Source: Escallonia rubra (taxonomy: Eukaryota > Streptophyta > Magnoliopsida > Escalloniales > Escalloniaceae). From it: a stretch of 64,000 bases of DNA. Both the position numbers and the translations under genes were made by a program. The notes under the pieces are model-generated. The model ran no database searches. It was not told where the DNA came from and saw nothing but the letters and a program-made list of their open reading frames with translations. Each line of letters starts with the position of its first letter. Positions within the stretch are counted from its first letter, which is position 1. The DNA is taken from positions 372,001 to 436,000 of the forward strand of contig JAVXUO010001352.1 of NCBI GenBank assembly GCA_033065855.1. The letters run 5' to 3'. Shown piece after piece: positions 1-64,000 of the stretch.

Positions 1-1850
1 ACCATCTGTCTCTGAGGTTACTGAATCTCCAGATTCTCTTCATGATCGTCCACAGCGGGCACGAAAACCTCCAGCATATCTTCAGGACTTTCATTGTTTT
101 TCTGCTATTATTAATTTACATGAGCATCAGTCTTATTGCGAGGTTAGTTCTAATCCTGCTTGGCAGCAAGCGATGCACGATGAGTTACAGGCACTAGCTA
201 AAACCCATACTTAGGATCTAGTTGATCTTCCTCCTGGAAAAACAGCTGTTAGATGCAAATGGGTTTATAAAATTAAGACTTGCTCTGATGGCTCCATTGA
301 GCGTCATAAGGCATGTTTGGTAGCAAGGGTTTGACACATGAATACGGTATTGACTATGAAGAAACATTTGTTCATGTAGCTCGGCTTACCTCTGTTCGTA
401 GTTTACTTGCAGTTGTTGTTGTTCGTAAGTGGCTTTTATTTCAGATGGATGTCAAAAATGCCTTTCTTAATGGTGATCTCATTGCGGAAGTCTATATGCA
501 GCCTCCTTCAGGATACTCTCATCCTTCGAAAAAAATTTATCAGCTTTGTCGTGTTATATATGGTCTTAAACAAGCTCCCCGTGCCTGGTTTGCCAAGTTC
601 AGTTCCACTTTGCAGAAATTTGGTTTTGCATTAAGTGCATATGATTCTGTACTCTTTATTCAAAAATCTGCCTAGGGTTACTTGTTCTCCTCTATGTAGA
701 TGATATGATTATCACAGGCAGTGATCTTGATGGCATTTCTATTCTCAAGCAAGATCTTAATCATCACTTTGAGATGAAAGATCTTGGTACACTCAGTTAC
801 TTTCTTGGACTTGAAGTTTCCACTGTCTTTAATAGATACTATCTTTCTCAAGCTGCATATGTTTCTAATCTCCTTTCTCGTGCTGGTTTGACTTATAGAA
901 AAACCGTCTCTACTCCTCTTGAGCCTTGAGCCTAATGTACGGTTTACTTTTCTTGATGGTAAACCTCTTCGTGATCCTACTTTATATCGCACATTGGTTG
1001 GCAATCTCGTGTACTTGGCCGTCACTCACCCTGATATTTCATTTGTTGTGCACTTAGTTAGCCAATTTCTCTCTACTCCACGTACGACTCATTTTGCCGC
1101 AGTCCTTCACATTCTTCGATACATCAAGAGTACCTTATTTCATGACTTACATTTTTCAGCTCATTCCTCTCTTGAGCTACATGCATATACTAATGCTGAT
1201 TAGGCTGGTGATCCTATCGATCGACGCCCTACTACTGGATTTTGCATCTTTCTTAGTACCTCTCTTATTTCCTGGAGAAGTAAGAAATAGACCCTCACAG
1301 CACGTTCTAGTGCAGAAGCTGAATACTGAGCACTGGCTGATATAACCCAGGAGCTTTTATGGTTGCGTTGGCTACTTGAGGACATGTGAGTTACACATTC
1401 TACTGTTACACCTTTATATTGTGATAATCGAAGTGCCATTGAGATTGCTCACATACTTCGATTACTAATAATGTGTTTCATGAGTGCACCAAACACATTG
1501 AGATCGACTGTCATTTTGTGCGTCAGCATGTTGTTCGTGGCATTGTTCGTTTACGTTGTCACTTCTCTCAATCAAACAGCATATATTTTCACCAAATCAC
1601 ATCCTCCGAGGTGACTTGAAGAGTTAGTTTCCAAACTCCAGCCGACTCGTTCTCTCCCACCTTGAGTTTAAAGGGAAATGTTAATGTTATTGTATAAGGT
1701 TTTGTAGAATCATGGGGTTATTATGTTATATTCTATAGTCTAGAATATTCTTTAGGTTTTCTATCATGCCTATATAAAGGCTCTCTTGTACATAGTTTTA
1801 CACACATCAACATTATTATCTTCCTTCTTATCAGGTAAAATGTGAAACTC
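1..1850 (+). mobile_element. Ty1/copia LTR retrotransposon relic, 3' part
   Basis: A fossil of the Ty1/copia superfamily, running off the left edge of the window. The visible parts, in order, are the reverse transcriptase (with the YVDD active-site motif near 695), RNase H, a polypurine tract just before 1679, and a 3' LTR that starts at TGTTAATG (1679). The LTR has a TATA-like TATATAAAGG near 1771, and its right edge is placed only roughly near 1835-1850. The element is clearly broken, with about five or more interruptions of its reading frame, so it is not active. The 5' LTR lies outside the window, so its age cannot be estimated from LTR divergence, but the decay says it is not recent. Confidence 0.88.
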
Positions 1851-1919
1851 ATAAAATATGACTCATTTCCTAAATAAGCGTGTAAGTTTAACACGATCAA
1901 TTAATTAGGGACAGGAGAG

Positions 1920-2475
1920 TACTTTTCTTAAACATAACAGTGTGTGCAGTTATATAATTTAGATGAATATACGGTCGATTTGACTTTTGAGTAGTCTTTG
2001 CTTTTATTTTTCTTTTTTTGGATTAAGTTTGTATGAATTGAAGAACCACGTCGTTTTGACTTCTCTGTTATGTTTTTGACCACTTTGTTTTATCTTTTTT
2101 AACGGCAAATAAGGGAAACGAACATAATGTGAGGAAGTAAAAAAAGTCTGCTCATTTTATTTTTACTTTGTTTGTTTGTTTGTTTAGGGCTAATTTATTA
2201 GTGAAGGGATGATGACTTTATTTTTGTTGTTTGGTTAAGTCAATGGGAAAAAAATGATTCTAACAGTTATACCATATTATCCTTTTAAAAGTGCATGTAT
2301 AAAAAAAGAAAGAGTGAAATGAGTAGTCACGGCTGTCATGCCCTTTCCGCTCTCTATCTACTTTATAATAGAAAGAAAAAACATAAAGCCCCGTAAGAAA
2401 ATATATCCCTCCTCTATTCACTCTACTAGTTAAGGGACCCATGTTCACACACAAATTCCTTAATTTTCTAGAATA
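1920..2475 (-). promoter_or_regulatory. Diverged copy of the lectin-kinase upstream block
   Basis: This AT-rich stretch aligns collinearly with 9350-9915, the region upstream of the lectin receptor kinase that starts at 8756. Shared landmarks in the same order are ACTTTTCTTA, GATTTGACTTTTGA, TGAAGAAC, TTTTGACTTCT, GTGAGGAAGTAAAAA and GGATGATGACTTTATTT. It keeps several TTGAC cores (W-box type), near 1979, 2059 and 2078. Because the downstream copy belongs to a minus-strand gene, this block would be the promoter region of a gene lying to its left. That space is now occupied by the copia relic. I infer a tandem kinase copy that was disrupted, or one lying beyond the left edge. Confidence 0.55.
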
Positions 2476-2844
2476 CACTCTTTCTACTTGTTATAAAATT
2501 ACAAGAACACAATTTAAATAGATATGTTACTAAATTATGATAGATATTTGAAATACTATTGAAGAAAATAACTATAAATTTTATTTGAGTGCTTTTAAGT
2601 AACAAAATACACTACTTGGCACATGTCACGTTGATTGTTTTAAGTGAAAAATGAAGTATCAACAACTCTACCACTGTGCGAGATAAAAAATCATCGTGTA
2701 GACTCTTGATGCTTTCACACGAGCAATACCTTGGGCATTCTATCACCAGAGAGACAATATCTTAAAATCATATTGACGGTCAATTACACTTAGCACTCCT
2801 GAAGTTTATCCACAAATGCACGTGACTCCCCCTATTTATTTTTA

Positions 2845-4058
2845 GGGCTAATTATACTTATGTCCCTGAGGTTCGGGTATAATTACAGGCAATGACAATA
2901 GTTTGGACAAATTACACCTATGTCCATTGACCAGACGAAATCTTAAAAAAACCTAACGGTTTGAACAAAATGACCTTATTGCCCTTATCTTGGAAAGTTA
3001 ATTTTTTTCAAATGCCATTTCCTCTTGTTAAAAAAATAAAATCATAAAGAAACCCTAATTTTTAAATCTAAACTTTACTCTCTCTCTTCCCCCGCCCTGC
3101 CACCGCCAGCCCGACCAATACCCCGTCGATCGCCCCCGCCACCGCCGCAGACCTCACCCCGGTCACCGCCCTGTATGTGGCCCTGGTCCCCAACCCGCCG
3201 CCACGCTGTTGATTATGTCATCCGTCTCCCTAAGCAACATCATCCTGCTCTTCATCCCAGCGTACAGTAGCCCGATGACCCCGGCTCGGTTGTCGAGCCT
3301 CCGACCAGCGTGGCCCGAAGCGTTCAAGACCTGGTTCACGTGCAGCTTCAGCGTGTCGCGGGGCTCGAACGCCTTGATGCTTTCCACGAGGCCCTTGCCA
3401 GTGCCAGTGACGAATCCGGAGAGGTAGCCGATGCCGTTTCTTAGTGAATGCGGGCACTCCCTCACCCTACGCCGACAGTTCCATTGTCCCACGCCACCGT
3501 TTCAGATGTTTCCTTATGACCATTTCACCTCCCAAATTAAGCCTAAAACTTGGAAATTAAACGTCTTTGTAGGTACCCCAAGGGAAACCGATAATACAGA
3601 TCTTTGCAGTTGAAGGAGCCTTATTCCTGAATGAAAGAATTAGGGTTTTAAAACCCTAATTTGCAGATTAGGGTTTCAGATTGAGAAAAATTAGGGTTTT
3701 GTTTTGCATATTGAAATTTTTTTGACACCCTAATTCACAGATTGAGCAATTTTCGATACCTAATTTGCAGATCCCCCAAGATCGGCACTGGGCGACGGAC
3801 TCTTCTAGGAGAAGGTCAAAACCCTAATTTTTAAATTAGGGATTTTCAAAACAAAATTAGGGTTTGAAATCTTAAAAAAAAAATATACAGTATAAGGGCA
3901 GTATTGTCATTTTAAAAATACGTAATGATGAGTTCAAATAAAACGTACACTTTTTGGACGGAACCTTAACAGATGGACACGATTGTTACATTTTGAAACT
4001 TATTATCCTTGAGACTGTAATATCACCCTAACCTCAGAAACACTGCTGTAATTAGCCC
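2845..4058. mobile_element. Mutator-like element (Pack-MULE type), non-autonomous
   Basis: Both ends start with GGGCTAATTA, and the imperfect terminal inverted repeats run for about 45 bp (roughly three quarters identical by eye). A perfect 9-bp target duplication, TTATTTTTA, flanks it at 2836-2844 and 4059-4067, as expected for the Mutator superfamily. The element is 1,214 bp and has no transposase. Its middle (about 3070-3500) is much richer in G+C than the rest and holds a TIM23-like fragment. The segment at 3640-3870 has several copies of the telomere-like word AAACCCTAA or its complement. The perfect duplication argues for a fairly recent insertion. Confidence 0.85.
3163..3492 (-). pseudogene. 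Captured fragment of a mitochondrial TIM23-like gene
   Basis: A minus-strand open frame of 109 codons reads like the central part of plant TIM23, the channel subunit of the mitochondrial inner-membrane protein import complex. Recognisable words are GYLSGFVTGTGKG, DTLKLHVNQVLNASG, AGVIGLLYAGM and LRETDDIINSVAAG, in the order expected for the Tim17/Tim22/Tim23 family. Plant TIM23 proteins are nearly 190 residues, so both ends are missing. The fragment lies entirely inside the Mutator-like element, in a G+C-rich island. The likely explanation is transposon capture of an exon. The identification rests on my memory of the family and not on a database search. I see no sign that it makes a functional protein. 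Confidence 0.72.
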
Positions 4059-4067
4059 TTATTTTTA

Positions 4068-4636
4068 TTACTCTCCGCCCCTGTGGTTTTTCACTGTATT
4101 ACATAGCACCAATGAATCATCAAGAAAAGTTAGGCCACCATATGTTATGATATACCAAAAATACCCTTACCGCTTTGCCAAACAGTATCCCATTGTGAAA
4201 CCCAATCTATTCACCATTCCCTGCTCATCATGCACATGCACTGATGCGAATACTTTGTCCATCACACACACACACACACCCACCCCCTTGTTTTGTCAAA
4301 TCAGAATTTGGGATTTCCATTTTGGCCAACCAGCTGTCGAAGCTTGTTTAAGGGCCTAACTTTTGTAATCCATTTGCCCCTCCTCACCTTCCTCTGGCTT
4401 GTCACTGGCAGTTAGGAGTGTAAAAATAATTAAAAAAATGTTGAGTTCTCATTACCTTTGCAGTAGATAAGTTGTGGCAGCTGAGTCTCAGAATTCACTC
4501 TCTACCACACACAAAAGTGATCACGCGCGCGCGCGCGCGCGCACACATACATTGTCATCCCCACCGTCGCATGCCACTTACACCCCTCCCTTCGCCATTA
4601 TCACCCAACCCACTGTCACCCTACCGTTATTATCAC
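4068..4636. other. Gene-free spacer with two dinucleotide microsatellites
   Basis: No coding region is recognisable here. It holds a (CA)n tract at 4263-4279 and a (CG)n tract at 4524-4542. The latter is about 9 units of alternating purine-pyrimidine sequence, uncommon in plant DNA because CpG decays under methylation. Confidence 0.7.
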
Positions 4637-5242
4637 TGGAGGTGAGCACGGTTCGATTTGGGGGTCAAACCGTAAACCAAACCGTTATCCCTCGGTTTGA
4701 AAATTTATGAACCGAACCAAACTAAAAACTATCGGTTTAGTCAGTTTAAACGGTTCGGCTTAGTCGATTTGGATCGGTTTGTCCACTTATAGACATTGTT
4801 CCTTTGCACACTACTAATTGAAGTTATATTTTTTCTAAATTGCATATAATCTTGTTTTATTCGATATATAAGTCTTCATTGATGAATAAAAAAGAATGAG
4901 TAAATATAAAATAGATATTGGTCACAAAATTTTTGTTTCTAAGTGTTGTTAATATTTTCGTTTCTTTAACTTTCAAGATTTATTTATTTGGAGTTGCTTA
5001 GTGCATTATATGTGTAATTATCAATGGAATGTTACTAAAAATACATTAACATATCATCGGTTGGTTCTGTTCGGTTTGGAATCGGTTTCAAAAATGTGAA
5101 CCGTGAACCAAACAGAACCAAGGTTGGTTTGGAAAATGTGAAACCAAACCGTTAAGATCTTTGGACAATTCAGATTGAATTGATTCGGTTTGGTCGATTT
5201 GAGCGGTTCGGATCGGTTTGAACGGTTTAGTGCTCACCCCTA
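4637..5242. mobile_element. hAT-type non-autonomous element, copy 1
   Basis: The ends are TGGAGGTGAGCAC and its near-complement GTGCTCACCCCTA, giving an imperfect 13-bp terminal inverted repeat. They are flanked by a perfect 8-bp target duplication, ATTATCAC, at 4629-4636 and 5243-5250. That size is diagnostic of the hAT superfamily. The subterminal regions are packed with CGGTTTGGTT/AACCGAACC-like words on both strands. At 606 bp it has no transposase. A longer and more decayed relative is at 19604-20324. Confidence 0.85.
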
Positions 5243-5250
5243 ATTATCAC

Positions 5251-6659
5251 AGTTGAGACAAAAGAAAAGATGATGAGTCGATCTAATCGAAGACGAGTCT
5301 ACGCGCAACGATTGATTTAAGCGTAGCATGAACATCTTTTACTGTTGTTTTCAAAATTCTTCTTAATTTCTCCTACTTTTAGATTTATGTATAAATGTGT
5401 AGTTAGATGATCTAAACATAGATGGGGAACTTCGGTTCTTGCCCCTATTTTTTGTGGTGGCGGTGGTTGTAGTTTGATTTGTAATGTGGGCTTCGTGGTG
5501 CAGTGGTGGTAGGGGTAGTGAAAACAAGTGGTGGTAGCGGGGTAGTGGTGTTTGTGGTGAAGATCGACGGTGGTGGCGATTTGGATAAATTCATCTTTCT
5601 ATGAAGGGTATTACATGTATTATAGGAAGAGAAGATAGAAATCTTGCATTTCTGGTGTGAGTTACAATGGTGGAAGAAAGGGGGTATAAATAGAGCACAA
5701 GGAGTGTTTTGTGTGGTGAACAACAACCTAGCTAAAGTAGAGAATAGAACCTAGCTATAGTCAATTATTAATATCCCCTTCCAAACTTAAGGCGGTGGAA
5801 GTGAAACCAGCTTTAGTTTGGAGGTTAAGGATTGGTGCTATGTTTCAGGTGAATGACGACCCTTCAGAACTTCGAGATCCAAATGTAAATAATGAAATGA
5901 AGCAGATAATCCAAGCAATATCTGAGTGAATCAATGATCGTGAGGCAGCTACTGGTTATCTTGGAGGACAGATCCAGCAACCAAGAATTAGAGGTCCTAG
6001 GGCGGTTGTTAGTGTGGTAAAGATCTTGAGGGACCAATGTAAATGAACGTCCTTCAGGGTAAACTTATAAAAAAATCCCAGGCAAGGTCAGTAACCAAGA
6101 GAACTAAAATTTCGAGCTGATGATGTACAAGCAATCCCATATGAGAGATCTGACGACTGTGACTTGAAGATCCAGATACTGGTATTAGAGGAAGAGAAAG
6201 ATGATATGATTCTTGTACTTCTGGTGCGTGTGACAATGGTGGAAGACGGGGTATAAGTAGAGCACAAGGAGTGTTTTGTGTAGTGAGCAACAACATAGCT
6301 AAAGCAAAGACTAGAAACCTATAGTCAAATATTTACATTGATGGTATTACCGTCCTTTTAATAACTCCTTTACCTTCGTTAACTGAAAAGATAAAAAGTG
6401 TAGCATGGTTAAATTCTAATAGATGAGGGAAGGCTGTAATGAAAGGAAATTGCAGGAGTATTGAGTGTAACTAATCCAAAGTCTAATAGCAGAAATTCAC
6501 AACTGCATACGTACTTAGGCTTATATTTTGGAGCATCATTGTAGCAATCTACCATATAAATTGAATTTTAAACGCGTAGCAAAACTGTATTCCAATGTGG
6601 ATTAACATATACAGTTATACAGTGTACAGTAACCTATGATATGCAAAAATAATGAATGC
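5251..6659. repeat. Spacer with an imperfect direct repeat
   Basis: Two related segments lie in the same orientation, about 5600-5790 and 6175-6345. Both contain GGTATAA(A/G)TAGAGCACAAGG followed by AGTGTTTTGTGT and AGCTAAAG. Each has a TATA-like GTATAA(A/G)TAG, so they resemble short terminal repeats with a promoter, but I find no clear primer-binding site or target duplication. The short minus-strand open frames that start in each copy (ending near 5445 and 6054) share their first residues only because the DNA is duplicated. I do not call them genes. Near 6455-6475 there is a motif like that at 2777-2805, inverted, which may be the end of another old element. Confidence 0.5.
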
Positions 6660-8756
6660 TTATTTTGTGTACAAAAGCGACGCTGATGGAGAAGAAGAGG
6701 CAGAAGATACGGTGAACTGTGATGACTCCGTGTTGTATCCATAGCTCGAGGAGTGAGTTTGGTTCTTCTCATGACCATCGGCACCGTAAGACACAGAAAA
6801 TGAATATGTTGGGGGAGCAAAATACGTCGCTACTGGCATCTTTGGAGGAAAAATGGGTAGTAGAGGGTCACAGTTAAGGATCGGAATAGCTTGCTTTATG
6901 GATGAACGAAGCTTCGAATCCGGGTGAGCACACCAAAGCCCAACAACCATTAAGCGCTCCATTTCTTGTTCATCAAAAGTTGCGCATAGTTTGGGATCCG
7001 CTGCTGTAAGGAGCTTTCCCTTACCATAGAGGTCCCAGACCCACTCTACCAGTCTTACTTGGCTCTCTTCTGCCCTAAATTCAATAGGTTTTCTTCCGCA
7101 AGCTATTTCCAAAGCAACCACACCAAAACTAAAGACATCTGATTCCTTTGTAGCCTTTCCTGTGACAACACATTCTGGAGCCATGTAGCCTAGTGTCCCC
7201 GCCAAAATAGTTGTTTGCGGTCCTTGATCATGGTCAACAAGCCTAGCTAAACCAAAATCTCCAAGTTTGGGGTTGAAATTTGAATCCAGCATGATATTGC
7301 TCGACTTTATGTCCCTATGCACGACACATTGCTCCCATTCTTCGTGCAGATAGAGCAACGCTGACGCCACGCCTTGAACGATTTTGTACCTTACCTCCCA
7401 TGTCAACAAGCTCCTGTTTTTGAAGAGATGGGAATCTAAGCTGCCATTTGCCATGAACTCATACACAAGTAGCAGTTCCTTCCTCTCGTGGCACCAACCA
7501 ATGAGTTGTACCAAATTCCGATGCCTCAACCGGCTAATTATCTTTACCTCTGCTGCATACTCCTTTATCCCCTGTTTAGAGTTGCTTGACACTCTTTTAA
7601 CAGCAACATAGGAGCCCAATTCCTTCAAGAAACCTTTATATACCCCACCAAACCCTCCCTCTCCAAGCTTCTCTACCTCCGCAAAGTCAGAAGTTGCATG
7701 TGCTAATTCATTGTATGAAAACTTCTTCGGTCCCGTACCTCTTTCAAATTCGCTGTCCATGCCCACATCAAAGCCAAGCTCCCCGTCATTTTCCTCTGTG
7801 CGCCTTTTCCTCCTAAATCCAAAGAAAATGGAAGCCAATCCACCCACCAAAACGCACAATCCAACACTCAACCCAACCACAAGTCCTGTCTTTGTTGTTG
7901 GCCCTTTGTTAACACCAATCCGTAGATCTGAACTGTTAAAGCTCCATGATTTGACAGTATTTGTTTCCAAATATAATCCTGTTGCGGCACTGAAGCCGAA
8001 AATAACCCATTCAGGTAGTTCCTTCCTCAGATCAACAATGTAATTAAGGCCATATTGCTTTATTGTCACATTATTCTGATAACCGGTAAAAACAACACTA
8101 AGATTTTGCGAAGCTGAATCGTAACTAATCCAAGCTTCATTTTCACCCCCTTGCGTAATATTACTCAACCCATTTTCAAATTTTGAAGATACAAGAGATT
8201 TGATGTTGATACCTGCATGATCGCCTACCGGATAGAAAGAGCTATCAATTGGATCCCAATCTTTATGCCAGTATGTGTCAAACTCCACTGCAACAAATTG
8301 ATAACTTGCCCGACGTGTCACAGGATCAATCGGAAGGCCCAATGAGAAACCTGGTGAGATTACTGAATCATTAGGAGCCAAAAAGAAAGCAAACCCATCT
8401 GCATACGGAGTACTTCCACGTGAATCAATGACAAACTTGAAATTGGTACTGAAGTCAGCCAGCTCTCCTGTAGCACTGTCCCAAAGGTGCAGAGGTCGGA
8501 TATATGTGGCTCGACCGGCTTTGTGGAGCTGATCCGTCCCTCGCTCGTCTGTGGTGAGTTGGATACCTTGGCTTGAGATGTACGAGCCGTTTTCGACATT
8601 TATGTCTGTTGAATGTTGTGGTCCAATATTAGGAAAACTGAAGGTCAGTGGAGTTGCACAAGGGATCACAAGAAAGAAGTAGAAGGTGATCAAAGAGAGA
8701 GAGTAGCAAAGGTTAGGTGGTCGGGAATCAGTGTTCAAAGAGGTGCAGCAAACCAT
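6660..8756 (-). CDS. L-type lectin receptor kinase (LecRK-IX type), 698 aa
   Basis: An intact, intronless receptor kinase of the plasma membrane. Residues about 16-35 form a signal peptide. Residues 37-278 form a legume-lectin ectodomain with ADGFAFFLAP and VAVEFDT. A transmembrane helix follows at about 291-313, then a basic stop-transfer (RRKRR). Residues 359-630 form a Ser/Thr kinase with GEGGFGGVYKG (365-375), lysine K387, HRD (480-482), DFG (500-502) and APE (526-528), so it should be catalytically active and of the RD class. The C-terminal tail is Ser-rich. The Asn usual in the legume-lectin Ca/Mn site after EFDT is not there (His164/Lys165), so sugar binding is doubtful. The length is normal for the family. 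The start is an ATG in ACCATGG. Family members act in defence and development. The ligand is unknown. A second copy lies 3.1 kb to the right on the same strand. Confidence 0.96.
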   Translation of the reverse strand: MVCCTSLNTDSRPPNLCYSLSLITFYFFLVIPCATPLTFSFPNIGPQHSTDINVENGSYISSQGIQLTTDERGTDQLHKAGRATYIRPLHLWDSATGELADFSTNFKFVIDSRGSTPYADGFAFFLAPNDSVISPGFSLGLPIDPVTRRASYQFVAVEFDTYWHKDWDPIDSSFYPVGDHAGINIKSLVSSKFENGLSNITQGGENEAWISYDSASQNLSVVFTGYQNNVTIKQYGLNYIVDLRKELPEWVIFGFSAATGLYLETNTVKSWSFNSSDLRIGVNKGPTTKTGLVVGLSVGLCVLVGGLASIFFGFRRKRRTEENDGELGFDVGMDSEFERGTGPKKFSYNELAHATSDFAEVEKLGEGGFGGVYKGFLKELGSYVAVKRVSSNSKQGIKEYAAEVKIISRLRHRNLVQLIGWCHERKELLLVYEFMANGSLDSHLFKNRSLLTWEVRYKIVQGVASALLYLHEEWEQCVVHRDIKSSNIMLDSNFNPKLGDFGLARLVDHDQGPQTTILAGTLGYMAPECVVTGKATKESDVFSFGVVALEIACGRKPIEFRAEESQVRLVEWVWDLYGKGKLLTAADPKLCATFDEQEMERLMVVGLWCAHPDSKLRSSIKQAIPILNCDPLLPIFPPKMPVATYFAPPTYSFSVSYGADGHEKNQTHSSSYGYNTESSQFTVSSASSSPSASLLYTK

Positions 8757-9349
8757 GGTGATGAAAGAAGCTTCTCAAGGGGGCTATGATCAGTTTTCCA
8801 GTATCAAGCTTTGCCAAGTGTTTGGTATAGAAGTGATTTACAAATCACGAAGAAACGATTAATCTACTCTCGCAACAATTGCTCAAGCTGCTAATTCACA
8901 GATATAAAATGAAGCAGGTAACATGAATTTGTGATTGGAGATGAATGTAAGAGCTGAAAGCAACCATGCGTCAAGGAGATGAATGGCTTGTTACAGCAAA
9001 AGTCCTGGCGGTTGCTAAAATAAGTGAACTTTTCTTGCTGCTCCCCAGTGCTCAACAAGACTTGGCTTTACTATTTTTGTCAAAACACGCGTTTGCAGCC
9101 ATAGCTTACTCATTCAACTAAAGCGACTGAAATTTTCAAGCTACCCAATATTGATAAGCTTTGCGTCACTATCATTAAGGTTTCTTCTAGACCGGCGCCG
9201 GTCAGCTACCATTTGCACTTCACTTGCTCGAGAACTTCAACATTTTTTCAGATTCGCTGAAATTCATTTCCAGAAATGTAGAGATACTATTTGCTTAGAA
9301 TTTTTGGTTTATGTGTCTTAACAAATTTTTTTGCCCCTGCTATTAATAT
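8757..9349. other. Immediate upstream region of the first lectin kinase
   Basis: The 5' flank of the minus-strand kinase gene. On the minus strand a TATA-like ATTTTATATC lies near 8901-8910, about 150 bp before the start codon. This is a plausible but unproven core promoter. I see no other gene. Confidence 0.4.
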
Positions 9350-9915
9350 GAACTTTTCTTAGACATATTGTGTGTGAATGTATATAGTTGTAGAAGAATA
9401 TGTATAGTAGATTTGACTTTTGACTAGAGACTTTACTCTCTCTTTTCCTTTTTGGGTTAAGTCTCTATGGATTGAAGAACAAGTTATAGAAGAATAGTCA
9501 TTTTGACTTCTGTGTCATGTCTTTGATCCTTTTGTTTAATCTCTATTGACCACAAATGAAGAAATTGAACAAGATGTGAGGAAGTAAAAAGGTCTATTCT
9601 TTTTTTTTTTTTTCCCGTTTTGTTACGACTGGTTTGGTAGGAAAAAAAATGGAAAAAATAGGGGGATGAATAAGTATCATCTTCCAATCATCATCCTAGG
9701 GAAGGATGATGACTTTATTTGTGTTGTTTGAAGAAGTAGACAAGAAAGAGACGATTCCAATAACTTTACTTGTATATATATAAAAAACAATACACGTTTT
9801 TTTTTCTCTCTTTTAATTTTTTTTAGCAAAAAGAATATATAAGAGACCTTAGAAAAAAGTTCATCCGTCCTCTAATTCTCTCTATTACATTCCTATAATT
9901 TTTTAGCCTACAAAA
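9350..9915 (-). promoter_or_regulatory. W-box-rich upstream block of the lectin kinase
   Basis: This lies 0.6-1.15 kb upstream of the kinase start at 8756 and aligns with 1920-2475. It contains four TTGAC(T/C) cores: two close together near 9413-9425, one near 9502 and one near 9546. Such cores are binding sites for WRKY transcription factors, which commonly control defence genes. Most of these cores have counterparts in the diverged copy at 1920-2475. Function is inferred only from motif content and from retention in the two copies. Confidence 0.5.
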
Positions 9916-11426
9916 TGAGCTCTAAGACTTTCACCGAGTGTCTTAAGAGAGAAAACATTTCAAGATTTTTGGAAAAGTGATTCACATTTTGTGAAACTCT
10001 TTTTACTTCACCCCCACTTCACAGCCATCAGCCATGAAAGTTCTCACTCCAGAATCAAAACCTCACACCTCTCAAGGCAAAGTTGTGATTGGCAAACGAA
10101 GCATGGAAGAATTTGGGGATGAACAAAGCTCGCCTTATAATCAATTCCCTCTCACCCACCATATCTGACCACCCCACCCATCCACCACCGAGCGCTCTCC
10201 AATTGCCCTACCAACCAATCACCGCCCACCATTATTGTGGTGCCACCAGCAAGCCTCCCACCAAACCTACAAACCACTAATAGATCAAGGTCCACAGTTG
10301 CCAAATTCGCCGCCACTAGAGTTGCTGCCTCACCACAAGCATAAATTTTTTTTTTTTTTTTTTGGGAATTTTGGTTTATGCTATATTTCAATTATGAAAT
10401 CTATCTAATTTGTTTGATCTGATGTTTAACAATAGTGCTGGTTTGATTGTCATTGGGGAATGGTGTTGATGAGTGGGTTGTTGTGTTAAGAGTGGGTATG
10501 GTGATGTTTGTGGATGGGAGAATGAGAGAGAGGCAGACTCGAGAAAGAACAGCGCAAAGTTGGTGGTTACGGCATTGATTCGACACCATTTATGTGGTGT
10601 GGAGTCGTCACTACTACCTAGTCGCCGGCGGTGATTAATTTTGGTCTACCGATTGTATTGGGCGTTATCTGATTGAATTGGATTTTGGTGGCGGAAGTGA
10701 ATAATGGCGTGGCGGCATTGGCATTGTGGGCATCATGGTGTGGTGACTGTTTGTGCTATTGGTGTTGGTAATTGGTATTATGATCGGTGATGTTGGGATG
10801 ATGCAGTGGCGATGCCGTGGCGGTGCTGAGGTGGTTGGAGTTGAAGGGAGAAAGGAAAAATAATTAAGGAGATGTGATATAAAAATTGGAAAATTCTGTG
10901 CTGCTAATATTTAAGTGCAAATCCTGTTTAGCGAGAACTAGTAATCGCTGAATATTTTTCGTGACTTTTATTTAATAATGTTAAAAAAAATGTTATTAAG
11001 AATTGTCGCTAAAAAGAGTTAGTAAAAATATCACTAACTTTATTTAGTGACATTTGTAGCTATCCTTTTAATGGTGGCAGCATAAATTTATCCTTAAAAA
11101 TTAGTGGTATTCCATGTGGATGCCACATGGGCATCATGTAAATGCCACGGGAATGCCATCTTTGACACAATAGGCGAACTGACCATTTTGCTCCAAAAAA
11201 AAAAAGTAGCAGACGTGTGGTCAGCGGTCGTCTTGACTGCTAAAATCAAGATTTTTAAAATTTTGATGTTGAGTGCCAAAATTAGAGCACCGGGTGCAAT
11301 TCACCTTTAGTATGAGGTGGTAGCCCCCAATCATTTATTCACGTCAACCCACCATCAGCCTTCGGTGCACTGCAACGAGCCGTTATTTGTGTCAATTTGT
11401 TGGGTGCACATTTGGCACATATCATA
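9916..11426. other. Gene-free region between the two lectin kinases
   Basis: No coding region is recognised. 10150-10310 is CCACC-rich and 10430-10850 is rich in GGTG/TGGTG on the plus strand, both low-complexity. 10960-11060 has words such as GTCGCTAAA and TTAGTGAC that recall subterminal repeats of old DNA transposons, but no ends can be set. A poly(T) run lies near 10347-10364. Confidence 0.5.
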
Positions 11427-11626
11427 CTCCCTCTATTCCGGTAGATCCTTCCCATTTTCGAAATTTACGAAGAGTAAGCACATGTAAACATTGATTTCGT
11501 TCATTTTTAACCTTCTTAAATAACTTATAATTGCTATTTGATTTAGTTAGATGTTTACGTGGTACTAAATTTATTTTAACCTCATAGAAAGTCAATAATA
11601 AAAATTTTCCAGGAAAATGAAAGGAG
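11427..11626. mobile_element. Stowaway-like MITE, degenerate
   Basis: The left end, CTCCCTCTATTCCGG after TA, matches the usual Stowaway (Tc1/mariner) start, CTCCCTCCGTCCC. The right end reads GAAAGGAG, a decayed complement. The 200-bp size suits the family. The right-hand TA is not intact, so the call is moderate. Confidence 0.5.
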
Positions 11627-11862
11627 TGTCACAAGGAGGTTTATAAGGATGAAGTTAAGTCACAACTGAATACCCTTACCGTTGCACTCAAGGCTCACCG
11701 TGATTAGGTTTAATTCGTTGTACACGTCAAAATTAATTACAAATAAGATTCTACTCTTGAAAGAATTAACAGTTGATAACGTTTAGTGAAGAAAAAAAAA
11801 TCATAAACAGCCCAAATACATGGCCCAATCAGACACTAGATAGACACTGTGTGCAACACCAC

Positions 11863-14004
11863 TTAGCGTGCTATAAGAAGGGATGTAGATGTAGAAGATG
11901 CTTCAGAAGATGCGGTGAACTTTGAGGAATCAGTACTGTCGTTATAACTCGACAACTTAATTTGGGTGCTCTGAGAAGCAGTGGCACCAAAGGCTGAAGC
12001 TTGTGAAGATAACAGATTTATGGCTGACGCGGTGAGATATGTTGCCACTGGCATATTCTCTGGGAGGACAGGCAATGGTGCTTCAAAATTAAGGACATGA
12101 AGTGCTTGCTTGATCGAAGGCCGAAAATGGCGATCTGGGTGAGCGCACCAAAGCCCGACAATCATCAAGCGCTCCATTTGTACCTGATTGAAATCTTCTG
12201 AGAGGTTTGGATCAGCTGCTTCAAAGATATTTCCCGATCCATACAGGTCCCAAACCCACTCGACCATTGTCATTTGACTTCCCTCATACTTGGGGTCGAT
12301 GGGTTTCCTTCCGCATGCTATTTCCAATGCCAAAACTCCAAAGCTGTAGGTATCTGATTCCCTGCTAGCTTGGCCTGTGGCGAAATATTCAGGAGCCAAG
12401 TAGCCCATGGTCCCTGCCACCATCGTTGTTTGCGCTCCTTTTTCGTGGTCAACAAATCTAGCTAACCCGAAATCCCCAAGTTTGGCATTGAAGTTTGAAT
12501 CCAGCATCACGTTGCTCGACTTGATGTCCCTGTGCACCACGCATTGTTCCCATTCTTCGTGCAAGTATAGCAATGCTGACGCCAAGCCCTGAGCTATCTT
12601 GTACCTTACCTCCCATGGCAGCATGCTCTTCCCTTTAAAAAGATGGTAATCTAAGCTACCATTTGGCAAGAATTCATACACAAGAAGAAGCCCTTTCTTC
12701 TCATGGCACCAACCAATGAGTTGCACCAAGTTTTTATGTCTCAATCGGCTAATAACTTTTACTTCTGATGCGTACTCCTTTACTCCTTGTTTAGACCCAC
12801 TTGATATCCTCTTGACGGCAACATAGGATTTCGATTCCTTTAAAAACCCTCTGTATACTCCGCCAAAACCTCCTTCTCCAAGTTTCTCCTGCTGCCCAAA
12901 GTTATTCGTGGCCCGAGCCAGCTCTTTGTAGGAAAACCTCTTGGGTCCAGTACCTTTTTCAAACTCATCGTTCATGTTTTCATCAAAACCATATTCGGCT
13001 TCATCTTTTCTTGACTTCTTCTTTTTCCAAAGAGCAAATAAGGCGAGTCCCAACACACCAATCACAACAGATACACCAACCACCACTCCAACAATAATTA
13101 CCATCTTATTTGGGCTAGGCGTAGGCGCAGGCGCAGACGCAGGGCCAGCTACCGCTGGATTTGTTGAATTTACTTTTTCAACCATTCCAAGTGTCGAACT
13201 AAAACTCCATGCGTGAATTCTATGCACGGCTGTTGCATTTTTTCCCGTTGCAGCGGAAAAACCGAAAGTGACCTGATCTGGCAAGTAATCTCTTAAATCA
13301 ACTATGTACGAAAGGTTTTGATACACAGTGGCATTGTTTCTAAAACCGGTGAAGATAACACTGAGAGTTGTAGCACTAGAGTTGTAACTAACCCAAGCTT
13401 CATTTCGTCTTCCCTCCAAAATGCTATCAGTTATCCACCATGTCACGTTGGTAGCAGATTGTAGAGAGTTGATATCAATACCTACATGCTCACGTTCTGG
13501 GTCCCATTCTGGATCCTGAAAGATATCGAACTCAACTGCAACAAATTGATTGGCTGTAGAATTCAATGGCTGATTTGTGAGGGCTAGGCTGCCTCCTTTT
13601 TTTGGATTAAACGGAAGTCTGGAACCGGCTGGCGCAAGGAAAAAAGTCAACCCAGCACCATAAGTTGTACTTCCTTGCGAGTTGATGGTGAAAGAGAAAT
13701 AGGTGGTGAAGTCGGTGAGGTTTCTTGAGGCCTTGTCCCAGAGGTGCATGGGGTTCGTAAATGTAGCTCGACCTACCCTCGCAGCGGTATTTAAGTCGTT
13801 CTGGTTTGTGACGAGCTGGATTGTACCATCTGCTGGATAAGCTCTCTCATAGGAAATTCTTTTACCATCATTGGGTGCAAAACCAGTGAAGTTGAAGGAC
13901 AAAGGAGCTGCAAAACAAGGGATTATCAGGAAGAACAGTATTAGTATGAAGAAGGGAGGATGATGGGTCGACTGGAGATGAATTTCAGCGCTGCAACCAA
14001 CCAT
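11863..14004 (-). CDS. L-type lectin receptor kinase (LecRK-IX type), 713 aa
   Basis: The second tandem lectin receptor kinase, intact and intronless. I start it at the ATG of ACCATGG (14002-14004), which gives MVGCS, parallel to MVCCT of its neighbour. The longer open frame begins at a TTG. Parts: signal peptide about 12-33, legume-lectin domain about 34-270, a Pro/Ala-rich stalk (about 285-299) not seen in the first copy, transmembrane helix about 301-326, and basic KKKKSRK. The kinase has GEGGFGGVYRG (376-386), K398, HRD (491-493), DFG (511-513) and APE (537-539), so all catalytic residues are present (RD type). In the lectin metal site EFDIFQDPEWDP replaces the usual Thr and Asn, again making sugar binding uncertain. 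The kinase domains of the two copies are very similar. The ectodomains differ more, as expected for diversifying sensors. Confidence 0.96.
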   Translation of the reverse strand: MVGCSAEIHLQSTHHPPFFILILFFLIIPCFAAPLSFNFTGFAPNDGKRISYERAYPADGTIQLVTNQNDLNTAARVGRATFTNPMHLWDKASRNLTDFTTYFSFTINSQGSTTYGAGLTFFLAPAGSRLPFNPKKGGSLALTNQPLNSTANQFVAVEFDIFQDPEWDPEREHVGIDINSLQSATNVTWWITDSILEGRRNEAWVSYNSSATTLSVIFTGFRNNATVYQNLSYIVDLRDYLPDQVTFGFSAATGKNATAVHRIHAWSFSSTLGMVEKVNSTNPAVAGPASAPAPTPSPNKMVIIVGVVVGVSVVIGVLGLALFALWKKKKSRKDEAEYGFDENMNDEFEKGTGPKRFSYKELARATNNFGQQEKLGEGGFGGVYRGFLKESKSYVAVKRISSGSKQGVKEYASEVKVISRLRHKNLVQLIGWCHEKKGLLLVYEFLPNGSLDYHLFKGKSMLPWEVRYKIAQGLASALLYLHEEWEQCVVHRDIKSSNVMLDSNFNAKLGDFGLARFVDHEKGAQTTMVAGTMGYLAPEYFATGQASRESDTYSFGVLALEIACGRKPIDPKYEGSQMTMVEWVWDLYGSGNIFEAADPNLSEDFNQVQMERLMIVGLWCAHPDRHFRPSIKQALHVLNFEAPLPVLPENMPVATYLTASAINLLSSQASAFGATASQSTQIKLSSYNDSTDSSKFTASSEASSTSTSLLIAR

Positions 14005-15050
14005 GGTCAACAAAAGATTTAGGTGCTAAGCTTGCTTAATTGCCATAAAGGTGGTTTATAGCAGCACTTGCTTTGCAGCTTGTTGGGTAGTCGTTTATCT
14101 TGCTATTTTTCAGAAATTAGGCAAGCATTGTTTACTCAGTACTCAACTGATAAACGACTGCCCTTTTGTTGCATTCTCTTGTTTTCTCTTTTTGTATCCT
14201 GGCATGTGTCAAATTCTTAGGTAATTCTTAATATGAACCAACTCTGAACAAGTCTTTAAATTTGGCCCTTCTTTCCGCAAATAGCGTTGGAGTTGCGGGT
14301 CTCTTCTAGTTTTCTGGTGCGTTAGATTTGGCTTGTCCCAAAATTTTTATATGCTGCAATTGCCATATCATAAACCAAACGCATGCACCTTCACCAGACC
14401 CTAGCTACCATCGATTCTACGAGCGCGTTTTTTGTCAAAACCTAAGTTTTATGCATACATACATGTATATATATATACACACACCTATATATTCATATTC
14501 GAATGACATCGTTCGGAGGCTGATACGACTGAGGTTGGGGGGGTGGTTAGGTTAAAGGTGGGAACAAATAAAATAGCTATGGCAAGTGAAGGATCAAATG
14601 CCGTCTCCTTGATGTATTCTGGCGTTACATGCATCACAGAAGGCGATTTATCTAGATGGAAAATTCCAACAATTTGTCATCTGACCATATAGGATATGGC
14701 AGGTATATCTGTGTTTGGATTACATGATTTTGAGGTGGATGTGACGGACGGATTCAAGTATAGAATAAGGGCAAGGGAACATATTTCTGCCGTCTGCTTA
14801 ATGTATTGTGCCCACCCTTCATTAATGAAGACGATTCCACTCCACGGGGGATTCCAATATTCGAAGGTGATGTATGGCCTATTAGGATACCGCGTATGCT
14901 TGGATTACATGTCGTGGTGAATATGAAACAGATGCAGGTGGTAAGTTCAAGGTGGGAAGAAGTTATCGTAAGAGGTCATTTGAGATTGATTTATTTACTT
15001 CAAGTATAATGGATTAAAAGTTATTGAAGGTATTTAAATAAATATAGATG
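14005..15050. other. Upstream flank of the second lectin kinase; no gene seen
   Basis: It does not show the block shared by 1920-2475 and 9350-9915. A (TA)/(CA) run lies near 14460-14485. Two weakly similar stretches (about 14580-14650 and 14768-14840, both with TGCCGTCT..TTGATGTATT-like words) suggest an old local duplication. I find no convincing coding region. Confidence 0.5.
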
Positions 15051-15064
15051 CACTACAAGAAAAC

Positions 15065-15365
15065 CAGCTTATGCCTACGGTACAGTACCGTAGGTATAGG
15101 TGCCATGTCCCGTAGGCATAGCCTATCCCTACGGTACTATACCGTAGCCAGAAGTGGCGATGCCCTAGATCTATGCCTACCGGGGTTGAAGGTTATGCCT
15201 ACGGTTATACCGTAGCCCACTTATTTTTATAGCTATGCCTACGGTACTACCGTAGGCATAGCTGTATTCTTATTTTTATAGCTATGCCTACGGTACTACC
15301 GTAGGCATAGCTGTATTCTTATTTTTATTCCCAACCTATGCCTACGGTACATACCGTAGGCATAG
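15065..15365. repeat. Subterminal palindromic repeats of the CACTA element
   Basis: At least six copies of the word TATGCCTACGGTA, most followed at once by its complement TACCGTAGGCATA so that each forms a hairpin. Matching words (ACCGTAGGCATA, ACCTACGGTT, ACCGTAGGCC) lie at the other end, about 18180-18235. In CACTA elements such repeats are the binding sites of the TnpA-like transposase protein. Confidence 0.85.
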
Positions 15366-16114
15366 CTCCTTATTTGTCAAAAAAAATATTTACAAAATCA
15401 TTTCCATGCTATCACTACACCCCTGCCAAGCACCAACTTATAGAACTGCTACTGCAAGATCAATAGATGCACCAGTAAGGGAACCATAATCATGCCAATC
15501 AAATTAACTAAAATCACAATGCTTTAGGGACTTAACTCTATAGTTTAGCCAAATGCATAACAATCTCGTGGAAGAAGGTTAAGATAGGTAATAACAAAAA
15601 GCATGCGATACAAGTATTAAACTTCAATAGCGTATACGCTATTCCACTGTACACTAAAATGATGCTTGGGATTCAATCTAACCCCCATATTGGTGAAGCA
15701 ATTAATGACAAATCACACTCCACGCAATAGTGAAAGGATGCTTGGGATTCAATCTGCATGCATTGCCTCATAATCAAGTTGAACAGAGGCTGCACCCTGT
15801 TTGCACCTTCTATAACAACTTAGCATGATCCCGCAGTATACAATATTCTAACTTAATCAACTCTTGAATTGAGAGCTATGATATGCCCACCATCTAGTTA
15901 ACGAAAGAGAAGAATAATCGTCTAATGCAAGAATAACATCAACCATACATAAAAGAGACTGCAAACTTAAACCAGAAAACCAACATTGCTTTACGAGATT
16001 TCATAGACAATTGATTTGTTAAGAATGAATTAAGCTTCCAAATTCAGACTTCAATTTTTTTGATAATTTACTAAAATTATTCCTAAGAAAGCGCCAGGGG
16101 TGCAACCCTGTACA

Positions 16115-16315
16115 CTAAAATGACTCAGAACATTCCCTACAAACCCCACAAGGCTTAGTTTTGTTGCTGGCAAGACAATTCAAAGCAGCAGCTAATACTC
16201 TTGCAGTTGATGTCTTTCCAGTCCCACGGGGACCTTGGAAAAGATAAAGAGAAGCAACCCTTCCCCTAAGAATAGCATTCATGAGGGACTGAACCACAAT
16301 ATTCTGCCCAATCAT
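16115..16315 (-). pseudogene. Captured exon of a STICHEL / DnaX-like gene
   Basis: The 66-codon minus-strand frame matches the conserved core of plant STICHEL and STICHEL-like proteins. These resemble bacterial DNA polymerase III gamma/tau subunits and, in Arabidopsis, control trichome branching. Key words are IGQNIVVQSLMNAI, the Walker A motif GPRGTGKTS and a Cys cluster CGVCREC (start of the zinc site). The family proteins exceed 1,000 residues, so only a few percent is present. It lies inside the CACTA element and antisense to the protease fragment. The match is from memory of the family but the motif set is distinctive. Confidence 0.82.
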
Positions 16316-16429
16316 GATTGGGATTCAATAGTAATTTGCAAGCGTAGTTGGTTTTACTAACAATTCAGTGATCAGAGGAGTTATGACACATTCTGAGCAT
16401 TTTCAGTTTCAAGTGCAGAAACTGAAAGT

Positions 16430-16560
16430 GAATGGTTGCTCCACATGACCTTGTCGGCATTGCAAGGTCAAGCAAGGGTCAGATGTACAAAGGCTTCATC
16501 CCTTGTTTTCTAAGGAGATTTTCATCGCATTGCCGTGTCTCATTGAAGCAACACATGACT
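16430..16560 (-). mobile_element. SINE-like fragment inside the CACTA element
   Basis: The words AAGGGTCAGATGTACAAAGG and CCCTTGTTTTCTAAGGAGA recall the body of a widespread tRNA-derived SINE of eudicots. The ends are not clear and the A and B boxes are not convincing, so this is a tentative call. Confidence 0.35.
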
Positions 16561-17124
16561 TTCAACATTTCAAAGAAACTCCATATTCTTTGAATTTAGT
16601 GAGAATACTGACCACTCAGAAATTGTTACTCCACCAATTGAACGACCCTTTTGCGTTAGAAGAAGATTAGAAACAAAAAGAAAAAAAAAACAAATAGAAA
16701 AATGAACGTTCAAGGTGCCTCAAAGACTAAATGAATGTTCAGCGTGCCTAAATGAATTTTCATTCTTGAGGCAATAACTCGCTCTCCATGTTTATGCTTC
16801 CCAGTTGTAGCTATCATGCTTACTTTCCGTGCCATTACAAACACTTATTGTCGTATTTTTTTGGTATCATGAACGTTAAACCTCCATTACTCTGACTTTG
16901 CCACTCAGCATGCATGGATGAATGAACAGCTACGGTGAAAGCAATTGCAGCCAAAAGGAACATCCAGTTCAATACAAGACAGAGAACCTGTCTATACTTA
17001 AAGAAACAAGTAGAAAAGAGCAAGACCTCATCTTTTAAATTACACTATCATCGCACATGTTCGACTCAAAGCATTTTATCAGGCACGTTAGAAATCATTT
17101 CTTTCAAAGACAAACAAAAAGTTT

Positions 17125-17460
17125 CTATATAAAGCTCAACATTAGTGCTGAAGTACGTATACCACCAAACATTGCAACTCATCAGTTAATCTGCTAGTAC
17201 TACCACCATGGCTTCCAAGAACCAGTACCAGTTCATAATGCTTTGCAATGCTCTTCATCTTGGTAACCTTAGCTTCTCACGCTACATCTCGTTCTCTCCC
17301 CGAGGCAGCCATGCATGAGAAGCATGAGCAGTGGATGACTCGCTATATATGGTTTGTCGAGAGCTCATCGTCGCTTTGGCCAGTAGTAACAGACAACCCA
17401 CCTTGGCCATCACCACTACTGGTTAGCAAAGGTATAAGACCTAGTAGAAACTTGGCCTAA
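17125..17460 (+). pseudogene. Captured promoter and 5' end of a papain-type cysteine protease (SAG12-like)
   Basis: A TATA box (CTATATAAAG, 17125-17134) lies about 75 bp before an ATG at 17208 (MASKNQYQF). About 40 bp later the frame shifts by one and continues from 17248 as MLFILVTLASHATSRSLPEA, then MHEKHEQWMTRY. This is the usual signal peptide and the start of the I29 inhibitor propeptide of SAG12-type senescence-linked proteases. Similarity ends soon after, and the catalytic domain is missing. The frameshift and truncation make it a pseudogene. The retained promoter means the element could still be transcribed from here. It lies in the CACTA element on the opposite strand to the STICHEL piece. 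Confidence 0.72.
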
Positions 17461-17589
17461 GATTGCAAGAGCACGAATAGAGAGAGAGACCGGGACAAAT
17501 TCGCAGAAAGAACAAGAAGAAAGTGTAAATTGGAATTGGAAATTGAATGAGAATTGTTAACTGTGGAGTGGCTTAATTAGGCTGAAGAG

Positions 17590-18175
17590 GAGATCGGAAG
17601 TGCACTGTTGCCGCAGACATGGGAAATGAGAGAAACTAGAAAACTTTTGACTGACAGGGGAAGGTGCACTATTGCCGCACCAGTCGTCAACGAGTCCCCG
17701 CCGCCGGAGTCCTCGCCTCGCCGTCGACACTCGTTGATCAGTCTGCCCGTCACTGCTTCTTCTAAGGTCACCGTTCATCAGCGCGTCGTCACCGGGGAGG
17801 GTCATTGGCCGGTGGAGTTCTCGCCTTCACCGGTCACTGCTTCTTCTTCGATTGTTGTTCCAGATCTGAATTTGAAGACGGCGTCGGACCTCGGTAGTCG
17901 AGTCCACCGGTGAAGTCCTCTCCTCGTTGTCTTGTTCGTTCCAGATCTGAGCTGAGCTCTGCCAAAAAGAGTCAACTCGAGGAGTCCCTGCCGTGTCCGT
18001 GTCCGTGTCTGTGTCTCTCTGTCGCCCGTCGCCCGTCGCCCGTCGCCCGTGAGTGTTGCTGTCTGCCTGTCTGGGAGTGGGTGAGAGTATTTGGCAACTG
18101 GGCAAGTCTCAGAGAGAGAGATAGACCATGTGACTGCTCTTCCAAACTGAAGCAGCACGAATAGCCACGGTGCAA
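17590..18175. other. G+C-rich segment of unknown origin in the CACTA element
   Basis: The base composition (rich in CCG, GTCG and CGCC) differs sharply from the AT-rich DNA around it and resembles the leader or first exon of a host gene. It includes a short tandem CGTCGCC run near 18020-18048. Open frames occur on both strands but none matches a family I know. It may be a third captured fragment. Confidence 0.4.
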
Positions 18176-18266
18176 TATGAACCGTAGGCATACATAACTT
18201 GTACCTACGGTTCCTTTTATACCGTAGGCCTTCTTGTCACCATAGGTCAGTTTTGGTGTAGTGATG

Positions 18267-19603
18267 GAAGTAAGTTTAGTTTGACAAAATTACTACGTAA
18301 TGCATTCAGGTTTAAAGGGGGGCATTTAACGGTTGTTTATATTTGAGGATATTTTGGTAATTCTCTTCGTTAAAGAAAATGAAAACTTTAAAGCACATTC
18401 AATCAGTTCTTCCTTTTTTTTTTTTTGCGAAACACTTCAAAACTGATTTAATCTGAATTGAATTAAGTTTGATCATTATAAAATTGGTCTCAAACATGAT
18501 ATGACTCTCAAATACGACCTGAAGGAAAATTTCTCTCCTTTTTCTTCTCCCCTTCCGTTAGCAGAAACAACACACAAATAAATGAGAAGAACAGAAAAAA
18601 ATGCTACCAATGGTAGTAGATGAGTATCAGAGTTTATGAATAAATAGAGAGTTTGAAGTTTATAATCTGTTTCTATTTAGATTAGTTAGTTTCTTATTTC
18701 CAACTCTTAAACCTATAATTATAGTCGTTTTGTAACCCTTAAAGTTTTGTGTCTTCCGCCACCCCTCCACCCCCACCCCGGCGAAACACCGCAATGTTAA
18801 GCTAGACGACGGCAATTGTGAGCCCAACTCCACTTAAAATCTTAAGTTAATGGGGTTTTGTGTCCATCCTTTCATCTATGTCCAATTTTTTTACTGCACT
18901 TATAAATATATATATATATTTTTTCTTTTTTCTAAGCACTTATAACTTACACGTGAATCTCAATAATTTCTCTTTCAACAATGGGCTTTGCTATGCTACC
19001 ATAAGAAAACAACAAAGAGTCAAGTGTTCACTGTGAATCCCATAAATACCAAAAGAGCCCAACTTAGCCCAAAATTTAATTTCCGGTCTATCTCCATATT
19101 TGTGACCATATTATCTTGATACGATGTAAGGCTAACATATCGGAAACTACAAAGAACTTGTGAGATCCGTAATCTCTACAGTAACTATAACTACGTAGGA
19201 AGTCAAGTGTGGTTGCAGTGCAGAATAATGCAGATGTACAATTGTCTAAAACTCATTAATGATCGTAGTATGTGACTGGCGACAATCAATGGGTTTGGAA
19301 ACGAACTCCTCTCATATGCCAATTTTTTTATTTTATTTTTTTGATTAATTCAAATTTACACGAGATATGAAGCTATTGCACTGAACCATTTCAGCTTTGA
19401 GAAATAACATTAGCCACATAAAATTGATGAAATTATCTTATTGCATTATAGTTTGCCCAGAATACCCATAAGAAACACACTCAAAATTATCAGTTTATTG
19501 CAAATCTACCAAAATTTAAGGTAGGACCCAGATTTGGCCTTCACATCAGTGGTTCCTCCTCTTCGGAATTTTACTAAAGCTTGATGGCAGCCATTTCTAC
19601 CAT
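18267..19603. other. AT-rich spacer, no gene recognised
   Basis: Only short open frames and a (TA)n tract near 18905-18920. I see no element ends or conserved coding words. Confidence 0.6.
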
Positions 19604-20324
19604 TAGAGATGAGTATGGTTCGATTTGATTCAATTTGGAGGTCAAAACGTAAACATCACTGTTATCCTCGGTTTGAAAATTTATGAACTGAACAAAACAC
19701 CATCAGTTTGGACGGTTCGATTTGGTCAGTTTAAACGGTTCGATTTAGTCGGTTTGTATTGATTCACTCTCATTTAAAGACGTTATTCATTTGCACACTA
19801 TTATTGGATCTAGATATAATTAAATTGAAATTATTATTTCTCTAAATTACACACAATCTTGTTACATTTGATATATAAGTGATCATGTTAACAAAACATA
19901 TAAGTGTTATTTCAGATATATGTATTACAATAAAAATACAAGTATGCATTTATCATTGATGTACGAGAAAGAATGAGTAAACATAGAAGAGATATTGGTC
20001 ACTAGATTTTTATGTTATAACAGCTCTCATTATTTTCTCTTCTTTTAAGTTTAAAAGTTTTGTTTATTTGGATTTGCTAAAGACCATGTATGTGAAATCA
20101 TTAATGAGTGTTAGTAAAAATAATTAACATATCATAGGTAAGATTGATTCTGTTTGTGATCAGTTTAAAAAATTATGAATCGTGAATCTAACGAACCGAG
20201 GTCGATCGGTTGGAGAAACGTGAAACTAAACTGTTAAAACTTTCAAACGGTTTGAATTGGATCAGCTCGATATGATCGGTTTGAATGGTTTGGATGGGTG
20301 TGAATGGTTTAGTACTCACCCCTA
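19604..20324. mobile_element. hAT-type non-autonomous element, copy 2
   Basis: It belongs to the same family as 4637-5242. The left end is TAGAGATGAGTA and the right end TACTCACCCCTA, and the interior order is the same (GGTCAAA.CGTAAAC, CTCGGTTTGAAAATTTATGAAC, then CGGTTTGAA near the right end). The 8-bp target duplication is TCTACCAT/TCCACCAT (19596-19603 and 20325-20332), with one mismatch. It is 721 bp, more diverged, and contains extra AT-rich sequence, so it is older than copy 1. Confidence 0.8.
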
Positions 20325-22405
20325 TCCACCATCGCCCCCAATACAGTACCCCACCGCTGCCGCCGGTACAATACCCCAATACTACCATAGGTACAATACT
20401 CCAACACTGCTACCGCTAAAATACCCCATCGTCGACGCCGATATATACCATACCCCAATACCACCAGTGCCATAGTAGCTACCACCACTCGGTGACCACT
20501 ACATTAGCCACTGCAATTTCTCCTTACCCCTAACCCCCTTCCCCTTCATCATCCAAATAGACTCTTGTTGTTGTGAAAAGTTTCATATACAACTCTGTGA
20601 TTCAAAGGTAGGGTGGAAATGGTGAGGAAGGAAGAGGAGAGAGAAGAGTGGGTGGGGTTAGAATTTGGTTCTTTGCAACAGCGTAAAGATACAGAAGTCG
20701 TTTGATATTTTCTTTGTGTTCGAGTGTTATTTCTCATACCTGAGGTAGCTGAATGTAATAACATCAAACCTCAAATGTGTTCTGTGTACCTAACCTAAAC
20801 CACAATGCAAATTTGATAGTTTTCTTCAGGGTTTGCATTGCACCTTTTTCTCTTGTGTTTCACTCTTATCACTACAAATTTTTTTGTGTTTTTTTTCTTA
20901 TTTTTTATTACACTCTTAGATTTTTAGCGTTAAAAGGTGAAGTGCATATATCAATCCTCTTTCTTTTTTCTTGTGCAAATTGCAATTCCAAAACTTTTCG
21001 ATTCTTTTGGCTTATCTTCTAACAAGTAAAAGTCAAAAGAGCACTCTTCCTACTTTTTAATTTTTACCTGATTTTAGCATCACATTATATAAGTGAAAAT
21101 TTTTGGCTGCAAATTGTGTTGTAAAATGGGACAAAACAATTGTCACCAAATATACCTAATGACTTTAAACGCTAAAAAATGCTTATAAAAAATGTCGGTA
21201 TTGCACCCAAAATCTTCTCATGAGATTATTCGAGCACTTCTTCAGTTCAACAAATTCGAGGGACATTTTTAACCTCAGGCCCGACTCAGCCCAAGTGCTT
21301 AAAGTGGACTCAATACTTGGTCTGATAAACTCAGGCCACTTACATATTTTCGTACTTAGTCAACATAATCTTCAGTTAATCAAAATACTTAGGAAAATTT
21401 TCAATAGTAATAAAAAGGAAAATGTTAGCTTCACCCACTTGTATGTTTGTTTGTCTCTTGATGTCACTAAAACGGCATTCTGCTGAGAATTTTTTCCTTT
21501 GTTAACAAATGAAGGAGTGGAAATAGCCTCTTGCAAGAGAATACTCCCTAGGAAATAAAGTTTTTAGAATCTCTGGATGATAGAATTTCAAAAGATGGGC
21601 AAGAGATATAATGTGTTTAGGGGAAAAAGTCCAGCAGTATAATTGTTTAGGTGAATATGGATCAACGTGCGGTCTATATTTCCTCGGCGTCGTGCCCTTG
21701 TGAAGTATGTTATAGCAAAGGTGAAGTTTGTAGGGCTGTGGCGACGTATACAGGGTTTTAGCAACATTCTTGGAAGTGCGCCTCTACAGTTACTACAAAA
21801 AGTCCAAATTATCTCTATTTCCTTCAATTCTATAGTCGCGTGAAGACATAGAACTAGGATGATTTTTTTTTTTCTTCAGTAAATGAGATAACAACATTGA
21901 TAAAAGTTTCATAGGTTGCTTCCAAGTCGTGCGTTTCAGCTAGCGAGATGGTGCTGGATGATAGGGGGAATCGTCTTAGTGTTGAATCATTGAAGTTATG
22001 TATTTGTTAGAAGGATTATGTTGATGCTAAATACATTGGAGCAAAATAAACCAATTGATAATAGGTAGAGCAACAATGACAGCGTTAAAGATCTCCGGAT
22101 CATTAAATAATTTCTTTTTCTTTTCTCCATTTTTTGGAATATTTTTTTGTCAAAATATAGTTTACATTGTCGCCAGATTTTTTCAAACTAGTAAACTATA
22201 TTACAGCAAAAAAAATACGTATGAACATGTTTCAGTTTTTTTAATATGTAATTTTTTGTGTAACGAAAAAAAATAAATAAATAACTTCGTCTGTTTATTT
22301 ATAAGCAGCATGTCTCAAACCTGGATTAAAAGATGAGGGTCTTTAAACAAATTTATCATAAGTTTAAGTTTATTACAAGATTAAAAAGGATTTTGGGAAA
22401 ACATT
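20325..22405. other. Spacer, no gene recognised
   Basis: 20335-20475 has a loose tandem of ACAATACCCCA-like words with (CACCGCTGC)-like interruptions. The rest is AT-rich with short open frames only. I see no splice-linked coding exons or element ends. Confidence 0.55.
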
Positions 22406-22615
22406 AATTTTTTTGGGCCGGCTCGGGCCTGGTCCAAGCCCGGCCCTGACTTTTGCGCCAAGGACTTGGACTAAAATTGGGCCCTCATGCTCTTGAGGAA
22501 GCCCGACCCCTTTCCCCCAAGCCCAGGCCCAGGGCAAAGGCCCGCTTTGCTGTAAAGCCCGTTGGGCCCTTGGAAGGGCTAGGCCTGCCCAAGGCCAACC
22601 CATTTGACACCTTTA
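22406..22615. mobile_element. GGCCCG-rich element fragment, probably hAT
   Basis: The stretch is packed with GGGCC/GGCCC words and ends in CCCATTTGACACCTTTAG. That is like the terminal AAAGGTGTCAAATGGG end seen in many plant hAT elements. No matching left end or target duplication could be found, so it looks truncated. Confidence 0.4.
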
Positions 22616-24566
22616 GTTGAATTCCGAAGATAGAGTTATTGTCACATACTTTTTTCTATGTGTACGTAGAAACAGCTTCAAGTATTTTAAAGAAGCGTTG
22701 CGCCTCTGAGTTTTAATTTCTTTATTAAAAGAATCACTCTATACGATGTTAATTTCTTTTTAATACTACATATCCCAATAGTACTTAGTTTTATATGCCG
22801 AATATCTTTTCCTTTACTCTTGGCATGTCACTATCGCATAAACTTTAGCAACAATATAATAATTAAAATAACTTTTGGGTCCTTACGCACCAAGGCACGT
22901 ATGATTAGGTTCTCTCGAGTACTAAACAACATACTTGATCAGGTTCTGTGGAGTACTAAAAGGGGATTCCTCCCCTCCCAAGTAAGAAGTTGCTTTTAAT
23001 AATAAGGGTCAAGATAATATAAACTACTTGCTCGTGTTCAACCAAACATCCAAACAAATAGGTCGAAGGGTCAGTCAGTTTACGTTTCCAACGTAGGGAT
23101 AACGAGCCAACACTTTTCTCATGGGTCAATGACTATATTTAGTCTCTTGATGATTGACACTTGGCCAGACTCTTAGTTGGAGTCATGTCAGACATATTGT
23201 CTTTGTTTCTATGTGGCTAAGGTTTTAGTTTTATTTTAAGGATCATTGAACCAACGACAGCAATTGGTGATTTAAGGAAATATTGTAGATATATATGACC
23301 TACCTAATTGAGCGGTGTTTTGGAATCATGGACATGTGATTTGCTAGCCAATTAAGAGTTGGGTCGATAACCTCTGACATCATCTTTGTTCAAACGACTC
23401 CAACAGAGCCGGGAGAATTGTTAGGGTTTTCTTGACGAGGTATCTACTGATGTACCTGTCTATTTAAGATAACGCAAGCCGTGTAACAATAATGTATAAT
23501 TTTATCGTAACTTGGAAACGACCCTCTATTTATTTTTAAGAGAGGGAAATTATCGTTTACGCCCCACCATTTCCTTTGAGCTTGAAAGGTGTTGCTAAAT
23601 ACTCCTTTATTAAAGTTGGATTCTTTTAGCAGCATTTTCTCAGTATAACTCTTTTAATGTATTTGGATATTTTTAACAATATTTTTTCAGTATAAATCCT
23701 TCATTATATTTGAATGTTTTTGGCAACATTTTTCCAGTATAACTCATAAGAATTGTGAAGCTCATAAAACAACTCCACTCTTCTTTCTTTTCTTGGGATG
23801 TGGGGTGTGGGGCGGGAACGTGCGATATTTTTATAGTTTAAACAGTGTTGTCACGTTAAATACTACAACGATGCATAATTGCAAAATATTTATCAATGAG
23901 TTGACAGATTTGTTGTTATATTTGCACCCTTCTTAGACTTTGGCTCTTACCACAATCAAAATGCAACGGGAACTTTGAAGACAATAAGATTTACATCGTC
24001 AACAGGACCAAAGTTCAAAAACTCATAGCAAAGAGAAACATATTAGTACCAGAGTTTTTGTAAAAGCCGATTTTTAGTCCCCCCAAAGACAAATAGCTTA
24101 TATCTCTCTTGTTATGCAACATGCACAAGGTTGTAAATGTTGGAGTTTTCAAACTAAAAATCATTAGTCTTTTGGGTTTCGTTTTTATGTTAGTGGAAAG
24201 AAGGTAGAAGAGATTGATAAAGAAAGAGAAATGTGTATATAAAAGTGAGTCTTCTACTTGTAAGTTTATTTTGTGCGATGTGCTATGGCGTGGTGCATGT
24301 GCATCTAGTATGGAGTGAAGCTACTATCACACATTGCGCGTGCTTAAGCGTGATAGTGTGCTGTGAAGCATAGTGGCACTCTAACAACGCACTTTTCATG
24401 TATGCATCATTTTTTCGATGCTTTGATCACGAATGGGTGTGATCGGCCCGTACATCTAACGGCTAGAAATGAACAGATGCAATTGAAGGGGTGTGACACG
24501 TACTGACTAGCGGGAGTCTATAAAATGGTTGATTCTCAGTCATTTAAAAGAACAAGGAAAAATCAA

Positions 24567-24616
<50 letters not shown>

Positions 24617-26040
24617 TATTTGTTACAAACAAATTATGGTCGCGATGTATGCGCTATAACAGTGATTAGATAACTTGACAGACTTAATATTGTTTCAGTT
24701 TTTTGGGTTCTATCGTCATTAATGCATTCTACAGACAGATTACAATCTTTTGGTTGGGTTACTTTGTATCATGTCAATGAGTTCGTCAGTAACCCTAACA
24801 TACCAGAAGTAGTGGGGACGAATACTGTCTTAAAGAAAACATGCCTCGAAGTGTTTATGTAGCAGAGTATGGCCATCCTTTCAGCAGCAGCAGAATTTTC
24901 GTCTAACATTGGGTATGGTGTACGAATGTTTGCCATTGGCAGACTCCCGACAAAGGCGTGGGAGAGGCATTTCTAAGTGGTGGATGGTACTTATTGCCAT
25001 GCTGTTTATGTCACCGATTTGTCTCTTAATACTCATATATATATGGCACGTACTGGGGAGTGAAATTAATAGGTGCTCTTTACTCCGCATTCTACGCAAA
25101 TAACATTAGAAAATATAAGAACCTCAAAGAAGAAGAAACAACAGAAATACACCATTCACATGATTGTGTTTAGTCGTTGAGCAATTTGTTTAACTAGTAA
25201 CCAGTCCTAGAAAAAGAAAGTTGCAAGAGAAAGCACGATCACATCGGTCGTTTTATTTGACTTGTATGTGTATTGTGTTACCACAAAAACGTTGGAAGTA
25301 AGATAATAGCATCTTTGTTAACGTCGTTTGAAAATCTTAATGTGACAGATAATCAAGCAAAGTCTGGCCACACGGTATCAGGAAGGCCTCAAACATAAAT
25401 TCTTTTGGCGAGGCCATCCCGCTAAGGACTTAAGTGGCAATAGTTTTGTTTTATGATTTCGTTCTTCCTTTTCCATTTCTTGAAGCCAAGTTCTCTATTT
25501 TGCAACCCTCGCAGACCTAATACTCTGCACATTTAGTAATGACGCAAACTCTAGCATAATCTTGTGACACCAAAAAGATTTGAATCATGTCACCCCTTGA
25601 GTTTACTCTCAGATCAGCTACTTATTAGCTCCTAAGTTATAGGTAAAGGTGCACTTTCAGTGGCTTTTGTCATTGTCATGAAAAGTGGGAAGAGGCCAGG
25701 TGACCTCTAGATTAAGCTGGAATTATTAGCGGTTTCAAACAGAATCGTCATTAAAAGTCGAAAAAGGGCTACAAAGGGTACAACTTTTAACTGCAATTCA
25801 GTACAAGTGATTTTCCATAACCATTTATTTAAAAGCACATTGGACTCAAATCATAAGGTACCCATATGGCAACTATATAAAGCTCCACTTAATGATCACA
25901 ATATCCTCTCCACAGGTGCAGGGAGATGCTCGGCTCTTATCTAACCTTCCAAGGTATCTTATACTAAACAATGACAAGTTGAGCCTTTCATTGAAAGCAA
26001 TGAAAAAAAGTGGCGATAATGTAATCTTGTAGAGTGAGAC
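22616..26040. other. Long spacer with one compound microsatellite
   Basis: No gene is recognised in this 3.4-kb stretch. A compound (CT)n(CA)n microsatellite lies at 24572-24616. Short open frames on both strands near 24880-25100 overlap each other and lack any known domain. Confidence 0.55.
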
Positions 26041-26720
26041 ATGGCTAAAATGGCAGCAAGTGGACATATATTATTGTTGTTTGGAATTTTTTGGTGGAGT
26101 TTGATGGCTGATGGTTGCGACTTCCAATCAATAGTTCGAAGAGGAAATACTAGCTGCCAGGCTATCTTTTCAGCATCTGGATCCGAGTTATTCACGGGAC
26201 AACTTGCCTGTTTCGGAAATCAAACCCATTATCCTCACAGATTCTCAAACCATCCTTGAAAGCTTTCTCAGTACTTGATCACGTTTTATTGTAAGTTTGT
26301 GCATGGCAGGCTAGCAGCATAGGCATTCTCGCCGCAACTTACCAAAGGCTGTACCCGCCTGCAGTATCATTTTGGGCATTCTTCTTTGTAAACATGAAAA
26401 GACTTGTCCACAAAGAGAAGGTAAGTGACGCTAGTTGCCTACTGGATGACTGCAGCACCAAAATATAGTCATTCAAGTAAATTAGCTCCTCCGCGGCAGC
26501 CACACTACTACCACCGGTCCACCACCATGTCGGATACTGAAAGCACCATGGACTCGGACTCGGACTCGGTGGCGGCAATTGTCTATGACTTTTGTTATAT
26601 GACTACTGGTTTCCATCACTTTAATATGTACAGGGTTAGCAAAATACAATTGAATGAGGCTAAAGAGCTCGCATATTTTGCACATCAAGCCAGAAATCGA
26701 TGTCTATCAGGACGGGGTTG
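26041..26720 (+). other. Exon-like fragments, possible gene remnant
   Basis: A 72-codon frame from 26041 begins with a hydrophobic stretch (ILLLFGIFWWSLM). At about 26309-26412 there is a separate exon-like piece: it follows a GGCAG acceptor, reads LAATYQRLYPPAVSFWAF then FFVNMKRLVHKEK, and ends at a GTAAGT donor. I do not recognise the family. The splice signals make it look like part of a host gene or of a captured fragment, but no connected model can be built. Confidence 0.25.
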
Positions 26721-27021
26721 ATGATGCTTTGCTACCATGCGAGTGATGCCCTCCACACCCCACACCCCTTTTGTGATGTTATTTTTACAGTTATATAGCT
26801 CCTATGGGTGGCTTTTAAACTTATCTTTCATTGGTTATGTACATATTTGTAATATCATGGCATATCATGATACTCAATTCTTTCCTTTTCAACGCTCACA
26901 CGAGCTTATATCTATGTTATTTTCGACTTTATCAACAAAAAAAAAAGGTGAATTAACTCCTTTGTGCCTATCTTAGTAGGGGAAGGAGCAAGTATATATC
27001 TACCCTACTTCTTGTTCTTCC

Positions 27022-28795
27022 ATGTCTATATTGGTCCAACCCACGTACACTATGTCTACCTTTGTACTCCCTACCAACATCTGTGAGAATATAGATGGTG
27101 CGCTACGAAAATTCTGGTGGGGACATAAAGATTCCCAGGCTCACGGCTACTGCCCAAAAGCTTGGATATCACTATGCTCACCAAAATCTCAAGGAGGAAT
27201 GGGCTTCAAATTGATGAAGGATTTCAATAGAGCTTTGTTTGCCAAACTGGGCTGGACAATGTCTACGACATCAAGAAAACTATGGGTGCAAATAATGAAG
27301 GCGAAATACTTGAAAGGCAACTCTTTCATGGCGCACAGTCCACCCAAAACGGCATCCTGGCTATGGAAAGGAATATGCACAAGCATACCCCTGATGAAAA
27401 AAGGAGCATGCTTCGTAGTAGGAGATGGAGAGAAAATTGACTTCAGAACCGATCCATGGATACCCACAATTCAGGAATTCAAACCTCATTGTTTGACAGC
27501 GGTCTCCTCAAGTGACAACAATGTGTCATCTCTTCTAGTTCCTCTCTCTTACTCGTGGAATTTAACGAAATTGCATATTCTTTTCTCTGAAAATACCATT
27601 CGTGAAATTCTCAACATAAGAATTTCACCCTCAAAACCCCAGGATTTCTTAGCCTGGACACCTTCGAAAAATGGTAAGTTCTCAACCAAGTCTGCCTATA
27701 TATATGCAAATTCCAATAGATTCCTTTTGAGTAGTGGTGAATCTCAATCCTTTTGGAAATCCTTGTGGCGAGCAAAACTGAGTGAACGGCATAAGATCTT
27801 TCTGTGGAAGATCGCTTGGAACATTTTGCCTGTTAAAACCAAAATCCAAGCCTTCATCCCAAGCATTGATAGCTGATGTCCCTTATGCAAGTCGAATGAA
27901 GAATCCTTGGCGCATTTGTTCTTATAGTGCCCGCTTATGCGCTTAATTTGGATGACTTCCCCTGATGGTTTCAGGCCCTCTCCTTTGCCTTCTCAATCTT
28001 TGCCTAGTACAAACCCTCCTTCATGGCTAGAATCCATTATCTGTCCCTCCTTGCCCTCTTATTCTGAAGATGATGCCAAGTACATGTATACCATATTCGC
28101 GGTGATTGCTATGGAACAGATGTGGATGTGCAGAAACCAACAAGTCTTCATGGGGTGTGAACCAAATACTTCTGATTTGGCAAAAAAGGTTATTTCAGCT
28201 TTCAACCGACATGTCATTGCTCTCCTAGTCCCCAAACCAATCCTTCAGTCACCAAGCTTATGGAATCCCCCCCCGGGAAATTGGTACAAAGTCAACTTTG
28301 ATGCGGCAATTCGGATAAATCATTCAACCCAAGCGGCAATTCTATGGGACCATAATGGTATTGTTGTGGAGGCACAAACAAAGGTTGATGTACAAAGAGA
28401 ACCGGTGATCGCTGAAGCATTGGCTGGCCTGCTTGCCATCGATATGGCATCTCGGATGAAGTGTACACACGTTATTTTTGAAGGTGACGCACAAACGGTT
28501 GTTGAATGGATGCGAGATCATGATTCTACAGCAAACTGGAATTGTTATGCCATTGTGGAAGAAGCAAGAAAAAAGCTGGATTCCTTCATTTGTTGGGATT
28601 TTTGTAAAGTTACTAGAAATGCAAATAGTGCGGCTCATTACTTAGCTGCTTGGGCTGATTCGCATCAGTTTTTTGGCCAAGTTCCGATATCATCCATCCC
28701 TTTTCCTTTTGTAAATGGATAACAAAGGAACTGGTTTTGTTTGTACCTTTTGCTATGTTTTATGTTATCTCTTTGAGTTGATCAAAAAAAAAAAA
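27022..28795 (+). mobile_element. L1-type LINE, 5'-truncated (ORF2 C-terminus)
   Basis: This is the last part of a plant L1 ORF2. First comes the segment after the reverse transcriptase core (RKFWWGHKD, SQGGMGFKLM, ALFAKLGW). A zinc-binding domain follows (FWKSLWRAKLSERHKIFLWK, then CPLCKSNEESLAHLF), and an RNase H domain ends it (VNFDAAI, EALAGLLAIDMA, EGDAQTVVEWM, NSAAHYLAAWA). It ends with a poly(A) run at 28784-28795. The whole stretch is in one frame apart from two in-frame stops (TGA at 27874 and a TAG near 27926). The endonuclease and most of the reverse transcriptase are absent, as in usual 5' truncation. It is therefore dead but not very old. Confidence 0.9.
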
Positions 28796-29104
28796 GTCCC
28801 GTAACCTCAAGAGGGTTCTGAGTCAAGTAGATCCATCGTAGCTCTAATATTGAATAATATCAATGAAAAGACTTCACAAAAGTGTACAAAACTGTCCCTA
28901 TCTTTTAGATATGCTTATCTTGGAAATAACTTTAGTAATACTGATTGGTAGTATTACTTAAGAAGAATATTAGAGGATTCTCGCAGTAAAAAAAGTATTT
29001 TCCTGCGGTGTAACTTTTAGAAATATCCATCTATCCTGAGACTTCTAAAGTTCACATATTCACACAAATCTAGCTAGCCCCAGTGGCCATCGTTATCACA
29101 AAGG

Positions 29105-29245
29105 AAGAAGTTTTTAAAAAAAATTTCTCAATTGAGAAATCTAATAGAACTGCAATTCATATATATAACTCGCAGGGTGAGGGAATCGAACTCGGGAAGA
29201 AGTTAAGATGCTGAAACTTCTCATTTAGCAACAAATAACAATAGC
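29105..29245 (-). mobile_element. Possible tRNA-derived SINE fragment
   Basis: On the minus strand GAGTTCGATTCCCTCACC looks like a tRNA B box, preceded by AGCATCTTAACTTCTTCCC. The A box is not convincing and no target duplication was found. Confidence 0.3.
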
Positions 29246-29570
29246 TAAATATGGTGAGTGAATTGTTCTGGCGGCAAACTCATTCAACAGATCTTAACCG
29301 CACTCTTTAATGTCGCTAAATTTCACATTTAGAGCTGCCACTAATAATAGTTGCTACATAAAACCTGGCAGCGCGTTGTAGCTAAGCTTTTTCTTTTTAT
29401 TAAAGGTCGACTTATAAAAATGGTCATTGAAACATGGTTTAGAACGTTTTTCTAAGGTTGAAAACTCTGGCATTTTCCTAGCAAAAATTCTTAGAGAATG
29501 AAAAATAACTCATTGGAAAGGAAAGTTTATAATCGAACAACATTTGTTCTCAAAATTTTATTATTGTTAA

Positions 29571-29800
29571 GTTATCATCTATTCTAAAAGCTTAATATGT
29601 TAGGAAATGAGCCTAACAATATTATCATTCTTAATACTGAGTGCAAATAGCACTATGATAAAAGAGGGGCCAGATATGCAAGCGGAAAGAATCGAATCTC
29701 GGACCTTACTAAATCGGAACTCTGATACCATGTTAAGTTATTATCTGCTCTAAAAATTTAAACTGTTAGAGAACGGACCTAACAATGTTATCATGTTTAA
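29571..29800 (-). mobile_element. TRIM (terminal-repeat retrotransposon in miniature) relic
   Basis: Two similar direct repeats of about 60 bp (29571-29633 and 29735-29797) flank a short middle. Read on the minus strand, one repeat is followed by AACATGGTATCAGAG, the usual initiator-tRNA-Met primer-binding site of plant LTR elements. No coding capacity is present, as is normal for TRIMs. The repeats differ at many positions, so the copy is old. Confidence 0.55.
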
Positions 29801-29810
29801 TAATTATTAA

Positions 29811-30614
29811 CGATTATTTAGAGTGAAAAGCCAAAGTGCAGATAGGGTTTTTTAAAGGGTCTAAACATAGACATATATCGGTAAAAATTATCTCGTCTAC
29901 TTCTTCTTTTAATTTTTCTGAGTTCCAAAGTTAGTACTTACTGGCTTCACCAACTTTTAAACACCCACTGGTCCGCATGTGACAGTCGCAAATTAAGCTG
30001 TCACAGCTGTGAACAGAGATGTATCAATTTTAAGGAAGATCTGAATCTGCACATGTACTCACTCCGATCTTTCCTAAAAGTTAACCCCCCCAACCCAAGA
30101 AAGGAAGAAAGAAAGAAAGAAAGAGGGTCCCAAAGCCTGTGTTCACATTACCTGTCAGTGATCTATTTGTTAGACAACCACATCAAAATTCTTGAAAACA
30201 TTATCGTCCTTCCCTTCATTCAAGGCCACCCTGAGAGTCCGAGGAAAGCTTCTTCCCCCCACTCCTTCGTCTACATTATCAATCTACTCTCTCTCTCCGG
30301 TCGACGTTTGTTCCTTTTTAACTGTCTCTGCGTTCCTATATTAATATTGTAATACACGATTTTATATGATTTCGAGTACGAAAACACTTTAATACTCGCG
30401 CGAGTACGCGTAACTGTCTCTTATGGGATCTCTACACCAAGGTGGTTTTGGGGCTCCATGTTTTCTTAGCAAAGAGGTCTTTTCCTTCCCCTAAAACCAC
30501 TTTCCATTTTCAATAAAAAGCTAACAATAGCTTCAAACTTGCATTTTCTCCAAAAAGAACTTGTACTCTCTCCTTTCCCCCCATCAACTCTTCACTCCAC
30601 TATAGCTCAAATTA
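29811..30614. promoter_or_regulatory. Upstream region and leader of the MADS-box gene
   Basis: The region ahead of the MADS gene holds a short (GAAA)n tract (30103-30125) and pyrimidine-rich leader-like sequence from about 30430. No unambiguous TATA box or CArG box can be assigned by eye. The small open frame at 30053-30352 has no recognisable domain. Confidence 0.35.
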
Positions 30615-30801
30615 GTAAGTTCAGAATAAGTCTTTCTTGTCTCTTTTTCTTTTTGGTCAATTTCTGATTTCTTTTTTGATCTTGATAGATTATTTCTCAG
30701 GGTTTCTATTTTAGTCAATTATTCTTCATTTAGTGCTTTGGAAAATAATTATTCGCTTGATAGTTGAATACGAGTTACAATCTTTGTTTGCCGATCTTGC
30801 A
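30615..30801 (+). other. Probable 5'-UTR intron of the MADS-box gene
   Basis: A donor-like TTA|GTAAGT at about 30614-30619 and a pyrimidine-rich stretch ending in GATCTTGCAG| (30801) could bound an intron of about 187 bp in the leader, 44 bp before the ATG. Leader introns are common in MIKC MADS genes. This is inferred from splice signals only. Confidence 0.4.
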
Positions 30802-30845
30802 GAGAAGGTTAACAAGAAAACCATAGGAATATTGGCAAAGTAGGG

Positions 30846-33145
30846 ATGGGGAGAGGAAAGATTGTGATCCGTAGGATCGACAACTCAACTAGCAGGCAAG
30901 TCACTTTCTCAAAGCGAAGAAATGGGTTGCTCAAGAAGGCTAAGGAGCTATCAATACTTTGTGATGCTGAAGTTGGACTCGTGATCTTCTCTAGCACAGG
31001 GAAGCTCTATGATTATGCAAGCACTAGGTTACTCTCTCTCTCTCTCTCATCTTGATGTCGTTAATTAAGCTGGGTTTGTAAATTTTATTGATAATAGGGA
31101 TGGTTAGGTTTTGTGCTTTGATCTACCCCATTATGAACACTTCTTTATTTGAGTGAAATGAAGACAATACAGTTTGACGCAAAGAAGATTAAAAGGCCTA
31201 CTCTTGCAATAGATTAAAGTACCTAGTATAGAGAATAGGGATCCAAGAAATTGAAGTCATTCATGCATCTAGATGCATTTCATTAAAGCTGACTTCTGAA
31301 ACTGATCAACCTAATTGGTTTACAAAATTTACAAGGTTGAGCATTGGAAAAAGTGGAGATTTAATTTGCTGAAGATAGTCGTTTAGGGAGGTATACATGA
31401 TGTTTCTAGTTTCTACACAACGGTACATATATAGCAAAGACTTGATCCAATAGTTTAATAATCATAAAATAGGGAAGAATTTTGCACTCATATACTAAAA
31501 ATGTTGCAAGCCATCATCTCATGCTTGTTGTAGGCTAACTAAGTGCAGTGAAACTGTCCTCTAAAGATCCCCAATCCAATGCAAAACTAGGTCCTCCATT
31601 TTGGTGTGCATGCGCGAAGCCTATCATAATTAAATTGTTTGCATCAGGAGTAAACTCTGCAACATTATTCTCGGGAAACTAAACAAATTCTAAGCATGTT
31701 CTATACAGGCTTCCTTGAATACTTAATTAGTTACACCTAATGTACATGCTTGTGAATGAGATCTCTTGCACGCCAGTAGTATATATGAAAATCTACCTTG
31801 AGAAAGATCGATTAGGGTGCATCATAGGAAGAGTGTCAGTTTAAGAAGACTACGAGAAAATGTCTCTTCTTCTTTTAACAGCCATTGCTCTTTTCCGGTC
31901 TGTCTGGGAAGAAGGGTCTGAGTAGATTGACACTCGTCAGTACAAGCTATGGAATAAAAAGAAAGAAGGTAGAGTGGATTTTGGATAATAAGGAGAGGAA
32001 TAGCGTGAGCTCTCTAGCACAATGATAGGTTACTCCCTGCATTGCCGCGAGTTCAATAGGCCGGATTATTTTCGACTGTGGAGTTGCATGAGCCACATGT
32101 TCAGAGCTCGAAAGGCAAAAACTGACCCTCCCCAGACTCCACAATGATGGAAGCCCCATGCACTGAGTCACCGAATAGTTTTGTCTACAAACTTCACATG
32201 CACTTGAATACATGCACGATATTGCATATATGGCAAGATTTTTAAACCCTTAAACCTACTGTGCCATGGCTTATGAATATGCACCCAGATCTTAGGTTGG
32301 TGGTTTACATCCATTCCACCTCTCCCTTTAGGGCGTGCAGCTGCCTTGTCTTTAGCAAGCCCTCGGCCGGCAGGCAGTCTTGTGGCTTCGATGGATCGCT
32401 TAATGAGTCAAGTAGAACAGACAGCAAATGAGAGAGGGTAGCACTAGGGAGGGAGAAGAGGCAAAGACTTGAAAACTAGGCTCCCACTCACGACCCAAAT
32501 TTTTTTATCAATATACTTCTTTTTGCCCACCCGCACAACTTTAGAAGACCTTTCAATTTATGTTTTCCTCAACATTGAAAGTCAGTTTCCATGGAAAAAC
32601 ATGATGTGGTCTGTCACTTCTTTAAAAGAGGCCAAATTTGAGACAAAGTTCAAGAGGAGAGTTTCATTGTGCTAAAAGGGAAAAGCAACATTGTCACAAC
32701 AGAATCCCAGTAGTTCTCTCTCCCGCAGTTGAATGGGGCGTGTGATTCTTACTTTCCTGCTCTTGAAACTTTGAGAAGCATTATTCACTGGGACTATCAC
32801 CACATGCATCTCATTTCTGAAAATTTGTAAGCATCTTCACTCTTGCGTCAGAATGTTATTTGCACAACCTACAAAATGAAGCCAGAAATGTCTTTAATCA
32901 ACAATCTAGTCGTGAATGTGAATCGGTTGCGTGCAGATAAGTCCTTTTTCTAAGAGCAAACCCAATATATGAGCTTATTTCAAAATGGCTCAAAAGATAG
33001 CTCGCCCTTGTTGCGCTCATTTAGATCATATAACCTGTTTTCGCTGTGCAAACGAACTTTAGGGCGAATTTCTTCTAGAAGATTAGTACAACTCAACTCC
33101 AAATGTTTGTACAACTACACTGCCAATGTGTGTATAGCTGCGCCA

Positions 33146-33204
<59 letters not shown>

Positions 33205-36200
33205 ATCAATCATTGGGAATTTCATGGGTTTTTTGTTTCATTTGTCAGCATGAGATCTATAATAGAACGGTACAACAAGATGAAGGAGGAACATCACCAA
33301 CTGCTGAATCCTATTTCAGAAGTAAAGGTACGACATCTTTCACGAACCACTCCACCAATTTCCTCTGCATGGCCCTTCCTGCCATCAAATAGACAAAAAA
33401 GCACCATTGCTCTTTGAAGGAATTCGAGACCAACCCCGAAATACGCTTGTGCGTGAACACCTATACTATATAAGGGCAGAAAATCACGTTTATGTCAATT
33501 ACTAGGATCTCGTCGCTATTTTATGTCCTAACGAACATCACGAACAAAAGCTCCGTGGTGGATTAGACTACGCGAGCTCGATCCATATTTTCACCGTCCA
33601 AAATTCTTTTCTCTCAATCTAGCTAGATGTCCAAAGGAATGGAGAAGATCTGAATTTTTTCCATCATCTTTCCGACCAAGAGCCATCTCAGTTATACTAC
33701 GTCACAAAGAGATAGTATAAGGAAATAATTTTTAAGGCTTATGGTATTCACCACCTCCAAGTCCTTCGGCTTTCTGGGTCATGGGTTAGACCCGACATGG
33801 GCGTACTGGGCTAGACCCGAATACTAACATCTCACACTCACACATGGCGGGGACGACGTTGCTACACACATTCTCTCTATACTTCTTTGCCAATGAGCAG
33901 ATTCATATGGACTAATGGACGGTGCGACCGTTGAGCTCACCTGCAAGTTGGGTGCTTTATACTAGAGACATGTTAAGATCAGCATAAAGATATCAATCCA
34001 AAAGAAACTGTAACGTAATGCCCCAGATCTTTTGATCACATCGGTCCAAGCATTTCTAATCCTCTAAGAGCTATGCTTGACTCATAATGGCTCCCACTAT
34101 ATATCCATTCACAATTACGTCTAGCCAACAAGGCAACATAACGGCCTGGCCGATAAATAGAAGTGTTAAATGTGTTTTAGAAAGATCTGTCATTTGCCCT
34201 ACTATCACTCGAATACAGATTAGCTGTTGGGACTTGTTCCTTTAGACCGAATTAATCATGGTAATTGGTAACACGCAAAAGTAACTAGCACTAATATGTG
34301 TCTTTTTGACATAACCAAATGTCACAAAGGCACTAGTTAAGGTTGAAAGTAACCTCTAAGACTCACACGGCGAGGAAGCAAGGATCCATGCACTCACCGC
34401 CTAACTCAGTTGACTAGCACATGTAGTATCAAACACATGCTACGGCGGAGTGGTTTACATAAAGCGCATGTCAAAACTCTTACTTAAACACCGTAAATAT
34501 CTTGGTTTAGTCACTATCAAGCGCCTAGCCTGAGTTCTCGTGACACCTCTTCATTAATAAATGCTCAACTGAGATCTCACATATGGCTTCCATCACAGGC
34601 TTATATGGATTATGAGTCTATCCAAACTCGGTCTCCCGACAAATTTTATGAGACCTTAACTTGGCTCCAACCTAGATGGCATGTTGTTCAAGTTGCGCTT
34701 TCACTTAGAAGTACCACAAATAAAAGGCTCATCTCTACTCGATGTCAAGCACTAAAGGCGATTGCTCGTGTGAGTGAGCCAATCTTAGCCTGTAGCTAAA
34801 TAGTGAAAATATGTTGTGTGCATATTTTCTGTTAAAATATTCAACTGATGATCAACTACTCTTACATATTACCAACTTTGAAATTCCATCTTCTCGATCT
34901 TGAGCACACATGAAAGAATTGGACTTATGGGGATATGTATTAGGATTATCTCATATTTGTGTAACCTTAGTAAAAGGATTTTTATGGCCCAGCCACGCTA
35001 ATGGGTAATCCTTGGCAAGAGGAGTCGTGTAATGACCATACTAAGTCATGGACTCACTCAAGAGAGCTACAGCACCAAGGCGCTTTAAGGATTGGTGCAT
35101 TAGTTCTACGTCTATATGATGGCTATGGTCGCGAGATGTGGTTCTTCATGGTGGCCACGTGCGATTAAAGAGTTCACTACGGTGGCTACGAAGGAGGCCA
35201 ATGATCGATGATGCCATGATGGTGCTGAACTGCTACTACGAGGAAAGAGAGGATGGAAGTGATGTGATGGTATAAAAGGAAATATAAAACAATATACATA
35301 TAGTGAAAAAAGTCGTAAATGAATGGAAGTGTCCAACGCCTTTTTGTCTTGCTAATGTAGTACAAATGTTCTCCGTCCATTAAAACCTCACTCTTAGCGT
35401 AGAAATTCCTAGATTTGGACCTTATTATTTGAAGGGTAGCTTAATCCCTTTTAGTATCAATGTGCATCTAGGGTTAAGGCTTGGTTTCTCTTTTAAATAT
35501 TGTAATCTCAACCTATTTTACAACCTCTTTATCTCTTTCCCTTTTCCCTTCTTAGAAAAATCTCGATGTGGAGGAGGGGATCGCCGGCTTTAAAGAGTGC
35601 AATTGTGACGAAGCGGTGAGCTGTAGCGGCACTATGGGAAGAAGATGGCAGGACGAAAGAAGGTGCTCGTGACGCCAGCATGACAGAAGAGGCCTCGTTA
35701 AACATAAAACAATGAAGAACGCATATCCTTGGTTTCCATTTGGAACCTATACGGAAGAAAAAACTAAAAGGCATTTCCACTTAGAACATCAAAAGTATTA
35801 AGCTTAAGTTGTAACAAAAAAATAAAAAGAGCAGGTTAATGTAACAAAAAGAAAGACACTTATAAAGTACTTGACTTAAGTGGTCTGTGCAGACCTTCTT
35901 TCCTTTCATCTTCTTCACGACTTCAACCCTACTTCTTTCTTATTCTATGCACCTCATCTATTTTTGTCGCCTCCGTATCTTTCCCTTTCTATTTTCACGT
36001 CAAGCGGCCAAGTTTGACGGCAACCACCCAAGGCTACCAATTTATATAACTCTACTATCTCTTCCACCAGCTCACCATAGTATACAGTTTTCTCCATCGT
36101 GTGAGTGATGGATTTCGGATCTGGAAGAACAATCTAGATTTAAATATGTAAAGGGTCCTGATGATTGGCCTGGGGAATAAGGGGTTACAGAAATGCTCTC

Positions 36201-39200
36201 TAGTGAAAATGTGATTGGTTGGGCGGATCTTGGGAGATGGTGATTTTGGAAGGGAAAGGCACAAGGCGCTCATGACATTAATAAGTTCACTGGCAACGAT
36301 AGTAGCATCCAACACATAATTTTTAAACGTTTTGAACAACCGCTAAAAAGTGACATATCTCGCCCAGTACTTGAGTTCTGCACGGTATAAAGAGTACCAG
36401 CCTATACGACCGGTATTGGGCAGTTTTCGGACTGATATGAAACATGGAGAGTTTTGTACCGATGGAATGCGAAAATAATATGTACCAAACGGAATTCTCT
36501 GTATATGTACGGTATTAACAACTATAAAGGCATAGCAGCACGTCTGTCTTGCCATAGTTTGATGGATTGAAAATTTTGGTTTTACGATCTAATGGTAGTT
36601 TAGTCCTTTTGAGTATAAATCCATATGAAGGATTAGGGCTTGGTATTAAGCCTCTCATTAGGTTATTGTACACACCTTTAACATCAATGGTATTTATCAC
36701 GGAACAAGGCACAATTTTGGGAGTTATTTTTGTCCAACGTTTTCTTCCTTCTTACAACTTTATCCACCGTAAATAATGCCTTTCCACTTTTTATCCTCAC
36801 CTCTTGCATATTAGCGTGTGCCTATTACCAACAAATTTAGACCCCCTGCACTTTTGTTTTCACCGGCTACAGTTCATCGTTACATTATTGCCTTCTTACC
36901 ATACGGCTTTTGAATATTTACGCCTCTTTTTCTTGTCCAGACTCTGGATCTGAATGCACAACTCTGGTTCTCATGTACAGTGTAAATTTGGATTTAAAAC
37001 ATATTGTTCTCTTTTTTTTTTGGTAATAATATTTTTTTCTCTTTGATTTGGTAAATCTAGTCATACATTTTGACACGTCATTTCAATTTCTTGCCGAATC
37101 TCGATCTCGATATGTCTCCATTTCCGGTCTGCGAATCTGAACACGCTTTCTTTCCTCCTCCAGCTAGTGAGTCTCGATGATGCGTGTCTTTTCGCGTGTC
37201 GGGTCTGAGAATGACAAGAAACCATTTATTGTGCTTTCGTCACGATTTGTAAATCTGGACGCGTCTTTTCATTTCATCTAGCTTCCAAAATGTCCTACCT
37301 GGAGACCCAACTTCTCTTTTTTTCCCATGAATTAGATGTATGTCATCTATCATGATGTTATTGTCCACCTTAACTATCATGATATCTTTGACATCAGTCG
37401 CATCGGCATTGGCATCAACATCGGCACCTTGGTTATCATGATAACTTCGACAGCACAACAACATTGCTTTCTTTTTTCACATTTTGCTTGAGGAACAAAT
37501 GCATTTTTGATTCGATAAGTTTCATTGATGTTGAAGCTGTGTAAAATAACTTCAGATTACAACGCTTAAATAGGAAAAAACCACTAACCTTAGATGCATA
37601 ATCATGCTAAGTCCTAAACAAACCCTGCAATTATAAAACTCAATTCAAGAATATCCTACACCAAAACCCCATATTTATTTTGCATAGAGAAATTGGAGTA
37701 GCGAAGCATAGGATTCAACATTAGTCGTCTCGACACAGAGAGAGTCGCTAATTAACCCAAAATGCTAGGGTTGCAACATTCAGCCACCCAGCCCAGCCAA
37801 GAAAAACGAACTATCTTTTGATGGAAACCGAACAAGGACCCTGACATTAAGACTATCTTCCGTACAAGTTACAACAAGAATCATCAACTAATTCCTACCT
37901 CCTAGTACATACCTGGACGACTTTAGACACACTTCTTTTCTTTCTTCTTAAAACTTCATCCATCGTAATGCCTTTCCACTTTTTTCCTCACTTCTCGCAT
38001 ATTAGCGTGTACCTATTACCAACAAAATTACCAACATGCCACCATGCTTGGGAAAGAGAAGTTGCTCCATGGATCCAAAACCAGCTTCTGCAAGGTGATA
38101 AAGTGAATAGAGAACTGGAATCTATCAGATATTCCAGACACGGTGACATGTTGTTCAATCGGTGAAACAAGAACACAAGATAGCCATCAGATACAAATGG
38201 CAAGTCATAACAACAGAAGAAGCAACAGACTACATGATCTACCAAGTAAAACAAGACTCGAGAATGATATCTTGAAGTATGTACACCTAGAGGTGGGGAG
38301 CTTCAAGCATAAACAGAACTCAAATATTCTCATTTTAAAATGCAAGGTATAGCAGTTCCTGGCTAACTAAAACTCTAGGTTCAACTACATTAATGATCAT
38401 TGTCAATTAGGAAAAGAAACTGGCCAAGGGAAGAAGATTTACCTTAAAAAAGAGAGATCGAAAACATCAGCAGTCAAAATGGTTTGACTAAGCCCTAAAA
38501 TTTGCAATAAATGCACATCAAAAGACCCAGTAAATCATATCTCAGAGAACCAATACCAAGATATAGAGGTTAGCCTGGCTGTATAAGGAAGCAAATTATT
38601 GTTCAAATTTTGAAGTGCATCTATGTCTGAAGAAATTCCCTGCAGTGATGCATGGCATGCCAAGCACAAACGCTTTAAAGATCAGAGTGATTCCTTGTTT
38701 AGAAGATAACCTTTTGAAAACCACCCGGTATGCTTTTTCCAGTGCATTCCTTTGGCCCAAAAGAATATTAGCTGAGATCTCCCTGTTTAGAACAGAAGCC
38801 AAAGCACCACCAAGTAGCTGACCTCTTACCTTTAAGCAAACACCAAGTAGTCTCCTGCATGCGCTTAAGATCAATGGTTGCCTCCAGAAATGCTATGAGT
38901 CTCTTATGATGAGGTGCGAGCAACAACAATTGTGTGTATGCTTTTGGCAGATGACGATGGGATGGCAATAGAAGCCAAAGCACATTGTTTAAAGCGGGCA
39001 TGGCCATGAGCTAATGCTTATTTCTTTGCATTTTCAGAAGAAGCGCCAAATGCCCAACTGTTACTCTGAAGCTCTCAAAGGCTCTGCAAGTTCCAACACA
39101 ATTCCATTCAAAGATAGTTTGTTTGTCTTGGCCAATCAGTACCTCTGAAATGCCAAAGGATTCAGATGAAGGAATTCCACCAGGTTTTATGCTGATTATC

Positions 39201-42200
39201 GATGTTGGTAAGAGACTACTTAGAGAAAACAAGTGTCTAACTTCTAAATAAAAAGTAATTGCGTCAGTAAAGAAAAAGTTACACGTTTAAATGAAAAAGA
39301 TACTACCAGGCACGTTTGCATGTAAAGGACCCCATATCTAGCGTAAACTTGCTGTGTTCCCGGCTCATTTTGTTTACACGATGGATTAACATGAAATTTG
39401 TAAGTTAGGAATAAGAATACATTTTACAGGGAAAAAGGGCTTGTTCATTTGACTGAAAATCATCGACTTCCTCTGGAATAGAAGAAAGCAACAAGATGTC
39501 TCGTGCTATATTTAAGTAATACACATGCTTCTTTGATGCAGACAGAAACAAATCATAGGACCAAAATAATACGTCTATCGAAAGCTAGCGTTATGCAACA
39601 CATGAATGAGTGACGACCAGTGGTGGTGTATAGTAAGTGTCCGAAATCAATGTCTTCTTTACGAGGGACATCGAGATCAAGGAAATTAGCTTCATAACTC
39701 ATTGCAGTCGTGTCATCATAGATCTTCCTGAGGAATAATAATTCTGGTCTGCATTGCATTAGGTAGCCCTATTGACACTGACTGAACTGCTAATGGCGCT
39801 CAAGTATTGTTTGCTCGATTATACTTTTTATAAACCATGTGCAAAACTAAATAGTACACAAAATTGACAGGAGCAACTTAACATGCCGATAGAGTTACCC
39901 ATTAGGTTTTAGGCATTTCAAAACCAAAGCTAGACATCGTCTAAATGGAAGTGTTGCCGATTCAGTAAATAATATCAACTACGTAAGCAAGGGTGATAAA
40001 ATTGATAAGGGAAAAAAAGAAAGCCTTAAAGCTACAATTGAAGATAACACTTACTGATTCTGTAATTCTATTTAGATTTCTTATTTTGAAAATTATCCGT
40101 GATTCGACTTTGTGGCGGCTGCAGTGGGAAAGTATGTAGTGGCATATCTTTGTTACTACCCTGGAATTCTATATAAGTGATGATGCAAGAGCTAAAATTT
40201 TGTACCATATGATCTCATTTTAAGTTGAAGTGGCATAGCTACTCTAGCTTATCTCTCAAAAAGCTGCCCCGCCACTCCCGTCCCTTCCTCCAGCCTCTAA
40301 CCTGATTCTTCTCTCTTTTCCTCACCACCAGAACACTTCAAGAGTTGTCGGGCTTCGGGTTAGGGCGGTTTTCCGGGGTGGGGGAGGGTCCGATCAGCTA
40401 GACAGAGCAGTTGGTGGAGGGTGTTTTCTTCTAATAGCATTATGTGTTATGCCAAAAGCAACCATTACTCGTGACTTCGGAGAGGCAAGCCTGGTTTGGA
40501 TGGCCAGATAGGGTTATAAAGAGCCGATAGTTTGTAGATTCACACTGAAGAGGACTACTAGCAATGTGGAGATCTCAGAGATACGGGTGAAACCTCGTTC
40601 CCTTCCTGGCATTACTTAGTGAGAGATAGGAAGAATAGGGTTTCGAGCTTTTGGCAAGTTTTAAAGAGGATATCCATGTGATAGGCAGAGAGCAGAGGTT
40701 GGCCTGGTCGTGTTCTCTGGTAGCTTGAGACAGGTGTAATCAAATTTCTTTCTTTGGTCAGATTGATCTTGGCACGTTTGTTTGGTTTTTTTGGTTCCTT
40801 TTTCATTTTCAAGAGGAGATTGTATTTTGATGCTCCAAGCTATAAGAACCCCTACCTAGAAAGTCCCCCTCCATGAGAATTTTATGTGTCTAAAGCCCAA
40901 CTTCACGGACTTATTTTATTGGCACCTAGCGCAGAGGGTTGAGCAAGGGACATCAGACGTTGGACCCACAATGGGCCCGGGCTACATGGGGATCTGTTGG
41001 AAAAAGGCTTGGGTGCCTCACCTAGGTATAGCCAGTCGTAACTGTGAAAAGTTGTTCCTTGGTCCGTGACAAGTGGTACCAGAGCTACACCGGATCTTTG
41101 ATCTAAAATGTTAGACCATTGCGGCCGACAGGAAGTGTGCTTAAAACCCCTTTGTTCATGAGCGTCAGGGAATGCATGATGGTCATGAAATGCCGCGTGC
41201 TAGCATAAGACAAGGCTCGAGGAATCGTTACATACCCCTTGCGTGGGTGGAAGGGATTGGGTGTGAAAACTTATACGAGCTCATTGTGTGGGTATCTAAC
41301 GCAAAGGTTGTGCATGGTATACAGGTGTTAGAACACATAGCGGGTACAATGCTTAACATGTCACAGCCTCATGCACCAAACCTTACATTACCCACACGGT
41401 GAAGGATCGATTGCAAATGGCAAAAAGGCTTCGTTTAGGTATAGTATGTCTTATTTGCACATAAATATCACTATGTCAGTGAATCTAGGTCTTAATATTG
41501 CAAAATAGTGTCACCAACCCAATTGCTAAGAAGAGGAAATTAAAACTCTAAGATTGACTCGATAAACCTTATTATAGAGGAGGAATATAAAAATCCTAAG
41601 ATAGAATCTGTAACAAACTCATTAAGCACTAGCTATGAAGCACCAGTGCGGCACTTCGAGTGAAGCACCAGCACCAGATACGCGTCGGGTGCAGGTGCGG
41701 TTGCGGCGTCGGTGGGTGTCCATTTTTTTTTATTTTTTTTTTCTTAATCTCTTAAATATCGAATGCGGCACGGGAGCGTATCCGACCTGTGACCACCGGG
41801 CAGATCTGTGACCACTAGCGACAAATCTGAGAGGAGAGAGGAGACCGGAGAGAAGAAGGAGAAGAAGCAGAAGGGGGAGGAGAAAGAAGGAGTTCTCACC
41901 GGCGACCCAAGGTGGCGTGCAGCGCTGTGGCGTGCGAGTTCAGAGAAGAAGATTAGAAAACCCTATGAAAAGGGAATACCGATGTTACACATGTGGCTAA
42001 AAATGTTACGGATCTTTAAGTCGTTGACTCTTGACTTTTTGATAACTTATATTCACAAATTTGAAATTTCATTTTAGTACCCATTTCTTAACTTATTACT
42101 TAAATCAGTCCCAATACTTCAAAGAAATACAAACTTCATTGTGTCCAGTTATACAATTCTAATATTTACAAAATAGGCTGTTTAAGAAGCACGGGTGCCT

Positions 42201-42601
42201 CAAACTAGGGGAAGCACCGGGGTCGGGTGGGCGTCGGGTGCGGGGTGGGTGCGTGTCCGATATTCTTGGTTTTTTTATTTTATTTCCTAAATAACAGGTG
42301 CGAATCGGACACTTATAGGGTGGAATTTTGGGGGTCAAAACATAAATAAGAAACTTACACTAACCTAATTAACGGGCAAATCTAGAAGAGTGGAGAGAAA
42401 GAAAGAGAGAGGGCAGCGGCGGCATTAGGCAGCAGGTACGAGGTGACCACCGGCGACCACCGAGACTCCGGCGACCACCTTCGACGACATCGACCCTCAT
42501 CTCCTACAGATATGTAAAGAGGGAAGAGACTGAGAGAGAAAGAAGCGGCGACATATGTAAATTATCAGCCAGCGTAGAGATCCACATGCGCTGCTAATTC
42601 G

Positions 42602-42633
<32 letters not shown>

Positions 42634-45600
42634 CCCCACCTTGACTCTTTGGCTCCTATGCGCTGCTAAGTCGCCTCTTGAACACACACCTACGTTTGTT
42701 GATTCATCTTCCAATATCTCTCACTCTATTCACAAAGCTTTCACACACGAGAGATATGGAGTACTCCCTTCGTCCCTGAAAATTTGATCATATTTCTTTT
42801 TTGGGCCGTACCACAAAAAATTGATCACTTCTAAATTAAGAAAAATTTTGCAAGTATTTTTACATATTTACCATTTATATACTTTTTATTCTATTTTTCT
42901 CTTCACATTTAACTCTCTACCAACTCAATGCATCTCTTCGGACTCACCACTTTACACTTTTTTATTCTATTTCTTTCTGCACATTTAACACTTTACCAAC
43001 CAATTTTCTCTCTCTTGGCCGACTCTCTTACTCCTCTCTCTCTAAATGACAAAATTGAAAAACACACAATATATAACATAAATCATTAATATGCGTGCAA
43101 AGTCAAACTGATCGAATATTAAGGGACGAAGGGAGTTATATATAAGGACTTCCTATTTTGAGGCTTTGTTTGACTCCAAAAAAATTGGTTTGTGTTTCTC
43201 TTGAGCGCTGACTTGCTAAAATTTTTGGGCAAAATTGCACTTATTTGTTTTGTATTAGTTATTGTTTTTGTATAAACTTTAACAAAAACTTAGATGTGAT
43301 TTTTACAAAAATAAGATTTACTTTTATCGACATAAGATTTAGTATGTTTAAAAATTCAATACTAAGTGTATATATATAAAGTTTGTTGTATCCCCGTCGC
43401 AACCGTATCCTAAAATTTTCAAAAATGCCGCATCCGCACCCATGCCGTATCCGTGCTTCATAGACAGCTTATTCAACTTACAAACTCTCACTAATTTGAT
43501 TGAAAACTTCAAAATTCACGAAGCAACCCATTAAACTTAACAAACTCTCACTACATCGGTTGAAATATTTGTGTTTTCCATATATCTAATACATATTATA
43601 ATTCAAATTGTTTAGAAATTCAATATTAAGTGTATATAATTTAAAATATTCAAAATTTGTCGTACCCCTGCCGCACCCGAATCCTAAAATTTTTAAAAAT
43701 GTCGTATCCGCGTATCCGCACCAGAGTCGTATTCGCACCCGTGTCTGTGCTTCATAGAGCAGTAGCATGCAAGAAACCCTAAATTTTGGACTCACAAACT
43801 AATTTACCAAGAAAAGGGTCTCTATATGCATGATCTTAACAGACTTCATAGATTCTCATCAGATGGCCTTTCCAGAGGAAAGTAGAATAGCATATTTCCC
43901 ACGACTTCTTTGCAAAGATTGGAAGTTCGGCATGGGAGCCTTTAGTCATATTCCCCTTATATTACCTCTTCGTTCTTCGGTAAAAAGAAGCAATTCGCAA
44001 GGGACTACTAGCTAGACTTCTTTGCGGGATGCTTAGTCGCTCCTCTGGGCGCTAGGCGCTCCCGTGGTTCACGAGAAGGAAAAAAGACTCATTCTTTGTT
44101 GCATCTGGCACGAGATGATAAAGAGAGAGCTACATCTACCTCTTTCACGGCAGCACCGGGATGAGACAAGGCCAGAAAAGAAAACCAACATGGAATTTCA
44201 CTCGTAATGGTCAAACCCAACAGATATACATAACTGGAAGATAGCATTATTATCATAATATCATGATAAAAACCATATTTGGTTTAAACTTGACAGTGGG
44301 GATCAAGCTGCCTATGCACTTTGATTCAAACTTGAAAAACAAGTCAAACCTGCCTATGCATTAGACAGACAACTCGAATCAAAATCCTCGCACTCCGCCA
44401 ACTCCTACAGGATGGTCCAAGACTTGGATTCTCTGATTTTTCGAACAAAACATCAATCCGCCTTTGAGTTTGGATTGGCATTTTGATTCAAGAGAAGAAA
44501 AAATCATGACTATACTTAACAATAAAACACTCTGAAAATCCCACATAGGACGAAGATTTTTTGTTATCGCCTGAAAAAGAAGTCGTCCCAACCCTATTAA
44601 CATGGAAGCGGAAGGAAAGGTATTATCCACGCATATTGAGAAGACTCCGTTTAAAAAAATGAGGTTTTTTTACTTGGTGAATAACTCCAAATTCCAACTA
44701 TTGATTAGTTGGTGAGAATCGTGGTTTAATTTGGATTGAAAATCCATTTCCATCTTATATTAATAACTTCAAACTAGATAGTTTTGTAGCTATTGGGCGA
44801 ACTACGGGAATTGAACCCGCGCATGGTGGAAAAGTTATTGTTACATGCATATAAGGTTCTTCCGCTCTCAAACTCTCCAGAAGAATACAAGGCTACATAG
44901 ATGATGGCAAAAGCCCTTTCTCAAGTAAAACCTCAATATGTCTTTACTATTACTACTTTCCTTAGCGAATAAAATAGAAGAAGTCGACATTAAAGGAGCT
45001 GACCTAGTACACAGGCTCTTGCCATTGCGATGGTGGGGTTTAAAGAGGTTTTATATGCACCTAACCTATGTTCAGGTCAGAATAGAACATCTTTGTTATT
45101 GCACGAAGTTTCGCCTTCTTTGCACCTACTAAACATTTGGCAACATTAAAATGAAAATACTAATTCTAGACACCCGAGAGATTTTTGCCTGAAGCCATAT
45201 CATTCTTGTTCATGGAACAAAAAACCGAGAAGGGAAAGTTATCGATAATGGAAGACGGTACGATAGGGTATGCTTATCAGAGCGCTAATGAGGAACGTGA
45301 AACGTTCTTCCAAATGCTTCCATATGAACATGTGAATATTATATCACATTTACACATACATAATTGCAAATCCAAATTTGGTATTTTCCAATTGAAAATA
45401 TTGGACAAAGATAAGTGATTTGACTATCATGGAAAAAAAAGGAAGTGACGTTGAAAATCCCTTTGTTACGTAAAGGGAAATAGTTAAGTCACTAATCTGC
45501 CAATTGCTATCTAATGCAATATAAATACGAAATAGGCCCTTTTAAATGGTGTGCAATTTAATTGAATTTGAATCTAGTCAAAGTTTACTTAATTATGCAT

Positions 45601-46178
45601 GCCATGATCTTAGGAATTTGGTCATCATTAGAAGGGATAATGATACTTTGGTAGATTTTCACTTTGTACCTATGTTGGGAACGCCTAGAATGCTGAAAGC
45701 ACAATCCAAAACGAGAGTGATCCTCAGTTCGGACCTCTCAGTCCAAATTGCAGATCACTAAGGTTAGAGCAATTTCTGGAAACTATAGACGCAAACAACA
45801 AAAGAACGTACAAGCCGCCCTGTAGCACTTATCTAATGGCACTGCAGTTTTAATATCTTCCACACAAGGTAAAAGAAGGTGACAAAAGGCTTTCCCTCAA
45901 AATGACCAAACAATCAAAGTCGTGATTATCATATAAGGTTTAGAAAAAGCATGAAGCATGAAAAACTCCATTCTATTTGCCAAACGAATTGATCGATAAC
46001 AAGAAGAACGTAGGCAGATGTTTTGAGAATATACCCCCTTCATGAAAAGAATAATAAATCATCAATATCTAAGCCTTGAGGGCCTCTTCACGAGGCTTGA
46101 GATTATTATCCCACAACGAGAAATGCAAGTAGATGTGTTGAGAGTATAATGCCACATCAAGAAACTAATAATACGTTC

Positions 46179-46228
<50 letters not shown>

Positions 46229-49200
46229 CTTTTTAAGCCTCTCCACTTCAATATAAATTGGTTTTGAGTTAGATACCTACACGGCATCAAAACAAGTAGC
46301 GGATAGGACCAGGCCTAGTAGACAATTGAAATCAATAATCCACTGTTGCCCAATTTCACCCATCCACATATTTGGCCCACTGAAAAAAGTCTAGCCATGC
46401 GTGAGAGCAAGTGTTGACAATATAGTCGCACTTGGGAAACGAATGAATTTTTTTTCAATATATTAGCCGGTTTCGGCCTCTCCGCCCATTGCTAATTAGT
46501 TTTAAGTCGGATGCTTTGAGAAGAAGTATTCAAAATCTATAAGATTCATTAAATATTAATAAAATATAAATCCACTTAAAAGGTGTTAAGTGATGATGAT
46601 GTTGAAGTGTGAGACTTCAGTGTTCAGACATTCATTTTCTCACGCAAAAAGATGTCCGGAATCAAGATGAAATACCAAAGCTATACAATTTATATGGGGT
46701 ACAACCTAGAGGCAATTCTTGAAACGAATATAAGGGCTGAATCCCCATTTGTACGCTTATGTATAGTAGAGATGAGAAAATGGGTATTTATGAACAGCAG
46801 GCCTAATTCTCACGAGGCGCAAATGAAAAATAAGGTAAACGGCTGATTGATTAAGGAAGAAACTAAGGAGGAGAAGACGGGGAATGAGCAAGGAGGCGAG
46901 TGAGAGCGACAATACTCCAGCCTCTCTCTCCCGGGGGGGAGAGAAGGAGAGAATCCGAGTCTAGAAGGGAGAGGCAGCAAATATGAGAGGGAGTGTGAGA
47001 GGCAGAGTTCCTCAATTTCTCCTTTCCCTTGCTTTCTTCTTCTTCACACTGCAATTTCGTGTTTGTACTTGGCGCTTCTTTTTCTTTGAGGCTTTGAATA
47101 ATGAAAGCAGAAGACAGTTAGGGCTTGATCCCTTTCAAAATTGCACTTGTGTAATGCTTTAGACAGGATCCTGCATCACTTTCTTCAATTGCAACTTATT
47201 TACTTGCCCATATTAAAACTATACGGATCCTGGCGTGCAGATCGGCGCCGCCTGTGCCTTCTTTAGTGCACTCCACCTAGGCACCTTTTATAACTATGTA
47301 CAGAGCATTTACCTGAGCTGCAACATTTGTTATTCTTCTTTCATTTTTTATTTTTTTTTGGGGCCTCTTCATGTCAAATTTATGGAACACAAACATCAGT
47401 TGATCCCTGAACCAGCAGATCATGATCTCAATACCTTGCAACTAGGAGTGGCTACTAGAATGAATTTAGATAACAGCAGCTAAAACCAGTATCAAGACCC
47501 GAGACATGCATGCCTTAGTTCTAGAAAAATACCAGAATCTGGGACTCTTCCGACCTGGATAGCATCGTGCGCACGTGATGCAGTGGCAGAACCCTTAATT
47601 TCAAATTCAGAAATACAGCAGCTGAATCTGCAATTCATCTCCACAATCCCTGCAATATCCCGTATCGAAGGAAATCCTAAAGTACATAGTTTTTCTCTGC
47701 GTAAGAATAAAGTTCCATTGGTTGTATTAGAACATGGAAACTTTAATAGCATAGATGCAGCAAGGTCATAAAGGTATAACACCTCCTTACATGCAAGCCA
47801 CCAATTGCATCAAATACATGATAAACAAATCAAGGTCCACAAAACAAACATAGGGTAACATCAGACGGTGGGTGTAATATGAGATCCCTAAATGCATCTA
47901 CAACAGAAAAAGGGGGATTTAAATGCTCATGTCAGATAACGAAGAGAAACTGTAGTAAAGCATTATCAACGCTTTCTTTCGATGTAACAAGCGAAACTGT
48001 GTCAGGTTATGTAAGTACATTAACTAAATGGATTCAAGACAGCCATTAGTAACTTTCTGCAAATATAAGACTGGACTTCTTCCCCAATTAGTGAGCACTT
48101 AAGCTAGATAATCGACCAAAACAGTCGTTCACTCCACTCTTAACTTAAGAACCTTGACCAATTTAATCATTTTTTTCTGAATACTTAATAAAATACTTGA
48201 ATTTTGCTTTATGTACTTCCTAGTTTTGGCAAGGGGAAGCGGCGAGCTTGAGACAACAGCTGCAGTACTTGCAAGAGCGCCACAGGTTATATTTGTAAAT
48301 TGTTTGTTTATGACATTATTCTTTTGGTTCAATTTCTTGTCAGAGTCATTCAGATCATGAAAAGTCCTACAAATTGAATCAGTAAGCTTGCTAGAGTTGC
48401 ACAAAAGTTAGACACCACCACAGAGGAGGTCTATCTGTGGCCACATATACTGCACGAACTACAAACAACTTGAATCTTACAGGTGATACGCAAAAGTTTT
48501 AACATCTGGCTGATATGTCTCACTACGTAGACCCTTCTTGATTTGCACAAATTCCCATACTTCTTAGATAAATAGCATCCTTGTGAACGAGCCTTAGATC
48601 CGGGCTTAGAGACTCCATCCTGTTAAAAAAAGAGTTTAAGCAGACAAAAAATCTCGATGATGTCCTGCACAGACCGCAGTTACAACATTGAATGCCCATA
48701 CCCAGCCTTTTTCTCCATTCTTTATTATTGAATCCTAATCCTACCCTTTATTGCATCTGTAGAAGCATGCCATGTCATCACTTTCACAACAATTTGCTCC
48801 TTTTCATTCTCCCTCCACCACAATCACACCAACCCGCCAACCTTGTCCATTACCATACGCAATTTGTACATGAGGGTTTCTAGCGGGCCTGTTTGTTCCA
48901 GGGTTCTCAAGACATTGAGCACCATTAATCATACTTCATTTTTAGTTCATATTGGGCATAACATCTAAAGATATATTCCTTTCATTCTCAATATTCTGAG
49001 AGTAGTATATAATGCATCTCAAGCTAGAGTTCCATATCCTTTAGTGTTTTTCCCCCTTAAGAATTTTCTTGTTTAGTTGACTGAAAATGCATGAGGACCG
49101 TTCCCGTTTAGGGAATATGAAATTCCAACGGTTCACCTTCTCATCGAGGCTATAAGCAAATTGCACAACATGGTATGTTATACATTATTCAGAAATAGAC

Positions 49201-51149
49201 AACATAGCACTGAGCACCATTAATCATACTTCATTTTTAGTTCATATTGGGCATAACATCTAAAGATATATTCCTTTCATTCTCAATATTCTGAGAGTAG
49301 TATATAATGCATCTCAAGCTAGAGTTCCATATCCTTTAGTGTTTTTCCCCCTTAAGAATTTTCTTGTTTAGTTGACTGAAAATGCATGAGGACCGTTCCC
49401 GTTTAGGGAATATGAAATTCCAACGGTTCACCTTCTCATCGAGGCTATAAGCAAATTGCACAACATGGTATGTTATACATTATTCAGAAATAGACAACAT
49501 AGCACGGACCAATTAGCGTCCCACATTTGAAGCATCAAATTACAGTAGCGGAATGCAACAAATTACATAACTTTGCCATGTTCTGACTATCTTGACAAAT
49601 TCTCCTTTTAAGAGTTTTGTTCTCACAGTAAATGTTCATTTGCATACAAAAACTCGTGAGCCTGAAACAACAGAAAATGATTACGCTTACATGATCTTTG
49701 TACAATCGAAAACCCTGAAATTGTAACGGAGCAACGAAGTAACATAACTTACATAACTTTGATGCGTGATTGGGGTTCTGTTGCTAGGAATAGGTAGATG
49801 GAATTTCGCCCTAAGGCAATAAAAATAACAAACAGGAATCAGTTTGTTTATTCTACTTATATACATTAAAAACACAATTCTTTAAATGGATCCGAGATAT
49901 TCTCTACATCTTCTTCATTGCCCGGGCATCCATTCAATGCATTCTTTTGACCTTGAACCAATTAATAGTAGATCATTTTTTTATTTTTATTTTCCTTTTT
50001 GCGTATTCATCATATAGTCTACAAATACAAGAATCTTGATACAGTATAACTCTACAATGGTTTCCAAACCAGCTAGGCATTTTACAAAGCAGAGGCTTCT
50101 CTGGCTAGATAACCTATGCACTGCTTCCCAACAGTCGACGGAATATATAACGTAGTTTATAGATACAACCATGGTATGTAATTTTGAGTGTCACGGCGGA
50201 ACTGGACGTGAAAATAAGGGGGAGGGGGAGAGACAATTGAGACATTTTTTCCTATAAACTGCTATCCTATTCAGAGAGAAATTTAAAGATGGAAAGTATG
50301 AAAGCTATGACAGCACCCTATTTCTACCTAAATTATGCAGGAAGCTGCTGGGAGAAGAACTTTCTGGTTTGAGTATCAAAGATCTACAGAACCTGGAAAA
50401 TCAACTAGAAACTAGTCAGAAAGGGGTCCGCTTGAAAAAGGTAGATATGCTTCAGCTTCAATGCAACTTCCACCTTATAGCATCACACATTGACACACAC
50501 CTTCCACCAGAAAAGATATTCATGATTCTAAACCAGTATTAATGTTTTCTGCAGGAACAAATTTTAACAGATGAAATAAACCAACTAAACCGGAAGGTCC
50601 TCATGCAAGAGTGGCAGAAATTTCAATTGTTTCTTTCATAAAATTAAGCATGACAGAGCTGACTTTCAATATATTGCTGCAGGGATGTCTCATACATCAA
50701 GAAAACATAGAACTGCATAAGAAGGTAAACCTCATCCGTCAAGAAAACAGAGAATTGCAGAAAAAGGTACTGGCATAGACAAGTAATCTTTCATTTACAA
50801 AAAAAATCAATTACCTCATAGCATAGAGATTCAAGCGAAAGTAGCTTCAAGCTGAGCCTTAGCAGAAGTTTTGGGCCACAGGTTTATGGATCAGAGACAG
50901 TGAATGAAGCAAGCAGAAATTTTCATAATCCATATGGACTTAGAAATGGCTACGACTTGCATGCACCTATCAATCTCGAGCTAAGCCCACCACAGCCACG
51001 GAAGGATGACATGCCACCAAAAGCAATGCAGTTGGGGTAATTATTCTCCGCTTCAAATATCGATCGATGCTCATGATTAGCAGTGTACATTAGCCTGATA
51101 TTGAACCCTTGATATCCTGTAAATTTGCATCAGGCTACAATTGCACTAA
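30846..51149 (+). CDS. AGL17-like: MIKC-type MADS-box transcription factor, AGL17/ANR1 clade, 8 exons, 239 aa
   Basis: Exons: 30846-31027, 33249-33327, 48224-48285, 50341-50440, 50555-50596, 50683-50766, 50882-51036 and 51134-51149. Lengths are 182, 79, 62, 100, 42, 84, 155 and 16 nt, a sum of 720 nt ending at TAA. All junctions are GT-AG and keep phase, and the first five lengths are the classic MIKC sizes. Residues 1-60 are the MADS DNA-binding domain ([20 protein letters not shown]). I and K regions follow ([53 protein letters not shown]), with a doubled motif [12 protein letters not shown] / [12 protein letters not shown], and the C-terminus is LGLQLH. These are hallmarks of the AGL17 clade, nuclear dimeric factors linked to root and nitrate responses or flowering. 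Intron 2 is 14,896 bp. The gene appears intact. Confidence 0.93.
31028..33248 (+). other. MADS gene intron 1, with microsatellites at both ends
   Basis: The 2.2-kb intron begins GTTACTCTCTCTCTC, so a short CT tract sits directly on the donor. Near the acceptor there is a long compound (TC)n(AC)n tract at 33150-33204, about 45 bp before exon 2, in the place of a branch-point and pyrimidine tract. A SINE relic lies at about 32003-32180. I see no other genes. Confidence 0.8.
32003..32180 (+). mobile_element. tRNA-derived SINE relic in MADS intron 1
   Basis: TAGCACAATGATAGG near the start resembles an A box, and the TTCAGAGCTCG stretch near 32100 a decayed B box. The tail has GACCCTCCCCAGACTCCAC followed by AATGATGGAAGCCCCATGCA, the familiar body of a common eudicot SINE. 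No target duplication was found. It is an old copy. Confidence 0.5.
36728..38030. repeat. Direct repeat of about 100 bp, 1.2 kb apart
   Basis: The stretches 36728-36838 and 37925-38030 share AATGCCTTTCCACTTTTT, then CCTCAC(C/T)TCT, GCATATTAGCGTGT and CCTATTACCAACAAA in the same order and orientation, offset by about 1,193 bp. They may be terminal repeats of an unclassified element or a local duplication. I could not find a primer-binding site or target duplication. Confidence 0.6.
38600..39240 (-). pseudogene. Coding-like debris of unknown family in MADS intron 2
   Basis: On the minus strand successive open frames read [11 protein letters not shown], then [18 protein letters not shown] and [19 protein letters not shown], then [26 protein letters not shown] donor-like site lies between the last two. 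The composition looks protein-like and the pieces are collinear, so this may be a captured or decayed host gene fragment. I do not recognise the protein. Confidence 0.25.
40990..41110 (+). mobile_element. Possible LTR retroelement relic (LTR end plus primer-binding-like site)
   Basis: GTGACAAGTGGTACCAGAGC resembles the junction between an LTR end and an initiator-tRNA primer-binding site. No partner repeat or coding region can be identified nearby. It is best read as a broken fragment of an LTR element. Confidence 0.3.
42602..42629. repeat. (CT)n microsatellite
   Basis: About 14 uninterrupted CT units inside the nested hAT element. Confidence 0.95.
42764..43135. mobile_element. Stowaway MITE (Tc1/mariner)
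   Basis: It starts CTCCCTTCGTCCCTGAAAAT after TA and ends AAGGGACGAAGGGAG, an almost exact inverted repeat. The left TA is intact and the right one is altered (TT). It is 372 bp, and the interior is AT-rich with no coding capacity. It is the innermost element of the nest. Confidence 0.9.
44030..44137 (+). pseudogene. ccmFN: Mitochondrial ccmFN fragment (NUMT)
   Basis: The frame from 44036 reads [20 protein letters not shown] followed by [11 protein letters not shown]. That is the distinctive central stretch of plant mitochondrial CcmFN, a haem-lyase component of cytochrome c maturation. Only about 34 codons are present, so this is mitochondrial DNA inserted in the nuclear genome, here in an intron. 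It is non-functional. The match is from memory of the protein. Confidence 0.72.
44796..44830 (-). pseudogene. trnH: Partial trnH(GUG) of organelle origin
   Basis: Thirty-five bases match the 3' part (acceptor strand, T-arm, variable region) of the chloroplast-type tRNA-His gene, including GGGAATTGAACCCGCGCATG. One base differs (GCGAACT in place of GCGAACG), and similarity stops after GGTGGA. Plant mitochondria carry a chloroplast-derived trnH, and the ccmFN piece is only 0.7 kb away. I therefore favour one mitochondrial insert, though a plastid origin is possible. Confidence 0.7.
46137..46520 (+). mobile_element. TRIM relic with short direct terminal repeats
   Basis: Two related segments begin TGTTGAGAGTATA (46137) and TGTTGACAATATA (46412). 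Both continue through CACAT/CACTT, GCCTCTCC and GTTTTAAGT/GTTTTGAGT words. The first is followed by CGGCATCAAAACAAG, a decayed primer-binding site of the kind seen in plant LTR elements. No coding region is present. The repeats are strongly diverged, so it is an old fossil. A third partial copy may start near 46019. Confidence 0.5.
46182..46226. repeat. (AT)n microsatellite
   Basis: About 22 uninterrupted AT units inside the TRIM terminal repeat. Likely length-variable. Confidence 0.97.
48916..49505. repeat. Perfect 295-bp tandem duplication in MADS intron 3
   Basis: Copy 1 (48916-49210) and copy 2 (49211-49505) show no difference by eye. Both start TGAGCACCATTAATC and end GACAACATAGCAC. Such identity means either a very recent duplication or an assembly error. 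Confidence 0.95.
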
Positions 51150-52592
51150 AAAAGCAAGTGGAGAACTGTGATAACAGTCGATTCTGCGTCGGCAACTTGT
51201 ACCATAGTTAAAGAATCAGACATAGAAACGTGACTTTTCCTCAATGTGCTGATAGATGACAATTAAGCAAATTTGCATCGGGTTTGGTATGAGGTGATCT
51301 AGTCAATAGCTCTAGAATTGCTGTAAATTCATCAATAACGGAGCAGTGATCTATGTAAAATTTTCAATAATGAAAAGCACAGTGCAGTTCGTAGGGGAGG
51401 TAATTGTACTTTGCTCTATCACCATTAAAACAAATTAATGCTTGCAAGTGTGGTGCTTAACTGTTTATGTAATGTTTGCTTCTTATATCTTCAAGTTAAT
51501 CGTTCAGACGGAAAAAACCAACAACAGACTCAACAGCATTAGAAGCAAAATGTACGAAAAACCTTTTACGTTCCTGTATATATGAAATTAATATATGTAT
51601 GTCCTTGTCAGCACAAGCTCACAGCAAAAGCACTGTAATCTCATATTTCCCTATGGAGCACACTACCAGAGTACAGGTATCTCATAAAGATTGGAATTAA
51701 ACCTATTGTATAAAACTATGAGACTAGTCGTCATTTATACAGCTGGCTCACACACGTACTGGATGCCTTTAGCCACATTCTCATTGTAATCACCATAATG
51801 AAAGGTACCTGGAATACTCAATTGTATGATGACAGTGAAAACTCAACTATAAGATGACAACTAGGATTCCATTTCCAGTAAATCTGGAACTCCAAAGCAC
51901 AAAATTAGCCTATGTTATCTGATATATTCTCTTGCCTTGACAGTGCAGCAAAACGCCACACAATTGTGATATTGTGGCATAATAAAATAACCGAGAAGAG
52001 CGGTTCAAGCACTAATAGATATTAGACACTTGGCGGAAGAACATCCCTTTGTGGGCGAGGTCCACTTAAGGAATGCTTGGTCATAAATCAGAATTTCTTC
52101 ATTGAGGAACACTGGTATAGAGAAAGCTCATGAGTGAGCAACATTCGGCTCCTATAAGTATGTCTAGAGCTCAAAGCCACACAATCTATCAAAAACAGGC
52201 AACAAAGAGGGACTAAACTTTCCAACACATGCAGGATATAACAGTCTGATGCGATCAAGTACATTCACAATTTCACATAAATCCTGCCATATTTAGAATC
52301 GCAAGGCATGCAGTGTAATGTTGCATGCTTGTAAATCTTCTAATTAGGCCTTTGAATGTCAATAACGCACCATAAAGATCGAAGCAGAGACGCTTCCAAC
52401 TTCTTGACATGTTACAAAAAAGTAATACGATATTCAGTCTCGAAGACTAGTAACCACAAACCAGAGTATAGTAGTCCCAGATGGCAAAAAAGTCCTAAAA
52501 TTAGCACCCGCAAATTTTTAGGATCAACAAGCATTCGTAATTGGCCGGATTGTTGAAACTTGAAACCATACATGATATGCGCTCAAAGGCTA
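51150..52592. other. Downstream flank of the MADS gene, no gene seen
   Basis: It contains the 3' UTR and then spacer. TTTTCAATAATGAAAAG near 51362 has an AATAAT polyadenylation-like signal about 210 bp past the stop. I find no further coding exons or element ends. Confidence 0.5.
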
Positions 52593-53660
52593 GGAAGCAC
52601 CAACACCACCAGACACATGCAATTTTTTATATTTTTTTAACTATCGGACACTTCTAGAAGAAGTGTCGACACATATAGGGCCAAAATACAATATTACAAA
52701 CTTATTTTGGGGTCGGTTTGTAATAGTTGAAAAATCTGAGGCTGTTTTAGAAATTAACTTTTACGCCACACCCTAAATTAGATCGATAAACCATTATCTT
52801 CTTCTATGCGGGCCTGCTACTGCTCAGTCTGCATAACCAAGAGAAAAGAAGATGAAGCATACGGACAACTGAGCTTCTCACAGGAAGATCTTGCCAAATT
52901 GCAGCGAGTTACCCTTCTCCTTTCTTTTTAATCCCTTTCTTTTTTCCTTGTTTCTTGTAACCGAGTCTCTGTCATGTCAGTCTTTTTTCCTTATTTCTTG
53001 TTACTGTTGACACATGATGACATCTTCCTATCGTCCCTTTTTAACGATATTCCGCTGCTTCAATTTCATGTTCGCTTTTCTTTGTTAATCGATTCCATAA
53101 ATGGGTGCAAATGAAGCTAGTAGTAGTGGACTAAGTGCCGCAGCTGGTACAGATGACCCCCTTTTTTTAATCAAGTTCATTTCATAAAATAAAGGTACAA
53201 GGGAACATAGGACAAAAGACTTGTTCCCCAGGTCATCCATTAGCAAAAGGAAATGAGAAATGCATGATGTGGGAACTAGACCCAAAAAGCAGTTGATGTC
53301 AGCCCATTTAGCCAAGTTATGGGCCAAACTATTTACAGTTCTGCTAACATTAAAAAAGCACCAGCAAGAGAGGATCTTCAGTTTTCCTCTCGCCTCTTCA
53401 ATTGTAGCGAAGCATTATGACCCATTGAAACCTTTGCGGAGATTTCTAACAAGCTAGTATATGTTGAATGTACTTGATATTTTATACTCGCACATACATA
53501 TATATACATATAAGCATACACACACACACACATATAATATATCAAAAATCCAGCAGTGTCCAAAATGCGGTTATTTGAAACTTGCGGTGTCCGGTGCCAC
53601 AATTGTTTCAGTGTCGGATGCGGTGTCCGTGTCCATGGTACCGAGCGCAAAGGACAAGCA
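52593..53660. mobile_element. Relic of the GAAGCAC/hAT family
   Basis: The left part (AGGAAGCACCAACACC, ACTATCGGACACTT, ATATAGGGCCAAAAT) parallels 42187-42330. GTGTCCGGTGCC and GTGTCGGATGCGGTGTCCGT near 53588-53630 resemble its other end. It is interrupted by a LINE fragment and part of a tandem duplication, so its edges are approximate. Confidence 0.4.
53155..53440 (-). mobile_element. L1 LINE 3' end fragment
   Basis: The minus strand reads VSRTVNSLAHNLAKWA, the closing motif of the L1 RNase H domain (compare NSAAHYLAAWA of the LINE at 27022-28795), then TSCISHFLLLMDDLGNKSFV. The plus-strand poly(T) at 53160-53167 is its poly(A) tail. It is only the last 280 bp, heavily 5'-truncated. Confidence 0.75.
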
Positions 53661-54073
53661 CAGGTTTCTAGTTTGCAACAAGCGCTGGTATACAATGCCA
53701 TGGATTTGTAGAAAATAGCAGTATGAGTGAAGTGATGCTACTTTCCATGAAAAACAGAAGGACAAATTTAGTAATTAATACAATTAACAGGATGCTTTAA
53801 TATTTTAATCATCAGACCCTCCAAAGCTAATCGTGCGCCAGCCCCAGAATTTCACCGTTAAAAAAAAGGAGCAGAATTAAGGTTACTTATTTATGACTTT
53901 GTTTGGCATACATTACAGTTTGACTCTACCTTGATTAGCAATTCCTAATCTGATAGTATATTACTCTAGGTAAGCATCAAGGAAAAACCTATAGCGGAGA
54001 TTTCTAACAAGCTAGTATATGTTGAATGTACTTGATATTTTATACTCAAACGTACATATATAAACATATAAGC

Positions 54074-54124
<51 letters not shown>

Positions 54125-54589
54125 ATATATCAAAAATCCAGCATTGTCCAAATTTGTGGTTATTTGAAACTTGCGGTGTTTGATGCCTCAGTTGGTTCAG
54201 TGTCGGACGCGGTGTCCATGTCCATGGTACCGAGCGCAAAGGACAAGCAAGGGTTTCCTAGTTTGCGACAAGTGCTGGTATAAAATGCCATGGATTTGTA
54301 GAAAATTGCAGTATGAGTGAAGTGATGCTACTTTCCATGAAAAACAGAAGGACAAATTTAGTAATTATGACAATTACAGGATGCTTTAATATTTTAATCA
54401 TCAGACCCTCCAAAGCTAACCGTGCCGCCAGCCCCAGAATTTCACCGTAAAAAAATTAAAAATAAATAGAATTAAGGTCAATTATATACGACTTTGTTTG
54501 GCATAGATTCCAGTTTGACTCTGCCTTGATTAGCATTTCCTAATCTGATAGTATATTACTCTAGGTATTCATCAAGGAAAAACCCATAG
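53436..54589. repeat. Tandem duplication of a 558-bp segment
   Basis: Copy 1 is 53436-53993 and copy 2 is 53994-54589. Both start GCGGAGATTTCTAACAAGC and end near CATCAAGGAAAAACC(T/C)ATAG. They differ by scattered substitutions and by the length of the internal (TA)n(CA)n tract, which is longer in copy 2 (about 54073-54120). The duplication is thus much older than the one at 48916. Open frames in it are low-complexity and not genes. Confidence 0.93.
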
Positions 54590-54929
54590 TGGATCTTTGG
54601 GAATTTGGATCAACTGCTAGGTCAATAGATCCAAATGCATTTTTTGGATTATGGGGTTCTAAGACACCAACCACCACTGCAAATTGCATTGTGTAGTACC
54701 TTACTGACATCCTCTTCTGATATTTGCTGAGCTTCATGTACAACATCTATTCATGTATTTCCATTTAAATCACATTATATGATTAATGATTATGCTAAAG
54801 AAGTGTAAGGACATATGTATAACTTTAAAATAAAGCTATTTTGCTTTGAAAGAGTGCTAGTCACATGATTCACAGTTTAACACAAGCATGAAAAAAAGCG
54901 CACTTAACGCAGAAAAATACGAAACATAA

Positions 54930-56110
54930 GAGTGTGTTTGGAACCATGGAATTGATGGGATTTCATTTCAAATCCTCAAATTTTGTTGTTTGGAACATTA
55001 AAAAAAGGAATTGGAATTGGATTTGACTGGATTTGTTTCTATAGTGTGAAATTCGATGAAAAATGGTCAGATCTCATGGGAATTCGATTTACTTGAATTA
55101 AAACTAATTATTTACCTATCTTACCCTTTTTTCTGGATCTCTCTAACAATGAACCCACCACCCCATCTTCATTGCCGCTACCGCCACATCACTGTTACTA
55201 CCACCACCGGTACCACTACTGTCACTACCACCACCACCGGCACCCCTACTACCACCATTACTGCCACCACCACCGCTACCACTACTGTCGCCACCACCAT
55301 CGTAGTCGCCACCGCCACCACTACTACCACTATCACTGCCGCCACAACCACCGCTAACACTACTGCCACCACCACCGCCACTGCATCCTTCACCACCACC
55401 GCTACAACTACCGCCACCACTACGGCCAGTACTGCCACAACTACCACCGTCACCACCGCTACTGCTACCACCACTGCCACTGCATCCCCCACCACTACAG
55501 CCACCGCCGCTGCATCCCCCACCAGTACTGCCACCACCACACCACCACTACCACCACAACCATCACCACCACTGTCGCCGCCACAGCCACTGCCACCATA
55601 GCCATCAATAATGCCACCACATCATCACCACTATTGCCACCACCGTCGCTACCACAACTATTGCCGCCACCACAACTATTGCCGCCACCACCACTATTGC
55701 CACCACCGCCGTCAACATCACTATTGTCACCGCCGCCGCCACCACTACTGCCACCGGCATCACTATTGGCGTCAGTGGATAACCACAACTACCATCATTA
55801 CCATCATTTGACCACCCCACCACTTCCACCGTCGATGTTGCTACCCCGTACAGTGCTGCCACCACCACCACCACCATGTGATGGCACTAGCACACTTGAA
55901 AACACTTACCGTAATTCATTTTTCATCGAAGTCACGGATGTAATTGTCTAAAAAATTATTACCTTTTCATTTCCTCTATTCTCCAAACACAAAATTGGAA
56001 TTCCGTTATTTGAATTCCCTTTCGTTCCAAACAACAAAAAGTAAATTGAAATCCAAATCCAATTCCGAATTTGAAATCTAAATCTAAAAGAATTGATTCC
56101 AAACAGACCG
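54930..56110. mobile_element. Tourist-like (PIF/Harbinger) element with expanded triplet core
   Basis: The ends are GAGTGTGTTTGGAACCA and the complement of CGGTCTGTTTGGAATCA, flanked by TAA on both sides (54927-54929 and 56111-56113). This is typical of Tourist elements, which target TAA/TTA. The middle (about 55160-55880) is a long irregular array of ACC, GCC, ACT and GCT triplets. It keeps several frames open with poly-Thr/Ala, poly-His or poly-Val translations. These are not genes. Confidence 0.75.
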
Positions 56111-56113
56111 TAA

Positions 56114-57356
56114 GCGACTGTAAAATAAAAGGGAGCGCAAGTATGTACCATCAACAATATGCAGTCCTTCAAAATTCTTATTGATCTCCTTCTATCTCCT
56201 CTCCAGTCTATTCAAAAAGAGCACTAAACACAGAAGTGGCAGCTTCTATCACCCATCTTGACGCGTGATGGTCAAAACACCTTCATGAAAAATCCATGCA
56301 GCCTACCAGAGGCATTATAGAAAAATTACCAATCTTTGAGCCAAACACATGCCAAAAACGATTGCTCCAAAAGCTTGCGTATTTGCAGAATGGGTGTTAG
56401 CAAATACATTACTAAAGACCTCCTAGTGTATTGTATTGCGTTAGAATCTCGTTAGCTTAGATTGAGTTTTGGATGTGTGAAACCAACATATATAAAGCTT
56501 CGTTTCAACGTATGATTAATTGGTTTAGTGATTTGACGCTTAAAAGCTTGCATGCTAATTATTGTCTTAGACTTATTCTCATAAGATTATCAATGTTTAG
56601 GATCTAGTATAGATACTAACCACCAACATATAATACACTATCATTTGAGAGCATTTATCTGTGGCAAAAGTGCACAACATTGGGGCAATGTGCATGAAAT
56701 CAATGCCCGTAAAACACTCCAATCCCATCAGTACAAAACGTAACAATATTGCTGAAAATCAATGTTACGGTCATGTATGCAAACATAAAAATCAATTTCA
56801 GGTCAATCTTCAACTTTTGAGATTTCAATTCCAATTTGCTAATCAACATAAGCTTTTATGCTCCAGTATACAAAAACATGTTAACTTGCAATGATCGCTC
56901 AAAATACGTTCTTCTGAAGAACGAGTACACTCACAAGCATAATCCAATATATTGTCAATTGTAAACTTTTATCCCCTCCAATTACTGATAAACCACCTCG
57001 TATGCAGCGAAATAACAGCGTGCTTGTGACTGCAGTAATTGTTACCTAGGGTGGTGCTAATCCAATAGATTTTGGAATTTCAACCTTGCCATTCGATGAA
57101 CAACTTCCACTAAGATTTTCCGTGAACTTTATAATAACTGATCAACATCTACTGTGTTCAATCTTTTCTCCGATTAGTTTTTACGGTAAACCCTAAATCA
57201 GTAATAGTTTAGAGAAAGGCAGCAACTCATACACGCAAGCGAATGAGAACAAAAGCAAAAGGATTTCCACAATGCATGTATATGCAGTAAACGTTTCAAG
57301 AAGATGGGCGCAAACCAGAGCATAGTGAACCATAGATTAGCGGCCGTACTTCGACA
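56114..57356. other. AT-rich spacer, no gene recognised
   Basis: Short open frames only. No conserved coding words or element ends were seen. Confidence 0.5.
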
Positions 57357-57572
57357 TTAATCACCGAGCACGTACGGTGTGGGCTGAAGCGTGAGCGAGG
57401 CGGCACTTTTCCCGATACGTAGCATGAACTCGGAAAGGCGACCGCCGCGGGAGCGGAACGGCGTAACGGAGCGTGAAACCAGGGCAGAGGAATGCAGAGA
57501 AAGATGAAGGGATCTGATTGGTGGGGAAGATGAATATAGCAGCAGTAAGCACAAAGTACTAAGACTTGGCAA
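57357..57572 (-). CDS. Possible first exon of a minus-strand gene, unrecognised
   Basis: A 71-codon frame starts MPSLSTLCLLLLYSSSPP and lies in a G+C-rich island in AT-rich DNA. The Ser/Leu/Arg-rich start resembles an organelle-targeting peptide. An overlapping frame reads FRVHATYREK, also transit-peptide-like, so the correct frame is unsure. A GTACGT donor-like site at about 57373-57378 (minus strand) could end the exon. No downstream exon was identified. It may equally be a chance frame or non-coding transcript. Confidence 0.25.
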   Translation of the reverse strand: MPSLSTLCLLLLYSSSPPIRSLHLSLHSSALVSRSVTPFRSRGGRLSEFMLRIGKSAASLTLQPTPYVLGD

Positions 57573-58668
57573 GAAAGGGAATGAGGAAGGAGGAGAGAGG
57601 AGAAAATATCTGAGATGCCTGGGAATATAATATTAGTAGTAAATTTGTGGTGAGATTATTACCTGAAGTACCCTCCATGTATGGAGGCAACTGCAGAATT
57701 TACTCCTTATTTCCAATAAATAGCAAATTCGTCCTAACCCCGGCCATTTCCCCTTTCTTGCTGTTTTATGCCTGAAATAGATGTTACGGAGTATTTCTTT
57801 ACTTGTTTACCACCTATATTTGTGTGATCTGGTATGAAGGTTTCAAGTCTTGATTCGCTGGTATGTGATGCCTTGTTTAGTATTACATTAGTTGTGGTTT
57901 TGTTGAGTTGGTGCATCAATTTGTATAGCTTATAAGGCGTATTTTGTCTCAATTATGAATGAAATATTTGTAGGAACTCTTTTATAGGCCATTAGACCTC
58001 CTCTCATCTTGCGGTTGTTCGGCAATGGTGTTTCGTGTACATTTGGAGTTCATTTTTATGCGATGTACTTTTTCTCAAAGGAGTAATATAATGATTGGAA
58101 TTTTATATGGGTGATTTTTTATGTGTTTCATCCGTGTTGATCTACTCGCAAACTTATTCGTTAAATATTTTATTTATGAAAGAGAATTATCTCATTTTCA
58201 TTGACAAGAATAAAATAGTTATTGTTTAATAGGGCTCGTTGGTAATATCAGCGAATCCGAAATTCAACCCAAGGCGCTCGACATGACTTAAAAAAAGTAG
58301 CAAATTGACGTTTCAATACGTGCATGTGGACTCGCACGTCTAGGTAAAAATAAATACTCTGATAATCCTTTATCAATAAGGAAAAAATAGGCCTACAGCT
58401 TGATGTGAAAAAAAAATTCAAACAAATATTCAACTCAAAACGGCATTATACCACTCAAAGTGTAGAACCATTTTGGCTTTTTATTACTTTGTTCCTGGAT
58501 TTTCCCAGAAAAGGGGTTAAGAGCATTTGAGGTGTCTATCTTCATTTGTTTTGCCTAATTCTAAAAGACAAAGATAGTGATAAAATGGTTGCCAATTAAG
58601 TAGAAAGGACATAAACCACATTGATTTAATACTAGTTCAACTTGTTAATTAGGTATTGAATTTTCCTA
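57573..58668. other. AT-rich spacer, no gene recognised
   Basis: Nothing beyond short open frames. It includes the possible promoter of the minus-strand frame that starts at 57572. Confidence 0.5.
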
Positions 58669-59199
58669 TCTATACTATATATAAAGGGAAAACATGGTGT
58701 TCCCAACCTATTCTGGTCGTACCTAAGGGCCTAATAGGGGTCCCATTTCATGCGAACACGTCGACATTATCAACGGTCAATTTTTCAACACATCGAACCG
58801 TTCAAAGTGCGCGCGCCCAAGTCACGTGCATTCTTTGCTTCGCATGCCTCACGCGCGACTTAGTCACGATTTATTTCACGTTGACGTCACTCACGGTAGC
58901 ACGATCGTCACACCGAGACCACCCGAACACCTTTTCACCAAAAACATCGACCGACGGCGCAACCGGAGCAACGGGGTCAAGGGGCAAAGGCCTTGGCCAA
59001 GCCTATGGGGTCGGCCTCGGCCTCTCATGGGGGTTGGCCTTGGCCTTCCCCCCCCCCCCCCCTCAACTGTTCCTTTGTCGCGCTTTGTTCGCTTCGTATG
59101 CTTGGTATGTGACTTTGGCACATTGTTCGTCATGTGGGTACGATCCACGTCGACACACTCGTTGTAACTCAACTTTCGGATTTGTCATTGACTATCAAG

Positions 59200-59360
59200 A
59201 CACCTACCGTCGGCGCGCCCAAAGTTCATCGAAAGGGGGAGTGGCCTTGGCCTCCCTTCATGGGAGTTGGCCATTGGCCTTGGCCACCCCCTAGGGTTGG
59301 CCTTGGCCTCCCCAGGAGTGGTGGCCTTAGCCTTCCCCCAATTTTTGGCCTATGGCCTCC
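59200..59360. repeat. GGCCTTGGCC-rich short repeat tract
   Basis: Irregular repeats of GGCCTTGGCCTCCC with GGTTGG and GTTGGCC words. The same words also occur at 58985-59055 beside a run of C (59050-59062). It is low-complexity DNA, and the long open frames across it are not evidence of a gene. Confidence 0.7.
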
Positions 59361-59639
59361 CCTCCCGCGCACTTGTTTTCTCAAGTCTTTGTACTTCTGC
59401 GATGTTTATGGACGTTCATACGTCAACCTCGCGACGTCCGTCGTCCATCGCCCATGACAGCGCACTGCTCCCGTGCTGCCCTTCGCCCAAAGTTGCGCGC
59501 CACCGTCGAATGACCCGTCGCCGACAACTGCATACCACCACTCCCAATTTTGTCATTACTACATGTTGCATTCATTATTTTGTTATAACAGGCACACTCA
59601 ACTCACATCTCATCTTTGGGACACCTGAATCGCGCCCGT

Positions 59640-59930
59640 GCGCAGTCTCTGCGATGCTCATCGCCGCACTCGTGCACCACTTTCATAACATGTGTCCCAT
59701 GCACCAGGTATTGTCTCTGCGACGTTCGTCGCCGCGCCTGTGCGCCACTTCCATGATACGTGCTCGTCGCTGCGCTCGTGCGCCACTTCCATGATGCGTG
59801 CCCCGGCACCAAGTATTGTCTCTGTGACGTTCGTCGTCGCGCCCGTGCGCCACTTCCATGATACATGCCCCGGCACCAAGTGTTGTCTCCGCGACGCTCG
59901 TCGTCGCTGCCACGCGCCACAATCACATCT
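59640..59930. repeat. Minisatellite with unit of about 70-80 bp
   Basis: It repeats GTGCGCCACTTCCATGATAC, GCACCAAGTATTGTCTCTG and GACGTTCGTCGTCGCGCC in the same order about three to four times, with length variation. Confidence 0.75.
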
Positions 59931-60180
59931 CATGCCTTTGGGCATCGCGCCCAAGTCGCCACAATCAATGTCCCGTGTTGTAGGCACCGTGCCCATGCGC
60001 CACAATCATGTCTCATGCTGTAGGCACCGCGCCCATGCGCCACAATCAATGTCTCATGCTGTATGCACCGCGCCCATGCGCCACAATCATGTCTCATGCC
60101 TTTAGGCATCGTGCATATGCACCACAATCATCTCTCATGCCTTTGGGCATCGCGCCCATGCACCACAATCATATTACATG
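59925..60180. repeat. Minisatellite with unit of about 40-46 bp
   Basis: It repeats GCGCCCATGCGCCACAATCA followed by TGTCTCATGCTGTAGGCACC about six times. It borders directly on the previous array and on the 123-bp array. Confidence 0.8.
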
Positions 60181-61600
60181 CTTCCGGGGGGCTCCGCTCG
60201 TAGTGCTTCGGCACGAGGACCCTCCGCAGCGGGATGGGATTGTTACCACAAGCCATCGCTGCCACGGGATAGGCTCGTTACCATAAAGCTATCGCCGTCT
60301 TCATTCCTCCGCTAGTAGTGCTCCAGCACGAGGACCCTCCGCAGCGGGATGTGCTCGTTACCATAAAGCCATCGCCTCCACGGGATAGGCTCGTTACCAC
60401 AAAGCTATCGCCGTCTTCATTCCGAGGGGCTCCGCTCGTAGTGCTCCGGCACGAGGACCCTTCGTAGCGAGATGGGCTCATTACCACAAAGCCATCGTCG
60501 CCACGGGATAGGCTCGTTACCATAAAGCTATCGCCGTCTTCATTTCGGGGGGCTCCGCTCGTAATACTCCGGCACGAGGACCCTTCGTAGCGAGATGGGC
60601 TCATTACCACAAAGCCATCGTCGCCACGGGATAGGCTCGTTACCACAAAGACATCGCTGTCTTCATTCCGGGGGGCTCCGCTCGTAGTGCTCCGGCACGA
60701 GGACCCTCCGCAGCGGGATGGGCTCTTTACCACAAAGCCATCGTCGCCACGGGATAGGCTCGTTACCATAAAGCTATCGCCGTCTTCATTCTGGGGGGCT
60801 CCGCTCGTAGTGCTCCGGCACGAGGACCCTCCGCAGCGGGATGGGCTCGTTACCACAAAGCCATCGCCACCACGGGATAGGCTCGTTACCATAAAGCTAT
60901 CGCCGTCTTCATTCCGGGGGGCTCCGCTCGTAGCCCTCCGCAGCGGGATGGGCTCATTACCACAAAGCCATCGCCGCCACGGGATAGGCTCGTTACCATA
61001 AAGTTATCGCCATCTTCATTCCGGGGGGCTCCGCTCGTAGTGCTCCGGCACGAGGACCCTCCGCAGCGGGATGGGCTCGTTACCACAAAGTCATCACCGC
61101 CACGGGATAGGCTCGTTACCATAAAGCTATCGCCGTCTTCATTCCGGGGGGCTCCGCTCGTAGTGCTCCGGCACGAGGACCCTCCGCAGCGGGATGGGCT
61201 CGTTACCACAAAGCCATCGCCGCCACGGGATATGTTTACCATAAAGCTATCGCCGTCTTCATTCCGGAGGTCTCCGCTCGTAGTGCTCTGGCACGAGGAC
61301 CCACCGCAGCGGGTGGGCTCGTTACCACAAAGCCATCGCCGCCATGGGATAGGCTCGTTACCATAAAGCTATCACCGTCTTCATTCCTGGAGGCTCCGCT
61401 TGTAGTGCTCCGGCACAAGCACCCTCCGCAGCGGGATGGGCTCGTTACCACAAAGCCATCGCCGCCACGCTATAGGCTCGTTACCATAAAGTTATCGCCA
61501 TCTTCATTCGGGGGGGCTCCGCTCGTAATGCTCCGGCACAAGGACCCTCCGCAGGGGATAGGCTCGTTACCATTAAGCTATTGCCGCCTGGGGCGACTTG
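60180..61600. repeat. Minisatellite of about 12 units of 123 bp
   Basis: Units begin with GCTCCGCTCGTAGTGCTCCG at about 60191, 60308, 60429, 60552, 60675, 60798, 60921, 61028, 61151, 61271, 61393 and 61516. Most spacings are exactly 123 bp. Each unit also contains GGATGGGCTCGTTACCACAA and GGATAGGCTCGTTACCATAA, so it is itself an internal half-repeat. Because 123 is divisible by three, open frames persist across the array on both strands (for example TSLSRGGDGFVV on the minus strand). This is a consequence of the period and not evidence for a gene. Confidence 0.95.
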
Positions 61601-61609
61601 CGTGACACT

Positions 61610-62370
61610 AGGTACTGAGTTGCGACCATGTCCGTTCATGTTACCGGTGTTCGTCGGCACCCCCAGGACAATGAGCCCCGGGACGGGAACAGGTCTCTAG
61701 AGGGCATCACGCCTAATCCGCCTGACAGTTGGCTATAGAGGCAACCCTCACCGCTATCAGGTTCTCTACGCGTTTCTTGACGCTTGACGGTGGTAGGGGC
61801 AACAGGCTTACTCTGATCATGCTGTCATGGGGTGGGTAGTCTTCTCAAACAGGTAGAGCGACGTTGTGCCGGGCACGCCACGCGAATTTCGGAACCGACA
61901 GTCCAGCGGAGAACCGGTATTTTGGGACCCCCTGGTGACGTGTCACTCCCAGGGAACGACATGTGGCACTTTATGACATAAGCACATTGTTTCTTATAAA
62001 TAGTGGACTTTATGACTCAAAAAGGGACTTTTGGCTCATTCTGACAAAATCACTTTCTCACTCTAGAATTTGGGAGCTCTTCGATTCTAGAGAGAGAAAG
62101 ACAAATTGGACATAATTTTGGACGGTAACATTGGACAGTAGCATTGGACCCTGACTCGGACCTTGACTTGGACTGTTGACTGCTGGCCATGTTCGTCTCA
62201 ACCTCGTCTCCGCAGCACTGCCATTCCTCACGGCCTGTCTGGAAAGCCTTGCTCTCTGCCCTGACTCCGCCCTCACTGTCTCTCACTTTGCATACTTGGA
62301 AGCTGACTCGGACTGCAGGCTTTGGGCACCTCCACGTAGGTACGAATCTACTGTCCTTGGCATCACATGA
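61610..62370. other. Non-repetitive G+C-moderate part of the Helitron-like block
   Basis: It has TTATAAATAG (about 61994-62003, TATA-like) followed by a leader-like stretch and CTCTAGAATTTGGGAGCTC. This could be a promoter and transcribed region of an LTR element or captured gene. Both-strand open frames near 62050-62390 match nothing I know. Confidence 0.35.
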
Positions 62371-62380
62371 TTCGGTGGTG

Positions 62381-63541
62381 TAACACATTTTTTTTGTGTT
62401 ACATAACTACCTATATAGAATGGTAACATGTGGCATTCCAAGAAATTTTTTAAAATATGACATAAAATATAAATCTTAAAATGGTAAATAACTACCTATA
62501 AAGACATATTTATTTTTCATAATTTAAACTTCATAAAAAAAAGTATAGTTAAAGTAAATTATAAAAATTCAAACTTGATATTAAAATAGAACCTATTGCT
62601 AACTTTATATTTATACATGTTTGGTTTTAACAATTTCAAATTAATTAAGATGAAAATATTTTGCTAACTTATTTTGCCGCACGCATGACTAACTATTTTA
62701 CTAAAGTTTAAGATTCATATATCTATCTAGAACAGTGACAAGTGACATTTCAATAAAAAAAAATTAAATGATATAAAATACTAATCTTATATGGTAGACA
62801 ACTACATATAAAGATATGTTTGATTTTCATAATTTAAACTTCGTTAAGAAAATATAGTTAAAATATATTATGAAGCCGAAACTTGATATTTCAAAAATAT
62901 CACTTTGCTAACTTTACTTTTACACATGTTTGGTTTAAACAATTTTAATTTCATTTAAAACTGTACTAAAATTAAATCTAAGTTTGATACGATGATAATA
63001 TTTTGTAATCTTATTTTGCCACACGCACGACTAACTTTTTTTTTCTCTGTAATTTAAGGTTCATTTTATCGAATGTGATAATAAATGCTTATACGTGATG
63101 CTTATATAAAGGGATTATCCTTTTTGGTGTAACACCACTATTGGTGTTACATAACTACCCACTTAGAATGTTGACACTTGACATCATCAGAACTTTTATA
63201 ATGAACATAAAACATAATATTTGAATATCATTTCAACTAACAAAATGGACATTTTTGGTTCTTAAAATTTGTTCAAAAAAACAAAGTCAAAATACATTCT
63301 AAAAGACTATGCATGATATTATAAAAATATTATATTTTTACACACGAAATGAGTGTGCCACGATAACACAAAACAAAAAGTTTGATCATAAATAAGTACT
63401 TACTAGTGACATGTTTGGCTTTTATAAATGAAAATTTATTTTATGGAATGTTATAATAAATACTTATATGTTTGATTTTTTTTAAACAAAAATCATACTA
63501 TTAACTTATTTTTTCACACTCATTGGGCGTGCAATGACTCG
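62381..63541. repeat. AT-rich diverged tandem units, Helitron-tail-like
   Basis: Three related units (about 62381-62700, 62701-63040 and 63115-63541) share words such as GTGTTACATAACTACC, TTTTCATAATTTAAACTTC and ACATGTTTGGTTT. They end in GCACGCATGACTAACT, GCACGCACGACTAACT and GGGCGTGCAATGACTCG. Confidence 0.55.
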
Positions 63542-63572
63542 TATATATGAATGTGCTAACAAGCGAAATCTT

Positions 63573-63773
63573 AGCCAACAATGGTTGGTTCAGCGGTTCC
63601 AGGATCCCAATCAGATTTTCCACCTGAGTTTGAATCCTGCCCGCCCCACTTGATGGTGGTAAACTTACGTCCTCGCCCTACTTGTGCTCCACACATGGGT
63701 CTTTGTGCTCGGCCTGACATAGGTGCGGAAATTAGAGCTTACCGTCCGGTCTTTTTTCGACAAAAAAAATAAT
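63573..63773 (+). mobile_element. tRNA-derived SINE with perfect target duplication
   Basis: A box TGGTTCAGCGG (63586-63596) and B box AGTTTGAATCC (63627-63637), correctly spaced for an RNA polymerase III promoter, followed by a tRNA-unrelated body and an A-rich tail. A perfect 12-bp duplication, AAGCGAAATCTT, flanks it (63561-63572 and 63774-63785). It is about 200 bp, and the perfect duplication suggests a fairly young insertion. It lies only about 70 bp before the start codon of the gene at 63856. Confidence 0.9.
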
Positions 63774-63855
63774 AAGCGAAATCTTTCTCAGCGCTCGTAC
63801 ATGCTTTTACTGAGAGCAGAACTTCTCGGCTGGAATACATAAACAGGACTCTCCA

Positions 63856-64000
63856 ATGGCATTCGCCATCGCAGTACTCCGGCAATGGAGAACGGGCCTT
63901 CCGTTGGTTCGAGGTTTTAGATCAAACGCCGCGCTGGAGGCCCTAGCCAAAGCGTCCGAAGAACGAATTCCGAACGTCGTACTCTACAATTACCCCTCCT
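63856..64000 (+). CDS. 5' end of a host gene, product not recognised (runs off window)
   Basis: An ATG in CCAATGGC opens a frame that stays open for all 48 complete codons to the window edge. It reads MAFAIAVLRQWRTGLPLVRG, then NAALEALAKASEERIPNVVL and YNYPS. The first about 25 residues are hydrophobic and basic without acidic residues, as in a mitochondrial targeting peptide, and the following part looks like a genuine folded-protein sequence. I have only a vague sense that this matches a conserved plant protein with ALEALAKASEE..PNLVLYNYPS, and I cannot name it. The proximal upstream region consists largely of a SINE and the end of a Helitron-like block. Confidence 0.6.
   Translation, partial: MAFAIAVLRQWRTGLPLVRGFRSNAALEALAKASEERIPNVVLYNYPS

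Follow-up and report, generated by a model that had tools for sequence, protein, structure and literature searches.

A Pack-CACTA family in Escallonia rubra that carries pieces of three host genes, a series of related intermediates and legible junction scars

In plants, the capture of host genes by cut-and-paste transposons is still explained at the level of proposals, namely tandem fusion, according to the available sections of PMC13317346. A stretch of 64,000 nucleotides from Escallonia rubra (contig JAVXUO010001352.1, positions 372,001 to 436,000), hereafter the window, contains a non-autonomous CACTA element at 15051-18263 whose cargo consists of pieces of host genes. Here, we asked how this cargo was put together. 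The sister copies and the junctions of the family lead us to consider it probable that the element is a Pack-type CACTA whose cargo was built stepwise by error-prone break repair inside resident copies.

Ends, copies and class of the element

The element starts with the 5' terminal inverted repeat CACTACAAGAAAA (15051-15063, plus strand), located by pattern search, and ends with its inverted partner CACTACACCAAAA (18251-18263, minus strand, 2 mismatches). The target site duplication ATG was read on both sides (15048-15050 and 18264-18266). An earlier reading of the DNA from its letters alone (the sequence-only reading) had claimed CACTA ends and an ATG duplication, and both are present, at 15048-15063 and 18251-18266. 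The element lies approximately 1.0 kb upstream of a lectin receptor kinase frame on the minus strand (11866-14025).

Taken alone, the 13-bp terminal pattern does not exceed chance: at a tolerance of 2 mismatches, it occurs 4 times in the window, compared with a mean of 3.34 in shuffled sequences. We regard the element as real because of three other observations. First, the 64-kb window has 17 CTACGGT/ACCGTAG motifs, and 15 of them fall in the two subterminal regions of the element, in both orientations (12 at 15075-15353 and 3 at 18181-18221). Second, a search of the 566-Mb genome with its first 30 bases, tolerating up to 2 mismatches, gives 183 sites, and the reversed control gives none. Third, the 3-bp flanks are identical in 17 of the 18 family copies with both ends recognized; the sole mismatched pair among these 18 is AAA/GAA at C744. 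Twenty copies were inspected for ends, and two of them, C909 and C1041, were excluded from the flank count because the pattern missed their 5' end. With about 183 5' ends in the genome, 14 copies were aligned. Counts from genome searches are lower bounds, since only the best candidates were scored (e.g., the best 40 of 776).

The cargo-bearing element has transposed, as five closely similar bodies lie at five loci with the flanks ATG, AGA, GAG, TAG, and GAT. No transposase coding sequence was found in the element, the longest listed open reading frame overlapping it being 129 amino acids. Transposase_21 matches are abundant in the genome (best 150 of 2,228 candidates scored). We found no autonomous partner that shares these subterminal repeats; the one candidate examined, C853, was rejected, as its CACTA end is accompanied by a different repeat and CTACGGT does not occur in the 3 kb read.

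Other classes were ruled out by the ends. A Helitron would have neither a target site duplication nor terminal inverted repeats, and the element has both. Pack-MULEs are characterized by target duplications of 8-9 bp and Mutator ends; here the duplication is 3 bp and the ends are CACTA. The element is therefore an ordinary Pack-CACTA, a class that is already known. Pack-CACTA and other Pack-TYPE elements of Arabidopsis, rice, and maize likewise have CACTA ends, a 3-bp target site duplication, no transposase frame, and host pieces from multiple loci, as described in the available part of PMC8903248. What is unusual here is the completeness of the series of stages and the legibility of the junctions.

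Parents of the captured pieces

The STICHEL/DnaX-like P-loop exon piece claimed by the sequence-only reading is located at 16115-16314 on the minus strand, and its parent is C2081 (98.5% identity). A second piece of the same exon (17349-17445, minus strand, 97 bp, 95.9% identity) is positioned downstream of, and antisense to, a captured promoter. Both pieces derive from one 743-aa open frame at C2081, which contains DNA polymerase III delta'/AAA and DnaX lid domains and which we take to be STICHEL-like. Four other STICHEL-like loci were found in the genome, with 49-57% protein identity. Among the matches listed, the STICHEL piece is present in at least 11 element copies and at one gene locus.

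The captured promoter belongs to a SAG12-like cysteine protease gene. This capture (16329-17346, plus strand, 1,018 bp) comprises approximately 880 bp of upstream region and the start of exon 1. It differs from its parent, C142:120023-121035, by 16 mismatches in 1,012 sites, compared with 44 mismatches in 1,016 sites for another array member, C142:147776-148804. The parent protein has I29 propeptide and papain domains. Among the matches listed, those outside elements are confined to the C142 array and two short 80% matches at C2020 and C1873. The promoter sequence contains TATATAAA (17126-17133, plus strand), which we take to be a TATA-like motif, and in the window copy the protease start codon opens a frameshifted 36-aa frame (17208-17318, plus strand, stop included). 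The TATA box and gene start had thus been placed correctly on the strand opposite to the P-loop exon (plus strand, 17126-17133, ATG at 17208), but the interval had been given as 17125-17460 instead of 16329-17346, and bases 17349-17445 of it are the second STICHEL piece. Similarly, the proposal that this promoter would transcribe antisense to other cargo holds for the 97-bp STICHEL piece at 17349-17445 only. The P-loop piece at 16115-16314 would be outside the promoter's transcript because it lies about 0.8-1.0 kb upstream of the TATA box.

The third cargo (15694-16118, minus strand, 425 bp) comes from an intron of a DUF6825 gene and was overlooked in the sequence-only reading beside the two host genes correctly named there. 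Read on the plus strand, it is antisense to that gene. Its parent is C2784:76880-77304 (98.6% identity), a stretch that lies between a transit-peptide-like exon and the exons of the DUF6825 protein and is an intron, the exons having been joined by eye. Among the matches listed, the piece occurs in at least 7 element copies (one with 44 bp only) and at one gene locus. It is the demonstrable third capture. The G+C-rich segment suggested for that role was rejected, being the multi-copy 3' region of the CACTA family itself (17446-18263, plus strand, including the 3 subterminal motifs at 18181-18221; best 40 of 244 candidates scored). This region may be an old capture inherited family-wide.

Capture from at least two unrelated host genes had been claimed, and parent loci have now been located for three. 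The parents have long open frames elsewhere in the genome, and the fragments were not found outside CACTA elements at many loci. As to intron content, which had been suggested as a check, intron sequence (DUF6825) and upstream sequence (protease) are both present, and these captures were therefore templated by DNA.

Order of assembly and junction scars

Judged from their alignment, sister loci preserve successive stages of the cargo: a long STICHEL piece, a trimmed one, the addition of the intron patch, the placement of the protease within STICHEL, and an exchanged 5' end. C1456, flanked by TAA/TAA, carries 878 bp of contiguous STICHEL exon. The aligned length falls to 477 bp in C2128, C1719, and C524, which have the left join of C1456 and whose STICHEL stretch is contiguous, like that of the parent C2081. 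In C909, the intron patch lies beside STICHEL, and positions 5-2302 of C2128 are all retained. In the window copy, C231, C2295, C1881, and C1111, the protease replaces about 175 bp within STICHEL. A 1-nt deletion (frame ending CSESF) is common to C909 and the window group and absent in C2128, C1719, C524, and the gene. Two facts fix the direction of the series: the uninterrupted state is that of the gene, and this deletion is common to C909 and the later copies. The last stage involves the subfamily-A 5' end (15051-15634, plus strand, element positions 1-584), which is 97-98% identical to at least 24 other places among the matches listed. Among the five protease-bearing siblings, only the window copy has it; the 5' ends of the others are 83-88% identical to it over 366 bp. 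An A-type 5' end is also present in C1171, whose left interior is different and which has a deletion of its own.

Other readings of individual copies were considered. C2128 might be a derivative of C909 that lost cargo by deletion between 9-bp repeats, but this was rejected, since C2128, C1719, and C1456 keep the gene-like GAACTCAG; the gene reads CTGAAATGAACTCAG at this site (one base different, further left), and C909 lacks one base there. C933 is unlikely to be a pre-capture ancestor, as 14 bp of the intron piece are still present in it, and we read it as a product of cargo loss. An extra 608-bp block in C524 was rejected as a capture, being a high-copy repeat (best 40 of 1,811 candidates scored). 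From its inverted ends and 8-9 bp duplication, we read this block as hAT-MITE-like, and it shows that a short duplication alone is no proof of patch repair. The intron patch of C909 has no inverted ends and, among the matches listed, is otherwise present only at the gene locus and in family copies. The middle block of C744 and C1138 was likewise considered as a possible further gene capture; parts of it are common to many other places (best 40 of 213 candidates scored).

The joins between the pieces carry scars. At the insertion of the intron patch in C909, 9-10 bp of the element are duplicated or overlapping, and we read its two joins as showing microhomologies of GAA and CTAA. In the window copy, the subfamily-A 5' end is joined to the body at an 18-bp palindrome, AATAGCGTA/TACGCTATT (15626-15643). 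This join is found in the window copy only, and 8 other loci with that 5' end continue differently. The palindrome is followed by a filler (15644-15693), 47 of whose 50 nt are explained by three locally templated snippets that recur elsewhere in the window copy or in C909. Among 2,000 random 50-mers from the window, none equals this local-copy score, and 38 show any match. The filler join was recovered by pattern in three of the five siblings (the window copy, C231, and C1881) and by alignment in C2295, and C1111 gives a 99% match across it.

A second palindrome, of 16 bp (CCCAATCA/TGATTGGG, 16307-16322), marks the STICHEL-protease join and is followed by filler to 16328. It is intact in four of the five copies, with one change in C1881. 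It holds a T that is present in all five pre-protease copies read and missing in the gene, so the template was an element copy. The palindrome is followed by TTGGGATTCAAT, which also occurs in the intron piece of the window copy. Perfect 16-bp palindromes start at 47 positions in the window, 40 of them in three overlapping runs and 7 isolated; two of the isolated ones coincide exactly with the STICHEL-protease and 5'-end/body joins. The longest exact forward match of the 14-nt filler at the protease join to C909 is 7 nt, a length equalled by 1,240 of 2,000 shuffles, and our reading of this filler rests on the 16-bp palindrome and the intron-piece match within the window copy. C1171 has lost 148 bp (element positions 1228-1375), and a 42-bp local copy takes their place. 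The right join between protease and STICHEL and the join between STICHEL and the 3' region show at most a few ambiguous bases; the former was not found by pattern in C744 and C1138. Snap-back and templated filler are typical of polymerase-theta repair. We found no report of snap-back filler in Pack-CACTA elements in the open-access literature, which is not proof of absence.

Repair within resident copies and its alternatives

In the mechanism that we propose, breaks or gaps would arise within resident element copies, during transposition, excision, or replication. They would be repaired by synthesis-dependent, microhomology-guided end joining that, judging by the type of scar only, may be of the polymerase-theta type. 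In the course of repair, sequence from host genes and from the element itself would be copied into the break, and each new version would be spread by later transposition, with the transposase presumably supplied in trans from elsewhere in this CACTA-rich genome. Points against this mechanism are the joins with little scarring, the contrast between core and 3' part in the comparison with C231 described below, and the uneven divergence from the parents: 1.4% for the intron, 1.5% and 4.1% for the STICHEL pieces, and 2.3% for the protease.

The strongest competitor is the published model for Pack-CACTA, tandem fusion (Catoni model), in which two copies flanking host DNA lose complementary terminal parts and move as one hybrid (PMC13317346 and PMC8903248, as far as their available sections describe it). 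In its favour, transposase genes and family copies are plentiful in this genome. Nested internal insertions in related copies have been described for PIF cluster 18 (Gisby and Catoni 2022, PMC8903248), and the accessible text of that paper interprets a similar nested series as tandem fusion. However, internal patch repair is favoured over fusion because fusion needs element parts that match within about 10 and about 175 bp: for the intron patch, the overlap between the two halves would need to be as short as about 10 bp, and for the protease the halves would need to stop just about 175 bp short of each other within the same captured exon. Moreover, no CCTACGGTA/TACCGTAGG motif was found around the parents (L049, L050, L051, L059, and L064 scanned; L070 left out), which is weak evidence because insertions can excise. 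At L049 position 7486, close to the protease parent, there is a CACTA end, which was rejected as a family member on account of its different repeats. Taken together, we consider tandem fusion unlikely for this family. What sets this family apart from the elements treated in the available part of PMC8903248 is that its parents, intermediates, and base-level junctions can all be read side by side, and that its scars speak for internal patch repair rather than tandem fusion.

It is less probable still that the cargo has been retained for a function, with antisense or chimeric transcripts from the protease promoter regulating STICHEL or the protease array. The promoter region, the TATA-like box, and the start codon are all kept, and five of the eight copies with the start codon retain a chimeric frame of 81-83 aa, made up of 46 aa of protease followed by mostly antisense STICHEL. 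However, the STICHEL sequence downstream of the promoter amounts to no more than 97 bp, and the frame is broken in the three other copies, by frameshift in the window copy and C1111 and by deletion in C1171. The window copy is therefore not expected to yield a chimeric product like that of its five sisters. Furthermore, the five siblings show 85 single-copy changes, of which 50 are C-to-T or G-to-A (15 of these at CG sites), as expected of silenced, methylated DNA. In grapevine, Cactavine-5 similarly comprises CACTA copies with an oppositely oriented host-gene piece for which antisense regulation was proposed; it differs in having one PPR-type cargo and no capture intermediates described, as far as the available text of PMC2528002 goes.

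An assembly artefact, with unrelated contigs joined within the window copy, appears very unlikely. The 5' end type of the window copy does differ from that of its four closest siblings, and divergence is higher in its 3' part than in its core. Against C231, the window copy differs at 1 of 1,505 sites over element positions 594-2100 and at 31 of 1,094 over positions 2101-3213, a contrast that a simple single-lineage history does not predict. Yet the same body with its joins is present at four other loci with different 3-bp duplications, and the one join private to the window copy is the 18-bp palindrome, which is not expected of a simple misjoin. Pairwise differences among the siblings (ten pairs) amount to 1.6-3.7% over element positions 2297-3213 and bear little relation to the divergence of the core. 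Given the excess of C-to-T and G-to-A changes, methylation-driven decay may account for part of this divergence, and assembly error or exchange with copies outside our sample may account for more. As a cause of the high 3' divergence, gene conversion from the nine further copies in the alignment was not supported. With 3 multi-state sites and every gapped column excluded, 48 two-state sites were compared, and at 40 of them the minority base is private to the five siblings. Finally, RNA-mediated capture, in which spliced host transcripts would be copied into the element, has next to no probability and is refuted for two of the cargos, one being intron sequence and another reaching about 880 bp upstream from the start codon of the protease; the STICHEL cargo, which sits inside a single exon, is neutral between DNA and RNA origin.

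Several other systems resemble this family in part. Formation of Ds elements reportedly involves abortive gap repair (Rubin and Levy are said to have proposed this in 1997). Ds is likewise a cut-and-paste element internally rearranged by faulty repair, but it belongs to the hAT superfamily, and the family described here has host-gene cargo in addition. Animal Pack-TIRs formed via gap filling or fork stalling with template switching, and they resemble the present elements in the internal replacement within a TIR element and in breakpoint microhomology; the available sections of PMC8277862 describe them as mostly single-copy, with four multicopy cases in reference genomes and one fly family. In contrast, the family here is multi-copy and has several successive patches. 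In maize Helitrons, gene fragments were also added stepwise, as inferred from related copies, but these are rolling-circle elements with other ends (PMC3288121, available part).

We see about even chances that Pack-CACTA cargo results from repeated templated snap-back repair of the theta type in element copies, not from fusion of neighbours, the element then serving as both recorder and ratchet. If this is true, snippets of host genes would be patched into earlier captures, and the intermediates of this family would allow a base-by-base test. With before-and-after copies for two captures, three cargo parents, and legible scars, the rival models can be checked on existing sequence. The family also illustrates how a promoter and the start of a gene may be carried to new sites beside unrelated coding sequence.

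Surroundings of the element in the window

Two legume-lectin receptor kinase frames lie consecutively on the minus strand of the window, at 6663-8774 and 11866-14025, each containing both domains within a single open frame. Upstream of the second frame, at a distance of about 1 kb, lies the CACTA element. Elsewhere, the palindrome scan of the window returned runs of overlapping 16-bp palindromes at ~46182-46211 and ~54074-54079, which are probably simple repeats of the AT type.

Nested repeat and possible nested or mosaic elements in family copies

The sister copy on contig C524 harbors a 608-bp high-copy repeat (~833-1441 of L057). This repeat appears hAT-MITE-like: its ends are inverted, and a duplication of 8-9 bp accompanies it. 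Within the subfamily-A copies at three other loci (L053, L063, and L068), which share the 5' end type of the window copy, an internal CACTA-like end of a different type (CACTACAACAAAACTGGG) was observed, which may represent either a nested element or a mosaic.

Divergence, cargo, and ends of sister copies

Comparison of window positions 15644-18263 with the copy on C231 (L002) revealed near-identity across the core, and the 3' part differed by 2.8%. The C933 copy contains a 14-bp stretch of the DUF6825-gene intron piece (L061 ~2731-2746, element orientation), and its cargo seems to have been lost with these 14 bp left behind. In the C1138 copy (L067), a 3' segment is repeated, and successive family 3' ends occur at 4831 and 5852, each followed by CTT. 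This double 3' end is possibly a product of one-sided transposition.
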